Assembly: GCF_008326305.1 (NCBI RefSeq)
Contig: NZ_BIXY01000041.1
Span: forward strand, 1 to 57,159
DNA: 57,159 nucleotides
Source: Dictyobacter arantiisoli
GTDB lineage: Bacteria; Chloroflexota; Ktedonobacteria; Ktedonobacterales; Ktedonobacteraceae
Direction of reading: 5' to 3'
Part shown: positions 1-57,159 of the stretch, in pieces
Numbering within the stretch: the stretch's first letter is position 1
How the letters are laid out: the number at the start of each line of letters is the position of its first letter
Position numbers and translations under genes: made by a program
Notes under the pieces: model-generated
The model's input: only the letters and a program-made list of their open reading frames with translations
Database searches by the model: none
Told to the model about the DNA's origin: nothing

Positions 1-380
<380 letters not shown>

Positions 381-553
381 TTATAAAAACGTCATCTCTA
401 CAGACAACATTTAATGCACTGTTATGGCAAGCTCGTCAAAGCAATTGACTGGCTTATTGTTTTATCTGTTTCCTTACCACTCTTCAGTTGTTCAGGTTCT
501 TCCACTGCTTTCGCTATAGAAGCGCTTCAGACATTCCGTCTGGCGCAAGAAGG

Positions 554-582
554 ATAATATCACTGACCGGCTTTTCTGTCAA
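554..582 (-). promoter_or_regulatory. Promoter of the 16S rRNA gene
   Basis: Reading the minus strand, TTGACA (577-582) is followed by a 17-bp spacer and TATTAT (554-559), a near-consensus sigma-70-type promoter. It points at the 16S gene with a leader of about 165 nt. A short hairpin with GCGC/GCGC and AGAC/GTCT arms (about 527-552) lies just downstream. No second promoter was recognised between 380 and 620. Confidence 0.8.
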
Positions 583-619
583 GCGTTTTTTTAAGCAGTT
601 TTTACGAAAGAGGTTAAAT

Positions 620-1072
620 TCAGTCCTTGCCCTGTTCTTTTGACCGATGTTCCTTGAATGAAATGACTTTTTCATCCACGATCTCCTTTGGATTGTGATG
701 TTTTTGTTCCTCACTTTCACTTTGCGAGCTTTGCTCTAAATAATAACTGCTGGTCAGGGCCAGACCAACACCAAAGGGAATGAGCCCTGGAAGAAGCCAG
801 GGGCCTAGATGGAGCGGCGTGGCCGTAAAGGCTGTTGGCAGCACAAATCCGAGTGGATAAAGCCCAACTGTCAATGATATGCCCACCATCATAATAATCA
901 AGCCTGCCCGTAATATGCCACGATTGCGGCGCTGGCGGACAGGAGGAATGCCATGTGTGATCATTGCCATGCGTTCCCGATGTTGAATGTAACGGATCAG
1001 AGCAATGAATCCTAAAAAGAGAATCAGGGCGATCAGCCACCCCAGTAAGAGTGCTAAGACGTTGTATGACAT
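620..1072 (-). CDS. DUF6249-type small membrane protein
   Basis: A 150-residue protein with three predicted membrane segments (about residues 5-27, 53-73 and 88-108) and a charged cytoplasmic tail rich in Glu, Lys and His. A basic stretch (QHRERMAMITHGIPPVRQRR) follows the first segment, as in DUF6249-type proteins that often sit beside ECF sigma/anti-sigma pairs. The start is supported by an AGAGGT ribosome binding site 8-9 nt upstream. It is divergent from the sigma factor gene and shares a palindromic intergenic region with it. Its function is unknown; a role in the same envelope-stress circuit is inference from position. The family name is from memory. Confidence 0.75.
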   Translation of the reverse strand: MSYNVLALLLGWLIALILFLGFIALIRYIQHRERMAMITHGIPPVRQRRNRGILRAGLIIMMVGISLTVGLYPLGFVLPTAFTATPLHLGPWLLPGLIPFGVGLALTSSYYLEQSSQSESEEQKHHNPKEIVDEKVISFKEHRSKEQGKD

Positions 1073-1136
1073 TTCGGGCTACCTCTTTATACGAAATGGT
1101 TTCTGTTATGATAAGATACGTTTAGCCTGGATATAT

Positions 1137-1157
1137 GTTTCGTCAAATTGATGAAAC
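1137..1157. promoter_or_regulatory. 21-bp palindrome between divergent sigma factor and DUF6249 genes
   Basis: An imperfect palindrome centred at 1147, with arms GTTTC-x-TCAA / TTGA-x-GAAAC. Each half carries a GAxGAAAC motif resembling the -35 element of ECF-type promoters, one reading right to the sigma gene and one left to the DUF6249 gene. On the minus side a CGTATC, similar to an ECF -10, follows after 16 bp. On the plus side a less convincing TTCTCT follows after 16 bp. It is a candidate autoregulated divergent promoter. Confidence 0.4.
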
Positions 1158-1187
1158 ATTTTTTTTAGATCTGTTCTCTAATGTAGC

Positions 1188-1823
1188 ATGATGAGTGAGT
1201 ATCTATTGCAGCCACCACATAGTATGGGAATGTCTCTTGCAAACATAACTTCTGCGTCTGTTGAGCAGGATGATATCGCGTTGGTTACAGCCAGTAAAGC
1301 CGGTAACCAGGATGCGTTTGCCTTACTGGTGGAACGTCACCAGCGTCGTGTATTTAACCTTGTTTATCGTATGCTGCAGCAATATGAAGAGACAAATGAA
1401 GTCACTCAAGAAACATTTTTCGCGGCATGGCAGGGATTATCTTCCTTCCGAGGTGATGCTCAATTTTCGACCTGGCTTTATCGCATCGCCTATAACTGCG
1501 CTTTAAAGCAACTGGATCTGCGGAAGCGAGATAATGCATTGCAAGCGGCTATTCAAGCCAAGACGATAGAGAACGATGAGCGTGTTGGTACGGAATTAGA
1601 AGTACGTGATCGACAGGCCCTTGTCCGTGAGCATATATCGACATTGCCTGCAAAATATCGTATTGTACTGGTACTAAGACATTTGCAGGAAATGACCTAT
1701 GAAGAAATGGCTGAAATCTTGACAATGCCCATTGGCACGATCAAGACACATTTATTTCGCGCTCGTAACCTTTTGAAAGAGCGTCTTGAGGCGTTTGATC
1801 AAGAGTGGAAATCAAGAGGTTAG
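1188..1823 (+). CDS. ECF-type RNA polymerase sigma factor (RpoE-like)
   Basis: This 211-residue protein is an alternative sigma factor that directs RNA polymerase to a stress regulon. Region 2 (about residues 40-110) shows the DAFALLVERHQRRVFNL core-binding helix and the QETFFAAWQGLSSFRG/FSTWLYRIAYN stretch. Region 4 (about 145-205) shows LPAKYRIVLVLRHLQEMTY and the GTIKTHLFRARNLLKERL recognition helix. There is no region 3, as expected for the ECF class. The next gene is a zinc-finger anti-sigma factor 1 nt after the stop, so the two are cotranscribed. The start is uncertain: ATG codons at 1188, 1191 and 1224 are all possible and none has a strong ribosome binding site. Confidence 0.95.
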   Translation: MMSEYLLQPPHSMGMSLANITSASVEQDDIALVTASKAGNQDAFALLVERHQRRVFNLVYRMLQQYEETNEVTQETFFAAWQGLSSFRGDAQFSTWLYRIAYNCALKQLDLRKRDNALQAAIQAKTIENDERVGTELEVRDRQALVREHISTLPAKYRIVLVLRHLQEMTYEEMAEILTMPIGTIKTHLFRARNLLKERLEAFDQEWKSRG

Positions 1824-1824
1824 C

Positions 1825-2394
1825 ATGCACTGTTCCCAGGCCACACGTCAAATACAACTCTATACTGATAAACAACTTAGTTTGGAAAAAATACGTACTT
1901 TAGAAAAGCATCTCTCTACCTGCGGTGATTGTTCGCGCACTTATTTTTTATTTATGGAGATTGATCAAGCTTTAGCTACTACTGAGATGATTCGTGAGCC
2001 TGAAGATTTGACCGCAAATGTGATGCGCCGTGTCGCGCTGAGCGTCCAGCAATCTGAATCCCAGGTGCAGGTCTCTCGATCATTTCTCTCCTATCGTCCC
2101 TCCTGGCTGGAGATGCTCTTTGCCAGCGCACTGGCTACCGTCGCCATGTTAGGACTGCTATTGCAACTGCCCTCGATCCGTACGTCGTTCTTTGCCAGCG
2201 CCAGTCATAATCTCCTGGCTGGATTTTTTTTGACCCTTTGGAACCTTCTGGGAACTGCGAATGTCAATCTCCTGATGACCTTTTTATGGATCATTGGAAC
2301 CATACTTGGCATCTGGATCACGCTCATCGTAGCTGGCTCCGACATGCGTACCGTCTGGTACAAAGCCGTCATGGACCGCCTCCCCGTCTGGTAA
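1825..2394 (+). CDS. Membrane-anchored zinc-finger anti-sigma factor
   Basis: The predicted 189-residue protein would bind and hold the upstream ECF sigma factor at the membrane. Its N-terminus has the zinc-associated anti-sigma arrangement: Cys3, then His29-x3-Cys33-x2-Cys36. A membrane segment follows at about residues 92-114, with further hydrophobic stretches at about 130-150 and 155-175 near the C-terminus. The start at 1825 is chosen because it lies 1 nt after the sigma stop and is preceded by AAGAGGT, whereas a longer in-frame extension would overlap the sigma gene. The tight spacing implies translational coupling. The signal it senses is not evident. Confidence 0.88.
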   Translation: MHCSQATRQIQLYTDKQLSLEKIRTLEKHLSTCGDCSRTYFLFMEIDQALATTEMIREPEDLTANVMRRVALSVQQSESQVQVSRSFLSYRPSWLEMLFASALATVAMLGLLLQLPSIRTSFFASASHNLLAGFFLTLWNLLGTANVNLLMTFLWIIGTILGIWITLIVAGSDMRTVWYKAVMDRLPVW

Positions 2395-2475
2395 TCGTTC
2401 AGAGTCACAATCGAGATGCCCGACCTGTCAACATCTTCTACAGATCGGACAGCTCGAACATCAACTCCTGGCCCT

Positions 2476-3057
2476 TTATTTCCGTCTCGCCCGCTTGCCA
2501 TCCAACTTCATACCTCGATAAATCTCCTCAATAGCGAACTGGATGTCGAGACCATCCAGTGTAACCGTGCTCTCTGGACCATAGGTATAAAGTTTCCAGC
2601 CAGTATCCTCGCGCTGATACACCTCAACGCGCATACTCAAGGAATCAACCAGCACATATTCTTGTATCGTCGCGCACTCTTGATAGTAAATAGACTTTCT
2701 ACCTCTATCAATGCCCTCAGTAGTTGGGGAAAGCACTTCGACCACGAGGCAAGGATAACGAAGCATATCCTCAAGCTCGTGATCATCCGGGTTGCAACTC
2801 ACGGTGATGTCCGGGTGCACATAGCGATCTTCAGCCAGTTGGAGCCGGATATCCGAATTATAAATCCAACATGGACCACCTCTTAAGGACGTACCAAGGA
2901 GAATCGTCAAATTGGCGATAATAGCTGAATGATAGGTACTTCCACCTGCCAGCATGCGCAACTGCCCCTCAAAATACTCATAGCGCGCATCATGGCTATT
3001 ACGATCAAGGATGAGATAGTCTTCAACGCTCATCTTTGGATATTCTGGTAATACCAT
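2476..3057 (-). CDS. Uma2 family (DUF820) restriction-endonuclease-fold protein
   Basis: This protein of about 193 residues belongs to the Uma2/DUF820 family of PD-(D/E)XK-fold proteins, which are abundant in cyanobacteria and Chloroflexota and whose biological role is unproven. Visible family features are the N-terminal MSVEDYLILD and YEYFEGQL, the HPDITVSC segment supplying an acidic ligand, and the PCLVVEVLSPTTEGIDRGRK core (E and K of the nuclease fold). The start at 3057 is set by a strong AAGGAGG ribosome binding site; a longer upstream reading frame has none. It ends in a basic tail (KRARRK). It stands alone and converges with the anti-sigma gene. Confidence 0.9.
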   Translation of the reverse strand: MVLPEYPKMSVEDYLILDRNSHDARYEYFEGQLRMLAGGSTYHSAIIANLTILLGTSLRGGPCWIYNSDIRLQLAEDRYVHPDITVSCNPDDHELEDMLRYPCLVVEVLSPTTEGIDRGRKSIYYQECATIQEYVLVDSLSMRVEVYQREDTGWKLYTYGPESTVTLDGLDIQFAIEEIYRGMKLDGKRARRK

Positions 3058-3328
3058 TGTTTCCTCCTTAATACAGTTCCTGGAAATAGGAAGATCGCCA
3101 CATCCCACATACTAGTATAGTATAATGTAATTTACAGATTTCTGCTATCCATCATCCACTATAAACGGATGCATTTTCTGTTAAGGGCATAGCATGTCAA
3201 CTTCAGGTTTTACCAATAAAAAGAACAAATAATGAAGCGTTACTACATCGTTGCTACATTACAAGGTGGGTATGAACTTTGACTAAAAAATCATGAGATG
3301 TACTTTCTTATCTCTATTGACATTTTAC

Positions 3329-4057
3329 TTATGACGGGAGTCGGTCAACAAATCGATCAAGTTGTTCCATATCGTGGAGCACTGGCCCATGACCAAAGCA
3401 GACGAGAGCTGGATGTAATTGTGCAAGTTTACGAATAGAGCAGCGGTTCTCTTCAGGATCCAGCGTAAAGACGGCCGGCGGCTCATACAGGCCAATTTTG
3501 CCCGTGAGAGGATGGTTATTGCGCAACACGTCTCCCACAATCGCCACCCGGTCGGACTCACGAAAGTACATCACATGGCCAGGAGTATGTCCGGGCATAT
3601 GGATAACGCGAAATCCAGCTATTTCGTCACCATCATGCAGGCTTCGTTGGACTGAATACGCTGGCCCGGCGAACCCCAGTTGCATTATTTTAATGGCGGC
3701 AGTCCTGGGGACCATGGGAGCATGTCCCTCCATGCTCGCGATGTCCGCTTCAGGACAGGCAAGTGGGATGCCGCGGGTGGTGCAGATCTGCTTGACGGCT
3801 CCCTGATGATCGGGGTGGCAATGGGTCAGTGCCACCTGCGAAAGGGGGATGTTTGCCAGTTGTTTGAGCAGACTGGAAGCATCCCAGCGTGTGGCTGCGT
3901 CAATGAGCACATCCTCAATGAGATAGACATTGAAGAGGTTTGCTGGAAAACAGTTGCTCAACTGCCAGACATGATGAGCAATCATCTGCATGTCCGTTAT
4001 CTGCGTGGAATCAGTGACGGAAGCTTTCTGTCGTGGAGTATGGTCAGATAGGTTCAT
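3329..4057 (-). CDS. MBL-fold metallo-hydrolase
   Basis: This 242-residue protein has the metallo-beta-lactamase fold. The dinuclear metal ligands can be followed: H79-x-H81-x-D83-H84 (in LTHCHPDHQG), H157 (in HMPGHTPGH), D176 (in IVGDV) and H223 (in CFGHGP). Length and motif order fit the glyoxalase-II-like/hydrolase branch; the substrate cannot be told from sequence. Its ATG overlaps the stop of the upstream TetR gene in an ATGA, so the two are translationally coupled and probably repressed together. A plausible role is detoxification of a compound sensed by the regulator, but that is inference. Confidence 0.92.
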   Translation of the reverse strand: MNLSDHTPRQKASVTDSTQITDMQMIAHHVWQLSNCFPANLFNVYLIEDVLIDAATRWDASSLLKQLANIPLSQVALTHCHPDHQGAVKQICTTRGIPLACPEADIASMEGHAPMVPRTAAIKIMQLGFAGPAYSVQRSLHDGDEIAGFRVIHMPGHTPGHVMYFRESDRVAIVGDVLRNNHPLTGKIGLYEPPAVFTLDPEENRCSIRKLAQLHPALVCFGHGPVLHDMEQLDRFVDRLPS

Positions 4058-4635
4058 CGTGCTTTGGTGTCTCCTTCGAAAAGAAGCCGGAGCTCTTCCA
4101 CCACCTGTTCTAAGGGGTGTGTACTGCGCTCGGCTTGACAGAGTAAGAGCGCCCCTTCAATTGCGGAGAGCGCAAAGAGTGCTCTCGCAGGAGCGCGCGC
4201 TGGTTCGCAGCCTGAGGCAATCAGCAAGTGTTCCAGGCGTGTCAGCCAGGCATGGTAGCCAGCGCGAGAGGCATGCTGTATGAGATCACTGGTGGCTGCC
4301 ATCTCTAATGTGACTGTAGCCAGCGGACAGCCTTTTTGAAAATTGGATGTCTGGAGGCGCTCGCGAAAGAAGGAGATGAGAAGAGAGAGCGCCATGCCCA
4401 AATCAGTGCCTTCCACAATGATGGCATCAAGCTCGTGTGTAAAAGCTTGCCCTGCTGCTGAAACCGCTTCTGCCGCCAACTCTTCTTTTCCCCCAGAAAA
4501 GTGATGATAGAGCGAGCCTTTCGGCGTTGCGCTCAGATGGAGGATTTGGTTCAAGCCGGTCGCATGATAGCCCTGTGCCTCCATCAGTTCAACAGTCGTA
4601 GCAATGATGCGTGTCCGTGTTCCTTCTGTCTCCAA
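4054..4635 (-). CDS. TetR family repressor, LmrA/YxaF-like
   Basis: This 193-residue regulator has an N-terminal helix-turn-helix (about residues 24-45, TGLNQILHLSATPKGSLYHHF) with the SLYHHF signature at the end of the recognition helix. The C-terminal domain contains the KGCPLATVTLEMA segment typical of the LmrA/YxaF/QdoR group, which controls detoxification and drug-efflux genes. It is first in an operon with the MBL hydrolase (4-nt overlap). The promoter just upstream carries two TAGACCAGTC boxes of the kind bound by this subfamily, so autoregulation is likely. The ligand is unknown. Confidence 0.92.
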   Translation of the reverse strand: METEGTRTRIIATTVELMEAQGYHATGLNQILHLSATPKGSLYHHFSGGKEELAAEAVSAAGQAFTHELDAIIVEGTDLGMALSLLISFFRERLQTSNFQKGCPLATVTLEMAATSDLIQHASRAGYHAWLTRLEHLLIASGCEPARAPARALFALSAIEGALLLCQAERSTHPLEQVVEELRLLFEGDTKAR

Positions 4636-4652
4636 GAGATCCTCCTGTACCG

Positions 4653-4703
4653 ACTGGTCTAACTACTATCACCAGTATAGTGACTGGTCTAGCAAATGTC
4701 AAG
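4653..4703 (-). promoter_or_regulatory. Promoter with two TetR/LmrA-type operator boxes
   Basis: On the minus strand TTGACA (4698-4703) and TATACT (4675-4680) are separated by exactly 17 bp. One TAGACCAGTC box (4683-4692) fills the spacer and runs into CACTATACT of the -10. A second identical box (4653-4662) lies 30 bp downstream, between the -10 and the ribosome binding site. The box matches what is remembered of the Bacillus LmrA/QdoR operators. This layout predicts direct repression by the TetR protein it drives. Confidence 0.7.
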
Positions 4704-5123
4704 ACCCAGATCTTGAAGCAAGGATCAGAAAATAACCAGTGAGAATCCCTTTCACATGCTTACCAAAAAGTCTCGGCTTGAGGCGCATGTTCCTCCCTCG
4801 TAAAAAATATCTCACATGGAGTTGTGAGGAGTCCTTTTTCCTCTAAGCATGGTCCTGTTCGATCCAATTTCCACACGACAGGTTTGGAGTGGGCGAAATC
4901 AGTCGGGAAAGCTGTCCCAAAAAAAGACAATTCCCTCCTCTTTAAGCATGACGATCTGATCCAGTCATGTCTTCCATCGCGTTAGATCTACAAAGTGATC
5001 TCCGTTTGGAACACCGTGACCGCCTGGCCTCCAATTTGCACACGCTCTGGCTTTGCTTCACGACCATGGACAGAAACCTCCACCTGTCCAGTTCGCTGCA
5101 TCGCTTCGCCTTGCCCTCCAACA
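4704..5123. other. Intergenic stretch without a recognised gene, possible decayed coding DNA
   Basis: About 420 bp between the TetR promoter and the HTH gene. No complete gene is visible. On the minus strand there are open stretches without starts, one ending at a TAG at 4988-4990 (about 50 codons, ending ...VTVFQTEITL). They read like coding remnants but were not recognised. With the damaged integrase next door this could be debris from the same integrated element. Confidence 0.3.
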
Positions 5124-5330
5124 ATGGACAAGCTAGGGGGTGTTGCACCTACACAAAAATTTGTATTGTCTGTTGCTGATGTTGCTGAGCACCTGGGCGT
5201 GTGTCGGCAGACGGTTTATAACTACATTTACTTTGAAGGGATGCCTTCAATCAAAGTAAGAGGAATGAGACGTGTGTACCTTGATTTCCTTCATACTTGG
5301 TTGAAAGAACGTGAGCAAGTACTTGCTTAG
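5124..5330 (+). CDS. Small helix-turn-helix protein (excisionase-like)
   Basis: A 68-residue protein with an HTH_17/MerR-type DNA-binding helix pair: SVADVAEHLGVCRQTVYNYI at about residues 16-35, then a wing-like segment IKVRGMRRVYLDFLHTWLKERE. Such small proteins act as excisionases or regulators beside phage-type integrases, and the integrase remnant starts 8 bp downstream. The ATG at 5124 has no clear ribosome binding site and the region in front looks scrambled, so the true N-terminus and whether the gene is expressed are uncertain. Confidence 0.6.
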   Translation: MDKLGGVAPTQKFVLSVADVAEHLGVCRQTVYNYIYFEGMPSIKVRGMRRVYLDFLHTWLKEREQVLA

Positions 5331-5338
5331 GGGAGGTT

Positions 5339-6046
5339 GTGTATGGCAGAGAAAAAAGTCGTGGTCATAATGAGGGTTCGGTGTACTTTGATGCAAGTCG
5401 TGATCGTTGGGTAGCGGCGGTTTCGATTGCTCCTGGTAAGCGCAAAAAGTTTTACTTTGAGAAAAAACAAGACGCTATTAAGAAAAAGAATGAGGCTCTG
5501 CGAGAACTTGAGAAGGGGACTTTAGCTACAGGGACTCGGCAAAAACTCGGTGAGTATTTAGTGGATTGGTTAGAGAATGTTCACAAGAGCAAGCTTCGTA
5601 TTGGTACTTATGTCAATTATAAAAAGCTTATTGGGTATGTGGTCGCTGACCTGGGCGAGATATGGTTACAAAAGCTTACTCCTCAGCAAGTGCAAGCCTT
5701 CTATTCAAAAAAGCTTGATGGTATGCTTTCATCTAAGGTTGTGCATGATATTCATGGTGTGTTGCACCTGGCGTTAAATAATGCGGTACGTTGGGGAATG
5801 GTGTCAAGAAATGTGTGCGACCTGGTGACTCCTCCTAGCATAGTAAGTCGTGAGGTTGTGCCATTAACGGTAGAGCAAACGCATGTGTTGATGAAGCATA
5901 TTCGGGGGCATCGCCTGGAAGTCTTGCTTGCAACGGCGGTTGTAACAGGTATGCGTCGGGGTGAGCTGCTAGCTTTGCGTTGGTCTAACATTGATCTTGA
6001 TCGTAAGCGTTTGCAAGTATTGCATTGTTGTTTTTTTGTTCTGTAG
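5339..6046 (+). pseudogene. Tyrosine recombinase (phage-type integrase), frameshifted and truncated
   Basis: The reading frame encodes an N-terminal AP2-like arm-binding domain (GHNEGSVYFDASRDRWVAAV, about residues 9-28), a SAM-like core-binding domain (about 66-165) and the start of the catalytic domain with the first catalytic arginine in TGMRRGELLALRW (Arg206). It then ends in an unrelated CCFFVL tail. The remaining Arg, His and nucleophilic Tyr are missing, so it cannot catalyse recombination. At the start, a well-placed GGGGAGG ribosome binding site serves the ATG at 5343, but that frame reaches the integrase frame only if one more A is added to the A6 run at about 5350-5356. The in-frame GTG at 5339 sits only 2-3 nt from the site. 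The original gene therefore probably began at 5343 and lost one base. Confidence 0.85.
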
Positions 6047-6072
6047 TGTTTTTTTGAGTAGTGGTATAAAGC

Positions 6073-6110
6073 AAGGCTGGAAGCTCGTTTATGGCGATAC
6101 TTCCAGCCTT
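6073..6110. terminator. Hairpin between integrase remnant and tRNA-Pro
   Basis: A perfect inverted repeat with arms AAGGCTGGAAG (6073-6083) and CTTCCAGCCTT (6100-6110). It lies directly 3' of the tRNA gene on the minus strand and also 3' of the integrase remnant on the plus strand. No strong T-run follows on either side, so it may act as a processing or weak termination structure. Confidence 0.5.
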
Positions 6111-6119
6111 GTCATTTAG

Positions 6120-6193
6120 TCGGGGTGAGAGGATTTGAACCTCCGACCACTACAACCCCATTGTAGTGCGCTACCGGGCTGCGCTACACCCCG
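6120..6193 (-). tRNA. tRNA-Pro (anticodon GGG)
   Basis: The minus strand folds as a cloverleaf: acceptor CGGGGTG pairs with CACCCCG, the D-arm is GCGC/GCGC, and the anticodon stem CTACA/TGTAG encloses the 7-nt loop ATGGGGT with anticodon GGG. The T-arm GGAGG/CCTCT has the loop TTCAAAT. The discriminator base is A and no CCA is encoded. Its 3' end faces the truncated integrase, the usual arrangement when a tRNA gene has served as attachment site. Confidence 0.93.
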
Positions 6194-6328
6194 CTGTTCT
6201 TGTAGGGAACAGATAGGAGTATAGCAGAAAAGAAAAATCAAGTCAAGCATTTTTTTGCTGAAATTTTTCACGCTGGTAATTCACATCCAATGAGGCGCGT
6301 TTGATCCCCGAATTTGTCACTGGCTGCT

Positions 6329-6722
6329 AGACTTTTGTGGAGCAGTATGCTAAACTTTACGGTAGATAAATATGCTGCATTGTGCAGTGAAAAGCGTTGA
6401 TGGGGAGAGTAGACGTTCTCAAGCGTTCAGGGAGAAAAGGTCATCGACTGTAAGCCTTTTTACGCCGCCGCCCGTTGAAGTTCACCCTAGAGCTGGCTGT
6501 TGAAGTGTATTCATTCATAGAGTAGACAGCCCCGGTATGTCACCGTTATTGGACAAACCGAGTGGAATACTGACTGGCTCTTTTGCGTGCCGGGTGGTTG
6601 TGCGTTGATGATGCGATGCATTGACTGAGAGTATTCAATACGGGTGGTACCACGGAGCTTGCTATACCGACAACTTCGTCCCTGTTGACGAATGTCGGTT
6701 TTTTGATTTTTTGGAGGTTGTT
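6329..6722 (+). promoter_or_regulatory. T-box riboswitch controlling pheST
   Basis: The leader in front of pheS carries the diagnostic T-box bulge GGGTGGTACCACGG at 6642-6655, which reads the 3' end of uncharged tRNA. It is followed by a terminator stem (CCGACA / TGTCGG arms, about 6666-6698) and a T-run. Stem I starts near GGGGAGAGTAGACG (about 6401-6415). A UUC phenylalanine codon at 6481-6483 in a GAAGTTCACC context is the best specifier candidate, matching the downstream genes. Promoter elements are less certain; TAGACT-17-TAAACT at about 6329-6357 is possible. When tRNA-Phe is uncharged the antiterminator should form and pheST be transcribed. Confidence 0.9.
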
Positions 6723-7769
6723 ATGGTTGGACAACTCGAACAGTTGCTCGGTCAACTCGATGCGCTGCGCGTGCGGGCACTCGAGGAATTGGAGCCGATT
6801 AACTCATCTGCTGATTTAGAAGAATGGGATACCCGTTATCTGGGACGCAATCGTGGCGAGTTGAAGAGTCTCTCTTCTGTGATGCCAAAGCTTACGAAAG
6901 AAGAGCGCCCGGTGGTGGGGCAAAGGATCAACGCGGTAAAGACTGCGTTGGAGCGTCATTTACAGGAGAAGCGCGAGGAGTTGAAGCAGCGCGAATTGCT
7001 GCTGGCCCTGGAGAGAGAGCGTATTGATGTGACCTTGCCTGGCCGCGCCCTTCCTGTTGGGAAGATGCATCCCCTTTCACGTACGATCCTTGAGGTGACT
7101 GAGATTTTTGCTCGCATGGGCTTCAGTGTGGTACAGGGCCTGGAAGTTGAAGACGATTATCATAACTTCCAGGGATTGAATATTCCTACCGATCATCCTG
7201 CCCGCGATATGCAAGATACCTTCTGGGTGTCCCCTGAACAGATCCTGTTGCGTACTCAGACCTCGCCGATGCAGATCCGTACGATGGAGCAGTCAGAGCC
7301 TCCTGTGCGCGTGGTGGTGCCGGGTAAGGTCTATCGCAATGAGGATATCGATGCGACCCATGAGGCGATGTTCCATCAGATTGAGGGCTTGCTGATCGAT
7401 GAAGTGTGTACGATGGCGGATCTCAAAGGCTGTCTGGAGCGCTTCGCACATGAGATGTTTGGCCCGGAGCGCCGTGTACGCTTCCGTGGTAGCTATTTCC
7501 CGTTCACGGAACCCAGCGCCGAGATGGATATTAGCTGCGGTTTGTGTGATGGGAAGGGATGCCGTTCTTGCAAATATAGCGGCTGGCTGGAGATCTTAGG
7601 TTCTGGTATGGTACATCCCCAGGTCTTGCGCAATGTTGGCTATGATCCTAAAAAATATCGCGGCTTTGCCTTCGGTATGGGTGTCGAGCGGATTGCGATG
7701 TTAAAATATGGTATCGGAGAAATACGTCTCTTCTCCGGCAATGATTTACGCTTCTTACGCCAGTTGTAG
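6723..7769 (+). CDS. pheS: Phenylalanine-tRNA ligase alpha subunit
   Basis: The catalytic subunit of the alpha2-beta2 enzyme that charges tRNA-Phe, about 348 residues. The N-terminal 85 residues are a coiled coil that binds tRNA. The class II catalytic domain follows, with motif 2 around FHQIEGLLID and motif 3 GFAFGMGVERIAMLKYG. A CGLCDGKGCRSCKYSGW segment supplies four cysteines, as in many bacterial PheS. The start at 6723 follows a GGAGG ribosome binding site right after the T-box terminator; in-frame upstream ATGs lie inside the riboswitch. It is cotranscribed with pheT 57 bp downstream. Confidence 0.98.
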   Translation: MVGQLEQLLGQLDALRVRALEELEPINSSADLEEWDTRYLGRNRGELKSLSSVMPKLTKEERPVVGQRINAVKTALERHLQEKREELKQRELLLALERERIDVTLPGRALPVGKMHPLSRTILEVTEIFARMGFSVVQGLEVEDDYHNFQGLNIPTDHPARDMQDTFWVSPEQILLRTQTSPMQIRTMEQSEPPVRVVVPGKVYRNEDIDATHEAMFHQIEGLLIDEVCTMADLKGCLERFAHEMFGPERRVRFRGSYFPFTEPSAEMDISCGLCDGKGCRSCKYSGWLEILGSGMVHPQVLRNVGYDPKKYRGFAFGMGVERIAMLKYGIGEIRLFSGNDLRFLRQL

Positions 7770-7826
7770 TGGCCTGATTGAAGTGTATGGGTGCGTGGCG
7801 TTCCCACGCATGAAGGAGAAGACGCA

Positions 7827-10361
7827 ATGAGAGTTCCTTTGAGCTGGCTCAAGGATTATGTGGATATTAGCCTGTCGCCTGAAGAATTAGCGCATACGTT
7901 AACAATGGCTGGTTTAGAGGTGGAGGGCATTGAATATATCGGTGCCACCTGGGGCGATAAAATTATTACTGCCCAGATTGATCATCTGGAGAAGGTGGAA
8001 GGCTCAGACCACCTGAATTATACGAAGATTAATACTGGTAGTGAACAGATCAATGTAATTTGTGGCGCGCCCAACATTAAATTGGGCGATAAGGTACCAC
8101 TGGCTTTGCCGGGTGCACAGGTCGGGGATATTACGATCAGCGAGACACGCAAGTTTGGGTATGTCTCACAGGGTATGCTGTGCTCACCAAGCGAGCTTGG
8201 GATGGGCAATGATCATTCCGGTATCTATATTCTGGAGCCTGCTACGGAGTTAGGTCAGCCGCTGGTGAATCTGTTGGGTGAGGTGGTCTTCGATTTTTCG
8301 ATTAAGGCCCATCGCGGTGATCTTTCTTCAATTATTGGGATTGCCCGTGAGGTTGCAGCCTTAACGAAGCAGCCGCTGCGTATCCCACAGCCACACGTAC
8401 AGGAGCAGGGCACACCTACCAAGGAACTGGTACGGGTTACCGTTGAGGATAGCGAGCTTTGCCCTCGTTATACCGCTCGCGTGATAAGCAATGTGCAGGT
8501 GGCTCCTTCACCCAATTGGATGGCACAGCGCTTGCTGGCCGCTGGCATGCGTCCCATTAATAATGTGGTGGATATTACCAATTATGTCTTGCTAGAGTTT
8601 GGTCAGCCCCTCCATGGTTTCGACTATGATTTGGTGCCAGAACACCATGTGATTGTGCGCCGCGCCCATGAGGGTGAGGTCTTGACGACGCTTGATGATG
8701 TGAAGCGGAAACTGTCTCCTTCTATGTTGCTGATCACTGATATCAATGGTCCTACGGCTATTGCTGGTGTTATGGGTGGTGCGGTCAGCGAGATCAGCGC
8801 AAAGACGACATCGGTCTTATTGGAAGCGGCAAACTTCAAAGCAGGCAATGTTCGCCGTACTTCGACGCTGTTGGGCTTGCGCACAGATGCCTCCACGCAT
8901 TTTGAGAAGGGGCTGGACCCGGAGCTAACCCTGGCGGGCGCGAATCGGGCTGCACAACTGCTTGCTGAATTGGCGGGCGGAAATGTCCATCCTGGTATCG
9001 TCGATCATTATCCTCAGCCAGCGCAAGCGCGGATGCTGGACTTCTCCGTCGAGGATGTTGAGTGGTATACCTCAATGAAAGTGACCCAGAGTGAGGCTAT
9101 TGATGCTCTAACCGCGCTTCATTTCACGGTTGTAGCTTCTGAGGATGGCAAGTCTATGCAGGTGACGGTACCAACCTATCGTTCAGATGTCAAAGAAAGT
9201 GCCGATCTGGTCGAAGAGGTGATTCGCTTAATTGGCTATGATCGCATTCCAAGTACCATTCCTGATGGTCCATTGCCTGCGTTAAGCCAGGATCGCTGGT
9301 TTGAGCGTGAGCAGGAGGTGCGTTCTCTCGCGGTTGGCGCTGGCTTGAATGAGATTATTACCTACACCCTGACCAGTCGGACCCGTATGGCGAAGGTGCT
9401 GGCACAGGTTGATGGTGCCTCCGCGACTGCCCTGCTCCAGGTTTCAGGTCGTTCGGTTGCACAGACTCAAGCTACACTGGCGGCATCCAATGTCGTGACG
9501 GATAGTGCGGATTTTGACATACGCTCCATTCCTGCCGTGACGTTGGTCAATCCATTGAGCTCTGATATGGATGTGATGCGCCTGACCTTGCTGAGCAATT
9601 TGTTAGAGACTGTTCAGGAAAACAGTAAGCATAATAAAGCTGGCTTGCGCTTCTTCGAGCTGGGACGTCGTTATCTGCCAGGTGAGGATAAGCAGCAGTT
9701 ACCGGAAGAGCGGCGTACCATTGGCGTCGCCCTGTGTGGTCCGGCTGAAAATACCTGGTTGCCTGAATTATCCCATGCAGCGGATTTCTATGATCTCAAG
9801 GGTGTCATTGAGACATTACTGGAAGGTTTGAAGATCACCCATTATCGCTTCGCGTCAACGCAGCATCCAACCTTCCATCCTGGCCGTACAGCCCTGGTGG
9901 AACTGGGACAGGAAGATGCTGCTGGCGAGATCAACTATATTCCCGTCGGTGTGATTGGTGAGGTTCATCCATTGGTGCAGCAGCGCTACGATTTACCCTA
10001 TCGTGCTTACCTGGCAGAACTGGATCTGGAACAAATCTATGCGGTGATCCCGACTCAGATTGCTTACCAACCGATCTCACGCCACCAGGAACTGACACGT
10101 GATCTGGCTCTGGTAGTGGACCAGAAGATCCCTGCCCAGACCATTCAGGAGCAGATTGCGCGTCACGGTGGTGAACTGTTACGTTCAGTTACACTCTTCG
10201 ATGTCTATACTGGCGATCCAATTCCAGCTGGCAAAAAGAACCTGACGTACACGCTTGTTTACCAGGCCACCAATCGTACCCTGAAGGATACTGAGGCCAA
10301 TGAATTGCAAGAGCGTATTATCCGTCTCTTGCATGAGGATTTTGGCGCAGTTTTGCGCTAA
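7827..10361 (+). CDS. pheT: Phenylalanine-tRNA ligase beta subunit
   Basis: The structural and editing subunit of PheRS, about 844 residues. Domains in order: B1 with MRVPLSWLKDYVD, a tRNA-binding OB domain (about 40-150, EGSDHLNYTKINTG), B3/B4 editing domain, B5, a catalytic-like domain and a C-terminal FDX-ACB anticodon-binding domain (about 750-844, SRHQELTRDLALVVDQ). An insertion of roughly 50 residues with low-complexity character (ASATALLQVSGRSVAQTQAT region, about 530-575) separates YTLTSRTRMAKV from VTLVNPLSSDMDVMR; it is probably a surface loop. The ATG at 7827 has an AAGGAG site. A repeat element and then a strong hairpin terminator follow the gene. Confidence 0.98.
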   Translation: MRVPLSWLKDYVDISLSPEELAHTLTMAGLEVEGIEYIGATWGDKIITAQIDHLEKVEGSDHLNYTKINTGSEQINVICGAPNIKLGDKVPLALPGAQVGDITISETRKFGYVSQGMLCSPSELGMGNDHSGIYILEPATELGQPLVNLLGEVVFDFSIKAHRGDLSSIIGIAREVAALTKQPLRIPQPHVQEQGTPTKELVRVTVEDSELCPRYTARVISNVQVAPSPNWMAQRLLAAGMRPINNVVDITNYVLLEFGQPLHGFDYDLVPEHHVIVRRAHEGEVLTTLDDVKRKLSPSMLLITDINGPTAIAGVMGGAVSEISAKTTSVLLEAANFKAGNVRRTSTLLGLRTDASTHFEKGLDPELTLAGANRAAQLLAELAGGNVHPGIVDHYPQPAQARMLDFSVEDVEWYTSMKVTQSEAIDALTALHFTVVASEDGKSMQVTVPTYRSDVKESADLVEEVIRLIGYDRIPSTIPDGPLPALSQDRWFEREQEVRSLAVGAGLNEIITYTLTSRTRMAKVLAQVDGASATALLQVSGRSVAQTQATLAASNVVTDSADFDIRSIPAVTLVNPLSSDMDVMRLTLLSNLLETVQENSKHNKAGLRFFELGRRYLPGEDKQQLPEERRTIGVALCGPAENTWLPELSHAADFYDLKGVIETLLEGLKITHYRFASTQHPTFHPGRTALVELGQEDAAGEINYIPVGVIGEVHPLVQQRYDLPYRAYLAELDLEQIYAVIPTQIAYQPISRHQELTRDLALVVDQKIPAQTIQEQIARHGGELLRSVTLFDVYTGDPIPAGKKNLTYTLVYQATNRTLKDTEANELQERIIRLLHEDFGAVLR

Positions 10362-10379
10362 CCTCGTGTTCTCTCACTC

Positions 10380-10588
10380 ACAAGGTGGATGTTTGATACC
10401 CATGATCTTCGCCATGCTGGCGCATGAGTTTTCGCACCTACGGTGCTCAAAACAGTTTTTAGGATGTGGTGCAGGAAAGGTGCTGTGCACCTTTCCTGCA
10501 CCACATCCTAAAAAGGGCGCAGGCGCGCAAGCGCCTGCCAGTGAGTCAGCAGCAAGATCCCGATGGTGATGGGAATCAAATACTTTGT
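10380..10588 (+). repeat. Dispersed hairpin repeat, copy 1
   Basis: A 209-bp element immediately behind pheT. It begins near ACAAGG (10380) and TTTGATACCCAT and ends with ATGGGAATCAAATACTTTGT, giving terminal inverted repeats of about 12 matching bases. Inside are three hairpins: a small GCACC/GGTGC one (10436-10446), a perfect 28-bp stem with TGT loop (10456-10483 / 10487-10514), and a GC-rich GGCGC/GCGCC-type one (about 10516-10542). Related copies are at 20985, 35857 and 55667. It lies inside the pheST 3' untranslated region, ahead of the terminator. Confidence 0.85.
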
Positions 10589-10637
10589 AAAAAGGATCGT
10601 AGCAGTAAAAGGATCTTTACCGCTACGATCCTTTTTA
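10589..10637. terminator. Bidirectional terminator behind pheST
   Basis: An inverted repeat with arms AAAAAGGATCGTAGC and GCTACGATCCTTTTT. A second smaller pair (GTAAA/TTTAC) lies inside. The 3' arm ends in a T-run, fitting rho-independent termination of pheST; the A-rich 5' arm gives the same on the other strand. Confidence 0.8.
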
Positions 10638-10747
10638 CTGATCTCTTTCGTTGCTACCTGTCTTATAGTCATAATGAGAACATACCCTTTATGGCTATAG
10701 AAAGAAGATATGAGCATTGGGGATCTTGAAAATTGTTTATAATTTAT

Positions 10748-10783
10748 AATACTAAACCTCCTCAAGAGGAATAGTATTTTTCT
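10748..10783 (+). terminator. Rho-independent terminator-like hairpin
   Basis: The hairpin AATACT...CCTC / GAGG...AGTATT is followed by TTTTCTATTT. No plus-strand gene ends immediately before it, so it may be a second pheST terminator or a leftover from a lost gene. The rest of 10784-11074 shows two direct GTGAGCG repeats (about 10828 and 10848) and no other recognised element. Confidence 0.5.
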
Positions 10784-11074
10784 ATTTATATTTCCTATTA
10801 TATACGTAGCCCTCTATTTTCTGATTTGTGAGCGCTCCATTCTAAAGGTGAGCGTTCATTTTATGTATAAAAATAGCTATCAAGTTATTTCACATGATGC
10901 TTATCCCGTCAGTTTGTTAATCTCTCTGTGTATGGTTACCGTATCCAACGATTTTAAAGTGTATGGTTGTGTGGGAGTATTGCCAGCCTGTAAGCAGCAG
11001 GGGAGTGATGTGGGACGAATTTCGAGATGTTGGCATGTATAGATTTGGTTGTGTATTTTGAGAAGAGTCTAACG

Positions 11075-14000
11075 ATGAATCAATGTTTACGTTGCAATAG
11101 ACCTTGTAGCGTTTCTGCTATTTTTTGTGAGCTGTGCCTTTTACATTTACAACAACATCATCATAGCCATGATCAAGCAGGTGAGCAGAGTTATCTTGAG
11201 GAAGCAGTCGCTGCAGAGGATGTAGTGGATGCTCCCGCTTTCGAACATGCTCTAGCTCCTGCTGATCCGTCGATCATAACAATAGACCAAACAAACCTGA
11301 GTCAGTCTGATCTTTCGTCTGCGACGGTTCTGATGGTTATTGCTTATGCCGATGAGAATAAAAATTCCCAGGATATTGAACAGAATGATTTTCCTATCGC
11401 TGATGTCGATAAGGATATTTTCCCCCGGGACGCTGAACAGAATAACTTTCCTGTTGATTATGCACCTGAACTTGATACATCGTTGCAACGCTTAAATGAT
11501 GCTGCTCGTTTGATTGCCGAATCAGATCCAGAGGCAGGCCAAAATGGACGTGGGCCTCGTGCATCGCGTCTGACTCCATTATGTGATATTTCGGCTGAGA
11601 TTCAACGTGCGAGCACCAATCCTCTACCTGGCTCTGCCTTTGCTACGCAGCCGGTGTTACGTAAACCTCTCGATGAACATTTGCCTGATCTCTGGCCCTG
11701 GCTTCATAGCACGGAAACCGATGAAGAGAAGGATGCGTGGATCAACAATTATGATCCATTGCAGTCACGCCAATTCCCGTCGAGTGCGGAATCCAGAAAG
11801 ATAGAAGATGAGGATATACAGCGCGCATTCAGGGAGCGTCTGGCAATTGTGTGGGAAGGTGTGAAGCATGAGCCTCAGAAGAGTTTTCGCGTCCTTTTGT
11901 TGTGTATTTCTCTTCTGGCTGTTATTGCTCTGATTGCCGATGCCGCGATGATTTCGTTCCTCGCACAGGGTAAACCGGCAGGAACTGTCACGATGGCTCC
12001 AACCTTGACGCTCTCAACTCGTTTTGCCAACCATGGGGATCTGGTTACGCTACGGCTACGCAATTTTCCTACGTCCTCTTCCGTTGCGATTTCACATGAT
12101 ATTCAGGAACAGGTAAGCTTACAAAATGTGAGCAATATTGTCCAGGTGAATGCTCTGGGCGCAAAGGACGTGGTGTTATTGGTGGAGGATGGTTGGGAGC
12201 CGGGCGGACATACCATTGTCGCTGAAGATGAACGCACACGCTATACGGCCAGTGCTATGCTAGTTGTTGGCGTGGGTTCAACGCGCCCGGGCCATTTAGA
12301 ATTGCAATCTAATGCTGTGAACCTGGGACCACAATATCAGGGAGCAAATTCGTTTCAAACGATCAGGTTGGATAACAGCGGAGGTGGCACTATTAATTGG
12401 TCTGCCAGTAGTAGTGATGCATGGTTGCTGCTTTCTCCCAATAATGGCATGTTTAGTGATCATCAAGAAATTCAAATTGCTGCCGACCGCACCTATCTGA
12501 AGCCTGGCAATTATCAAGGGAAGATCACATTCTTCTCTAATGTAAGTGAGCCGCAAGTCCTTATTATACAAATGCAAGTCCTGGCGCTACCAGCCAATGC
12601 CGGTGCCGTGATGAGTATTTCACCTGCATTGATGTCTTTCACTGCCGTCGATGGATTGAGTGATCCACATAGTCAATCCCTGGTTATGACCAATCCCGGT
12701 ACCAAGGCTCTCTATTGGACAATTAGTAATCAGGCACCTCGATCTACCTCTGATTCGAACTCCTATTTGCAAAGCCTGATCACCACCACAAGTTGGTTAC
12801 ATCCAGAGGTGACATCCGGGAAGGTTGTGCCGGGCTCAACGGTCAACATTCCTCTTGTGGTTCATAGTGCCGCGCTATTACCCGGAACCTATACCAGTGT
12901 TTTGACCTTTGTTACTCAGTCCGGGCAAAGCGCATTGAATAGTCCCCAACTGGTGACTATCACGCTGACCGTGCAGCCGCGTTGTGGATTGACGGTCAGC
13001 ACAGGAATGCTTACGTTTAATGCGCTGGCTGGTCAGGCCAGTATTGGTAACCAGGTATTGAGTTTGATGGGGAATGCAAGTTGTTCTGGGAGTGTCAACT
13101 GGAACGCCACCTCCTCAGCGCGCTGGCTGGCTATTGCGCCTGCCAGTGGTCAATTGAAAGGTTCTGCTCCGGCCACTTCAACAGTGACGGTTAATCCAGT
13201 TGGTCTCGGTGTGGGAACCTATTCGGGCACCATTACAATCACTGTGGCGCAAAGCACGCAAACGGTGTCTGTCCTGCTCGTGGTACAAAATCCACCGCCG
13301 CCGGGTGCACCTATCATTGGAGCATCACCTCTTAATCTCAATTTTAGCGTGACACAGGGCCAGATGAATCCTCCGGGACAAACGATCACGCTGACAAATA
13401 CCGGGGCCAGTGCTTTAATCTGGAATATCAGTACGAGCCCTCTCGATTCCTGGTTAAACGTATTACAGTCTCAAAATGTGATTGCACCTGGACAAACAGG
13501 AAGTCTGGTGGTGAATGTCAGTACGGCTGGTTTAACTGCAGGGAGTTATAGTGGAAGTATTGCTTTGAGCGGAGTTGATATCAACGGGAATCCGGCTGGT
13601 GGAAGCCCACAAACCATTGCTATTCATCTGACCGTAGAGGCACCCTGCGCGCTAACCCTACCTTCAGCCAGTACCCTGGCCTTTACCGCGACCCAGGGGC
13701 AGCAATCTAATCCTACACCTATACAAGTTGCCATTACGGCTTCTGGCAATTGTAACTGGCCGGTGACCTGGCAGGCGAGCTATGATACATCTGCTGGTTG
13801 GTTAAATCTATCCGCGAACAATGGAACTTTTACGACCAGCGGTCAATCCTCTACGCTTGTGGTGAGTCCATCGCTGGTTGGTCTTGCACCTGGAGATGTC
13901 CATACCACTATAAAAATCTCGGCTACCGATAATATGGGGGCTATCGTACAGGGAAGTCCGCAGGCGCTAGTGGTTGATATGCTTGTGATGGCTCCTTGTT

Positions 14001-14626
14001 CGCTACAAAGTAATGCCTCAAGTCTCAATTTTACAGTTACGCAAGGGCAAGTTAGCAATATGCAAAATATATTGTTGAATATGACTGGTAATTGTTCTTT
14101 ACCCGTCACCTGGAAGGCCCAGGCAAATAATAGCTGGCTCAATTTAGGTGGCAATGCGGGAAGCGATAATGGGCATGGCAGTTCTTTAGGGGTCAGTGTG
14201 GATGCTACTAGCCTTCAGATTGGTTCATATAATGATACAATCATATTCTCTTCTACCGGTAGTGGTGGCGCCAGCGTCAGTAATACACCAACGATTCCAA
14301 TTACAGTCAATGTTGTAGGAGCAACTGTCAATTTGACGGTGAACTCCTGTGATGCCGTACTATGTACTACACCGATGCCGTTTGCGGGGGCGAATGTGAC
14401 GTTATCTGATAGTGCAGGCAATATAGTAGCCAGTGGTATCACGGATAGCCAGGGCAACTTGACGCTTTCTAATGTGCCTATGGGAGTATACACCGTAACT
14501 GTAGCCGGAACGGATGTGTCGAACGTAACCTTTACAAGTAGTACTTCATTAACGGTGTCTGGCAGTGTAGTAAATATGACCATTGGTACCAGTCCCAGCA
14601 GTACTCCAAGCGCGGTTATACCTTGA
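11075..14626 (+). CDS. Zinc-ribbon membrane protein with about six BACON-like repeats
   Basis: A surface protein of about 1183 residues. The N-terminus is a short zinc ribbon (Cys4-x2-Cys7 and Cys18-x2-Cys21), followed by a disordered acidic region and one membrane segment (about residues 270-295). The rest is predicted extracellular and consists of about six beta-sandwich repeats of 95-115 residues with the BACON-type pattern: L.F....G, QTI.LTN.G...L.W, WL..SP..G and G.Y.G.I.I. Several start with Cys and have a second Cys after the first strands (CGLTVS...ASCSG), suggesting disulfides. A carboxypeptidase-regulatory-like domain (PFAGANVTLSDSAGNIV...) ends the protein. Start at 11075 rather than an upstream in-frame ATG because the zinc ribbon begins there. 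The role is probably adhesion or wall binding, by inference only. Confidence 0.82.
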   Translation: MNQCLRCNRPCSVSAIFCELCLLHLQQHHHSHDQAGEQSYLEEAVAAEDVVDAPAFEHALAPADPSIITIDQTNLSQSDLSSATVLMVIAYADENKNSQDIEQNDFPIADVDKDIFPRDAEQNNFPVDYAPELDTSLQRLNDAARLIAESDPEAGQNGRGPRASRLTPLCDISAEIQRASTNPLPGSAFATQPVLRKPLDEHLPDLWPWLHSTETDEEKDAWINNYDPLQSRQFPSSAESRKIEDEDIQRAFRERLAIVWEGVKHEPQKSFRVLLLCISLLAVIALIADAAMISFLAQGKPAGTVTMAPTLTLSTRFANHGDLVTLRLRNFPTSSSVAISHDIQEQVSLQNVSNIVQVNALGAKDVVLLVEDGWEPGGHTIVAEDERTRYTASAMLVVGVGSTRPGHLELQSNAVNLGPQYQGANSFQTIRLDNSGGGTINWSASSSDAWLLLSPNNGMFSDHQEIQIAADRTYLKPGNYQGKITFFSNVSEPQVLIIQMQVLALPANAGAVMSISPALMSFTAVDGLSDPHSQSLVMTNPGTKALYWTISNQAPRSTSDSNSYLQSLITTTSWLHPEVTSGKVVPGSTVNIPLVVHSAALLPGTYTSVLTFVTQSGQSALNSPQLVTITLTVQPRCGLTVSTGMLTFNALAGQASIGNQVLSLMGNASCSGSVNWNATSSARWLAIAPASGQLKGSAPATSTVTVNPVGLGVGTYSGTITITVAQSTQTVSVLLVVQNPPPPGAPIIGASPLNLNFSVTQGQMNPPGQTITLTNTGASALIWNISTSPLDSWLNVLQSQNVIAPGQTGSLVVNVSTAGLTAGSYSGSIALSGVDINGNPAGGSPQTIAIHLTVEAPCALTLPSASTLAFTATQGQQSNPTPIQVAITASGNCNWPVTWQASYDTSAGWLNLSANNGTFTTSGQSSTLVVSPSLVGLAPGDVHTTIKISATDNMGAIVQGSPQALVVDMLVMAPCSLQSNASSLNFTVTQGQVSNMQNILLNMTGNCSLPVTWKAQANNSWLNLGGNAGSDNGHGSSLGVSVDATSLQIGSYNDTIIFSSTGSGGASVSNTPTIPITVNVVGATVNLTVNSCDAVLCTTPMPFAGANVTLSDSAGNIVASGITDSQGNLTLSNVPMGVYTVTVAGTDVSNVTFTSSTSLTVSGSVVNMTIGTSPSSTPSAVIP

Positions 14627-14788
14627 AAAGGAAGCATACGTTACTGTTTATTGCTTTAGTGGAAGCACAGGATGTAACCCTATTTGGGAATATTGTGACA
14701 GAAACGTCTTTCTTTAGTAGAAATAGTTCTGTCATTGATGCCAATGGGTTGAGCGAGTAAATAAAATTTCCGACTGGAATGGAGCGTT

Positions 14789-16876
14789 ATGAATACCAGA
14801 CGTTGTGTTTATTGTCAGGCTATACAGCGTGCTGATGCTCAGATTTGTTATTATTGTGGACGAGAATTAGCTGAGAAGGCACGTCCAGACGCTCTCTCAT
14901 CGGCTTCTTCCCATCGTGCGGGCCATACATTTGGTCTACACCCAGAAGACCAGCCGTATCAATCGAGTATGATGCTGGCCCAACGTTCCCCCACAGAGGA
15001 GAAAGAACAACTCCTGAGGATACAACAGGACCCCAATTATATCGTGTTTCCGCCCACAGAAGAACTCAAGGCTCAACGTGAGGCTTTACGCGAACGCGAA
15101 CGGGCTCTGGCTCATCAGCCACAGCCTCGCTGGCGACCACATTTCGCCCTATCCCCACGGGCAGTCTCATCACTCCTGACCTTATCCTGCATTTTTATGT
15201 TGCTGGCGGCCAGCTTGATTGCCTTTGCATTGGTTGGAAAGCGCCCTACCAGCGCGACCGCTGTCATTCAAGTCTCACCTGATAAGGTACGGGTCAATGA
15301 TGTTTTTACATTGACCGGACGCGGCTTTGTTCTCCACGATCAGCTTTCTTTTTATCGGGATAATCAGCTACTCGTGCGCAATGAACAGGGGAAGCCAGTG
15401 GTTGCATGGACAGACGCGCAGGGGAAATTTTCTGTACAGATACCAGTATCTGCCGATTGGCAAGTGGGTAGCCATTTGATACATGCGGTAGATAGCACCC
15501 ATGAGGTGGATGCTGTCACCCGACTGACGGTGCTGACTGCCTCTTTGCTGTCGCCTTCCTTGCAGATTTCGCAGACTGTTTGTAGTTTTCCTGGCGCCGC
15601 GCCTGGGATCGTTTCCAGCCAGTCTGTGACTCTGGCAAATGCAGGAGGTGGACAGGTCTCCTGGAAAGTGAGCAGTGATCAATCCTGGCTGGCGGTGACC
15701 CCGGCGCAGGGAAGTTTTTCTGGCAGCCAAAATGTAATGGTTTCGGTTGATCGTGGGACTTTAAGTTCACATTCCTATGCCGGTCATTTGATTTTTACGC
15801 AAGCAGGGGGCGATGGGCCAACAGTAATCCTTCCAGTCACCATGTCGGTTACGCCTGGCCCCGCATCTCTGGCGGTATCGACTACTGCGTTAACCTACAC
15901 TGCGAGCAATAGCCAGGACCCGAATGACCAGTTTATCACCATCCATAATAATGGACAACAAAGCGGGGTGTGGTCGAGTAGCATTTCCAGTGGTGATTCT
16001 ACGAACTGGTTATCCCTATCACCTGATCATGACACCCTGGCAGCCGGTGGGAGTGAAACAGTCATCGTGAGCGCTCATTCTACTCATCTCGCGGTTGGAT
16101 CGTATCAAAGTACGATTCATTTTGATGGGGCGATGCATGGGCTGGTGAATGTCTCAATGAGTGTATCAAAGCCAGGCAATCTTGTCGCGTCTGTCGCAAC
16201 GTTGAATTTTTCAATGGTCGCAGGGAAAGTGCCAACCGGGCAGAATATCACCTTACAAAATACCGGGGGAGCGATGGTGAATTGGAATGCCATGGCGAGT
16301 ACTATCGATCAGAGGAAGTGGCTACAGGTGACTCCTGCACAGGGATCACTAGCAGCAGGGGAGCAGTTAACGGCAACAGTGACGATTATTGATCAAAACT
16401 TACCTCCTGGTTCCTATCAAGGAACGATCAGTTTTCTTACATCCAGTGGTATCAAGCAACAAATAGCTATTTCATTGCTTGTGGCGGCTGCTCCCATATC
16501 ATCCAATCCGGTGTTGAATGTGAAGCCGACGGCCTTGAATTTTACATTCAGCGCTGGTACACAACCAGCATCTCAGACATTAGTGCTGACGAACGCTGGC
16601 AATACACCGTTACAGTGGGCAATTGCTGTGAATGGAAGCAATGCGAGTTGGGTGACAATCAGCTCGTTACAGGGCACCCTGGCAGCCGGACAAAGCGCTA
16701 CCCTCACAGTGTCTGTACAGATACCGGCGCAAAGTACAGGCGCGGGATTTGCAGCGACGCTGGCGGTCTCTGGAGGCATCCCTGGATCGACTACTCTGCA
16801 TCAAAATGTTCCTATCAGTCTCACTGCCACAGGTGCTGTGCCCACAGGCACACCGCATGCGGCCAATACCGCTTAA
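14789..16876 (+). CDS. Zinc-ribbon membrane protein with IPT-like and BACON-like repeats
   Basis: A 695-residue paralogue in architecture of the preceding gene. It has an N-terminal zinc ribbon (Cys6-x2-Cys9 and Cys20-x2-Cys23), a basic linker, one membrane segment (about residues 126-150) and an immunoglobulin-like IPT-type domain (about 155-250, VRVNDVFTLTGRGF). About four BACON-like repeats follow, each with WL.V.P..G and G.Y.G.I motifs. Both genes point the same way with 160 bp between them. The start has a weak ribosome binding site (ATGGAGCG about 10 nt upstream). An extracellular structural or binding role is likely but unproven. Confidence 0.82.
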   Translation: MNTRRCVYCQAIQRADAQICYYCGRELAEKARPDALSSASSHRAGHTFGLHPEDQPYQSSMMLAQRSPTEEKEQLLRIQQDPNYIVFPPTEELKAQREALRERERALAHQPQPRWRPHFALSPRAVSSLLTLSCIFMLLAASLIAFALVGKRPTSATAVIQVSPDKVRVNDVFTLTGRGFVLHDQLSFYRDNQLLVRNEQGKPVVAWTDAQGKFSVQIPVSADWQVGSHLIHAVDSTHEVDAVTRLTVLTASLLSPSLQISQTVCSFPGAAPGIVSSQSVTLANAGGGQVSWKVSSDQSWLAVTPAQGSFSGSQNVMVSVDRGTLSSHSYAGHLIFTQAGGDGPTVILPVTMSVTPGPASLAVSTTALTYTASNSQDPNDQFITIHNNGQQSGVWSSSISSGDSTNWLSLSPDHDTLAAGGSETVIVSAHSTHLAVGSYQSTIHFDGAMHGLVNVSMSVSKPGNLVASVATLNFSMVAGKVPTGQNITLQNTGGAMVNWNAMASTIDQRKWLQVTPAQGSLAAGEQLTATVTIIDQNLPPGSYQGTISFLTSSGIKQQIAISLLVAAAPISSNPVLNVKPTALNFTFSAGTQPASQTLVLTNAGNTPLQWAIAVNGSNASWVTISSLQGTLAAGQSATLTVSVQIPAQSTGAGFAATLAVSGGIPGSTTLHQNVPISLTATGAVPTGTPHAANTA

Positions 16877-17006
16877 ATACGAGAAAGCACCCTTGCTCGT
16901 ACGATTCTCTCACCCCAACGCTCTGGAATGTTCCCCGACACGGATGTTGTGGGAGGCATGGCCTACGGGCGGGACAATACCGCTAAAATAAGCCATGCCC
17001 CTATGG

Positions 17007-17056
17007 GAGCACCCTGAACCATGAAATTGCTCCCAATTTCATGGTTCAGGGTGCTC
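17007..17056. terminator. Perfect 23-bp hairpin between convergent genes
   Basis: Arms 17007-17029 and 17034-17056 (GAGCACCCTGAACCATG... and its complement) pair perfectly around a 4-nt CTCC loop. The right arm reaches into the stop codon of the minus-strand NmrA gene. It probably terminates transcription from both sides, though there is no long T-run. A shorter GGCATGGC/GCCATGCC inverted pair flanks 16955-17000 just before it. Confidence 0.65.
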
Positions 17057-17939
17057 AGGCCAGGATAGCTGGCCTGAGCACTTCTTCGCACCACTGGCGG
17101 AAGCTCGTGGGAGTGGTGGACTCGGGGGTGCGTGGCTCGGCGGTGGCGAGTCCCTGATCATAGGCCGCAATCATATCGACCATACCTTGCGCCATAGCGT
17201 CGGACATCCCGAATCCGGTCAGCGTGGCCTTCATGGCCTCACTGGTGATCTGCTGGAAGCGCACTGGCCTGCCCAACACCTCGGACATGATCTGTGCCAT
17301 GTCGTTGTAGGAGAGGTCCTCAGGACCGAGCACCGGGACACTTTCGACTCCACTCCAGGTGTGATCGAGCAGCAGTCTGGCGGCAACGGTGGCGATGTCG
17401 CAGGTGGCGCAGGTTGGCTGCTTGAGGTCCCCGGATAGCATGTCGAAGAACATCCCCTGGTTCTTGATCGACTCGACCTGACGGAGCAGGTTATCCATGA
17501 ATGTGGGCATTGTCAGAGCACGGTAACTGACCCCCGTGCTTGCGATCAGGTCGTCCATAGCCAGCGATGCCGTGACATAGCCAGCGTTCCCGGACACGGC
17601 TGCCCCACGACCGAAGGCCGAGACGCCAACCACCCGCTTGACCCCCTGGCGCTTGAAGGCGTCACACGCCAGTCGGCTGAAGTCCACATAGGCGGCCTCG
17701 ACGCTCTCGGCATGGGGATCTGGGGGCACCACCCAGAAGACGCTGTCTGCACCTGCAAACGCCCTGCTGACGACGTCGAGGTCGCCGTGCGATCCCTGCA
17801 CGACTTCGACGCGCTCGCGTTCGCGCGGGGACAGACGGGAAGGATCGCGCACGATCACGCGGATCTGCTCGTCGCTATTGAGCAGGTTATTCAGAACTTG
17901 ATGACCGATCAGGCCAGTGGGAGTTGTAATGACGATCAT
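17055..17939 (-). CDS. NmrA-like NAD(P)-binding protein (atypical SDR)
   Basis: A protein of about 294 residues with an N-terminal Rossmann motif in the NmrA/NADPH:quinone-oxidoreductase-like style (IVITTPTGLIGHQVLNNLL, residues 2-20). It lacks the Tyr-x3-Lys catalytic pair of classical SDRs. Later features are VFWVVPPD, KRVVGVSAFGRG and a C-terminal EVLGRPVRFQQIT segment. Family members act as redox sensors or as reductases. The start is fixed by a TTGGAGG site 10 nt upstream of 17939; a longer frame without such a site was discarded. It is divergent from the TetR gene at 18257, a common arrangement for repressor and target. Codon use looks more GC-rich than its neighbours, which may hint at transfer. 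Confidence 0.88.
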   Translation of the reverse strand: MIVITTPTGLIGHQVLNNLLNSDEQIRVIVRDPSRLSPRERERVEVVQGSHGDLDVVSRAFAGADSVFWVVPPDPHAESVEAAYVDFSRLACDAFKRQGVKRVVGVSAFGRGAAVSGNAGYVTASLAMDDLIASTGVSYRALTMPTFMDNLLRQVESIKNQGMFFDMLSGDLKQPTCATCDIATVAARLLLDHTWSGVESVPVLGPEDLSYNDMAQIMSEVLGRPVRFQQITSEAMKATLTGFGMSDAMAQGMVDMIAAYDQGLATAEPRTPESTTPTSFRQWCEEVLRPAILA

Positions 17940-18082
17940 GAAAATTACCTCCAAGAGAGAGATTGCGTATTGACGATTGCTTGCATTTCGATAGTCCTTC
18001 CTCCATCTTTGTGTGCTCTCGGGATAGGTGCCCCTGCATTTGATGGCTACTGCATCTCTGGAGTGAACAGAAGGATGGTGGA

Positions 18083-18101
18083 TAGACAACACTGTTATCT
18101 A
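18083..18101. promoter_or_regulatory. Candidate TetR operator between NmrA and TetR genes
   Basis: A 19-bp near-palindrome, TAGACAACACTGTTATCTA, 16 of 19 positions symmetric. A second partial copy of the left half (TAGACAACAC) occurs at about 18187-18196. The spacing between the divergent genes (317 bp) and the repeated half-site fit an operator for the adjacent TetR regulator. Confidence 0.5.
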
Positions 18102-18256
18102 ATCAACACTTTCGTGTATACTACACAGGAGGAATAGTAAACTACCTCTGAATGGAAAGCAATCAGCAAAGCGGTCGGATCGTTGTTTAGACAACACCAG
18201 AGGGCAACTGTTGCTTTTCAGAGGGGGATGAGGACATCATCAGGGGAAGAGAGAAC

Positions 18257-18853
18257 ATGGCTACACCAGCGAATGAGAATGATCCACGGGTCAAACGGAC
18301 CCGTCAGTTGTTGCTGCAAGCATTCATCTCATTGCTTGAGGAACGACACACCATTCACTCTATTTCAGTGCAAGAAATCACAGAACGCGCAACAGTCAAC
18401 CGGGCTACCTTTTATGCTCACTTTGAAGACAAATATGCCCTTTTAGAAGTCTGGATGCGCGAGAAGTTTCACCACGTGTTGGAGAGCCAGTTTTCCACCA
18501 CATCCACCTTGCAGAGGAGCACCTTGCACCTGCTTATTCTCGCCGTGTTCGATTTTCTTGCCCTCTGGCAGTATCACCTCAAGCCAGCTGATAGGCAGTT
18601 TGTGCCGTTCTTCGAGGTCGCTTTGCAGCAAGAACTCCAGGAGGTCCTCCTGAACTGGCTGAAGCAGGTCCCATTGTCGGTGCCCGTCTGCCAGGAAACA
18701 GGAGAAACCACGGCGTTGGTCATCAGTTGGGCCATCTTCGGTCCCGCAGTGCAATGGAGTCGGGGAGACCAGACCATCACGAAAGACGTGATGGCTCATC
18801 ACGTTTTGGCTATCGTGATTGCTGGCTTGTCACCTGTTGTCACGGTGACTTGA
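18257..18853 (+). CDS. TetR family transcriptional regulator
   Basis: A 198-residue regulator. The N-terminal HTH spans about residues 33-55, with the typical SVQEITERATVNRATFYAHFEDKYALLE sequence in which TFYAHF marks the recognition helix and its end. The C-terminal ligand domain resembles the TetR_C_7/YxbF-like group with hydrophobic helices and an RQFVPFFE stretch. GGGGAAGAG upstream serves as ribosome binding site. The divergent NmrA-type gene is the likely target through the palindrome at 18083. The ligand is unknown. Confidence 0.9.
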   Translation: MATPANENDPRVKRTRQLLLQAFISLLEERHTIHSISVQEITERATVNRATFYAHFEDKYALLEVWMREKFHHVLESQFSTTSTLQRSTLHLLILAVFDFLALWQYHLKPADRQFVPFFEVALQQELQEVLLNWLKQVPLSVPVCQETGETTALVISWAIFGPAVQWSRGDQTITKDVMAHHVLAIVIAGLSPVVTVT

Positions 18854-18977
18854 CCAATGCCCTGGCTCTGCACTATCAGAATGACCAAATTGGTGGGAGA
18901 CTCAAATTAACTGACAGATAACAGGTTTCTGGCGCTTCCGCTTGCTCTCCTGGCTGATTGGAATGCTGTTTATTTTG

Positions 18978-19007
18978 TTGCACGCTCTTTCCCTTCTGTG
19001 CTATATT
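18978..19007 (+). promoter_or_regulatory. Promoter of the ferredoxin-like gene
   Basis: TTGCAC (18978-18983), an 18-bp spacer and TATATT (19002-19007), 65 bp before the GTG start. The same form (TTGCAx-18-TATAxT) occurs at the ATP synthase promoter in this window. Confidence 0.55.
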
Positions 19008-19071
19008 CTGACAAAGCATAATCAAGCAATGCTGTATAAATAAGCTATCAGCTATTTCGGAGGATAGAATC

Positions 19072-19377
19072 GTGCCAACCATTACATATGTACGCGAAAA
19101 TGTACGGGTGGACGTGCCCGAAGGAGATACTGTTCGTTATCCGGCGCTAGAGAACGATGTGCCCATTTATTGTGGGGTATATAAGTTTGCGAATTGCCAC
19201 GGTAATGGTTTTTGCGGTACTGATCGCGTCGCCGTCTCGCCGCCCGCCAATATCAGCGAGCTCTCTTTTATGGAGAAGTTCTGGTTACGTAGCGACTTGA
19301 AGAAGAATCCTAACGTGCGTCTGGCCTGTCAGGTGAAGGTTTTTGGCGACGTTCAAGTCGAGACCCAATGTAAATAA
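19072..19377 (+). CDS. [2Fe-2S] ferredoxin-like protein with an altered ligand motif
   Basis: A 101-residue protein of the adrenodoxin/plant-type ferredoxin fold: beta-rich N-terminus (ITYVRENVRVDVPEGDTVRYPAL), cluster loop and C-terminal LACQVKVFGDVQVETQ. The cluster loop normally has Cys-x5-Cys-x2-Cys plus a distant Cys. Here Cys42-x5-Cys48 and Cys86 are present, but the third ligand position is Asp51 (CGTD where CGTC is expected). An extra cysteine, Cys34 in YCGVYKF, sits nearby and might substitute. An insertion with SELSFMEKFWLRSDLKKNP precedes the last cysteine. GTG start at 19072 with CGGAGGAT 8 nt upstream. A strong hairpin terminator follows. Confidence 0.85.
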   Translation: MPTITYVRENVRVDVPEGDTVRYPALENDVPIYCGVYKFANCHGNGFCGTDRVAVSPPANISELSFMEKFWLRSDLKKNPNVRLACQVKVFGDVQVETQCK

Positions 19378-19397
19378 TGCGTAGCATACGCTACTTC

Positions 19398-19451
19398 CTG
19401 GCACAAAACAGGGTTCCCCATTAGATACCGGGGAACCCTGTTTTGTGCCAG
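19398..19451. terminator. Bidirectional terminator, 22-bp-plus stem
   Basis: A perfect hairpin with arms CTGGCACAAAACAGGGTTCC.. and its complement around an ATTAGATAC-type loop. The TTTTG inside the 3' arm gives a T-rich stem side. It separates the ferredoxin gene (plus) and the zinc-ribbon gene (minus), which end towards each other. Confidence 0.75.
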
Positions 19452-19487
19452 ATGATGTTTGTCATCCTGTTACGCTCTGGTAGGCTT

Positions 19488-20639
19488 TTATCGTACCGCG
19501 AAGTAAAGGCGTTGGGCGAAGGTGTTGTTCCAATAAATCTCAACTGATCCCGAAAGTGTGTTGGGAAAAGACATCGCTATCACAAAATTATCGACATTGG
19601 CTGGATCATATTTGATAACATCAGGATAGGTAATTGGCTCGTAAAATTTGCCGTTAGTATACCATTTGGTGGTAACGTGTCCCTGTGTTCCTTTGGGCGG
19701 CTGAGCACTGAATGTGAGATAAAATTTCTGCCCGGGTTGAAAGATTGTCACCGATTGGATCGGCAGGTTGCTTTTATCAACACGGTCCGTTAGCGCGGCA
19801 GCTTGAATAACCTGGTCTCCCGCTCCATAATCCTTTTTCAGATCGCGTGCTGGCGGATCTGGAATGTTTTGAGTGTTGGTCTGGAGATTTGATACTGGTT
19901 TTCCATTATAAAAGTTGAGTATATTGTCCCAGGTCCCGCTGGCTTTGGCATAGTAACCGGCAGCACTACAAAGTAAGAGTGCCACAATGATGACGCTGAA
20001 TAATCCACTGATAACCCGACGTTTGGGGACAATAGGTCGAGGCTTGGTATACATCGGGGCGACATGGACAATATCCGGCATTTCCGGGTTGGCTGGCAGC
20101 AAATGTTCAACCGCATGTTGAGGAACCAGTTGTAGTGAAATCGTTGATTGTCTTCCAACGGGCTGAAGTTCCATTCCACCTTGATAGGGTGCGGGAAGCA
20201 TACTCTGATTATTCATTTGTTGTGCGGATTCTTGCCCTGGATACTGGTTATTCCATTGCTCGGAAGGCTGTTGCCAGGATGGCATAGGATTCTGCTGCTC
20301 GGAAGGCTGCTGCCAGGATGGCATAGGATTCTGCTGCTCGAAAGGCTGCTGCCAGGAAGATGTCGGACTCTGTTGCTCGAAAGGTTGCTGCCAGGCATCG
20401 CCTGTGCTTTTATAGGCCGGTGCATTGTTATTAAAAGACATTTGAGGGGTTTGTTGTTCCCACTGTCCCCCGGTTTGTGGACTGTTGGGCATAGCGGGTC
20501 CGCCCCAGGGTGATCCACCAGGCGCTCCTGTGCCCCAGCCAGCCTGTTGGGAATTGTCCAGGAGTGGAGACGGGGCTCCGCAGTTAGGGCATGGTGCCTC
20601 ATTCGCCAAACGTGCTGCTTTACAATAGGTACAGAACAT
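19488..20639 (-). CDS. Zinc-ribbon membrane protein with Gln/Pro-rich tandem repeats
   Basis: A 383-residue protein of unknown function. The N-terminus has a zinc ribbon (Cys3-x2-Cys6 and Cys17-x2-Cys20). A long low-complexity region rich in Gln, Pro, Trp and Asn follows (about residues 30-150), including a 13-residue unit of the type WQQPSEQQNPMPS repeated about 3.5 times. One membrane segment lies at about 206-228. The C-terminal extracellular domain of about 150 residues contains TVKSIT-like strands (FYLTFSAQPPKGTQGHVTTKW and SVEIYWNN). Architecture is shared with three other loci in this window. The start is the only one that keeps the zinc ribbon at the terminus. Confidence 0.78.
   Translation of the reverse strand: MFCTYCKAARLANEAPCPNCGAPSPLLDNSQQAGWGTGAPGGSPWGGPAMPNSPQTGGQWEQQTPQMSFNNNAPAYKSTGDAWQQPFEQQSPTSSWQQPFEQQNPMPSWQQPSEQQNPMPSWQQPSEQWNNQYPGQESAQQMNNQSMLPAPYQGGMELQPVGRQSTISLQLVPQHAVEHLLPANPEMPDIVHVAPMYTKPRPIVPKRRVISGLFSVIIVALLLCSAAGYYAKASGTWDNILNFYNGKPVSNLQTNTQNIPDPPARDLKKDYGAGDQVIQAAALTDRVDKSNLPIQSVTIFQPGQKFYLTFSAQPPKGTQGHVTTKWYTNGKFYEPITYPDVIKYDPANVDNFVIAMSFPNTLSGSVEIYWNNTFAQRLYFAVR
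20262..20397 (-). repeat. 39-bp tandem repeat inside the zinc-ribbon gene
   Basis: Four head-to-tail units of 39 bp (20262, 20301, 20340 and a partial one at 20379). The first two differ at a single position and later ones are more diverged. Each unit encodes 13 residues (QQPxEQQxPxxSW), so copy-number changes keep the reading frame. Confidence 0.9.
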
Positions 20640-20918
20640 TTCCTCGCCTACCTTAATATAAATTCTTCAGTGCACTTACTTCTCATTGTGTCAATTTAAT
20701 CTGGCACTCCATCACAGTAACACTTAACTTTGTATTTGATCAAGTTTTGCTGTTTGCTTTAGGGCAAAATGGCTATATATAATCCGCTCATCTTCATACT
20801 GCACCAACTTGTGCCAGAAAAGGATCTTTTCTTCTTTTTCATTTACCCGTATTTATTTTTGATGTTACCATGCATCTAGCGATAATTTTCTGACGTATTC
20901 GATGTATATGCGGTTTCA

Positions 20919-20947
20919 TTGCAGCTTACTTCTCTGTGCGTTACAAT
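20919..20947 (+). promoter_or_regulatory. Promoter upstream of repeat copy 2
   Basis: TTGCAG (20919-20924), a 17-bp spacer and TACAAT (20942-20947). Transcription would pass through the whole of repeat copy 2 before reaching the small gene at 21239, placing the repeat in a 5' leader of about 285 nt. The rest of 20640-20918 shows no recognised element. Confidence 0.55.
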
Positions 20948-20984
20948 AAATAGAGAATACTCTGGCACATGGATTTTTCTGCTA

Positions 20985-21189
20985 AGAATGTGTCAGACTC
21001 CCTGTATCATCGGGATCTTGCTGCTCCCTGGCTGGCAGGCGCGTGCGCGCCTGCGCCCTTTTTAGTGTGTGGTGTAGAAAAGGTGCTATGCACCTTTTCT
21101 ACACCACACACTAAAAACAGTTTTGAGCACCGCAGGTGCGAAAACTCATGCACCAGGATGGCGAAGACCATGGGAATCAAACACTTTGT
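20985..21189 (-). repeat. Dispersed hairpin repeat, copy 2
   Basis: A 205-bp element in reverse orientation relative to copy 1. The right end is ATGGGAATCAAACACTTTGT (to 21189); the left end AGAATGTGTC...TCCC is a diverged inverted counterpart, also seen in copy 4. It contains a GC-rich hairpin (about 21035-21058), a perfect 28-bp stem with TAT loop (21059-21086 / 21090-21117) and the small GCACC/GGTGC hairpin (about 21128-21140). Confidence 0.85.
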
Positions 21190-21238
21190 AATAGTGAACG
21201 CATAGGTTTGGCGAAAAGAAGGATACATCTTTCATTCT

Positions 21239-21466
21239 ATGACCGAGACATCCGATCAATGGTATAACAGGCAGGCCATCGAGCATTTAGCGCAACATAT
21301 CCCTTTTGAACGCGATCTAGCTTCTAAAGCAGAGTTCATTGAGATGTTACGTGGATTGGTTATTCGTCATGGACGGGAGATGGACCCTGAGCTATTTGGT
21401 TTCGAGGCGCGTTGTGAGTTAACACGGCTGGGTTTGTGGAGTCGTATTGGTCCTGAAGGAATATAA
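21239..21466 (+). CDS. Small conserved-looking protein of unknown function
   Basis: A 75-residue, largely helical soluble protein with no membrane segment and no recognised motif (features: WYNRQAIEHLAQHIPFERDLASKAEF and GREMDPELFGFEARCELTRLG). It lies 3 bp ahead of the SDR gene in the same direction, which supports it as a real operon member. The ribosome binding site (GAAGGAT) is rather distant, about 14 nt. It was not assigned to any family. Confidence 0.6.
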   Translation: MTETSDQWYNRQAIEHLAQHIPFERDLASKAEFIEMLRGLVIRHGREMDPELFGFEARCELTRLGLWSRIGPEGI

Positions 21467-21469
21467 ATT

Positions 21470-22342
21470 ATGGCACAAAAATCAATTGTTATTACTGGCT
21501 GTTCAAGTGGCTTTGGTCGTTATACTGCCTTCGTTTTAGCCGAGCAAGGCTGGCATGTGTTTGCGACAGTGCGTAAAGAAAGTGATCGTGTTGCCCTGCT
21601 TCAAGAGGCAGAGCAGCGCCACTGCCAGAGTAATATTTCTCTTTTTATCTGTGATATTACACAAAGCGAACAGGTGGCTCGCCTGGCTCGCGATGTAGAG
21701 GATGTCCTGCGCTCTGTTTCTCCTGAGGCTGTCCCATGTCTGGATGCGCTGCTCAATAATGCTGGTACTGCCTATGGAGGACCCATTGAACTGCTGTCAC
21801 TGGATGATCTACGGGCGCAGTTTGAAATCAACGTGATTGCGCATGTCGGTGTTATACAGACCTTACTTCCGCTGCTCAAAGCGGCCCGGGGCACAATCAT
21901 CTCTGTTAGTAGCATTTCGGGGAAGATGTCTATTCCTGTGACCGGCCTCTATTCTGCCAGTAAATATGCTCTTGAGGCGCTAAGCGATGCGTTGCGCCTG
22001 GAACTGGCCCCCTTTGGAGTCAAGGTTGTCCTGATTGAGCCTGCCTCCAGTCCAACTGGTATCTGGCTGACAAGCCTTGAGCGTTCCTTTGGGCATATTG
22101 GCATTGACGAGCACAATCCTTATGAACGCTTGTTGACGATGGCTAAGAAATCAGCGCAACGATCCAGCAAAAAAGGCTTTCCTATCCAGAAGTTTTCCGA
22201 TACGGTCCTGCGCATTCTGGCTGATCCAAAACCGCGTGCGCGCTATGGTGTGCCTTTTAGTGCGAGCGCCTTGATGTTCTTGCGTCTGATGTTACCAGAT
22301 CGTTTGTGGGACAAACTTATTCGCCTGGTAATGCACTGGTAA
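21470..22342 (+). CDS. Short-chain dehydrogenase/reductase (classical SDR)
   Basis: A 290-residue NAD(P)-dependent oxidoreductase. The cofactor motif TGCSSGFGRYTA lies at about residues 9-20, LNNAG at about 95, the catalytic Ser in SVSSISGK at about 148 and the catalytic YSASK at about 161-165. An Arg at the end of the second strand (TVRKES) suggests NADP preference. The C-terminal extension (PYERLLTMAKKSA... LPDRLWDKLIRLVMHW) resembles SDRs acting on retinoid/steroid-like or lipid substrates, but the substrate is not known. Start at 21470 with AAGGA about 9 nt upstream. Confidence 0.92.
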   Translation: MAQKSIVITGCSSGFGRYTAFVLAEQGWHVFATVRKESDRVALLQEAEQRHCQSNISLFICDITQSEQVARLARDVEDVLRSVSPEAVPCLDALLNNAGTAYGGPIELLSLDDLRAQFEINVIAHVGVIQTLLPLLKAARGTIISVSSISGKMSIPVTGLYSASKYALEALSDALRLELAPFGVKVVLIEPASSPTGIWLTSLERSFGHIGIDEHNPYERLLTMAKKSAQRSSKKGFPIQKFSDTVLRILADPKPRARYGVPFSASALMFLRLMLPDRLWDKLIRLVMHW

Positions 22343-22399
22343 ACAATCTTCAAGATGTTGTTTATAGCGTCTTCTTTTTGCCTCATTGAAAGGGTGATA

Positions 22400-23311
22400 A
22401 TGATGCTTAAAGATACACTGCTGTACCTGGCTCAAAATCCTCGCCTTCGTGACTTCGTGGTTCAAAATAAATTGACCCGCAACGTGTCACGCCGTTTTGT
22501 AGCTGGCGAAATTCTGGATGATGCTGCATATGCGACCCGTTTGCTGAATGATCGTGGCATCCAGGTGGCGCTAGACTTGCTTGGTGAGAATGTTTCAACG
22601 CAGGAGGAAGCGAAGGCGGCTGTACGTGCATATTGTTCTGCGATTGAATTGATCACGAAAACCAGTATTGCTGCGAATATATCTGTGAAATTGACCGCGT
22701 TGGGATTGGATATCGGGCGTGCCGTGTGTGAGGAAAATCTGGCTCTATTATTGTCGGTTGGTCAGCAACACAATGTATTTGTCTGTGTGGATATGGAGGC
22801 TAGTACCTATACAGAACAGACCTGTGCGATTGTACGAGAGGCGCAGAAACAATATCCGCAAGTAGGTACCGTTATTCAATCCTATCTCTATCGGAGTCGC
22901 CAGGATATTGAGCAACTTGTCGGGCAGGGCATGCGGATACGCCTGGTGAAGGGTGCATACAAAGAGGAACCTGATATCGCCTATCAAGAGAAGGCGGATG
23001 TCGATCAAAACTATGTACAGCTCATGAAAATTTTGCTGGCACGCGGCAATTTTCCAGCTATTGCCACTCATGATGAAGCGATGATTGATGCGGCCTGTGC
23101 GTTTGTACGCGAGCACGGAATCAGCAAAAAGTCATTTGAATTCCAGATGCTTTACGGTATACGCCGTGATTTGCAGGGAAAACTGGTCAAAGAAGGGTAT
23201 AATATGCGTGTCTATGTTCCTTATGGTTCGCATTGGTATCCCTATTTGATGCGGCGCATGGCTGAGCGTCCGGCGAATCTTATGTTTGTTGTAACCAATG
23301 CCTGGCACTGA
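22400..23311 (+). CDS. Proline dehydrogenase (PutA-like PRODH domain protein)
   Basis: This FAD enzyme of about 303 residues oxidises L-proline to pyrroline-5-carboxylate, the first step of proline catabolism. The beta-barrel signatures are present: SVKLTALG, DMEAST, IQSYLYRS, RLVKGAYKE, ATHDE, EFQMLYGIR and the C-terminal RVYVPYG..WYPYLMRRMAERPAN, whose two Arg bind the substrate carboxylate. It is a monofunctional enzyme; no P5C dehydrogenase is seen in the window. ATG codons at 22400 and 22403 follow AAAGGGTG; an upstream in-frame ATG (22355) lacks a site. It precedes the gamma-carbonic anhydrase gene by 47 bp. Confidence 0.95.
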   Translation: MMLKDTLLYLAQNPRLRDFVVQNKLTRNVSRRFVAGEILDDAAYATRLLNDRGIQVALDLLGENVSTQEEAKAAVRAYCSAIELITKTSIAANISVKLTALGLDIGRAVCEENLALLLSVGQQHNVFVCVDMEASTYTEQTCAIVREAQKQYPQVGTVIQSYLYRSRQDIEQLVGQGMRIRLVKGAYKEEPDIAYQEKADVDQNYVQLMKILLARGNFPAIATHDEAMIDAACAFVREHGISKKSFEFQMLYGIRRDLQGKLVKEGYNMRVYVPYGSHWYPYLMRRMAERPANLMFVVTNAWH

Positions 23312-23358
23312 TATTCGCTGCCAATTGCGCGAAAATTCATGCTTGAATAGGAGAGAGT

Positions 23359-23886
23359 ATGCCCGTATTGCCTTACAAAGGAGTCTGGCCCACCATTGCG
23401 GAGAATGTTTTTATTGCTCCTGGTGCGATGGTGATTGGAAATGTCACCCTTCATGAGGGAGTGAGCATCTGGTATAACGCGGTTTTGCGTGGAGATAGCG
23501 CGCCAATTGTCGTTGGTCGTCAGAGCAATATACAGGATAACTGTACCCTGCATGTGGATGCCGATGCTCCCTTAACCATCGGTGCGGAGTGTACGATTGG
23601 ACACAATGCTGTGGTGCATGGCGCCACCCTGGGTGAGCGGGTACTGGTGGGCATGCATGCCACAGTGCTATCCCATGCCTCAATTGGCGCTGAGACGATC
23701 ATAGGAGCCAATGCACTGGTCAGTGAACACAAACACGTTGAGGAACACTCTCTGGCTGTGGGCGTGCCTGTACGGGTCATCCGCAAGCTTACAGATAATG
23801 AGCGCACTATGTTGTTTCTCAGTGCACAACACTATGCTGAACTGGCACAGGAATATCAACAAGCCTCTACTCCTCCAGTAGACTAG
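23359..23886 (+). CDS. Gamma-carbonic anhydrase-like left-handed beta-helix protein
   Basis: A 175-residue hexapeptide-repeat protein (IGNVTLHEGVSIWYNAVLRGD, IGHNAVVHGATLGERVLVGMHATVL). His residues in LHVD, TIGHNAVVHG and the neighbouring turn supply the zinc site of the YrdA/CamH group. Such proteins form trimers; carbonic anhydrase activity is proven for only some of them. GGAGAG precedes the ATG by 5-6 nt. The TAG stop lies inside the terminal inverted repeat of the MITE-like element that follows. Confidence 0.93.
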   Translation: MPVLPYKGVWPTIAENVFIAPGAMVIGNVTLHEGVSIWYNAVLRGDSAPIVVGRQSNIQDNCTLHVDADAPLTIGAECTIGHNAVVHGATLGERVLVGMHATVLSHASIGAETIIGANALVSEHKHVEEHSLAVGVPVRVIRKLTDNERTMLFLSAQHYAELAQEYQQASTPPVD

Positions 23887-24116
23887 TATTGCGTTACTCT
23901 TCATTTGAAAAGCGGGGATGCAAGGGGCAGCAAGCCCCTTGACTGGGGTCTGGGGCTGTGCCCCAATACGGTTCACATACCTGGCACGCACCTACATCGC
24001 TCCCCGCAGTACGAATTCCCCTCCTTTTTTGTTTATCATTCCTTTTATGTGAACCGTATTGGGCTGTGCCCCATTCTCTCTCCCACCCCTTCAAATGAAG
24101 AGTAACAGAGTACTAG
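23883..24116. repeat. MITE-like element between two convergent genes
   Basis: A 234-bp segment bounded by 27-bp inverted repeats (23883-23909 and 24090-24116) matching at 24 of 27 positions, with a perfect GTTACTCTTCATTTGAA core. A second perfect inverted pair of 17 bp (CCAATACGGTTCACATA) lies inside at 23963-23979 and 24046-24062, next to GGGCTGTGCCCC motifs. Both ends carry CTAG, which may be a 4-bp target duplication or part of the repeat. No coding capacity. It fills the whole gap between the gamma-carbonic anhydrase gene and the CopCD gene. Confidence 0.8.
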
Positions 24117-26092
24117 GCTGTCAGGACGATATTGTAGGTCTCCTCAAGTAAGGATTGTTTTGGACGTTGAATGCCTACTTTAATTTGCCATAATCCGGCC
24201 ATGCTAAAGGCATCCTTTTTCGCGAAGGTTGTGATATAGACCGGGTTGCCACCATTGATACTGGCATGAGTTGTTCCCATGTCCATCAGTTGCATATTCG
24301 TGGTAAGGGTTACCTGGGCATCGGTCACCGGTTGTCCTTTGTTGTTATTGATGATGACGATCACTGTGTGGTCATAGCCTACGCGGCCTGGCATGACTTG
24401 CACGGTAACTGTGAGATCGCCCATCTGTTGGGTTTGCGCGGTAATCACATTGTTTTTTGGACTTGTCTGCACATTGCTATAGTTGATATTGGGAAAGTTA
24501 ATGGGCGGCGTGTAAAAGGACTGTAGGGCCAGGCAGAGCAGCATAATGGCACCACAAACGGTCAGCAACTTGGTGCTTATCTTGAGCTGACGACCTGTAC
24601 TGCTAAGCCTGGACTGGCGGGTACGCCTGGCTGGCAAATCCGCCTTGACGACTGGAAGCAGCAGTGCCTGATGAGTCAGTCGGGGTCGCAGCACACATAA
24701 GGAATACATGCTGAGGCCAACTGCCAGCAAGGTAGCAACGATCTGGACCAGTAATGTGCGGCCATATGGATCATTGATGAAATCTTGCCAGCGGTGCATA
24801 CTGGCTTCACTGATAAAAAGTTCACTAACAATCTGGATGCCCAGCCCAACCATTAAGAGTGGCGTGAGTCGGCGCAGTAAAGAAGTCAGGGTTTCAGTGT
24901 TATATTCCAGTTCAACCCCCGTCAGCAGAGGGAGCAGGAGATAGGCGAGATAGGCAAAGCCGCCTAACCAGACGCCCTGGGCTGCCAGATAAAACCAGTC
25001 AAAGACAATGGCGCTAATGGGTGGGTTTAATACCGATATGACAGAACTGGTCAAGACATAGGTCAGTATGATCAGTCCAATCAGAGCCATCCAGATAGCG
25101 GTATGCCGCCTGGGCGTTGCTGGTTCCGGTAACGGTGTTTCGATTAGTTGCCTGGTTCTTCTATGGTTATTGATTTTTAGCTCCTGGGTTGTCAGGCGTT
25201 CAAAATTGGTCATTGGTTCCGGTTCGGATACTGGTACCACATCTTTATTATGTGGAGTCAGACGCAGGAAAACCATCGCAGTGATAATCAATAATATACG
25301 CAGGAACCAGATGATGCCATAGGTTGTGTCCGGGATGATGTGCAGGAGTTGTCCGAGACTTTGGCCTGGAGTGGCTTGCGCGAAGCGAACCATCCGCAGA
25401 ATAATAGCGATACATTCTCCACATAGTAATATGGAGAGACAGAGCCACTCGATTATATGGGAATGTTTGCGCACTTGCGGAAAAATTCCCGAACCACGAC
25501 CGGCTGATAGGAGCAATTGTTCAACCACGAGAATGCCAATCCAGAACGTTAATGCGGCGCTGGCTAACAACTCCCAGGCAATGGAGAGCAGTGCTGTTGT
25601 ATCCAGCTTATGAATGCCGTTTAGATTGTTGCTACTCGATGGACCGAGCGTGGCGACACCCGAGGCTCCTGTTCCGGAATAGCCGACATCGAAGCCAATA
25701 ATTCCATAACTAGTATTTCCATCATTGTTTGCAATCGCGGTCCAAAGGACCTCATAACTACCCTCTGGTTGAGTAGCGGGCGTCTTCAGTGATGTGATGA
25801 GTTCCCGGGAATTGGATGGCGAAATAGCGCTGTAGCTGGCAGTAACCTCCACCAGATTGCCATTTTGGATCGAGTAAATATGGGCATGGCTCATAGCACT
25901 GATAGGTGCATTAAAAAAAATGCTTACCTGACTCGGAACTTTGCCAATGGTTGAACCATCGACTGGATCGGAGCCGATAACAAACGCATGAGCCTGAGCC
26001 GCTGGCAATGGCTGGATTGCTGAGATGGTGAAATAGGCCAGAAAGCTCAAGAGCAGCGCTATTGGTAATACAAGCAATCTTCTTTGTTGCAT
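24113..26092 (-). CDS. CopC-CopD fusion protein, copper transport/resistance type
   Basis: A 659-residue protein. A signal peptide or anchor (residues 1-35) leads to a CopC domain starting at the mature HAFVIGSDPVDGSTIGKVP; the His right after the cleavage site (AQAHA) is the usual copper ligand. A multi-spanning CopD membrane domain follows (about 170-510, around eight segments) with a charged loop near 290-340. The extracellular C-terminal domain (about 545-659) resembles FixH/YtkA-type domains (DLTVTVQVMPGRVGYDHTVIVIINN). Such fusions (YcnJ-like) are linked to copper uptake or tolerance. Its TAG stop falls inside the inverted repeat of the element at 23883-24116. Confidence 0.9.
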   Translation of the reverse strand: MQQRRLLVLPIALLLSFLAYFTISAIQPLPAAQAHAFVIGSDPVDGSTIGKVPSQVSIFFNAPISAMSHAHIYSIQNGNLVEVTASYSAISPSNSRELITSLKTPATQPEGSYEVLWTAIANNDGNTSYGIIGFDVGYSGTGASGVATLGPSSSNNLNGIHKLDTTALLSIAWELLASAALTFWIGILVVEQLLLSAGRGSGIFPQVRKHSHIIEWLCLSILLCGECIAIILRMVRFAQATPGQSLGQLLHIIPDTTYGIIWFLRILLIITAMVFLRLTPHNKDVVPVSEPEPMTNFERLTTQELKINNHRRTRQLIETPLPEPATPRRHTAIWMALIGLIILTYVLTSSVISVLNPPISAIVFDWFYLAAQGVWLGGFAYLAYLLLPLLTGVELEYNTETLTSLLRRLTPLLMVGLGIQIVSELFISEASMHRWQDFINDPYGRTLLVQIVATLLAVGLSMYSLCVLRPRLTHQALLLPVVKADLPARRTRQSRLSSTGRQLKISTKLLTVCGAIMLLCLALQSFYTPPINFPNINYSNVQTSPKNNVITAQTQQMGDLTVTVQVMPGRVGYDHTVIVIINNNKGQPVTDAQVTLTTNMQLMDMGTTHASINGGNPVYITTFAKKDAFSMAGLWQIKVGIQRPKQSLLEETYNIVLTA

Positions 26093-26172
26093 ACATTCTC
26101 TTTATTGTGTGCGCGCTCCCGTGGAAATATGCGTGCGGCCTTTGTCTGTGCGCACTTTTCTCTTACTGCGGG

Positions 26173-26222
26173 ATGACGCGCGTCATAATTGGGTACCCCG
26201 GAAGAGTACCGCGACGCGTCAT
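26173..26222. promoter_or_regulatory. ATGACGCG palindrome cluster between copCD and the GT2 gene
   Basis: A perfect 14-bp palindrome ATGACGCGCGTCAT (26173-26186), followed at 26212-26222 by a third half-site (CGACGCGTCAT). Between them is a GGTACCC/GAGTACC pair. It lies about 80 bp upstream of the CopC-CopD start and is a candidate operator, possibly metal-responsive by context. Confidence 0.4.
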
Positions 26223-26339
26223 GGGTATTTAAGATTGTACACCAGTAAAACAGGTGGTCGCAATGCTCTGACATGCCAGTTCATCTCATCCGGTCTGTTT
26301 CAGATGATTTGTCCTCCCTCTGTCTTTTGATTATAATAG

Positions 26340-27647
26340 ATGGAAACTGATTTTTTGCAAAAGTGTGATGATATGAAAAAATGGTTCTGGCGGCAATCCT
26401 TGCCGCGCTTTCTTTTGTGGTCCCATGTAATTGGTATTGCTGGATTCTATAGCATTCTCTGGCGGCGTACCGCACCCCGGCAAGAGGACCGGTTGCAGAT
26501 TCTTCCTCCACTCAAGCAAGATGTTACTTCCACCATCTCTTTACAAGCCACTCAAATGCTCTCATCATTGCCGGTTGTTTCGATTATTATGCCTGCTCGC
26601 AATGAGGAACAAAATATACGACGGAGCGTGCAATCCTTATTAGAACAAGATTACACCCGTTATGAAATTATAGTAGTGGATGATGGCTCAACTGATCGGA
26701 CAGGGGTCATTTTAGAGGAGTTGCAGCAGAGGCATCCTCAGGGACAACGCCTGCGTGTCTTGCATTTAGAGGATGAGTTGCCTGCTGGTTGGGCTGGTAA
26801 GCCACACGCGATACATTGCGGCGTACAGGAGGCAAAGGGAGAGTGGTTCCTCTTTAGCGATGCCGATACCTGGCATGCGCCCAATGCCTTGCGCTCAGCT
26901 ATCACTCAGGCTCTTGAAGAGCATGCTGATCTCTTCTCATTAGGTTCGGAGCAAGAGTTGCCAACGTTTTGGGATCGCGTCTTGATGCCGATGGCGTTTC
27001 TAGGTATTGGTATGCTGTATCCTCCGCGTCTGGTCAATGATCCAGCCAGTCCGGTCGCAATCGCCAATGGTCAGTATATCTTGATTCGGCGTGCGGTTTA
27101 TGAACAACTTGGCGGCTATGCGCGTCCTGAGATGCGTGCGACCCTGTTGGATGATCGAGATTTAGCTGCACTGGTGAAATCAAACCATTACCGCCTGCGT
27201 TTTGTGGATAGCAGCGGACTCCTGCATGTGCATATGTATCATGGTTTATCTGATATCTGGCGAGGATGGCGCAAGAATTCGTATCTGGGAAATCGGGGCG
27301 GCATCGCTTTTGTGCTGGTGCAGCTGTTTGGATTGCCGATGATCTCAATTGTGCCCTTTCTCTTGCCTTTGCTGGCAAAATTGACACGGAGTAAACGCCA
27401 TGCTGGAGGGATTACTGCTCGTGAAGTGGCAGTTGCGACGGGATTAGAATGGGTGCCTTTGTTGACATATCGTGTCTGGCTCAACCAGCAGTTTCATGTT
27501 CCCTGGTACTATGCCCTCACACATCCACTGGCCGGAGCCCTCTTTGAAGGTATCCTGGGCCAATCCACATGGCGTGTCCTGACCCGACGTGGGGTTGACT
27601 GGCGTGGCAGACAATACCATGATGAGAATGCCAGAAATAAGAAATAA
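26340..27647 (+). CDS. Family 2 glycosyltransferase, membrane-bound
   Basis: A 435-residue protein with an N-terminal hydrophobic segment (about 18-36), a GT-A domain (PVVSIIMPARNEEQNIRRS, VVDDGSTDRTG, FSDADTW as the DxD metal/nucleotide motif, about residues 77-260) and C-terminal hydrophobic segments (about 325-355). The layout resembles the HpnB/CrtQ-type glycosyltransferases of lipid, hopanoid or carotenoid modification, but the acceptor is not known. The start is unclear: ATG at 26340 or 26373 (MKKWFW), neither with a good ribosome binding site. Confidence 0.88.
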   Translation: METDFLQKCDDMKKWFWRQSLPRFLLWSHVIGIAGFYSILWRRTAPRQEDRLQILPPLKQDVTSTISLQATQMLSSLPVVSIIMPARNEEQNIRRSVQSLLEQDYTRYEIIVVDDGSTDRTGVILEELQQRHPQGQRLRVLHLEDELPAGWAGKPHAIHCGVQEAKGEWFLFSDADTWHAPNALRSAITQALEEHADLFSLGSEQELPTFWDRVLMPMAFLGIGMLYPPRLVNDPASPVAIANGQYILIRRAVYEQLGGYARPEMRATLLDDRDLAALVKSNHYRLRFVDSSGLLHVHMYHGLSDIWRGWRKNSYLGNRGGIAFVLVQLFGLPMISIVPFLLPLLAKLTRSKRHAGGITAREVAVATGLEWVPLLTYRVWLNQQFHVPWYYALTHPLAGALFEGILGQSTWRVLTRRGVDWRGRQYHDENARNKK

Positions 27648-27666
27648 TCTCCCTTAGTGAAGGCGG

Positions 27667-27727
27667 TACCTCTTGTCGTGCGTAACGGTCGCACGCTGGC
27701 CCTGTGGCGAAGACCTGACAAGAGGTA
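27667..27727. terminator. Hairpin between convergent GT2 and DUF427 genes
   Basis: Arms TACCTCTTGTC (27667-27677) and GACAAGAGGTA (27717-27727) pair perfectly, with an inner GTGCG/CGCAC pair. It probably ends transcription of the glycosyltransferase gene; there is no strong T-run. Confidence 0.5.
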
Positions 27728-27803
27728 TACGCTTGTTTTTATCCGATTCTATCGTCATCCTCAACTTCTGATTGTTATCAGTACCAATTGGGGATTTTGC
27801 CTG

Positions 27804-28298
27804 TTACCAGCCCATAGTGCCCGCTCCCCCTTTGAATGGGCCCACGATATCACTGGTGATCCAGCCTCCATAGAAATTGCCTGCTTGTGATTGGACTTTC
27901 TCGCCAGCTACATAGCAGGCATCCATCTGACTGGGATAGACCGCAATATAGCCGGACAGCGCTTCATATCCCTGACTTGGATGTTGATAGTACCAGGCCG
28001 CATCTGGGATCGATATATCTCCTACCGTAATAGTGTAATAGGAGGCTGTCCCTTTCCATTCGCAATAGGTATGCTTGTGGCTGGGGATAAAGTATTCCAT
28101 TTTCACATCTTCAGGCGGAATATAATAGGTTGGCGGCTGGCTCGTCTCCAGGACACGTTTCGCGTGCTGTGTATGGGCAATCTCAATGCCATTCAACACA
28201 ATTTGAATCAGTTTCTGACTATCCTCTAAGCGCGGCGGGCGAGGATAGTCCCATACCGATTCCTGCCCTGGTCCTGGCGCGATTCTTTTTCGTAGCAT
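27804..28298 (-). CDS. DUF427 domain-containing protein
   Basis: A protein of about 164 residues. The DUF427 core is clear: VLETSQPPTYYIPPEDVKMEYF, HTYCEWKGTASYYTI and AAWYYQHPSQGYEALSGYIAVYPSQMDACYVAGEKV, with conserved Tyr, Cys-Glu-Trp-Lys and Trp residues. The family folds as a beta-tent; its function is unknown. The ATG at 28298 is chosen for its AAGGAGGAT site; the longer frame overlaps the neighbouring methyltransferase gene and lacks a site. The C-terminus is GWITSDIVGPFKGG. Confidence 0.9.
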   Translation of the reverse strand: MLRKRIAPGPGQESVWDYPRPPRLEDSQKLIQIVLNGIEIAHTQHAKRVLETSQPPTYYIPPEDVKMEYFIPSHKHTYCEWKGTASYYTITVGDISIPDAAWYYQHPSQGYEALSGYIAVYPSQMDACYVAGEKVQSQAGNFYGGWITSDIVGPFKGGAGTMGW

Positions 28299-28374
28299 GT
28301 AATCCTCCTTCTGTTTGGCCCAAGTTGCGCTCTGGTTCTTAACAAGAGGATAATTGATAGCCACAAAGCGGGTA

Positions 28375-29484
28375 CTAGCGTTTGAGGATAAGCACTTTGA
28401 AGTCTCCCATGCCACGCGGATCGGTCAGCGCCGAGACACGTTGGCGTAGATTATACCATTGCAGCAAGGCTACCTGTCCTTGATCGCTGGCACGATTTTG
28501 ATCAATGATGCCAAAGTGTTGTTGATGGACCTGTTCTAATTCTTCATAAATACCGGTTTCCATCAGCCATTTACGTTGAGTCGTGTATTTGTGCAGGCGT
28601 AATCCCTGTTGGCGACCGGCATCGAGTAACGCTGTAAAATTCACATGAGCGGTAATATCCTGCTCGCCCGGTCGAGCCAGGGGGCGTTCGGAAAATTGAT
28701 GCTGATAGTAGCTGGCCAGGGTTCCACGATAGCGCTCGGTTGAATAGAGCTCTCTGGCGCTATCCCCATAGTCGATAGCGATGATAAAGCCGCGTCGTTT
28801 TCGTTTAGGATTGGGGCCCAACAGCAACTGACTGGTACGTTCCATCCATGTTATAGCATCCAGATTTACTTCGGCTCGCCAACCACTGGGAAAGGTCTGC
28901 CAGGGAATGTGAAAGCGCTCAAAATATGCCAGTAGAGGACCATCCTCTAGCGGCTGAAGTGTTTCGGCCAAACGTCCATTCTGGATTGTGACATAGACCT
29001 CGTGGAGCGCCTCGTCTTGCTTCTCCACAATATGCACTGGGAAGGCATCGACGAGTTCATTAGATAAAATCACGCTGGGAATGAAATCGTCTGTACGGAT
29101 GGAGAGTGCGTCCTGTCCGAAGGTGATGTCCGCCAGACGATAGTCCAGGGCGGCATGAAATTCCGGAGCGGCTGTACTGGCCCACTGTTGAACCTCTTTT
29201 GCGAGGTCGCCCCGTCCCGCGCCCTGTTCAAGTACCCCAAAGTGGGCGGGTTTTCCCAATGACTCCCACATCTGCTGAAGCTGACGTCCCATACAGTGGG
29301 CAAAGAAATCAGCAATATCCGTGCTGGTATAATAGTCACCTTCCCAGCCCATCTTTGCCTGTCCGGTCACATAATAGCCAGCGCCAGGTTCATAGAGTGC
29401 CATACGCATATATTCTTCAAATGTGATAGCACCTTGTTGTTGAATACGCTCAAGCAGGGCGTGTTGTAGTGAAGATAGTTGCAT
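28375..29484 (-). CDS. SAM-dependent methyltransferase, MidA/NDUFAF7 (DUF185) family
   Basis: A 369-residue protein. The family signature ITFEEYMRMALYEPGAGYY lies at residues 20-38, GDYYTSTDIADFFAHCMGRQL follows, and the SAM-binding FGVLEQGAGRGDLAKEV lies at about 83-99. Downstream are SNELVDAFPVHIVEK and IAIDYGDSARELYS. NDUFAF7 methylates an arginine of a complex I subunit in mitochondria; bacterial substrates are not established. The start is supported by GAGGGAAAG. It runs in the same direction as the DUF427 gene with 76 bp between their ends and starts. Confidence 0.92.
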   Translation of the reverse strand: MQLSSLQHALLERIQQQGAITFEEYMRMALYEPGAGYYVTGQAKMGWEGDYYTSTDIADFFAHCMGRQLQQMWESLGKPAHFGVLEQGAGRGDLAKEVQQWASTAAPEFHAALDYRLADITFGQDALSIRTDDFIPSVILSNELVDAFPVHIVEKQDEALHEVYVTIQNGRLAETLQPLEDGPLLAYFERFHIPWQTFPSGWRAEVNLDAITWMERTSQLLLGPNPKRKRRGFIIAIDYGDSARELYSTERYRGTLASYYQHQFSERPLARPGEQDITAHVNFTALLDAGRQQGLRLHKYTTQRKWLMETGIYEELEQVHQQHFGIIDQNRASDQGQVALLQWYNLRQRVSALTDPRGMGDFKVLILKR

Positions 29485-29621
29485 ACTGAAAAACTTTCCC
29501 TCATAGATTGCACGTCGTTGCCGCAGATGACGTGGCAGGTTTTGTGTTCCTCATTGTGTGCAAATGCCTGGCTATCTGTCAAGTAGCTTGAGAAGACTTT
29601 CTATGGAACGCGGGGATAGGA

Positions 29622-30644
29622 TCACATGCCGAAATTAACGACCAGCAGATCAAGAGCCAGTTCAGGCGTTAACAGGCTGCGTTTCAGGGAGGCATCGGTG
29701 CTCAGAAGCTGATGATAGGCATTTTCGAGTTGTGGGATACTGAAATTGCCAACCTGGCGTAAAGCTTTATCTGCAACAAAAGGTGCGATACCCAGCGTCG
29801 AAGCAATTTGACCACCGCGCATCCCTTTTTGTGCGAGTTCTTTTACCAGGAGTAGTGAACGTACCTGGGACGTAATGGTACTGATTAGTTTGAGTGGCGG
29901 CTCACCATCCGCTAGCAGGTCATGTAAGATATTCAGGGCTTGCTTGCGATTACGTTGGGATAAGGCATCGGTCAGATCGAAGATGCGCGCCTCCTGTACC
30001 TGTGCTGAAAGCTGGCGTACATCCCCAACATTGATGGTGGCACCTGGCCCGACATACATTGCCAGCTTATCAATTTCGTTGGATAACAGGCGGAGATTGT
30101 TGCCGATAAAGTTCGCCAGCAAGCCGACGGCATCTGGCGTGATCTGCGCCCCGGTCGCTTTGGCCCGATTTTGAATCCATTTTTCCAGAGCCGCCCCTTT
30201 GGGAAGGGTACTCTGAATGACTTTCCCATGGGCTTCTGCGGCCTTTAAGAGGGCGCTACTGCTTTCAAGCGCCTCATCAACTACCACAATCATCACCGTG
30301 GTATCTGGCATAGTGGCGATGTATTCCGCCAGCTCCTTTTCAAAGCCAGCGCGACCAGTGGCGGATTTGCTACTCTTTTTGCCTTTTTTCGCCTTGCCGC
30401 CTTTAGTCGTATCTTCTGCCGTTGCGGTGCCTTCGCCACGCTTCTTTTTGGGTAGACCATCAATGACAATCAAGCGCTGCTCACTTAAAAATGGCAACGT
30501 ATCACTGCTCATCAGGATAGTCTTCAGGCTTGTCTCAGCGCCCGGATAGCTATCCTCGTTAAACCCAAAATCGCCTTGCGTGCGTAATTTTTTCAAGTGT
30601 TCACGGCTCGTGAACTCGTTTTCACCATGCAAAAGATAGAACAT
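29622..30644 (-). CDS. holA: DNA polymerase III delta subunit (clamp loader)
   Basis: A protein of about 340 residues that opens the beta clamp. It begins MFYLLHGENEFTSREHLKKL and has the delta-type AAA+-like fold without a P-loop: LPFLSEQRLIVIDGLPKKK, KGAALEKWIQNRAKATGAQI, NFIGNNLRLLSNEIDKLAMY and the C-terminal LKLISTITSQVRSLLLVKELAQKG. A lysine-rich insertion (about 75-100) replaces a loop. The ATG at 30644 is preferred over an upstream TTG. It follows the small membrane protein gene by 12 bp in the same direction. Confidence 0.93.
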   Translation of the reverse strand: MFYLLHGENEFTSREHLKKLRTQGDFGFNEDSYPGAETSLKTILMSSDTLPFLSEQRLIVIDGLPKKKRGEGTATAEDTTKGGKAKKGKKSSKSATGRAGFEKELAEYIATMPDTTVMIVVVDEALESSSALLKAAEAHGKVIQSTLPKGAALEKWIQNRAKATGAQITPDAVGLLANFIGNNLRLLSNEIDKLAMYVGPGATINVGDVRQLSAQVQEARIFDLTDALSQRNRKQALNILHDLLADGEPPLKLISTITSQVRSLLLVKELAQKGMRGGQIASTLGIAPFVADKALRQVGNFSIPQLENAYHQLLSTDASLKRSLLTPELALDLLVVNFGM

Positions 30645-30656
30645 CGCCAATAACCA

Positions 30657-31007
30657 TTATTCGTGTGAGAGTTGTCTACGGTAATCGCGGCTATTGCGGC
30701 GCGCCACGAGTAGATCAACGACAATACCACCGACCAGCCCTGCCGCTGCGCAGAGCAGGACGCCGCCAAAGAATGCGGATGCGCCATTCGCACCCTCAAT
30801 AGGTTGGGATCGAATCAATGTCCCCGCCCATGCCAGTATAACAAGAAACGCGATCAAAGTGCCAGCGAATCCACCCAGGATAACCGCAGAGCGTTTTTTC
30901 ACAGCACTGAGCCAGAAGACCAGGAAGAGCGCGATGGGCAATGACAGCAAGAAGCCGAAAAAAGCTCCAATGGTGACTTGATCCAAAGAGAGCGCGCCAA
31001 TAACCAT
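30657..31007 (-). CDS. Small membrane protein of unknown function
   Basis: A 116-residue protein with three membrane segments (about residues 11-32, 43-63 and 80-102) and a short basic tail (RRNSRDYRRQ). GAGGAGG upstream supports the start. It is 12 bp ahead of holA and probably cotranscribed. No family was recognised and nothing in the sequence points to a function. Confidence 0.7.
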   Translation of the reverse strand: MVIGALSLDQVTIGAFFGFLLSLPIALFLVFWLSAVKKRSAVILGGFAGTLIAFLVILAWAGTLIRSQPIEGANGASAFFGGVLLCAAAGLVGGIVVDLLVARRNSRDYRRQLSHE

Positions 31008-31349
31008 AAGATTTATGCCTCCTCAGGATAATAAATCGAAAATACATGTAGATACCATGTTTATTATAAGGCAGTTTTATTATTTGTGACAACAACATAT
31101 GTGCATCACCCCAACCAAAGAAGGCCCGAATCCTCGTGGTCAATACCTTTCAATACAATGAATGTGGGGAAAACCACAAATGACGGAAAACGTAGGTGCG
31201 TGCCAAGGTCGCAACCGAGGTGCGCTTTCCCGTTCACGTACGATATGCTCATCCGTACCCCAGGAATGATGTCGAGGCATGGGAGAGAGCGTTGGGGGAG
31301 GCGTCGGGGAGAGCGTGTGGGGGATTTCCCCCACACGCCAATAGCCTGT
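31008..31349. other. Intergenic region with a strong GC palindrome
   Basis: About 340 bp. At 31312-31337 lies a near-perfect palindrome GCGTGTGGGGGA/TCCCCCACACGC with a 2-nt centre, just after the stop of the MprF-like gene (minus) and suited to terminate it. A smaller TGTGG/CCACA hairpin is at about 31164-31179. No gene or other recognised element. Confidence 0.6.
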
Positions 31350-33137
31350 TCAGGCTTTGACAGTTTCCATGGCGTTGAGCGTATTTTTGGCCTCGATATG
31401 TTGGTGCTGTAACTCAGAGAGCGTCTGACGCACCATGCTGACCAGGGAGGCATCGGTCTGATGGGCATTGTAGAGGGCCCAGCCGATTTTGGGGAGCTTC
31501 AGGGCATCTGAGTAGACCAGATAGCGGCTTTCCCAGGTGGGTTGAAACTTCTTCTTAAAGTTAAACAGAGATTGGTTTTTGCTGGGGTTGCCAAAGCGAT
31601 CAGTTAAGAAATCGATGCTGGTGCCCAGGAATGTCTCATCATCTTCGTTAGCATTGCTCAGAGGTGCCAGACCAAGGCTAATTGTCTGAGCGCCGCTGCC
31701 TTTGAGATGTTCAATAGAGCGAGCCAGCAAGAGTTCCATCGTGCCAGGGGCGCATTGTTCAGCGCGGCGCATCAAATCTAATCCCCAGCCCAGGCGGCCG
31801 TAAATGGGAATGAACGAGACAAATGCATGAACCTTATTCTGCTGATCCACGGCCAGGGCATACATCTGTTGAGGATCACCCTGAGCGTCGAAGCGACCCA
31901 GGCTAAAGCTCATCTCTGAACCACCCTTTTCGGCTAGCCAATGCTGTGAAATCAATGCCATTTGATGCACTTGTTCACTATCGGCGACCTGTCCACGATA
32001 AAAGACGACATGCAAGCCATCTTTCTCAGCGCGTTTGGCACTTGAGCGCACATTTGCCATGGCGCCGCCCTTGAGCGTGAAATTTTGTGCGTCAATAATC
32101 GCATCTTCACCAATCTTTAAGAGATGGAAGCCCGCCTGACGATAGAGTGCCGCCGCCTTATCACGGATTTGCCAGAAGACAATTGACCAGTCCTGCTCAT
32201 GACAGAAATCCACGAATTGCTTGATCACAAGTGCTAATTCATCCTCGGGACCAATGGGATCACCGGCCACGACCGCGGTACTGCCTTGCAGCACATAACT
32301 GATTACCGAGCGACCAGAGTCTGAGAAAAAGAATGTTTTCTCGCTACCCAGTGCAAAATAGCTAATCGAGTTCGTCCCATACATGCGTACAATGTCATTG
32401 ACCTTATTGCGAGTGATTGTATCTGGCAAGAGGGCAGCAGCCACCGGGCGAAAAATATGTGCCATACCATAGAGAATACCACTGATGCAGAGAACCGGCA
32501 GGGCATGCTGAAAGAAAAACGCCTGTGTCGTGTGAGGGATGCGCAGGTAGCCATGTTCCAGCATACGCAAAATGATGCCATGGATGCCAACCCGGTCAAT
32601 CCATGGCTCAAAGTCATCGTAGAGCGCGAGAAAGCCGCCAATGGTATAGAAAACGACAATACCCAGGCCCAGGCCCAGCGCGATATAGCCTCGGCGTACC
32701 GACGGAGGATCGCTTTTTGCTTTGAAAAAGCGAGAGAGCGAATAGAGCGTAATCGCCAGGGTTAAAGCAATCACCGTTGCCAGTACAGAACCACTACGTT
32801 GAATATGCAGTAACGCCGATAGCAAGAGCAGTATAAGCGTAATATTCCAGGCATGCTTTTTGCCGCGCATTAATCCATAGGAGAGAATGATCAGGAAGAA
32901 ACCGACAACCACAGTAAAGGTTTGTGCCGGTACACGGTGATTGACAATCGGCCATGCTCCGAGAAAAAAGCTCCACGAGAAACGAGGAACAATCGCCGAT
33001 AGCATATCAGATATTCCCACTAATCCTGTCATCAGGCCAGTCAGATAGCGGATGAGATGCCGTATACGATCAGCCTTATTTAGTGCTTGTTTATTTTCTG
33101 CTTGCGTATTTTCGACTTGCATATGCCCTTCATTCAT
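31350..33137 (-). CDS. MprF-like aminoacyl-phosphatidylglycerol synthase (DUF2156 domain)
   Basis: A protein of about 595 residues. The N-terminal half has about seven membrane segments (about 40-290). The C-terminal half (about 290-560) is the tandem GNAT-type DUF2156 domain of MprF, which moves Lys or Ala from charged tRNA to phosphatidylglycerol: NSISYFALGSEKTFFFS, VVAGDPIGPEDEL, GFHLLKIGEDAIID, GGAMANVRSSAKRAEKDG, and DLMRRAEQCAPGTMELLL. The flippase part is shorter than in full-length MprF (about 840 residues), so this may be a synthase-only form. Lipid modification would lower surface charge and protect from cationic peptides. ATG at 33137 has GAGAAGGA 8 nt upstream. Confidence 0.9.
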   Translation of the reverse strand: MNEGHMQVENTQAENKQALNKADRIRHLIRYLTGLMTGLVGISDMLSAIVPRFSWSFFLGAWPIVNHRVPAQTFTVVVGFFLIILSYGLMRGKKHAWNITLILLLLSALLHIQRSGSVLATVIALTLAITLYSLSRFFKAKSDPPSVRRGYIALGLGLGIVVFYTIGGFLALYDDFEPWIDRVGIHGIILRMLEHGYLRIPHTTQAFFFQHALPVLCISGILYGMAHIFRPVAAALLPDTITRNKVNDIVRMYGTNSISYFALGSEKTFFFSDSGRSVISYVLQGSTAVVAGDPIGPEDELALVIKQFVDFCHEQDWSIVFWQIRDKAAALYRQAGFHLLKIGEDAIIDAQNFTLKGGAMANVRSSAKRAEKDGLHVVFYRGQVADSEQVHQMALISQHWLAEKGGSEMSFSLGRFDAQGDPQQMYALAVDQQNKVHAFVSFIPIYGRLGWGLDLMRRAEQCAPGTMELLLARSIEHLKGSGAQTISLGLAPLSNANEDDETFLGTSIDFLTDRFGNPSKNQSLFNFKKKFQPTWESRYLVYSDALKLPKIGWALYNAHQTDASLVSMVRQTLSELQHQHIEAKNTLNAMETVKA

Positions 33138-33747
33138 CAATTCAATCCTTCTCGGATGTCAGGGGTAAAGATGTGAATATTGGTAGCTATTGCTTCTGTT
33201 GGTCCAATATATACACCCTGTCACAATGCTTTCTGGGGACCCTTGCCCCATTTTTATGCGAATGGTATTTTTTTTATACTACATTTTGTAGGTAGCCGAG
33301 TTCTTCAATATTTTTCATTGGCAACATTGTACTCTATATGAAGGAGCATTTCAGCTTGTTTCTTTATTGGCTCCATACTTTTCTCCTACACAGCGTAAAA
33401 TGCATGAGATTCTTCATAATCCTCTCTGGCCCTATCCCCAATGATCCCATAAGATGAAACGCTTAACGTTTCCAATTGGTTGCAAGTCCATGACTATTTT
33501 GATTGTTCTCTGTTTAGCATAGCAAACATTGCTACGTTTGTCTGTGATCTTGCAGACAAAAAAACTGTGCAATGTTTGCTATGCACACATCGAGCTATCT
33601 TGAAACAAGAAGCGTAGTTGCTAGAAAGAATATTGCCGGACATGCAACACGCTTCCCACTTTTGCGTATATAGCTGTAGAGATAATGATTCAGAGATGAA
33701 GAGGGCCCGGAGAGAGGTCCTTAATCTGTAGAACTGTGAGGCATTGA
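33138..33747. other. Intergenic region with a long inverted repeat
   Basis: About 610 bp without a recognisable gene. At 33517-33532 and 33569-33584 lie perfect 16-bp arms (GCATAGCAAACATTGC and complement), with an inner TTTGTCTG/CAGACAAA pair (33537-33544 / 33553-33560), so the whole 68-bp segment can fold into one hairpin. No T-run. The rest holds nothing I recognise. Confidence 0.6.
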
Positions 33748-34116
33748 ATGATGCATAGAATGACGACGCTTGGTTTGAATGAGCGCATCGAGCGTGTGCT
33801 GGCATATTCGTTGTTCTGGGTATCGGGGATTGTGCTGTTGTTGATTGAGAAGAATCAGAATGTGCGTTGGCATGCTTTGCAATCAGTCCTTATCTTTGGC
33901 ACACTTTCGTTACTCATTTTCGCTGTGAGTATGCTTGATATGACCTTATCGTGGATTCCTCTGTTAGGATGGTTCACATCCTTTGGTCTGGGGCTGTTGT
34001 TGCGTATTCTATGGTGGACCTTCTTTATCGCATGGATCTGGTTATTGGTCATGGCCTGGTTGCATCCTCGTTATCGTCTGCCCTTGATCCATGAATGGTT
34101 TCATAAATTGTTCTAA
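33748..34116 (+). CDS. DUF4870/Tic20-like small membrane protein
   Basis: A 122-residue protein with three to four hydrophobic segments (about 17-34, 46-66, 70-88 and 92-108). RWHALQSVLIF after the first segment is the DUF4870/Tic20-type signature. The function of bacterial members is unknown. GTGAGG about 7 nt upstream of the double ATG supports the start. It converges with the gene at 34244, with a 20-bp hairpin between them. Confidence 0.82.
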   Translation: MMHRMTTLGLNERIERVLAYSLFWVSGIVLLLIEKNQNVRWHALQSVLIFGTLSLLIFAVSMLDMTLSWIPLLGWFTSFGLGLLLRILWWTFFIAWIWLLVMAWLHPRYRLPLIHEWFHKLF

Positions 34117-34168
34117 GCAAGATATTCTTCTGGTTTGTCCTTCAGAAGAGCACGCTGCTCTGCAAGAT

Positions 34169-34220
34169 ATTTCAGCTCAACTACATGTACACATTCCATT
34201 ACATGCAGTTGAGCTGAAAT
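34169..34220. terminator. Bidirectional terminator hairpin
   Basis: Arms ATTTCAGCTCAACT (34169-34182) and AGTTGAGCTGAAAT (34207-34220) pair perfectly and continue, after a 1-nt mismatch, with CATGT/ACATG. A-rich and T-rich flanks lie on both sides, between two convergent genes. Confidence 0.75.
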
Positions 34221-34243
34221 TATTTCTGCCATTGTGTTTGTGG

Positions 34244-34729
34244 TTATTTTTCGTCTTTGTAGAGGAGACCCAGGGTCAGACCAAAGACCAGATGGCGCAC
34301 AATATTTTGCCAGAAAGAGGTCCAATTGGCGAGCTGCGGTAGTTCCTGGTTTTTGATTAAAGGATGATGTTTGTCGGCAAAGGGGGTTAGCCACCAGGCA
34401 CTGACAATAAACATTTCCCCAAAGATCGCCCCTTTTAGCCAATCCGGTCCTGGCAAGTAACGTTTTAGTACCGCGCCATACAACTCGGCCAGCGCAACGC
34501 CATTGAAGAAGTGCAGCGCCCATGACAGAGCCGTGATTTTCGGAGTGCGTTTTTTCCCCTCGATTAATCCCTGGATGAAGCGAACATCGCTAAAGCGGTT
34601 GCCGATCAGGAATTTATCGCCTTCCATTGCAAGGCTGTAGGTGAGAGTCGCGAGCGTGCCTACCAGGGCTGCCTTGCCTGGTTGCCATTGGGGTCTGATT
34701 AATTTCTGTCTCTTTTTTACCATATTCAT
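34244..34729 (-). CDS. Membrane protein of unknown function
   Basis: A 161-residue protein with four likely membrane segments (about 18-36, 68-86, 98-116 and 138-156). Charged and aromatic motifs include GDKFLIGNRFSDVRF, HFFNGVALAELYG and WLTPFADKHHPL with a His pair. It lies 30 bp downstream of the DUF92 gene on the same strand and may be cotranscribed. The family was not recognised. Confidence 0.7.
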   Translation of the reverse strand: MNMVKKRQKLIRPQWQPGKAALVGTLATLTYSLAMEGDKFLIGNRFSDVRFIQGLIEGKKRTPKITALSWALHFFNGVALAELYGAVLKRYLPGPDWLKGAIFGEMFIVSAWWLTPFADKHHPLIKNQELPQLANWTSFWQNIVRHLVFGLTLGLLYKDEK

Positions 34730-34759
34730 TCTTTCTCATCCTCGTTGTATGTTTCTTTA

Positions 34760-35683
34760 TTATGAACGTGTTTTCCTGGGGCGAAAGGGTAACCGTAAGA
34801 TCATAGCCAGACTACTTCCGCCGAGCGTAGCCAGCAGATTAACCATATCATTATCCATCCAACGGATGCCTCGTAGATAGGTTGTGGGTGTGCCACAATT
34901 GTGGATGTGTTTCTCTGTCTCTTTTTGACACACCGGACAATAATACATTGCCTGAACAGTCGCTCCAAGCAGGCTATCCAGCAGACTGCCTGCAAAGCCA
35001 CTGACAAGGGAGATGAGTGGCAGAAGTAGTGCGGGTTGCTGGTTGAGCAATGTAAAGATCAGCCCTTCAGCCAATGCTCCTGCAGCGGCGGCGCTGGCTC
35101 CCAATGGACTGACGCCACCTGATGTTCCGGCTGTCGTTACCTGACCGGTAGTGATCAAACGTGGGGCCTGTTGGCTGAGCACTCCTAATTCGGTCGCCCA
35201 GGTATCGGCGTTGGCAGTTGCCATTGCACCTAGAAAGCCAGCTTCAAACGTAGAGCGCCAGGTTTCATTATGACTGAGACGATATGCCAGAGCCATGCCG
35301 CTTGCCACGCCTCCATTGGCCGCAACCTGCGCCAGATCACGCTGTGAACCCTTACTAAATTTATCGGCCGCCGTTTTTTCTTTCTCAGCAGCTCGAAAAT
35401 GAGAGAAGAGAGTGGAAGAGACAAAGAAAAAGATCAAGGAAAGTCCCCAGGACCAACCACCCAATCCAAAGGTTGTTGTACCTGTACCTATTGCTCCAAG
35501 CATACCGCTACGACTGAGCGAGCGTCGTTGATATGCCAACCCACCGATAGCGCTACTCAAAAAGAGGCCCAGCAGCAGGCGCTGACCCGTTTTATTTGAT
35601 CCTGTAGCGAGTGTGCTCTTTTTCGAAACCTCTCCAGGCTCTATCACAGGGATCGCAGCCAGGTTATGAAATAAATGTGGCAT
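34760..35683 (-). CDS. DUF92 family membrane protein (VTE6/TMEM19-like)
   Basis: A 307-residue protein with about six membrane segments. The DUF92 features are LSRSGMLGAIGTGTTTFGLGGWSWG, FSHFRAAEKEKTA, RDLAQVAANGGVA, GAMATANADTWATELGVLS and GTSGGVSPLG. Plant VTE6 in this family is a phytyl-phosphate kinase, and other members may phosphorylate isoprenoid phosphates. A CPVCQKETEKHIHNCG segment (about 245-261) adds a zinc-knuckle-like loop. ACGAGGT precedes the ATG. The activity here is unproven. Confidence 0.9.
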   Translation of the reverse strand: MPHLFHNLAAIPVIEPGEVSKKSTLATGSNKTGQRLLLGLFLSSAIGGLAYQRRSLSRSGMLGAIGTGTTTFGLGGWSWGLSLIFFFVSSTLFSHFRAAEKEKTAADKFSKGSQRDLAQVAANGGVASGMALAYRLSHNETWRSTFEAGFLGAMATANADTWATELGVLSQQAPRLITTGQVTTAGTSGGVSPLGASAAAAGALAEGLIFTLLNQQPALLLPLISLVSGFAGSLLDSLLGATVQAMYYCPVCQKETEKHIHNCGTPTTYLRGIRWMDNDMVNLLATLGGSSLAMILRLPFRPRKTRS

Positions 35684-35856
35684 ACACTAGTACCTCGTTA
35701 AAATTTTCCTGGATTTTTGTTACAGAATTCAGTTGTCATCGGTTCTATCTTAAAGAAGGCGTAATAGAAAGACAAGTCGAATAGTTCATCAGGTTTTTGG
35801 GCTCCCTTTTCAGAATTTAGAATATATGGATATATTGATGCTTGACCGTGCCTGTG

Positions 35857-36105
35857 ACAAAGTGTTTGATTCCCATCACCAGCGGGATCTTGCTGCTCAC
35901 CTGCTGGCAGGCGCAGGCGCGCCTGCACCACACACTAAACATGAGTTTTCGCACCTGCGGTGCTCAAACAGATTTTTATTATGTGATGTAGAAAAGGTTC
36001 GAAGAACCTTTTCTACATCACATAATAAAAAGGGCGCAGGCGCGCACGCGCCTGCCAGCCAAGGAGCAGCAAGATCCCGCTGGTATTGGGAGGCTGACAC
36101 TTTGT
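35857..36105 (+). repeat. Dispersed hairpin repeat, copy 3 (composite)
   Basis: A 249-bp copy. The left end ACAAAGTGTTTGATTCCCAT and the right end CACTTTGT form an inverted pair. Both sides carry the AGCGGGATCTTGCTGCT-type subterminal sequence, and the left part stops in CACCACACACTAAA, which is the 3' arm of a copy-2-like stem. It then resumes with GAGTTTTCGCACC. It thus looks like a fusion of two copies. The complete part has the GCACC/GGTGC hairpin, a perfect 28-bp stem with GAA loop (35973-36000 / 36004-36031) and the GC-rich hairpin (about 36033-36056). Confidence 0.8.
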
Positions 36106-36440
36106 GAGAGAAACATCCTGTACTGCCCACACAAAGTTTGTTTGTTCAGGGTATTGTGCTTGCTGTCCAGGTGTGATTGAATGAGGAGAAATAAAAAGCC
36201 TTTGTCGCTGTTCGTTATGTAATGTTCGTTCTGTAAGAAGAACATATTCTTTGTCAAAGTGCCAGTCGAGAACCGCCTCCAACTCGACATAGAGGTGAGG
36301 ATGTAGTGGGTCGATACGTTTCATTAAATGAATGCTTACCACGCGATTGTCATTGATCCCTAAACCCTCACAAATTGCGTCTTGCGTGATTTTTAGTCCT
36401 CCGTCGAGATCGCGGCGGAGTGGGGTGGTAAAGTAAAAAA
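36106..36440 (-). pseudogene. RusA-family Holliday-junction resolvase remnant
   Basis: Reading the minus strand from just after a TAG at about 36441, the frame gives YFTTPLRRDLDGGLKITQDA, then ICEGLGINDNRVVSIHLMKR and the LYVELEAV strand. This matches the RusA signature (R-D-x-D-N-x-x-K, D-A-L, D-D-R-x-V, then a strand with charged residues). The N-terminal part of the family, about 30-40 residues, is missing, and the usual DN/DD positions read DG and ND. The C-terminus runs directly into the end of repeat copy 3 (…SLTK at 36106). It is taken as a gene broken by truncation and element insertion. A hairpin (TAGC-GGAGT/ACTCC-GCTA) lies at about 36443-36471. Confidence 0.6.
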
Positions 36441-36545
36441 TCTAGCAGGAGTGCCAGGTGACTCCCGCTATATAGTACTTTTGGAATAACTAATACTGTG
36501 CGTATTGTATCATATCAACATGTCTTATCTTATACATCATTATCG

Positions 36546-36574
36546 TTGTCAAGCTGGAGAAAGAGTGATACACT
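36546..36574 (+). promoter_or_regulatory. Promoter of the zinc-ribbon/GlmL-like operon
   Basis: TTGTCA (36546-36551), a 17-bp spacer and TACACT (36569-36574), about 37 bp ahead of the GTG start. The GAGGAG ribosome binding site follows at about 36600-36605. Confidence 0.6.
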
Positions 36575-36610
36575 GCCAAGAACGAGGCCTGGCGAAAGTG
36601 AGGAGCAAAA

Positions 36611-38617
36611 GTGATCAAGTGTAACCGTTGTGGAAAGATGACCCCCGCTGGCGCATTTTGTCAGTCGTGTGGTACGCCGCTCGCTGGCATGTCAGAAAAC
36701 GGTTCGGCCGCTAAAGCAGGGTATCAGGACCAACCAGAACTGCCTGCCTGGCTGGAGTCGTTGCGTGCAGGAGAACGTCCTGCCCCCCCTACCAATAATT
36801 CAGTGAGTTTCTCGCCGGCCGATCTTATCGAAGAAGGATCGCTCCCAAATTGGATGCGTGCCGAGCGTGGTGATCAGCGTGATAATACCTCCGCTAATCC
36901 CGCTACCTCTGCACGTCCCGCTAGTTTTTCCGATCAGGTCTACAGTGGAGATGCTGCGGCTCCTACGAGTATTCCTGCCCAATCGCTGGTTGATGAAAAT
37001 TCATTGCCTTCCTGGATGAAAGAAGGGAAGCAAGCTGCGAATAATACTCCAGTAGATTCAGAACCGGGTAATCTTTCTGCTGCCAGTCTGGTACAGCCAG
37101 ATAGTCTTCCAGATTGGATGAAGACGCTACAGCAACCTTCTGGCATTCGACCTGGTGTGGTACCTGCACCTGTAAATACAAATACAAATTCTGCTCCACA
37201 GCAAGTAACCCCATCCGCTCCGCTTGCCTCACCGCCGGTTTCATCATTGAGCAATGGTTTGGCGGCACGCGATCTGATTGATCAAGAGTCGTTGCCATCA
37301 TGGATGCAATCCCAGAATGAGCAGTCCTCTAACACTGGGAGCATGCAACCGGCACAAACGGGACAGGGTGTCCCTCTTGTCGGGCAAACAGGTTTCTCTG
37401 CCTCTTCTCTTTTGGAGGTTGATGCAATCCCTCAATGGTTACGTGAAGGGGGACAGAATTCCGGTCAGTATCCAAAATTAACTGCCAATGCAGCGCCTGC
37501 GCAGAATACCGGGTGGCCTGGCATGGGTCAGGCGGCACCTGCCTGGCCTGCTGGAGCCAATACCGGACAGCCGCCGATGCAAACTCCACCAGTCAATGCG
37601 GCACCGCCCCAGGCAGGTGGCCCCTTTGCTGCCTCATCTTTAATTGATGCAAATGCGCTTCCTTCGTGGTTACGTGATCAGCAAGCTGGCATGTCGGCTC
37701 CTCAACCTGGAATGACCCCCGGCGGGCGCCCTGCTGCCAGCCCGATTCCGCCCCGTGGAGAGAATATCCGTGTTCCCAGTCGGCCACGTGGGGAAGCTAA
37801 TCCTACTGAAAGTAGTGAACTGGCAGCCAATGTGTTTGCATCCATGTTAGGCGTAGCCTCAGCGGTCCCTAATTATCCAGATGCGCAACAAGAACAAAAC
37901 AGTAGCGCAGCCCAGGCGAATGCCTATGGTCAGATGGGTCAGTCAGGACAACAGGCGAATGCCTATGGTCAGATGGGTCAGTCAGGACAACAGGCGAATG
38001 CCTATGGTCAGATGGGTCAGTCAGGACAACAGGCGAATGCCTATGGTCAGATGGGTCAGCCCAATCTAGCGGGACAGGCGAACAGTTACGGGCAGCCAGC
38101 ACAAAGCGATCCATCATATGGATATGAATTGCTAGCTCAGGGGAATCCCGCCTATGGTTACGGTCAAATGGGTCAGCCAGATCTGTCAGGACAGGGCAAC
38201 GCCTATGAGCAGATAGGGCAGGCAAATGGCTATGGGCTGTCAGACCAAGCCAATTTGAATGGGCTTCCCAATGCTGGTGCCATGCCCAACACTCCTTCAG
38301 GGATGAGCGGCGTTTTCCCACAGAATTATGGTGCAGGGAACAGCATGTCTGGTACCTATGGCACAAATTATCCTGGTAATGCCCAGGGCCAGATGAACTC
38401 TGCATTGGGTGCGAATGCTTCGATTGGTGGAAACAACTCAATGGGGAATAATCTTTCCATGAACGGGAACCCCACGATGAGTGGTACGTCTCCTTTCGGA
38501 GGCAATGCAATGACGAATGCATCCGCAGCATCATCAACTCCTGATAATGCTGGCGATCAGAAAAACACCAGGAAACGTAATATGTTTGACATGATACGCG
38601 AGTGGATTTCTCGTTAA
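36611..38617 (+). CDS. Zinc-ribbon protein with six LPxW[ML] motifs and repeats
   Basis: A soluble-looking protein of 668 residues. The N-terminal zinc ribbon (Cys4-x2-Cys7 and Cys18-x2-Cys21) is followed by ELPAWLESL. Six short linear motifs of the pattern (S/D)L(I/V/L)xxxx(L/I)PxW(M/L) are spaced along about residues 70-360 by Pro/Gln/Asn-rich linkers: SLPNWM, SLPSWM, SLPDWM, SLPSWM, AIPQWL and ALPSWL. A 13-residue NAYGQMGQSGQQA unit is then repeated almost four times, before an Asn/Gly/Met-rich region and the end RKRNMFDMIREWISR, which could be an amphipathic helix. It starts with GTG. No enzyme domain was recognised; it may be a scaffold whose motifs bind a partner. First gene of a three-gene operon. 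Confidence 0.75.
   Translation: MIKCNRCGKMTPAGAFCQSCGTPLAGMSENGSAAKAGYQDQPELPAWLESLRAGERPAPPTNNSVSFSPADLIEEGSLPNWMRAERGDQRDNTSANPATSARPASFSDQVYSGDAAAPTSIPAQSLVDENSLPSWMKEGKQAANNTPVDSEPGNLSAASLVQPDSLPDWMKTLQQPSGIRPGVVPAPVNTNTNSAPQQVTPSAPLASPPVSSLSNGLAARDLIDQESLPSWMQSQNEQSSNTGSMQPAQTGQGVPLVGQTGFSASSLLEVDAIPQWLREGGQNSGQYPKLTANAAPAQNTGWPGMGQAAPAWPAGANTGQPPMQTPPVNAAPPQAGGPFAASSLIDANALPSWLRDQQAGMSAPQPGMTPGGRPAASPIPPRGENIRVPSRPRGEANPTESSELAANVFASMLGVASAVPNYPDAQQEQNSSAAQANAYGQMGQSGQQANAYGQMGQSGQQANAYGQMGQSGQQANAYGQMGQPNLAGQANSYGQPAQSDPSYGYELLAQGNPAYGYGQMGQPDLSGQGNAYEQIGQANGYGLSDQANLNGLPNAGAMPNTPSGMSGVFPQNYGAGNSMSGTYGTNYPGNAQGQMNSALGANASIGGNNSMGNNLSMNGNPTMSGTSPFGGNAMTNASAASSTPDNAGDQKNTRKRNMFDMIREWISR
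37913..38059 (+). repeat. 39-bp tandem repeat inside the zinc-ribbon gene
   Basis: Three identical or nearly identical 39-bp units and a fourth of 30 bp, starting at 37913, 37952, 37991 and 38030. Each encodes 13 residues. The lack of divergence implies recent expansion or gene conversion. Confidence 0.95.
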
Positions 38618-38641
38618 TCTGAGAGAAGAAGGATACCGTAC

Positions 38642-40516
38642 ATGTATACACAACCCTATCCAGAGGGTGGACAGGGTCCAGCACAGGCACAGAATTCAGC
38701 GACCCTTGTTTCTCTACTGGTCGCTGATTGTGGGGCTGTATTTACCAAGGTCTCACTATTTGGTCTGGTTGAGGGCCAGTATCGTTTAATGGCACGCGGA
38801 GAAGCGCCATCCACGATTAAGCCCCCCCAGGAAGATCTCACCGAGGGCATTATTCAAGCGATTAATGTCATTGAAAATGTGACTGGACGTCGTTTTGTGG
38901 CGGATAAACAGATTATTTCGCCTGAGCAACCAAATGGGGATGGCGTTGATATTTTTGTAGCCACTATCAGTGCTGGTGATCCTCTCCGGGTGGCGCTTCT
39001 AGGGGCTGTGACCCCCGAATTAGAAAGCCTCTCGGCCCAGGCTGTTGCGGGCTTGTATGCGCAGGTTCAAACGGTGCCTTCTCCCTCCTACGTAGCAGTT
39101 ACGACTCCTGCCGGGGCGATCAACGGGCCTGCTGATGCTATGGCTCAAAAGGCTGCCTGGACCCCTGAGCGCCTCGCTCTGGAGTGGGAACGGCAAGCAG
39201 GACAATTACATGAATTACAGCCTCAGGCAGCCGTCATTATGGGTGTTGCCGATGGTCCCGCTGGCCCGGCCCCTTTACAAGAAGCCTGTCAATTGCTGGT
39301 GAACGCCGCTCGGGATACAACGCAGGGAACGACTGAAGCGGATGGGGCGGCGAAACGTTATTCTGTTATCTATGCGGGCGCTCCTCAATATGTTGAAGCT
39401 GTGCGCCGGATGCTACAGAGTGTGGCTGACGTGACGCGTATCGAGCCTTTAACCAATGCGGCTCAGGTAGGTGCCGTCAGTGCGGCTATCGGTTCTCTAC
39501 AAGAGCATGAGGGCTTGCAGCACGTCCCTGGTTATCAACATGTGCGCAACTGGTCTCCTGCCAGTCCTGTCCCTTCTGCAACCTCACTGAGCAGTCTGGT
39601 GCGTTTTCTGGCTCAACACTATGCAATGAATGTGACGGCGGTAGATGTTGGCGGCGGTACGACAGCGTTGATGGTGGCAGGTGAAAAGGGCGAATTTATT
39701 CCGATGGTCAATACTGCTCTGGGCGTTGGATCTAATATCGGCGATGTTTTGCAGCGCGCTGGCTTACAACGCGTCACCCGCTGGTTGCCTTTTAGCATTT
39801 CTGAGGATGAAGTGCGGCAATTTGTGCTAAAACATATGTTGCATCCACAGACGTTGCCGACAGATTCACGCGAGCTAGCTTTGATACAAGCCTTTGCGCG
39901 TGAAGCGATCTCGCTTACTGTGGAGCAGGCGCGTAAGAGTAGCCATCTAGCATTGCCCGATACTGATTTAATTCTTGCAACTGGTGGTGTACTGGCTCAT
40001 GCTCCCAGGTATGGGCAGGTAGCAATGATGTTATTGGATGCATTACAGCCGCGTGGTGTGACATCCCTGGTAGTAGATAGCACGATGTTGATCTCACAAT
40101 TAGGGGCAGTTGCAACGGTCGCGCCGGTTATGGCTGTGCAGGTAAACGAAAATGACGCCGTCTCTCATCGCCTGGGTACCTGTGTCATTCCCTTTGGGAA
40201 TGTACAACTGGGGCAACTGGCTGTGAGGGTGGGGGTAGAATATAGTAATGGCAGACAAATTAGCGTTGACGTCATGGGTGGTTCAGTTGAAGTGATTCCA
40301 CTGCAACCCAACGAGCAGGCTCTGCTTACATTATTCCCGGCCCCAACGGTCGATGTTGGGCTTGGACCCGGTGAGCGCGCTCGCGCAGCTGAAGAGATCG
40401 ATGGCGGTCTGATTGGACTGATTATCGATGCGCGCGGTCGTCCGTTAGCTCTGCCAGCGGATGACACTGAGAGGCAGGCACGCTTGCTGCAATGGTCACA
40501 GGCACTGGGGGCGTAA
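38642..40516 (+). CDS. GlmL/MutL-family ASKHA ATPase
   Basis: A 624-residue protein annotated in relatives as glutamate mutase L. It has an actin/Hsp70-like nucleotide-binding fold: phosphate-1 motif LLVADCGAVFTKVSLFG (about residues 25-41), second motif VTAVDVGGGTTALMVAG (about 332-348), and the adenosine-region DLILATGGVLAHAP (about 440-453). A Cys replaces the Ile/Leu of the usual DIGSTxTK motif. GlmL was first found beside glutamate mutase genes, but no mutase is present here. Similar folds are used by PilM-type assembly proteins. It lies 24 bp behind the zinc-ribbon gene, so a joint role is likely. The start has GAGAAGAAGGA upstream. Confidence 0.85.
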   Translation: MYTQPYPEGGQGPAQAQNSATLVSLLVADCGAVFTKVSLFGLVEGQYRLMARGEAPSTIKPPQEDLTEGIIQAINVIENVTGRRFVADKQIISPEQPNGDGVDIFVATISAGDPLRVALLGAVTPELESLSAQAVAGLYAQVQTVPSPSYVAVTTPAGAINGPADAMAQKAAWTPERLALEWERQAGQLHELQPQAAVIMGVADGPAGPAPLQEACQLLVNAARDTTQGTTEADGAAKRYSVIYAGAPQYVEAVRRMLQSVADVTRIEPLTNAAQVGAVSAAIGSLQEHEGLQHVPGYQHVRNWSPASPVPSATSLSSLVRFLAQHYAMNVTAVDVGGGTTALMVAGEKGEFIPMVNTALGVGSNIGDVLQRAGLQRVTRWLPFSISEDEVRQFVLKHMLHPQTLPTDSRELALIQAFAREAISLTVEQARKSSHLALPDTDLILATGGVLAHAPRYGQVAMMLLDALQPRGVTSLVVDSTMLISQLGAVATVAPVMAVQVNENDAVSHRLGTCVIPFGNVQLGQLAVRVGVEYSNGRQISVDVMGGSVEVIPLQPNEQALLTLFPAPTVDVGLGPGERARAAEEIDGGLIGLIIDARGRPLALPADDTERQARLLQWSQALGA

Positions 40517-40550
40517 CTGGGAAGCGAAACATAGCTGGGAGGTTCCCGCC

Positions 40551-41540
40551 ATGACTTATGCGTCAGGGTGGCCTGTAATCCCACGACAGCTTTTGAAGCG
40601 AGAGCGTTGGCCCGGAGGCTATCAGGTCAAGGGTATCCCATTAGTCTATCATGGTCAGGAAGTGGTGCCTGACCAGCCTGTGCTTCGTCTGGCATCACTG
40701 CAACATTTTAAAGAAGAGGAGAAGAGGTTGTTGGCGCACTCCTCTTCTCCAATCTTGCCTGCTGCTGCTGTTGCCTCCTTTCCCCCTCAAAATATTCCTG
40801 CGGGTTTGCATGGACGCGTAGTAGGTTTTACGGCCCGCGGTGGTGTCGTCATTGAGAGCCATGCTGCCTTCCTGCAAGGCGTGCTGGGTGCAGGCAATCA
40901 GGTAGCAGGAATTTTAACGATATGGCAGGCGCCTGATCGCTACAATACGACACGTGCTATCCCGCCGGGCGCAATTCTTGTGGTGCCGGGCCCCTTAACA
41001 TTACGTCTGTTACATCAGGCATTGGCTTCCGGGGTGGTGGGCGTGATCGCCAGCAGTATCGCTCTCCGCGATTTAGAAGGTTTCCTGCGTGCTGATTATC
41101 TCCAATTGTTGAAAACATCCAATCCAGAACTGGCTCAGAGTCAACTCCCTCCTCTCACCATACTATTAACTGAAGGCATAGGTTCGGTTATCATGCCCCC
41201 GCGTACTTTGAATTTGTTACACCACTACCAGGGATCAATAGGCTTACTTTCAGGCATAACGCTCCTGTCTCACCATATCTATCCTGAACTGGTCATTTCG
41301 ATTCCTCTGGTTGAGATAGAGAAGGGTTGGCGGGCCATGATACCTGATACGACCCTGGCGTTGGGATCATTGGTGCGTGTTGCGGCTGGTGAGTGTCTGG
41401 GACTGGTAGGACGTATCGACTACTTTTTTGTGTATGAGCAAACGTTTGCTTCTAATCTGCGGGCGCGAGCGGTACGTTTACGTGCGGTTGACGGTTCTTT
41501 CTATGTCATTCCACTGGCAAATATCGAGCGTATTGGTTAA
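40551..41540 (+). CDS. Conserved-type protein of unknown function, third operon gene
   Basis: A protein of about 329 residues with no membrane segment. Its middle has GLHGRVVGFTARGGVVIES (a KOW/OB-like strand pattern) and then LGAGNQVAGILTIW, ILVVPGPLTLRLLHQALASG and VVGVIASSIALRDLEGFL. The C-terminus has LGSLVRVAAGECLGLVGRID..VYEQTFASNLRARAVRLRAVDGSFYVIPLANIERIG, again KOW-like. The ATG at 40551 with GGGAGG is chosen over an upstream frame that overlaps the ATPase gene. The 34-bp gap supports cotranscription with the two preceding genes. Function unknown. Confidence 0.75.
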   Translation: MTYASGWPVIPRQLLKRERWPGGYQVKGIPLVYHGQEVVPDQPVLRLASLQHFKEEEKRLLAHSSSPILPAAAVASFPPQNIPAGLHGRVVGFTARGGVVIESHAAFLQGVLGAGNQVAGILTIWQAPDRYNTTRAIPPGAILVVPGPLTLRLLHQALASGVVGVIASSIALRDLEGFLRADYLQLLKTSNPELAQSQLPPLTILLTEGIGSVIMPPRTLNLLHHYQGSIGLLSGITLLSHHIYPELVISIPLVEIEKGWRAMIPDTTLALGSLVRVAAGECLGLVGRIDYFFVYEQTFASNLRARAVRLRAVDGSFYVIPLANIERIG

Positions 41541-41635
41541 TATTCGCCTCACTATGGAAAGGGCAGCCCACATACTTTCGTCGCTTGTGAGCCGCCCTGG
41601 TACTTGTATTCTGGCTGTATGAATGCGGGCCTGTC

Positions 41636-43222
41636 CTATGGTAAGATCAGGGTTCTTCCCTGCATATCTTTTGGTTGCGGGATGCGCATAACCTGGAGGA
41701 TTGTGGGTGAGACATCGGCCAGAATACCATCACTGCGCAATTTGACCTGTGCAAACTGTGGTGAGATGAAGTATAACGGCACCGGGAAGGTGGTATGAGC
41801 CGTGAAAGGTTTGCCGGTATCATATTCGATTAACTGTTCGGCGTTTCCATGGTCAGCTGTGATTACGGCGCTCCCGCCGACAGCCAGTGTAGCTTCGATG
41901 ATCCGCCCAACACAGGTGTCCACAGTCTCGACGGCTTTAATGGTTGCCTCGATAATGCCTGTATGCCCGACCATATCTGCATTGGCATAGTTCATAATGA
42001 TCAGATCATATTTCCCACTACGGATCTGCTCAACGGCGGTATCTGTGATCCCTTTTGCGCTCATCTCTGGTTGCAGATCATAGGTGGGTACTTTGGGTGA
42101 AGGCACGAGGATACGGTCCTCGCCCTGGAAAGGAACCTCACGCCGTCCATTGATAAAGAAGGTGACATGAGCGTATTTTTCTGTTTCCGCAGTATGGAAT
42201 TGAGTCATGCCCTGCTCAGCGATAACGCGTGCCAATGGCATCTCGACCTCATCGGCGCGATAGGCTACCTCAGCATCCAGGCCCTCTTCATACTGTGTCA
42301 TCATCACATAGATTAAATCTTTGAGACGGGGGCCGCGTTCAAACTTGCCTTCTGCTTGAGGAGGCAATTCTTCCATCACAAAAGCCTTTGTCAACTGGCG
42401 GGCGCGATCTGGCCGGAAGTTATAGTGGATAACGGCATCACCAGCCTGTACCGTGCCGACGGGATGTCCCTCTTCCATGATGACGGTTGGTAAAATAAAT
42501 TCGTCGGTGACCTTGTTGTCATAGCTTTGTTGGATGGCTGCCAGGGCAGAAACAGCCTGCTGTTGGGCCTCGCCGCGTGTCATCGCGAAATAGGTTGCGC
42601 CGGTGCGCTCCCAGCGATTGTCGCGGTCCATTGCATAGTAGCGACCCGTTACTGTGGCGACTTTAGCGGGATGTTCACCGCCAATTTCGCGAGCTCGTGT
42701 CTCCAGGCGTTGCATAAATTCCAGGCCGCCCGTTGGTGAGGAATCACGACCATCGGTAAAAGCATGAATGAAGATCTTTTCTATATTGTGGGTTGCGGCC
42801 AGGCGGAGCAGAGCTTCCAGATGTGTCTCATGTGCATGGACGCCACCATTGCCAAGCAATCCACAAATGTGAAGTTGAGATTGATTCTTTTTGACATGTT
42901 CGATAGCCCTCAGGAAGGCCGGGTTCTCGAAAAAGCTCCCATCTTGAATCGATTCGCTGACACGTGTATAGTCCTGAAGCACCCGTTTACCCGCGCCAAG
43001 GTTCTGATGACCCACCTCTGAATTGCCCATCTGACCATCTGGTAAACCGACCGCTGCACCTGAGGTGCGTACTGCTGTGTGAGGCCATTCCCGTGCAATC
43101 TTATCGAGATGGGGAGTGCGGGCAAGCGCGATGGCGTTCCCCTCCTGGCGAGGATTAAGTCCCCAGCCATCCATAATAATCAGAACAAAAGGGCGTTTAT
43201 GCCCCGATGATGTCGTACTCAT
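41636..43222 (-). CDS. gpmI: 2,3-bisphosphoglycerate-independent phosphoglycerate mutase
   Basis: A 528-residue dimanganese enzyme interconverting 3- and 2-phosphoglycerate in glycolysis. Metal ligands and nucleophile are visible: DGWG near residue 18, the catalytic Ser68 in MGNSEVGH, FTDGRDSSPTGG, NFRPDRARQLT, NYANADMVGHTG and TADHGNAEQ. Length is normal for the family (about 510-550). The start at 43222 (MSTTSSGHKRP) is preferred; a GTG at 43240 would add six residues. It converges with the GlmL operon, 95 bp away. Confidence 0.97.
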   Translation of the reverse strand: MSTTSSGHKRPFVLIIMDGWGLNPRQEGNAIALARTPHLDKIAREWPHTAVRTSGAAVGLPDGQMGNSEVGHQNLGAGKRVLQDYTRVSESIQDGSFFENPAFLRAIEHVKKNQSQLHICGLLGNGGVHAHETHLEALLRLAATHNIEKIFIHAFTDGRDSSPTGGLEFMQRLETRAREIGGEHPAKVATVTGRYYAMDRDNRWERTGATYFAMTRGEAQQQAVSALAAIQQSYDNKVTDEFILPTVIMEEGHPVGTVQAGDAVIHYNFRPDRARQLTKAFVMEELPPQAEGKFERGPRLKDLIYVMMTQYEEGLDAEVAYRADEVEMPLARVIAEQGMTQFHTAETEKYAHVTFFINGRREVPFQGEDRILVPSPKVPTYDLQPEMSAKGITDTAVEQIRSGKYDLIIMNYANADMVGHTGIIEATIKAVETVDTCVGRIIEATLAVGGSAVITADHGNAEQLIEYDTGKPFTAHTTFPVPLYFISPQFAQVKLRSDGILADVSPTILQVMRIPQPKDMQGRTLILP

Positions 43223-43649
43223 GTTGCTACTATACTCCACGATAATATATGCTCAAACAATGGTTTACGACCTCATTGTAGCATGCCATGGCATGGAAGC
43301 ATAGCGCAACTATGCGGGCAATTGCCCTGTAACTGTTTGTATGCCTATTTCGTGTTCCTGAGTATAGCGGCTGAAGTAATTGAATATTTTCATACTCACC
43401 ACTAATAGATAAATTGCTGAGTATACTATGGTTATCTTTGCTAATGGGTTTATAGAATCTTATTGCTCCTAACCCTCTGCCCACCTACTACGTATAACAG
43501 TTAGAGGAGTATCAATAAGATTTGATAGCGATACAACCAGTACGTTTATACTGGCAAAGCATAGGTGCAAAGAGTTTGAAATAGTTTGCAGTCTGGATGA
43601 GGCCAGCCAGTACTCTATTTCAAATACGTTGCCATGAGGAAGGATGATA
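43223..43649. other. Intergenic region upstream of gpmI and the TPM-domain gene
   Basis: About 425 bp between divergent genes. A short CCAGT/ACTGG hairpin (about 43537-43555) and a TTGATA...TTTATA pair (about 43520-43548) may be a promoter for the plus-strand gene. Nothing else was recognised. Confidence 0.35.
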
Positions 43650-44723
43650 ATGGACAACAAACTTTCGGAATCCATGATGGGGATGGTGCGCAAGGGGGGT
43701 ATGGCGGCATTTGTAGCCTTCTGTCTGCTTGTGTTTACAGCCACCGCAGCATTTGCCGCTTCCGTCAACATTTATGATAGTGCGAATGTGCTCAATCGGT
43801 CCCAGGTACAGAATGCTGCTTCATCGTTATCAAAGCCGATCGATATTTACAGCATTACAAGCAGTTTATCGAATGCGGCCTTTGATCAGCAGGCCAAACA
43901 ATCTGCGAGCCGTAACTCCAACTTGATTGTGCTGGCATTTAATAGCCACCACGTAGCGATTACGGGAGGCAAGAATACCGGACTCTCCCGTGGTCAGTTT
44001 CAAGACGCTACGAATGCCTTTTTAAATGCAGTAAACCGTGGTGGCAGTAGAGATTATACTGGCGCTACAATAGCAGCTATTAATTCTCTTCATGACGCGC
44101 TAGGTGGAAGCTCTGCATCTTCATTTCTGCCAGGGGTAGGTGGTGGAGCAGGGCGCTCGTTTGGCAGTACTTTGTGTTGTGTGGGATTGATAGCTCTGCT
44201 CATTATTGGTGCTATCGCCTTTGCGCGTACCCGTGCCCGTCGTCGCGGCTTATTCAACCGTTCAGCGGGCTTTGGTCAGCAGCCCTATAATCAGGGAGGG
44301 CCTTTCAATCAAAACCAGGGAAACTATCCCCCGAATTATCAGGGCAATTACCCGCCGAACTATCAAGGAAACTATCCCCCCAACTATCAGGGACCGTATC
44401 CACCTCAGAATCAGGGCATGAATCCTCTGGCGGCAGGTGGACTTGGTGCTGCTGCAGGTGGCTTGTTTGGCTATGAATTGGGAAAGAATGCCGGCGAGCG
44501 CGACCGCGATCAAGATGAAGGCTTTGGTGGCGGTTCCAGCGGAGATTTTGGGAATGGTGGAGATGGTGGCTTTGGGGGAGATAATGGCGGAGACTTTGGA
44601 GGAGGAGCAAGCGGAGATTTCGGAGGAGGCGGTGGAGATAGTGGTTTCGGTGGTGGTGACGGAGGATTTGGTGGAGGTGGTGGAGATGGTGGCTTTGGTG
44701 GCGGCTCCAGCGGCGACTTCTAA
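43650..44723 (+). CDS. TPM-domain protein with Gly-rich C-terminus
   Basis: A protein of about 357 residues. A signal peptide (about 14-38, ending TAAFAA) is followed by a TPM (TLP18.3/Psb32/MOLO-1) domain at about 40-150 (VNIYDSANVLNRSQVQNAAS, NLIVLAFNSHHVAITGG, FQDATNAFLNAV). A membrane segment lies at about 173-193 with an Arg-rich stop-transfer (RTRARRRG). NYPPNYQG units are repeated three times (about 226-250), then a hydrophobic GAAAGGLFGYELG helix and a Gly/Asp/Phe-rich tail of about 75 residues follow. The tail resembles secreted TPM proteins ending in GGGxSGxF. Start 43650 has GAGGAAGG 6 nt upstream. Function unknown; likely envelope protein maintenance. Confidence 0.85.
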   Translation: MDNKLSESMMGMVRKGGMAAFVAFCLLVFTATAAFAASVNIYDSANVLNRSQVQNAASSLSKPIDIYSITSSLSNAAFDQQAKQSASRNSNLIVLAFNSHHVAITGGKNTGLSRGQFQDATNAFLNAVNRGGSRDYTGATIAAINSLHDALGGSSASSFLPGVGGGAGRSFGSTLCCVGLIALLIIGAIAFARTRARRRGLFNRSAGFGQQPYNQGGPFNQNQGNYPPNYQGNYPPNYQGNYPPNYQGPYPPQNQGMNPLAAGGLGAAAGGLFGYELGKNAGERDRDQDEGFGGGSSGDFGNGGDGGFGGDNGGDFGGGASGDFGGGGGDSGFGGGDGGFGGGGGDGGFGGGSSGDF

Positions 44724-44783
44724 GCACGAGCGCGCTTCCATACAGGTGCGCCTTGCGTGTGAAAACGCATGAATAAATAAGAA

Positions 44784-44824
44784 GAGAGGGCGGACAGGAT
44801 TAAATACATCCTATCCACCCTCTC
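44784..44824. terminator. Bidirectional terminator between TPM gene and atp operon
   Basis: Arms GAGAGGG-GGA-AGGAT and ATCCT-TCC-CCCTCTC pair with two single mismatches around TAAATAC. It serves the TPM-domain gene and, on the minus strand, follows atpC by about 50 bp. Confidence 0.7.
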
Positions 44825-44870
44825 ACTCTTTGTGAACTTCTGTCAGTTGCCTGGCATATCGAAGTATTGC

Positions 44871-45302
44871 CTAGCGACGGCGTCTGGTGCGTGCCAGCTC
44901 TACGGCCTTCAGACGGAAGATGGCTCGTTGCAGGGCTGCTTCGATTTCCGCCCGCTCAGAACGCGTTCGTGCATCTTGCAGACTCTGTTCAGCACGGCGG
45001 CGCGCTGTTTCAGCGCGTGCCTGATCAATCTCTTCCGCTTTTTCAGCTGTATCCGCCAGGACCGTGACGCGGTTGTTGGAGACCTCTAAGAAACCGCCTG
45101 AGACAAAGATAATCTCATCTTCGCCGTGCAATTTGATTTCAAGAGGGCCAGCCCCCAACAGCGCGAGCAACGGAGCATGCTCCGGTAAAATGCCGAGTTG
45201 TCCCTCAGATCCTGGAGCATCCACGATCTCGGCCTCGCCATTGTACAATTCATGCTCAGCGGTGACTACCTCGACATGCAGTGTATTGCGTGTCGCCATC
45301 AT
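44871..45302 (-). CDS. atpC: F1Fo ATP synthase epsilon subunit
   Basis: A 143-residue central-stalk subunit. The N-terminal beta sandwich (LHVEVVTAEHELYNGEAEIV, GSEGQLGILPEHAPLLALL, IIFVSGGFLEVSNNRVTVLAD) is followed by two helices (about 88-140, ending ARTRRRR) that regulate ATP hydrolysis. Last gene of the operon: its ATG directly follows the atpD stop, and ATG 45302 or 45299 can start it. A terminator hairpin lies beyond it. Confidence 0.97.
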   Translation of the reverse strand: MMATRNTLHVEVVTAEHELYNGEAEIVDAPGSEGQLGILPEHAPLLALLGAGPLEIKLHGEDEIIFVSGGFLEVSNNRVTVLADTAEKAEEIDQARAETARRRAEQSLQDARTRSERAEIEAALQRAIFRLKAVELARTRRRR

Positions 45303-46772
<1,470 letters not shown>

Positions 46773-46775
46773 TCA

Positions 46776-47684
46776 CTAGAGTGCCGCAGCGCCAGACACC
46801 ACCTCAAGAATTTGGGTCGTGATAGCGGCCTGACGTGCTTTATTATAGGTCAAGTTGAGATCCTGAACCAGTTCGTTGGCATTATCAGTCGCGTTTTTCA
46901 TTGAGATCATCTGTGCGGCATACTGGCTGGCGATGTTCTCAAGTAGAGCCTGATAGATTTGCACATCGACGTAACGTGGCAGCAAAGCTTTGAAGAGTTC
47001 CTGCTCGTTTGGTTCGTAGATATACTCTTCATTTGTTTCGTGTTCTTGTGCTGTCTCTTCGTGTTCAGGTGGCTGTACTGGTAGTAACTGTACCGTTGTT
47101 GGTGTCTGCGTTACAGTATTGACATACTTGGCATAGACCAGATAGACAACATCCACCTCCCCTTTCAGGAAGGCATCCACGGCCACATGAGCCATAGCTG
47201 TTGCATCGTCCATAGCGGGATGGTCACCGTAATCAGTAAACTCAGCGATCAGATTTTGTTCAGTACGTAACACGAAATCACGTCCTTTTTTGCCGACCGC
47301 GATATAGCTGACGCCAGGATGGCGTCCCTGAGCTTCGAGATTGTGGATCTCATCTTGCGCTGTATGGGCAGCGTGACGATTAATATTCGAGGGTAAGGCA
47401 CCGCACAGACCGCGATCCGGGGAAATCAGCACAATGCCAATATTTCTGACCGGACGTTGCTTCAACAGGGCCAAATCTTCTGCCATATCGTCATTACCCG
47501 ATGCCGCAGCCGCAGCCAGGCGGGCGGTGAGTTCGCGAATCTGATCGGCATAGGGGCGAGATTGTTCCACTCGCTCCTGTGACCGACGCATCTTGCTACT
47601 CGCCACCATTTGCATAGCTTTGGTGATTTTTGCCGTATTTTTAACTGATCGTATGCGCTGCCGAATTTCTCGGAGTGATGGCAT
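46776..47684 (-). CDS. atpG: F1Fo ATP synthase gamma subunit
   Basis: The rotor shaft subunit, 302 residues. N-terminal helix MPSLREIRQRIRSVKNTAKITKAMQMVASSKMRR and C-terminal helix ENIASQYAAQMISMKNATDNANELVQDL carry the family signatures. The middle has a small insertion with Glu-rich QPPEHEETAQEHETNEEY (about 210-230) not seen in short homologues. AGGAGG lies 7 nt ahead of the ATG and 11 bp separate it from the atpA stop. Confidence 0.97.
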   Translation of the reverse strand: MPSLREIRQRIRSVKNTAKITKAMQMVASSKMRRSQERVEQSRPYADQIRELTARLAAAAASGNDDMAEDLALLKQRPVRNIGIVLISPDRGLCGALPSNINRHAAHTAQDEIHNLEAQGRHPGVSYIAVGKKGRDFVLRTEQNLIAEFTDYGDHPAMDDATAMAHVAVDAFLKGEVDVVYLVYAKYVNTVTQTPTTVQLLPVQPPEHEETAQEHETNEEYIYEPNEQELFKALLPRYVDVQIYQALLENIASQYAAQMISMKNATDNANELVQDLNLTYNKARQAAITTQILEVVSGAAAL

Positions 47685-47695
47685 CTATCTGCCTC

Positions 47696-49243
47696 CTAGC
47701 GCTTTTCTTCTTCGCGTGGTGCGGACGTTTTCTGATAATCTTCGATGGCGGCACCCAACTTCTTCAGTTGGTCAGCGCTCATTTTGCTGCGGCCCGTGAT
47801 TGAAGTCTCGATAATCTCGTTCTGTAGATCCTGATAGTTAGCATCCAGGAAACGATACAGACCGGACTCCCATGCGCCTACCTGGCCCAGAGGTACCTCA
47901 TCGATATAACCATTTGTTGCCGCGTACATAATGATAACCTGGCGTACAACCGAAACCGGCTGATACTGAGGCTGCTTCAGGATTTCCAGGATATGACGGC
48001 CACGGTCAATCTGTGACTTGGTCGCTTTATCCAGATCCGAGGCGAACTGCGAGAAAGCTTCCAGCTCTCTGAACTGTGCCAGATCCAGACGCAAGGTACC
48101 AGATACCTGGCTCATACCTTTAGTCTGCGCGCTACTACCGACGCGAGAGACCGAGATACCAGTGTTCAGAGCAGGGCGCTGACCAGCATTGAAGAGGTCA
48201 CTTTCCAGGAAGATCTGACCATCGGTAATCGAAATCAGGTTAGTTGGAATGTAAGCCGACACGTCGTTCGCTTTGGTTTCAATGATTGGCAGTGCGGTCA
48301 GTGAGCCACCGCCGTAATTTTCATTCAAGCGGGCAGCGCGTTCCAGCAAGCGAGAGTGCAGATAGAACACGTCACCAGGATAGGCTTCACGTCCTGGAGG
48401 GCGGCGAATGATCAAGGAAATGTTACGGTACGCTTCAGCGTGCTTGGTCAGATCATCATAAACGATCAGAGCATCGCGACCGGACTCCATGAATTCCTCA
48501 CCAATTGCGCAACCAGCGTAAGGGGCGATATATTTCAAAGGAGCGGGATCAGAAGCGCTAGAAGCAACGATAATCGTGTATTCCATCGCGCCATGCTCTT
48601 CCAGGATGGCGCGAGTACGCGCGATTGAAGAGTTTTTCTGACCAATAGCGACGTAAATACAGAGCAGATTTTTGCCCTTCTGGTTAATGATGGTGTCGAT
48701 AGCGACAGCCGTCTTACCAGTCTGGCGGTCACCGATAATCAACTCACGCTGACCACGGCCAATCGGAATCATGCTATCGATAGCCTTGATACCGGTCTGA
48801 ACTGGCTGACTCACCGAGAGGCGGGTAATAACGCCCGGGGCCACACGTTCAATCGGACGGAACTTATCGGTGCTAATCGGGCCACGCTCATCGAGTGGCT
48901 CACCGAGGGGATTGATGACGCGACCCAGTAGAGCATCGCCTACGGGCACTTGAATGATTCGACCGGTGGTGCGAACCTCGTCATCTTCACGAATCTGTGT
49001 ATAATCACCCAGGATTGGGCAACTGACCGCTTCCTCTTCGAGGTTAAAGGCCATGCCAAAGAGTCCTGTACGGGGAAATTCTACCAACTCAAGATATTGT
49101 ACATCTTGCAGGCCGTATACACGGGCGACACCGTCTTGTACCGCGATAACGGTACCCACACTCGCGGTCGAGGTGGTTTCTGTGCCGAAGCCTGCGATGT
49201 TTTTCTCTATGATGGCACTGATTTCATCAGCCCAAGATGCCAT
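47696..49243 (-). CDS. atpA: F1Fo ATP synthase alpha subunit
   Basis: The non-catalytic nucleotide-binding F1 subunit, 515 residues. The Walker A motif GDRQTGKT (about residues 170-177), the [12 protein letters not shown] segment, [30 protein letters not shown] and the [13 protein letters not shown] arginine-finger region are present. A TAGGAGG site precedes the start. The atpH gene ends 157 bp upstream and the gap shows no gene. Confidence 0.98.
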
Positions 49244-49400
49244 CGCGTTCCTCCTAGTTTTCTTCCTGGTGGCTTGTTACTTGTTTTTCATCTGTTTGTC
49301 AAAGATCAGGTGGACTGTCTACGGGGGTCTACTGTATGCGCTTCCCGATCCGTCACACCTGGACCTGAGATCGAGAAAGTACTGCTTGCAGGTGTGGTTC

Positions 49401-49997
49401 TTAAACCGTAGCCACGGGCTGGTTGAAATCTTCAGAAGTCAAATCATTATCACTGGCGCTAATATTCGAGATCAATTGTTGCTGCAAGACATGCAGGCGA
49501 TTGCGAATACTACCATCAATAATTTGATTTCCCACCCGGGCCACAACCCCGCCTAAAATGCTCGGGTCTACCCGAGTCTGGATCACAATGTTTTTGCCCG
49601 TTCTCTGCTCAAGCGCTCTTTTTACGATGGCACTCTGTGCCTCGTCTAACTGCGCTGCTGTCGTTACCTTTGCGACTGCCTGATTGCGATAGTCAAGCAC
49701 AAGGTTTTCAAACTCGGTGGCAATGTTTGGCATGACATCGACCAGTTCGCGCTGGACGATCAGCAGGGCAAGGTTGAGCGACGTGGGCAGCACTTTATCG
49801 GCCAGAGTCTGGCGTAACGCTGTCTCTTTGCGCTGTGCAGGAACTTTAGGTTCGCGCAACAAATAAGCCAGGCTACGATTGCCAAAGACCTCGGCGATGT
49901 TTTTTACATCATCCAGGCTGCGATCAATCGTGTTCTGCTTGCGCGCAATTTCGAAAATCGCTTCTGCATAGCGACGTGCAATCGCTCCTTTTAGCAT
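49401..49997 (-). CDS. atpH: F1Fo ATP synthase delta subunit
   Basis: A 198-residue peripheral-stalk subunit (OSCP-like). The N-terminal helical bundle begins IARRYAEAIFEIARKQNTI; the C-terminal domain has VIQTRVDPSILGGVVARVGNQIIDGSIRNRL, the family's best conserved block. A tail of about 20 residues (NISASDNDLTSEDFNQP) exceeds the usual length. The start overlaps the atpF stop by one base (TAATG), so translation is coupled. Confidence 0.95.
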   Translation of the reverse strand: MLKGAIARRYAEAIFEIARKQNTIDRSLDDVKNIAEVFGNRSLAYLLREPKVPAQRKETALRQTLADKVLPTSLNLALLIVQRELVDVMPNIATEFENLVLDYRNQAVAKVTTAAQLDEAQSAIVKRALEQRTGKNIVIQTRVDPSILGGVVARVGNQIIDGSIRNRLHVLQQQLISNISASDNDLTSEDFNQPVATV

Positions 49998-50554
49998 TAG
50001 TTATTCCTCGCCTGGTCATTAGCCGTGACAAACTCTTCGACTAAACGACGGTTGTCTTTGCTATCAACTGACCGGCTGATAACTTTGCTAGCGGCATCGA
50101 TGGAAAGATTGATAACATCGCGGCTCAACTCCAGGCGAGCACGATTGGCCTCTTGCTGGATGCGAGCAATCTGTTGCTGACTGATCTTCTCAGCACGCTC
50201 ACGTGCCTCGGTTTCAATCTGTTGAGCAACCTGTGCGGCGTTCTTTGTCGCCCGTTCGATGCTATCCTGAGCCTGACGTTTGGCGTCAAGAATGATACGC
50301 TCGGCATTGTTGGTTGCCTCGGCGAGATCGCGCTTGGCCTTCTCAGCGTTTTCGATGCCTTCTCGGATCAATGCCTGCCGTTTTGCCAGCGTGCGCTGAA
50401 CAACGGGCAGAACGTATTTCCCAAGGACAAAGAAGACGATAAGAAAGCTAACGAGCTGCGATAAGAAGGCGGCTGCGTTAATACCGAGTGCTCCAATACC
50501 GCCAGTTGACTCTGCGGCCATGGCGGCTGAAGCCAGTGTGAATGTTATTTGCAC
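49997..50554 (-). CDS. atpF: F1Fo ATP synthase b subunit
   Basis: A peripheral-stalk subunit of about 185 residues. After a short N-terminal stretch the membrane helix INAAAFLSQLVSFLIVFFVLGKYVLP leads into a long charged coiled coil (RQALIREGIENAEKAKRDLAEATNNAERII and onwards) ending SVDSKDNRRLVEEFVTANDQARNN. GTG at 50554 is chosen because AAAGGAAG lies about 8-10 nt upstream; ATG at 50521 (MAAESTGG) is an alternative, and the upstream frame back to 50671 has no supporting site. Confidence 0.93.
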   Translation of the reverse strand: MQITFTLASAAMAAESTGGIGALGINAAAFLSQLVSFLIVFFVLGKYVLPVVQRTLAKRQALIREGIENAEKAKRDLAEATNNAERIILDAKRQAQDSIERATKNAAQVAQQIETEARERAEKISQQQIARIQQEANRARLELSRDVINLSIDAASKVISRSVDSKDNRRLVEEFVTANDQARNN

Positions 50555-50718
50555 GATAGCGCTTCCTTTCGTCACAAGTAATACATGAACACTCCGCACG
50601 TAACACGGAGACGCGGCATCGTCTGTTTCTACCCCTGGTTTATCTTGATAAACCAGAGGAGGAGAAGTCACAGAATGGACGCACTACGTCTCCACATTAC
50701 GGTACGAACAGGTATTAC

Positions 50719-50946
<228 letters not shown>

Positions 50947-51043
50947 TTAAGGATAAATGCTTGTTTTATTTTTGATGAATTTTGTTTTTATGCAATCGCA
51001 GAAAAAAATCTGCGCGTAGCAAGCTCAGTGTTGCCACCGCCCA

Positions 51044-51919
51044 TTAATGGGCAGTAGCAGCGTTCTCCTCATACTCATGGACCGCCTCATGCACATTCTC
51101 ATCGGAATGGGAATGGCTGGTGGTGCCCACTTGCATAAAGAGCAGGGTTAAGAAGGCAAACACAAACGCCTGGATAACCGCGACGAACAGTTCGAATGGA
51201 ATGAAGACGATGTCTGCCACAACTGGTAACAGATAGGCGAAGACTGCCAGCAGCACGCTACCTGCAAAGACATTACCAAAGAGACGGAAGGAGAAAGAAA
51301 TCAAACGACCGAACTCACTGATAATCTCTAAGATGCCGACCAGGAAGTCGACAAATCCCATGCCGCCTTTCTCTTTGATCGCTTTGAAGTTCAGATATTT
51401 ACTGATCTGATCTTTAAAGCCAAGCATCGAGAAGCTGACAATCTGTGTGGCTACCACTGACACCAATGCCATTGCGAGCGTCAGGTTCAGATCGGTTGTC
51501 GCAGGGCGCAACCAGGGGATAAGCTGGTTAGATGCGGCACCCCAGAGGAGCGGACCATGGACTGCTCCGACCGATTTGCTGGTAACATCAATCGTACCAA
51601 TCGTATCAATGCCAGGGATAATGTCAAGTAAATTACAGAATAAAATGAAGATAAAGAATGTAGCTACGAGGGGGAAAAATTTCTTTCCCTTCTCTTTGCC
51701 TGCCACACCTTCAATGAGATTCTGTAGAAACTCAACCACCCATTCAATGGCATTCTGTAATCCGCTCGGGACCAGGTCTTGTCGGCGTATTCCAAAGTAG
51801 AATACGACCAACAAAATAATAATAGATATCCACGTACATAGCAGAGTGTTAGTAATCCATGTTCCAGGAATAATGATATCTGGTGCAATGGATATGTTGG
51901 GAAGTTTCCACAGATTCAC
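51044..51919 (-). CDS. atpB: F1Fo ATP synthase a subunit
   Basis: The proton-channel stator subunit, 291 residues with five to six membrane helices. The essential Arg lies in ISEFGRLISFSFRLFGNVFAG (second Arg, before LFGN); FELFVAVIQAFVFAFLTLLFMQVG is the last helix. A hydrophilic tail rich in His and Glu (SHSHSDENVHEAVHEYEENAATAH) is unusual and could bind metal. It starts with GTG preceded by GGGAGG. Confidence 0.97.
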   Translation of the reverse strand: MNLWKLPNISIAPDIIIPGTWITNTLLCTWISIIILLVVFYFGIRRQDLVPSGLQNAIEWVVEFLQNLIEGVAGKEKGKKFFPLVATFFIFILFCNLLDIIPGIDTIGTIDVTSKSVGAVHGPLLWGAASNQLIPWLRPATTDLNLTLAMALVSVVATQIVSFSMLGFKDQISKYLNFKAIKEKGGMGFVDFLVGILEIISEFGRLISFSFRLFGNVFAGSVLLAVFAYLLPVVADIVFIPFELFVAVIQAFVFAFLTLLFMQVGTTSHSHSDENVHEAVHEYEENAATAH

Positions 51920-51986
51920 TCGGCTGTCCTCCCTATAAGCCGGGCTCTGCTAATCTTATTCGATGTACCAGGGGGGACCGTTTGGC

Positions 51987-52208
51987 CTAATGAAAGACGC
52001 TTTTGTATAAACGGTATGCTCCATAAAACCCCGAAATCAGGCCAAGCAGCAGCCCAAGAAGTATAAACAATTCACCGGTATGAAGATAGCCATCCAGTAG
52101 ATGTCCTGCAATGGCTCCAAGGGCAATGGGGATGGCTATTGTAAAGCCCATTCCGCTCAAGGCCCCCAGTGTACTCAAGATAGTAGGGGTAGGCGGCTTT
52201 TGTTTCAT
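51987..52208 (-). CDS. AtpZ/AtpI-type small membrane protein of the atp operon
   Basis: A 73-residue protein with two membrane segments (about 14-37 and 45-66) and the G-x-LLDGYLHTGELFILLGLLLGLISGFYGAYRLYK pattern of AtpZ/AtpI proteins. Members help assemble the c ring or carry magnesium or calcium. It heads the operon, 67 bp ahead of atpB. The start is uncertain as AAAGG lies directly at the ATG. Confidence 0.85.
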   Translation of the reverse strand: MKQKPPTPTILSTLGALSGMGFTIAIPIALGAIAGHLLDGYLHTGELFILLGLLLGLISGFYGAYRLYKSVFH

Positions 52209-52258
52209 CCTTTGTTCCCTTATCGTCCCATCTTTTTCCTCTCAATAATACCAGTCGG

Positions 52259-52288
52259 ATTATAGCACAGGGGGAGAGATTGTTGCAA
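52259..52288 (-). promoter_or_regulatory. Promoter of the ATP synthase operon
   Basis: On the minus strand TTGCAA (52283-52288), an 18-bp spacer and TATAAT (52259-52264), about 50 bp ahead of the first gene. The remaining bases 52289-52515 show nothing recognisable. Confidence 0.75.
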
Positions 52289-52515
52289 CAGTAGATACAC
52301 TTATTCGTATGCGAAACGAACAAGACAGAAGCAGGGAGAATATTCGTTAAGCTTATAGGTGTGAACGCTCACTGCAAGCCAATTCAGCCTATTATTTTGT
52401 TTAGCTAGAGGGAAGATACACGCCAGAGAAAGAGAGTTTTTCAGCGAAAGATAAGGAAGCTTGTGATCTTTTTATTGCATTCTGCATATCATGCCGATAT
52501 GATCAGTTTAATGAG

Positions 52516-52545
52516 TGGGAATATATCCAACAAGATATATTCCCA
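52516..52545. terminator. Hairpin with T-run next to hydroxyacid dehydrogenase gene
   Basis: Perfect arms TGGGAATATATC and GATATATTCCCA around CAACAA. It lies 10 bp beyond the stop of the minus-strand dehydrogenase gene; the T-run (ATTTTTT) is on the plus-strand side. Confidence 0.65.
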
Positions 52546-52554
52546 TCTAATTTT

Positions 52555-53592
52555 TTAGTAGCCGTGTTGTTTGTCGACCAAATTGTACATTGTTTGTGGC
52601 GCGTGAGCCTGATAGCGGCGTAGATTTTCCGTAAAGATTGCCAGTGTCCGTTGCGTATAGTGAGGTGTCCAACCGCTGATATGTGGGGTTAGAAAGACAT
52701 TGGGTAGACTCCAGAGGGGACTCTCGGCGGGCAAAGGTTCCTGTTCAAAGACATCCAGGGTTGCGCCAGCGATCCATTGCTCACTGAGAGCCTGGATCAG
52801 CGCGTTTTCGTCGCACACCTCGCCACGGGCAATATTGATAAAATAGGCATGTCGCTTCATGGCCTTGAACGCAGCCTCATTGAATAGCTGTCTCGTACTA
52901 TCTGTCAGTGGTACTGCTGCGACGACGATATCGCTCTCCTGGAGTAACGCATGAAGTTGTTCAATGGGATAATAGCGTTCGGGAATGGTGCCTTCTGGAT
53001 CTCCAATACCAGGAAAGAGAAAGCCGTGATCCCGATGATCTGTATTACGCTGTGTGGCGAGGATACGTGTGCCAAAGGCCCGCGCCTGCCGGGCTATTTC
53101 ACGACCGATACTGCCATAGCCCACGATACCGAGCGTTTTTCCATGGAGCTCATCAATCTGAAAATGCTGCATCTCTATCCAGTTTTTTTGTTGCTGACCT
53201 TGGTACATGCGTGCAAACTCATGATACCAGGAGAGGATAGCAGCCAGGACAAATTCAGCAATATTGATAGAGTGAACTCCACTACTGGTCGTGAAAATAA
53301 CATCAGTTTTGTAGAGTGGTTGTCTGGTTGCGACATCAGCACCAGCTGAGTGTAGATGTACCCAGCGGAGCCGAGGAGCCTGTTCTGGATCTGGCAGCAG
53401 GTGCCCTAGCGTCGCCAGAATCTCTGTGTGTTGCCAGATATCGGTGGGAATCTCATGTGTAGCTCTGGCGGATACCACGTGTAGTTGATAGCCTGGAAAC
53501 TGCTGCTGGAACTGTTCCAGCAAGCCATCCGTAATAATAGTTTCAGCCATGGGCATATTGATAAGAATAGTTGGCAATGTTGTTGTATTCAT
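52555..53592 (-). CDS. D-2-hydroxyacid dehydrogenase
   Basis: A 345-residue NAD(P)-dependent dehydrogenase of 2-oxo/2-hydroxy acids. The cofactor motif GIVGYGSIGREIARQA is at about residues 155-170. Catalytic residues are in FINIARGEVCDE (Arg), DVFEQEPLP (Glu) and TPHISGW (His). An insertion HRDHGFLFPGIGDPEGTIPERYY lengthens the loop after the second Rossmann strand. The substrate is not predictable. It is a paralogue of the divergent gene at 53967. Confidence 0.92.
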   Translation of the reverse strand: MNTTTLPTILINMPMAETIITDGLLEQFQQQFPGYQLHVVSARATHEIPTDIWQHTEILATLGHLLPDPEQAPRLRWVHLHSAGADVATRQPLYKTDVIFTTSSGVHSINIAEFVLAAILSWYHEFARMYQGQQQKNWIEMQHFQIDELHGKTLGIVGYGSIGREIARQARAFGTRILATQRNTDHRDHGFLFPGIGDPEGTIPERYYPIEQLHALLQESDIVVAAVPLTDSTRQLFNEAAFKAMKRHAYFINIARGEVCDENALIQALSEQWIAGATLDVFEQEPLPAESPLWSLPNVFLTPHISGWTPHYTQRTLAIFTENLRRYQAHAPQTMYNLVDKQHGY

Positions 53593-53966
53593 GCTTGGTT
53601 TTTTCTATCCACTACTAGAACGCTTTCCTGATTGCTCAGGCGCAAGACTTTTCTCTCTGTATTGATACCACGTCAGCACCTGTTTTACCAGAGTTTCAGA
53701 GCAGCGTGCGTCGAAAGGGGTTGCGCTAGCAGGGGAGAGAAGTCCCCCCTGCCGGGGTGTGAGGTGTTCCCCACCTTCTCTCATCTCTCCCCGCCTTAGG
53801 CGGCAAATAAGCAAGAACAAGCTTCCTTCTTGCTTGTTCTACACTTTTTCTGCTAGAGTATAAAGGCTGGCAGATTTGGCGGCTGTGATAGTGAAAAAAA
53901 GTCCTGGCGCTTATAATAGTAAGGTCGATGGCTCTGGCCCTTTGTTCAGCCCGATAAGGAGGTTCT
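53593..53966. other. Intergenic region between divergent dehydrogenase genes
   Basis: About 375 bp. It contains G/C-rich inverted segments (about 53730-53800: GGGGAGAGAAGTCCCCCC and GGGGTGTGAGGTGTTCCCC) and an AGAACAAGC/GCTTGTTCT pair (about 53814-53841). A TATAAA at about 53859 may be a promoter box for the plus-strand gene. No credible gene. Confidence 0.4.
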
Positions 53967-54947
53967 ATGCCCGATCAGCGGAGAATTTTAAGTACTTTTC
54001 AATTTACGGCGGCATCGCAAGAGATTTTGCGTGAGGCTGCTCAGGCAGACATTGTCTGTCTTACCAATACCGAGGAGTTTCTGGCGCGACTACAAGAGGC
54101 TGAAATCCTTTGTTCCTATTGGGTTCCTCAGAACTGGCGAGAGTTAGCGCCTCATCTACGCTGGTTACAGGCATCCGGAGCGGGCGTGGATGGATTGCGC
54201 CCGACGGGTATCCTTGATGCTCCATCTGAGGTGATGGTGACGACTGCGGTGGGTATTCATGCCACCACCATTGGTGAATATGTCTTTGGGAGTATGTTGA
54301 TGTTTAATCGGAGCTGGCCTGAGATGGTGCGTTTGCAGGAACGCCATGTCTGGCCGGCGAGCGCGAACTGGTATAAGCTAGGCGGTCGTGAACTGGATGG
54401 TCAGACACTGGGTATCATTGGACTTGGCAGTATCGGACGGCGTATCGCGCAATTGGGGAGAGCTTTTGGGATGCATGTGATAGGGACACGGCGTACGGTC
54501 GAGGAGGGTGCCCATGATCCTGATATTGATCAGCTCTATCCTATGACACGTTTACATGAGATGTTGCGCCAGAGCGACTATGTGGTCCTGGCAGTACCAT
54601 TAACGCCTACGACAGAGAAATTGATTGGTGAGCCTGAATTGCGTGCGCTACGGCCCCACGCGTATCTGGTAAACGTAGCGCGGGGAGGCATTATTGATGA
54701 GCCACAACTGATCCGGGCTTTGCGCGAAGGATGGCTTGCAGGTGCCGGATTGGATGTAACTCAACAGGAGCCATTGCCAGCCGATAGCCCTCTCTTCTCA
54801 TTACCAAATGTCATTCTTACTCCCCACATTTCAGGTGATAGCTTACAATATGATCGGCGTCTGACCGAACTATTTGCTGCTAACCTGCGCAAATATCGCG
54901 CAGGCGAACCGCTGCATAATCGCTATGATCCGGCTCGTGGCTATTGA
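53967..54947 (+). CDS. D-2-hydroxyacid dehydrogenase (paralogue)
   Basis: A 326-residue enzyme of the same family as the divergent gene. Cofactor motif LGIIGLGSIGRRIAQLGRAFG lies at about residues 149-169; catalytic Arg in LVNVARGGIIDE, Glu in DVTQQEPLP and His in TPHISGD. Both proteins end with a related RYDPARGY/VDKQHGY tail, indicating ancient duplication. A strong AAGGAGG site precedes the ATG. Confidence 0.93.
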   Translation: MPDQRRILSTFQFTAASQEILREAAQADIVCLTNTEEFLARLQEAEILCSYWVPQNWRELAPHLRWLQASGAGVDGLRPTGILDAPSEVMVTTAVGIHATTIGEYVFGSMLMFNRSWPEMVRLQERHVWPASANWYKLGGRELDGQTLGIIGLGSIGRRIAQLGRAFGMHVIGTRRTVEEGAHDPDIDQLYPMTRLHEMLRQSDYVVLAVPLTPTTEKLIGEPELRALRPHAYLVNVARGGIIDEPQLIRALREGWLAGAGLDVTQQEPLPADSPLFSLPNVILTPHISGDSLQYDRRLTELFAANLRKYRAGEPLHNRYDPARGY

Positions 54948-55052
54948 TGCTTGCTACATACGCATCATAGTCCTATAAATAGAGCGGACTTCTCCCTATT
55001 CTCTATGAGCCAGCGGCATTGCAGATGATAGTGAAATAGCATGAGGTGCATA

Positions 55053-55637
55053 ATGAGTATAGACCTGGGTTCTGTATCGTTATTGGGCGTGGAAGCGGTG
55101 GGTCAACCCGGACAACGGCGCTTCCATCTTTTCTTGCGCGGTGAGGGTGGATCAGCGCTACTGTGGATGGAAAAAGAGCAGCTAGCCGGGTTAGCTGAGG
55201 CGATTGATCACGCATTGGCCTTGATTAGCGAGGGCCAGATATTACGGACAGAGGCACGTGCTGGCGCACTGCCTGCTATAGAGGCCATGCCAGCTGATTT
55301 TCCACGTTATCCTACCTACGATATGCAAGTGGGACAAATGCGCCTGAGTTTTGATGAGCAGGACGCGTTACTTTCTTTAAGTATCATTCCATTAGATGTA
55401 CTGCTGGAGAATGAGCAGGATCTGGATGAGATGATGCGTAGCAATGATAGCCTTGCATTTGCCTTTACGCAACAGCAAGCACAAGATTTGTCCATCTCCT
55501 TGCAGGTTGTGATCTCAGCGGGTCGCTCCGTCTGTCCCCTGTGTCATGCACCTCTGGATGGAAGCCCTCACGCCTGCGTCAAGCAGAATGGACATCGCCA
55601 GATTATCCAAATAGAAGAAAGCGATGACGAAAGGTAG
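55053..55637 (+). CDS. DUF3090 family protein
   Basis: A protein of about 194 residues. It shows the DUF3090 pattern GVEAVGQPGQRRFHLFLRGEGGSALLWMEKEQLAGLAEAID at the start and a C-terminal CPLCHAPLDGSPHACVKQNGH with a zinc-ribbon-like Cys pair. The function is unknown; homologues in Actinobacteria and Chloroflexota often sit near phosphoglycerate-mutase-like genes. The second ATG (55053) follows GAGGTG by 5-6 nt and is preferred to the one at 55041. Confidence 0.85.
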   Translation: MSIDLGSVSLLGVEAVGQPGQRRFHLFLRGEGGSALLWMEKEQLAGLAEAIDHALALISEGQILRTEARAGALPAIEAMPADFPRYPTYDMQVGQMRLSFDEQDALLSLSIIPLDVLLENEQDLDEMMRSNDSLAFAFTQQQAQDLSISLQVVISAGRSVCPLCHAPLDGSPHACVKQNGHRQIIQIEESDDER

Positions 55638-55666
55638 TATATTGGCAAACCTTACTCCGCACACGT

Positions 55667-55858
55667 AGAATGTGTCGGAATCCCAGGATCATCGGGATCT
55701 TACTGCTGACTTGCTGGCAGGCGCGTAAGCACTTGCGCTCTTTTTATTGTATGTTGCTGTAAATGTGCTATGCATATTTACAGCAACATACAATAAAAAT
55801 TGGTTTGAGCACCGTAGGTGCGAAAATTCATAGGCCAGGATGGCGGGGACTCTCATAG
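55667..55858 (-). repeat. Dispersed hairpin repeat, copy 4
   Basis: A 192-bp diverged copy in the orientation of copy 2. It starts at AGAATGTGTC...TCCC. Inside are a worn GC-rich hairpin (about 55718-55740), a 28-bp stem with TAT loop and one G-T pair (55741-55768 / 55772-55799), and GCACC/GGTGC (about 55809-55820). The right end has lost the ATGGGAATCAAA sequence. It fills the gap between two convergent genes. Confidence 0.8.
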
Positions 55859-55859
55859 A

Positions 55860-56270
55860 TTAATCGTGGCAGGTGTACTTGTTGGCCTTTTCTAAGTAGA
55901 TTTCTTCATTGGCCTCTATCATGAGCTTGTGAAGTACCACAACATCCGCATCGGGAAGATACTCTACTGGCTGCAGGCACAGGCGCATAATGGCACGACC
56001 ATTTTCAATGACCTGTACATAGCCCTTGCTCTTTGGTACGCGATATGTACGCCTGGGCTCGGTGGGGCTTGGTATCTCCAAATAGCCGCGCCAGAGCAGT
56101 TGACGGAGTTGTTCTGGAGTCAGCATATCCCGCAAGAGGTTAGCGGCTTGCCGTTCAGAGCGTGACCACCCCTTCACATATGGGAGCAGAAACAGCCATA
56201 AGACCGGTGTAACCGCCAGCGCTATGATCATCCAACACAGGATAGAAATGGCCAGGGACGCGACGTTCAT
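55860..56270 (-). CDS. Small membrane-anchored protein of unknown function
   Basis: A 136-residue protein with one or two membrane segments (about 7-33) and a soluble domain. LTPEQLRQLLWRGYLEIPSP, RTYRVPKSKGYVQVIENGRAIMRLCLQP and LPDADVVVLHKLMIEANEEIYL resemble a small fold seen in several Chloroflexota proteins, but no family name is claimed. Its ATG overlaps the stop of the preceding gene (ATGA), so they are coupled. Confidence 0.7.
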   Translation of the reverse strand: MNVASLAISILCWMIIALAVTPVLWLFLLPYVKGWSRSERQAANLLRDMLTPEQLRQLLWRGYLEIPSPTEPRRTYRVPKSKGYVQVIENGRAIMRLCLQPVEYLPDADVVVLHKLMIEANEEIYLEKANKYTCHD

Positions 56271-56512
56271 CCGCCGACGACTCGTGGTACTAAAACTATC
56301 TGTTCCGCCGTGGCATCGAATTTATCAATACGTTGTATCGGTTTTCCATCGGCGACGCGAAATGCTGTGGCACCTTTGCTGCGTTCCTGTTCAAAAATGC
56401 GCTCTGCCTCACGGACAGCAGCCAATGCTTCGTGGTCACCTGCCTGAATTTTCTGTTCATCCCATGCAAGACGGTCGTCGCCGCGCCGTGACATCACCCG
56501 TAACATTCCCAC
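56267..56512 (-). CDS. Small protein of unknown function, first gene of a two-gene operon
   Basis: An 81-residue protein, charged and mostly helical in the middle (GDHEALAAVREAERIFEQER), followed by GATAFRV..GKPIQRIDKFDATAEQIVLVPRVVGG, a beta-rich end like that of small ubiquitin-fold or RNA-binding regulators. GTG start at 56512 with AAGGAGG 7 nt upstream. Not recognised; cotranslated with the membrane protein gene. Confidence 0.7.
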   Translation of the reverse strand: MGMLRVMSRRGDDRLAWDEQKIQAGDHEALAAVREAERIFEQERSKGATAFRVADGKPIQRIDKFDATAEQIVLVPRVVGG

Positions 56513-56836
56513 AGTCGTTCCTCCTTAGCAGTTTACGCCATGTTGTTGCATGGCTGATGCCAACGAAAATTTAGAATTAGCCGGAGCTACAGACATCAAG
56601 TCGTAGCCTCTCACTGTCTTCGTTCTACGATTTCTACAGGTTTAACGAATCGCTCGATGCTTCTTGGTTACACTGTTACGAACTACATGATTCTGAACAG
56701 GCCTGTATGGTCGCTGGCTACCCGCTGTGCGCAAACTCTGATGACAGATATCAATATTCTCGCCCTCATGCACGATAGATTGATACATACCTCTTGCTAT
56801 AGCATGTTTTAGGCCCGCGCATACAACACGTCGGAT

Positions 56837-56906
56837 GTACCAACTGTGTATACAAGGAGACACAGGTTGGTACTACTATTGTACGTGAGGACCTGTGTAT
56901 AGTCAA
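56837..56906 (-). promoter_or_regulatory. Promoter with hairpin at the transcript start
   Basis: On the minus strand TTGACT (56901-56906), a 17-bp spacer and TACAAT (56878-56883). The predicted start lies near 56871, where a hairpin begins (arms GTACCAAC-TGTG 56837-56848 and CACAG-GTTGGTAC 56861-56873, one bulge). The leader to the GTG at 56512 would be about 355 nt; 56513-56836 shows no recognised gene. Confidence 0.6.
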
Positions 56907-57072
56907 TGGTTAAGAGATCATTTCACCAGGTACAAGCGATTCTGATCTGTTATTTTATGGATGAGCTGAATAGGATGTACAGAGGTGTATAGATTTGTTC
57001 AATAGAATATTTCCAATGGTACTGTTATTAATTGTTAGGCATGGTTCAAAACCACGTGACACTTTTGAACAA

Positions 57073-57159
57073 TCAGGCAGCGAGAGCAGAATAACCCAAA
57101 GCTGCCAACCAATCTCCCTCGGGAACATTTGAATCCGTCCGTTGTAAAGGGGAAAGTCC
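57073..57159 (-). CDS. C-terminal fragment of a gene entering from the right edge
   Basis: An open frame of 28 codons on the minus strand, ending ...PEGDWLAALGYSALAA and TGA. It is followed at once by a hairpin (GTTCAAAA/TTTTGAAC, 57044-57070). The composition and the terminator-like hairpin suggest the end of a real gene. No family recognised. Confidence 0.4.
   Translation of the reverse strand, partial: GLSPLQRTDSNVPEGDWLAALGYSALAA

Follow-up and report, generated by a model that had tools for sequence, protein, structure and literature searches.

Introduction

MITEs of the IS5/IS1031-like kind are characterised by TNA target duplications. Covariation between the two sides of a stem is conventionally taken as proof that an RNA fold is functional. 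Paired changes can also arise at the DNA level. Template switching between the arms of short inverted repeats in yeast homogenises the arms and inverts the spacers (PMC8604942). The same process has been suggested as a means by which RNA hairpins persist with compensatory changes (PMC8794818), and in the mitochondria of Nematomorpha the arms of perfect coding palindromes evolve in concert (PMC6649704).

Here we analyse a repeat family of Dictyobacter arantiisoli, whose genome assembly comprises 7.2 Mb in 256 contigs. The window is one of these contigs, 57,159 nt in length. An earlier note, made from the letters of the window, had described four copies of a repeat with a central 28-bp hairpin and proposed that covariation of its arms implies selection for the fold. 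The note had not recognised the repeat as a described family, and this was borne out by the absence of an Rfam match and of a named family in the literature searched: none of the titles found on Ktedonobacteria or Dictyobacter repeats treats it, and a search on double-hairpin elements returned nothing useful.

Copies of the repeat in the window

All four copies were found in the window, and the stem of each was located:

10385..10587, − strand: element copy 1, about 203 bp, MITE-like, from sequence and BLAST match to copy 2
10456..10514, − strand: central hairpin of copy 1, 28 bp, perfect; loop TGT on the + strand, ACA when oriented
20986..21188, + strand: element copy 2, 203 bp; TAA/TAA flanks at 20983-20985 and 21189-21191
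21059..21117, + strand: central hairpin of copy 2, 28 bp, perfect; loop TAT
35858..36104, − strand: element copy 3, 247-bp composite; TGA/TGA flanks
35973..36031, − strand: central hairpin of copy 3, 28 bp, perfect; loop GAA on the + strand, TTC when oriented
55668..55850, + strand: element copy 4, right terminal repeat unrecognisable, right end approximate
55741..55799, + strand: central hairpin of copy 4, 27 of 28 positions paired; loop TAT

A 28-bp stem that starts with TTTTTA and closes on a 3-nt loop is present in all four copies, three of which are paired at 28/28 positions, and the single G-T pair reported for copy 4 was seen. In the window copies, changes on one arm are matched on the opposite arm, as the note had stated. 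Copies 1 and 2 are oppositely oriented and share 88% identity over positions 24-199 (BLAST); copy 1 has a degenerate left terminal repeat and no matching 3-bp duplication. Copy 3 holds an additional partial copy with a half-hairpin remnant at about 35923-35937. The central hairpin was rejected as an intrinsic terminator, because its foot (TTTTTA...TAAAAA) is the reverse of the A-stem-U arrangement. A separate, terminator-like 23-bp hairpin (GTAAAAAGGATCGTAGC...) abuts copy 1 at 10587-10638. Elsewhere in the window, tandem repeats of 39 nt (37913-38098) and 24 nt (44292-44411) lie within long ORFs that probably encode low-complexity proteins.

Anatomy, mobility and distribution of the family

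BLAST detected several dozen copies in the genome, and a covariance model built from just the hairpin matched at least about 78 places, with 150 candidates scored. From the D. arantiisoli genome 89 hairpins were extracted, 63 of them perfectly paired, and 86 were oriented after filtering. Of the four congeners, three have homologous hairpins (G001, G003 and G004, the last being Dictyobacter kobayashii Uno11), as do three genomes from a second genus within the family, whereas 16 genomes from other families of the order have none. The D. kobayashii genome consists of two contigs and contains the same hairpins and inverted loops, which rules out an artefact of short-read assembly. Tandem pairs of elements, a few bases apart, are frequent (in the D. 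arantiisoli genome, C33:44168-44563, C96:28401-28796, C148:131-516 and C7:23365-23618).

The modal length of the element is 203 bp (35 of 67 cases). Imperfect terminal inverted repeats of about 17 bp, paired at a distance of about 200 bp, have a sequence close to SANNGTGTTTGATTCCC. Exact 3-bp direct repeats, mostly TNA, flank 42 of the 67 elements, compared with a mean of 9.1 and a maximum of 21 in shuffled pairs. With the GC-rich side to the left, the order is terminal repeat, a short hairpin of GGCGC type, the 28-bp hairpin, a short GCACC-NNN-GGTGC hairpin and terminal repeat; the element has no long ORF of its own. Copies are mostly intergenic, and neighbouring genes show no preferred orientation (15 tandem, 7 divergent, 6 convergent). 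Short, non-coding and multi-copy, with terminal inverted repeats and target duplications, the repeats form a MITE-like, non-autonomous family, and the proposal of a dispersed mobile repeat family is supported.

The TNA target preference of the IS1031 group of IS5 resembles that of the family, and the element would presumably be mobilised in trans by a DDE transposase with an IS5/IS1031-like target habit. Among 20 terminal-repeat loci of the fragmented D. arantiisoli genome, no autonomous partner was found, all being short elements, and DDE_Tnp_4 was absent. A 1.7-kb candidate partner in a congener (L243) turned out to be a distinct IS that has ends of its own and is seated inside the element.

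A 1580-bp IS4-like element (DDE_Tnp_1, ends TATGAGTCATCCCGAATTTT) lies inside the MITE exactly at the usual site of the hairpin, which is gone, in three of seven insertions examined in G001 (L258, L262, L274) and in one of two contig-end copies in D. arantiisoli (L264). Relatives of this IS (ends CATGAGACATCCC) are found in G003 within short A+T-rich palindromes, the halves of which flank the IS (L259, L263, L273, L277); this suggests that they target palindromes.

Pairing and covariation of the central hairpin

The 68 distinct hairpins of D. arantiisoli were used to measure covariation. Overall, 98.7% of their cells were paired, and the arms covaried, with changes on both sides, at 20 of the 28 pairs. 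The covariation score was 0.332, compared with 0.105 in shuffled sets (0 of 500) and at most 0.077 when the partners were slid. Covariation over tens of copies is therefore real and statistically strong. Pairs changed on both sides fall into at least two dozen distinct types, about half of which require transversions on both sides. The stems form one homologous sequence family, as opposed to a set of unrelated sequences, and the invariance of some positions (e.g. T12, A21 and A23) hints at an additional sequence constraint.

A sampling bias toward paired stems was addressed with elements picked by their terminal repeats alone, in which the hairpin was perfect, nearly so, or lost altogether; the bias persists in the counts from relatives given below. 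The number of mismatches per hairpin, 0.37, is not far below the expectation for recent mutation alone, because singletons per copy are few.

Marks of probable copying between the arms

On a minimum spanning tree of the 68 distinct hairpins, 70 changes affected both arms and 32 were one-sided, numbers that do not represent independent events because recombination blurs the trees of the copies. The corresponding counts were 157 versus 8 in D. kobayashii and 47 versus 1 in another congener, both from samples picked for pairing. Mirrored double changes comprised 37 transitions and 33 transversions, a ratio indistinguishable from that of the flanks (301:286; Fisher P 0.90). Compensation through G-U intermediates would yield almost only transitions, so these transversion-rich doubles argue against an RNA origin. 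Only 5 of 1904 cells were G-U, and the two mismatch types were nearly equal in number (G-T 10, A-C 7).

The loops carry a second mark. For 18 of the 19 loop triplets, the reverse complement also occurs in the set, compared with a mean of 8.6 in random sets, of which 1 in 20000 reached 18. Two copies (L052 and L056) with identical 116-nt flanks and an identical stem have the loops TAT and ATA, and another pair (L057 and L119), with three flank differences, has TTC and GAA. Where two copies are closest in their flanks (0 to 3 differences per 116 nt), the stems are identical or near-identical, and in most such pairs the loop is inverted. D. kobayashii provides the inverted pairs TGT/ACA, TCC/GGA and TGG/CCA in its two-contig genome.

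The short hairpins of the same element served as an internal control. The adjacent 5-bp hairpin, which also has a 3-nt loop, showed only one-sided stem changes over 76 copies, and none of its seven loop types was accompanied by its reverse complement. A 7-bp hairpin was intermediate, with some inverted loops (TTGC 14, GCAA 4). The effect thus grows with stem length, as expected from fold-back of DNA.

In each of two copies (L106, L091) an indel is likewise mirrored in both arms. In D. kobayashii, palindromes of 40-48 bp (L136, L163) have arisen because the reverse complement of the left flank has taken the place of the inner right flank. Two hairpins (L116 and L112) have arms from different alleles; in a third (L102), the arms come from two alleles and the flank is identical on either side. 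Judging from these mosaics, recombination between copies is acting as well. In one D. kobayashii copy (L142), a hairpin arm has turned into a tandem array of units of about 32 nt beside an intact hairpin.

Origin of the covariation

As a whole, these results led us to propose, with a probability of roughly 0.7, that the family is a MITE-like element whose long central palindrome stays perfect mainly through DNA-level copying from arm to arm, that is, template switching. A polymerase engaged in replication or repair would meet the hairpin, and the nascent strand would fold back or jump to the other strand, so that one arm could serve as the template for the other. A mutation in a single arm would then be either erased or mirrored, jumps between strands would invert the 3-nt loop, and recombination among dispersed copies would shuffle the resulting stem alleles. 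We infer a mechanism at the replication fork, with copying mostly in place as opposed to around transposition; given the few singletons per copy, correction could also act mainly at or before transposition. Every mark described above would follow from template switching between the arms; mutational spectrum, loop inversion and internal control point to DNA copying, so that no RNA function is needed to account for the covariation.

Selection at the DNA level was considered as an alternative, in which the transposase or the host requires a perfect hairpin, only perfect parents spread, and mirroring reflects two mutations in unselected copies. The hairpin is either perfect, or nearly so, or lost, and it is retained both among the congeners and in a second genus of the family, which is in line with this explanation. 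Taken alone, however, it leaves loop inversion, mirrored indels, the transversion share and the flank-invading palindromes unexplained, and elements that lack the hairpin still bear terminal repeats, some with target duplications; we consider it unlikely. Selection on the fold, or against mismatched hairpins, could nevertheless operate in addition to the copying.

It is also rather improbable that the element actively rebuilds its hairpin, for example by fold-back synthesis at each transposition, in a manner like a rolling hairpin with flip and flop loops. If so, both arms of each new copy would derive from one arm, a life cycle undescribed for MITEs bounded by terminal inverted repeats.

Selection for the RNA fold of a transcribed hairpin, acting as a small RNA or transcript stabiliser, would make the mirrored changes classical compensatory mutations. 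Strong pair covariation and the mainly intergenic location of the copies fit this explanation, and as RNA the entire element folds far better than its shuffles (z -9.2). However, G-U intermediates are scarce and A-C mismatches are about as frequent as G-T, transversions are as common among the double changes as in the flanks, RNA selection does not explain loop inversion, and covariation is absent from the 5-bp hairpin that the element also carries. Gene orientation shows no preference, an Rfam scan of the window matched rRNA and tRNA only, leaving the repeat unmatched, and it is implausible that selection would act on more than 80 copies scattered in this way. An RNA function is thus very unlikely to account for the family, and the step that the earlier note took from covariation to selection for the fold is not supported.

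The note had further suggested a mobile element cut as a single-stranded hairpin, but movement by a Y1/TnpA-REP transposase is strongly disfavoured and hardly credible: the palindromes are dispersed and Y1 transposases are present in these genomes, yet a family hairpin flanks none of the 15 Y1 loci examined, the stem foot has no GTAG-type tag, and the terminal repeats and 3-bp duplications are instead of the cut-and-paste type.

These findings have consequences beyond this family, which shows strong covariation while the evidence points to DNA copying. Present in several genomes at dozens of copies each, the family constitutes a natural test set for measuring how much covariation mutation can generate by itself, and it is a warning for covariance-based discovery of RNAs in repeats.

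Comparison with known systems

Each ingredient, MITEs and template switching, is already known, and it is their combination at such a scale that looks undescribed; the literature searched contained no mobile-element family showing the process across dozens of copies with a short-hairpin control. Bacterial MITEs with TNA duplications are likewise short, non-coding and present in many copies, with terminal inverted repeats and a 3-bp TNA duplication. The family differs from them in its long, perfect internal palindrome with co-evolving arms, and in that an autonomous partner was not found. REP and REPIN sequences with TnpA-REP share the dispersed intergenic palindromes, but the family has no association with RAYT and no tag, and its mobility is by terminal inverted repeats and target site duplications.

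The palindromes of Nematomorpha share the concerted evolution of arms and the paired substitutions; unlike the family, they lie in organelle coding genes, with no mobile element and no dispersed copies (PMC6649704). The RNA hairpins attributed to template switching share multi-base compensatory changes without intermediates and an occasional loop inversion (PMC8794818). Those hairpins belong to genes under RNA selection, in which loop inversions are very rare, whereas in the family inversion is common and an RNA role is not evident. The yeast inverted repeats have both signatures in common with the family, namely identical arms and an inverted spacer, but they are scattered single loci in genes (PMC8604942), whereas here the signatures are carried by dozens of dispersed copies of a mobile element.
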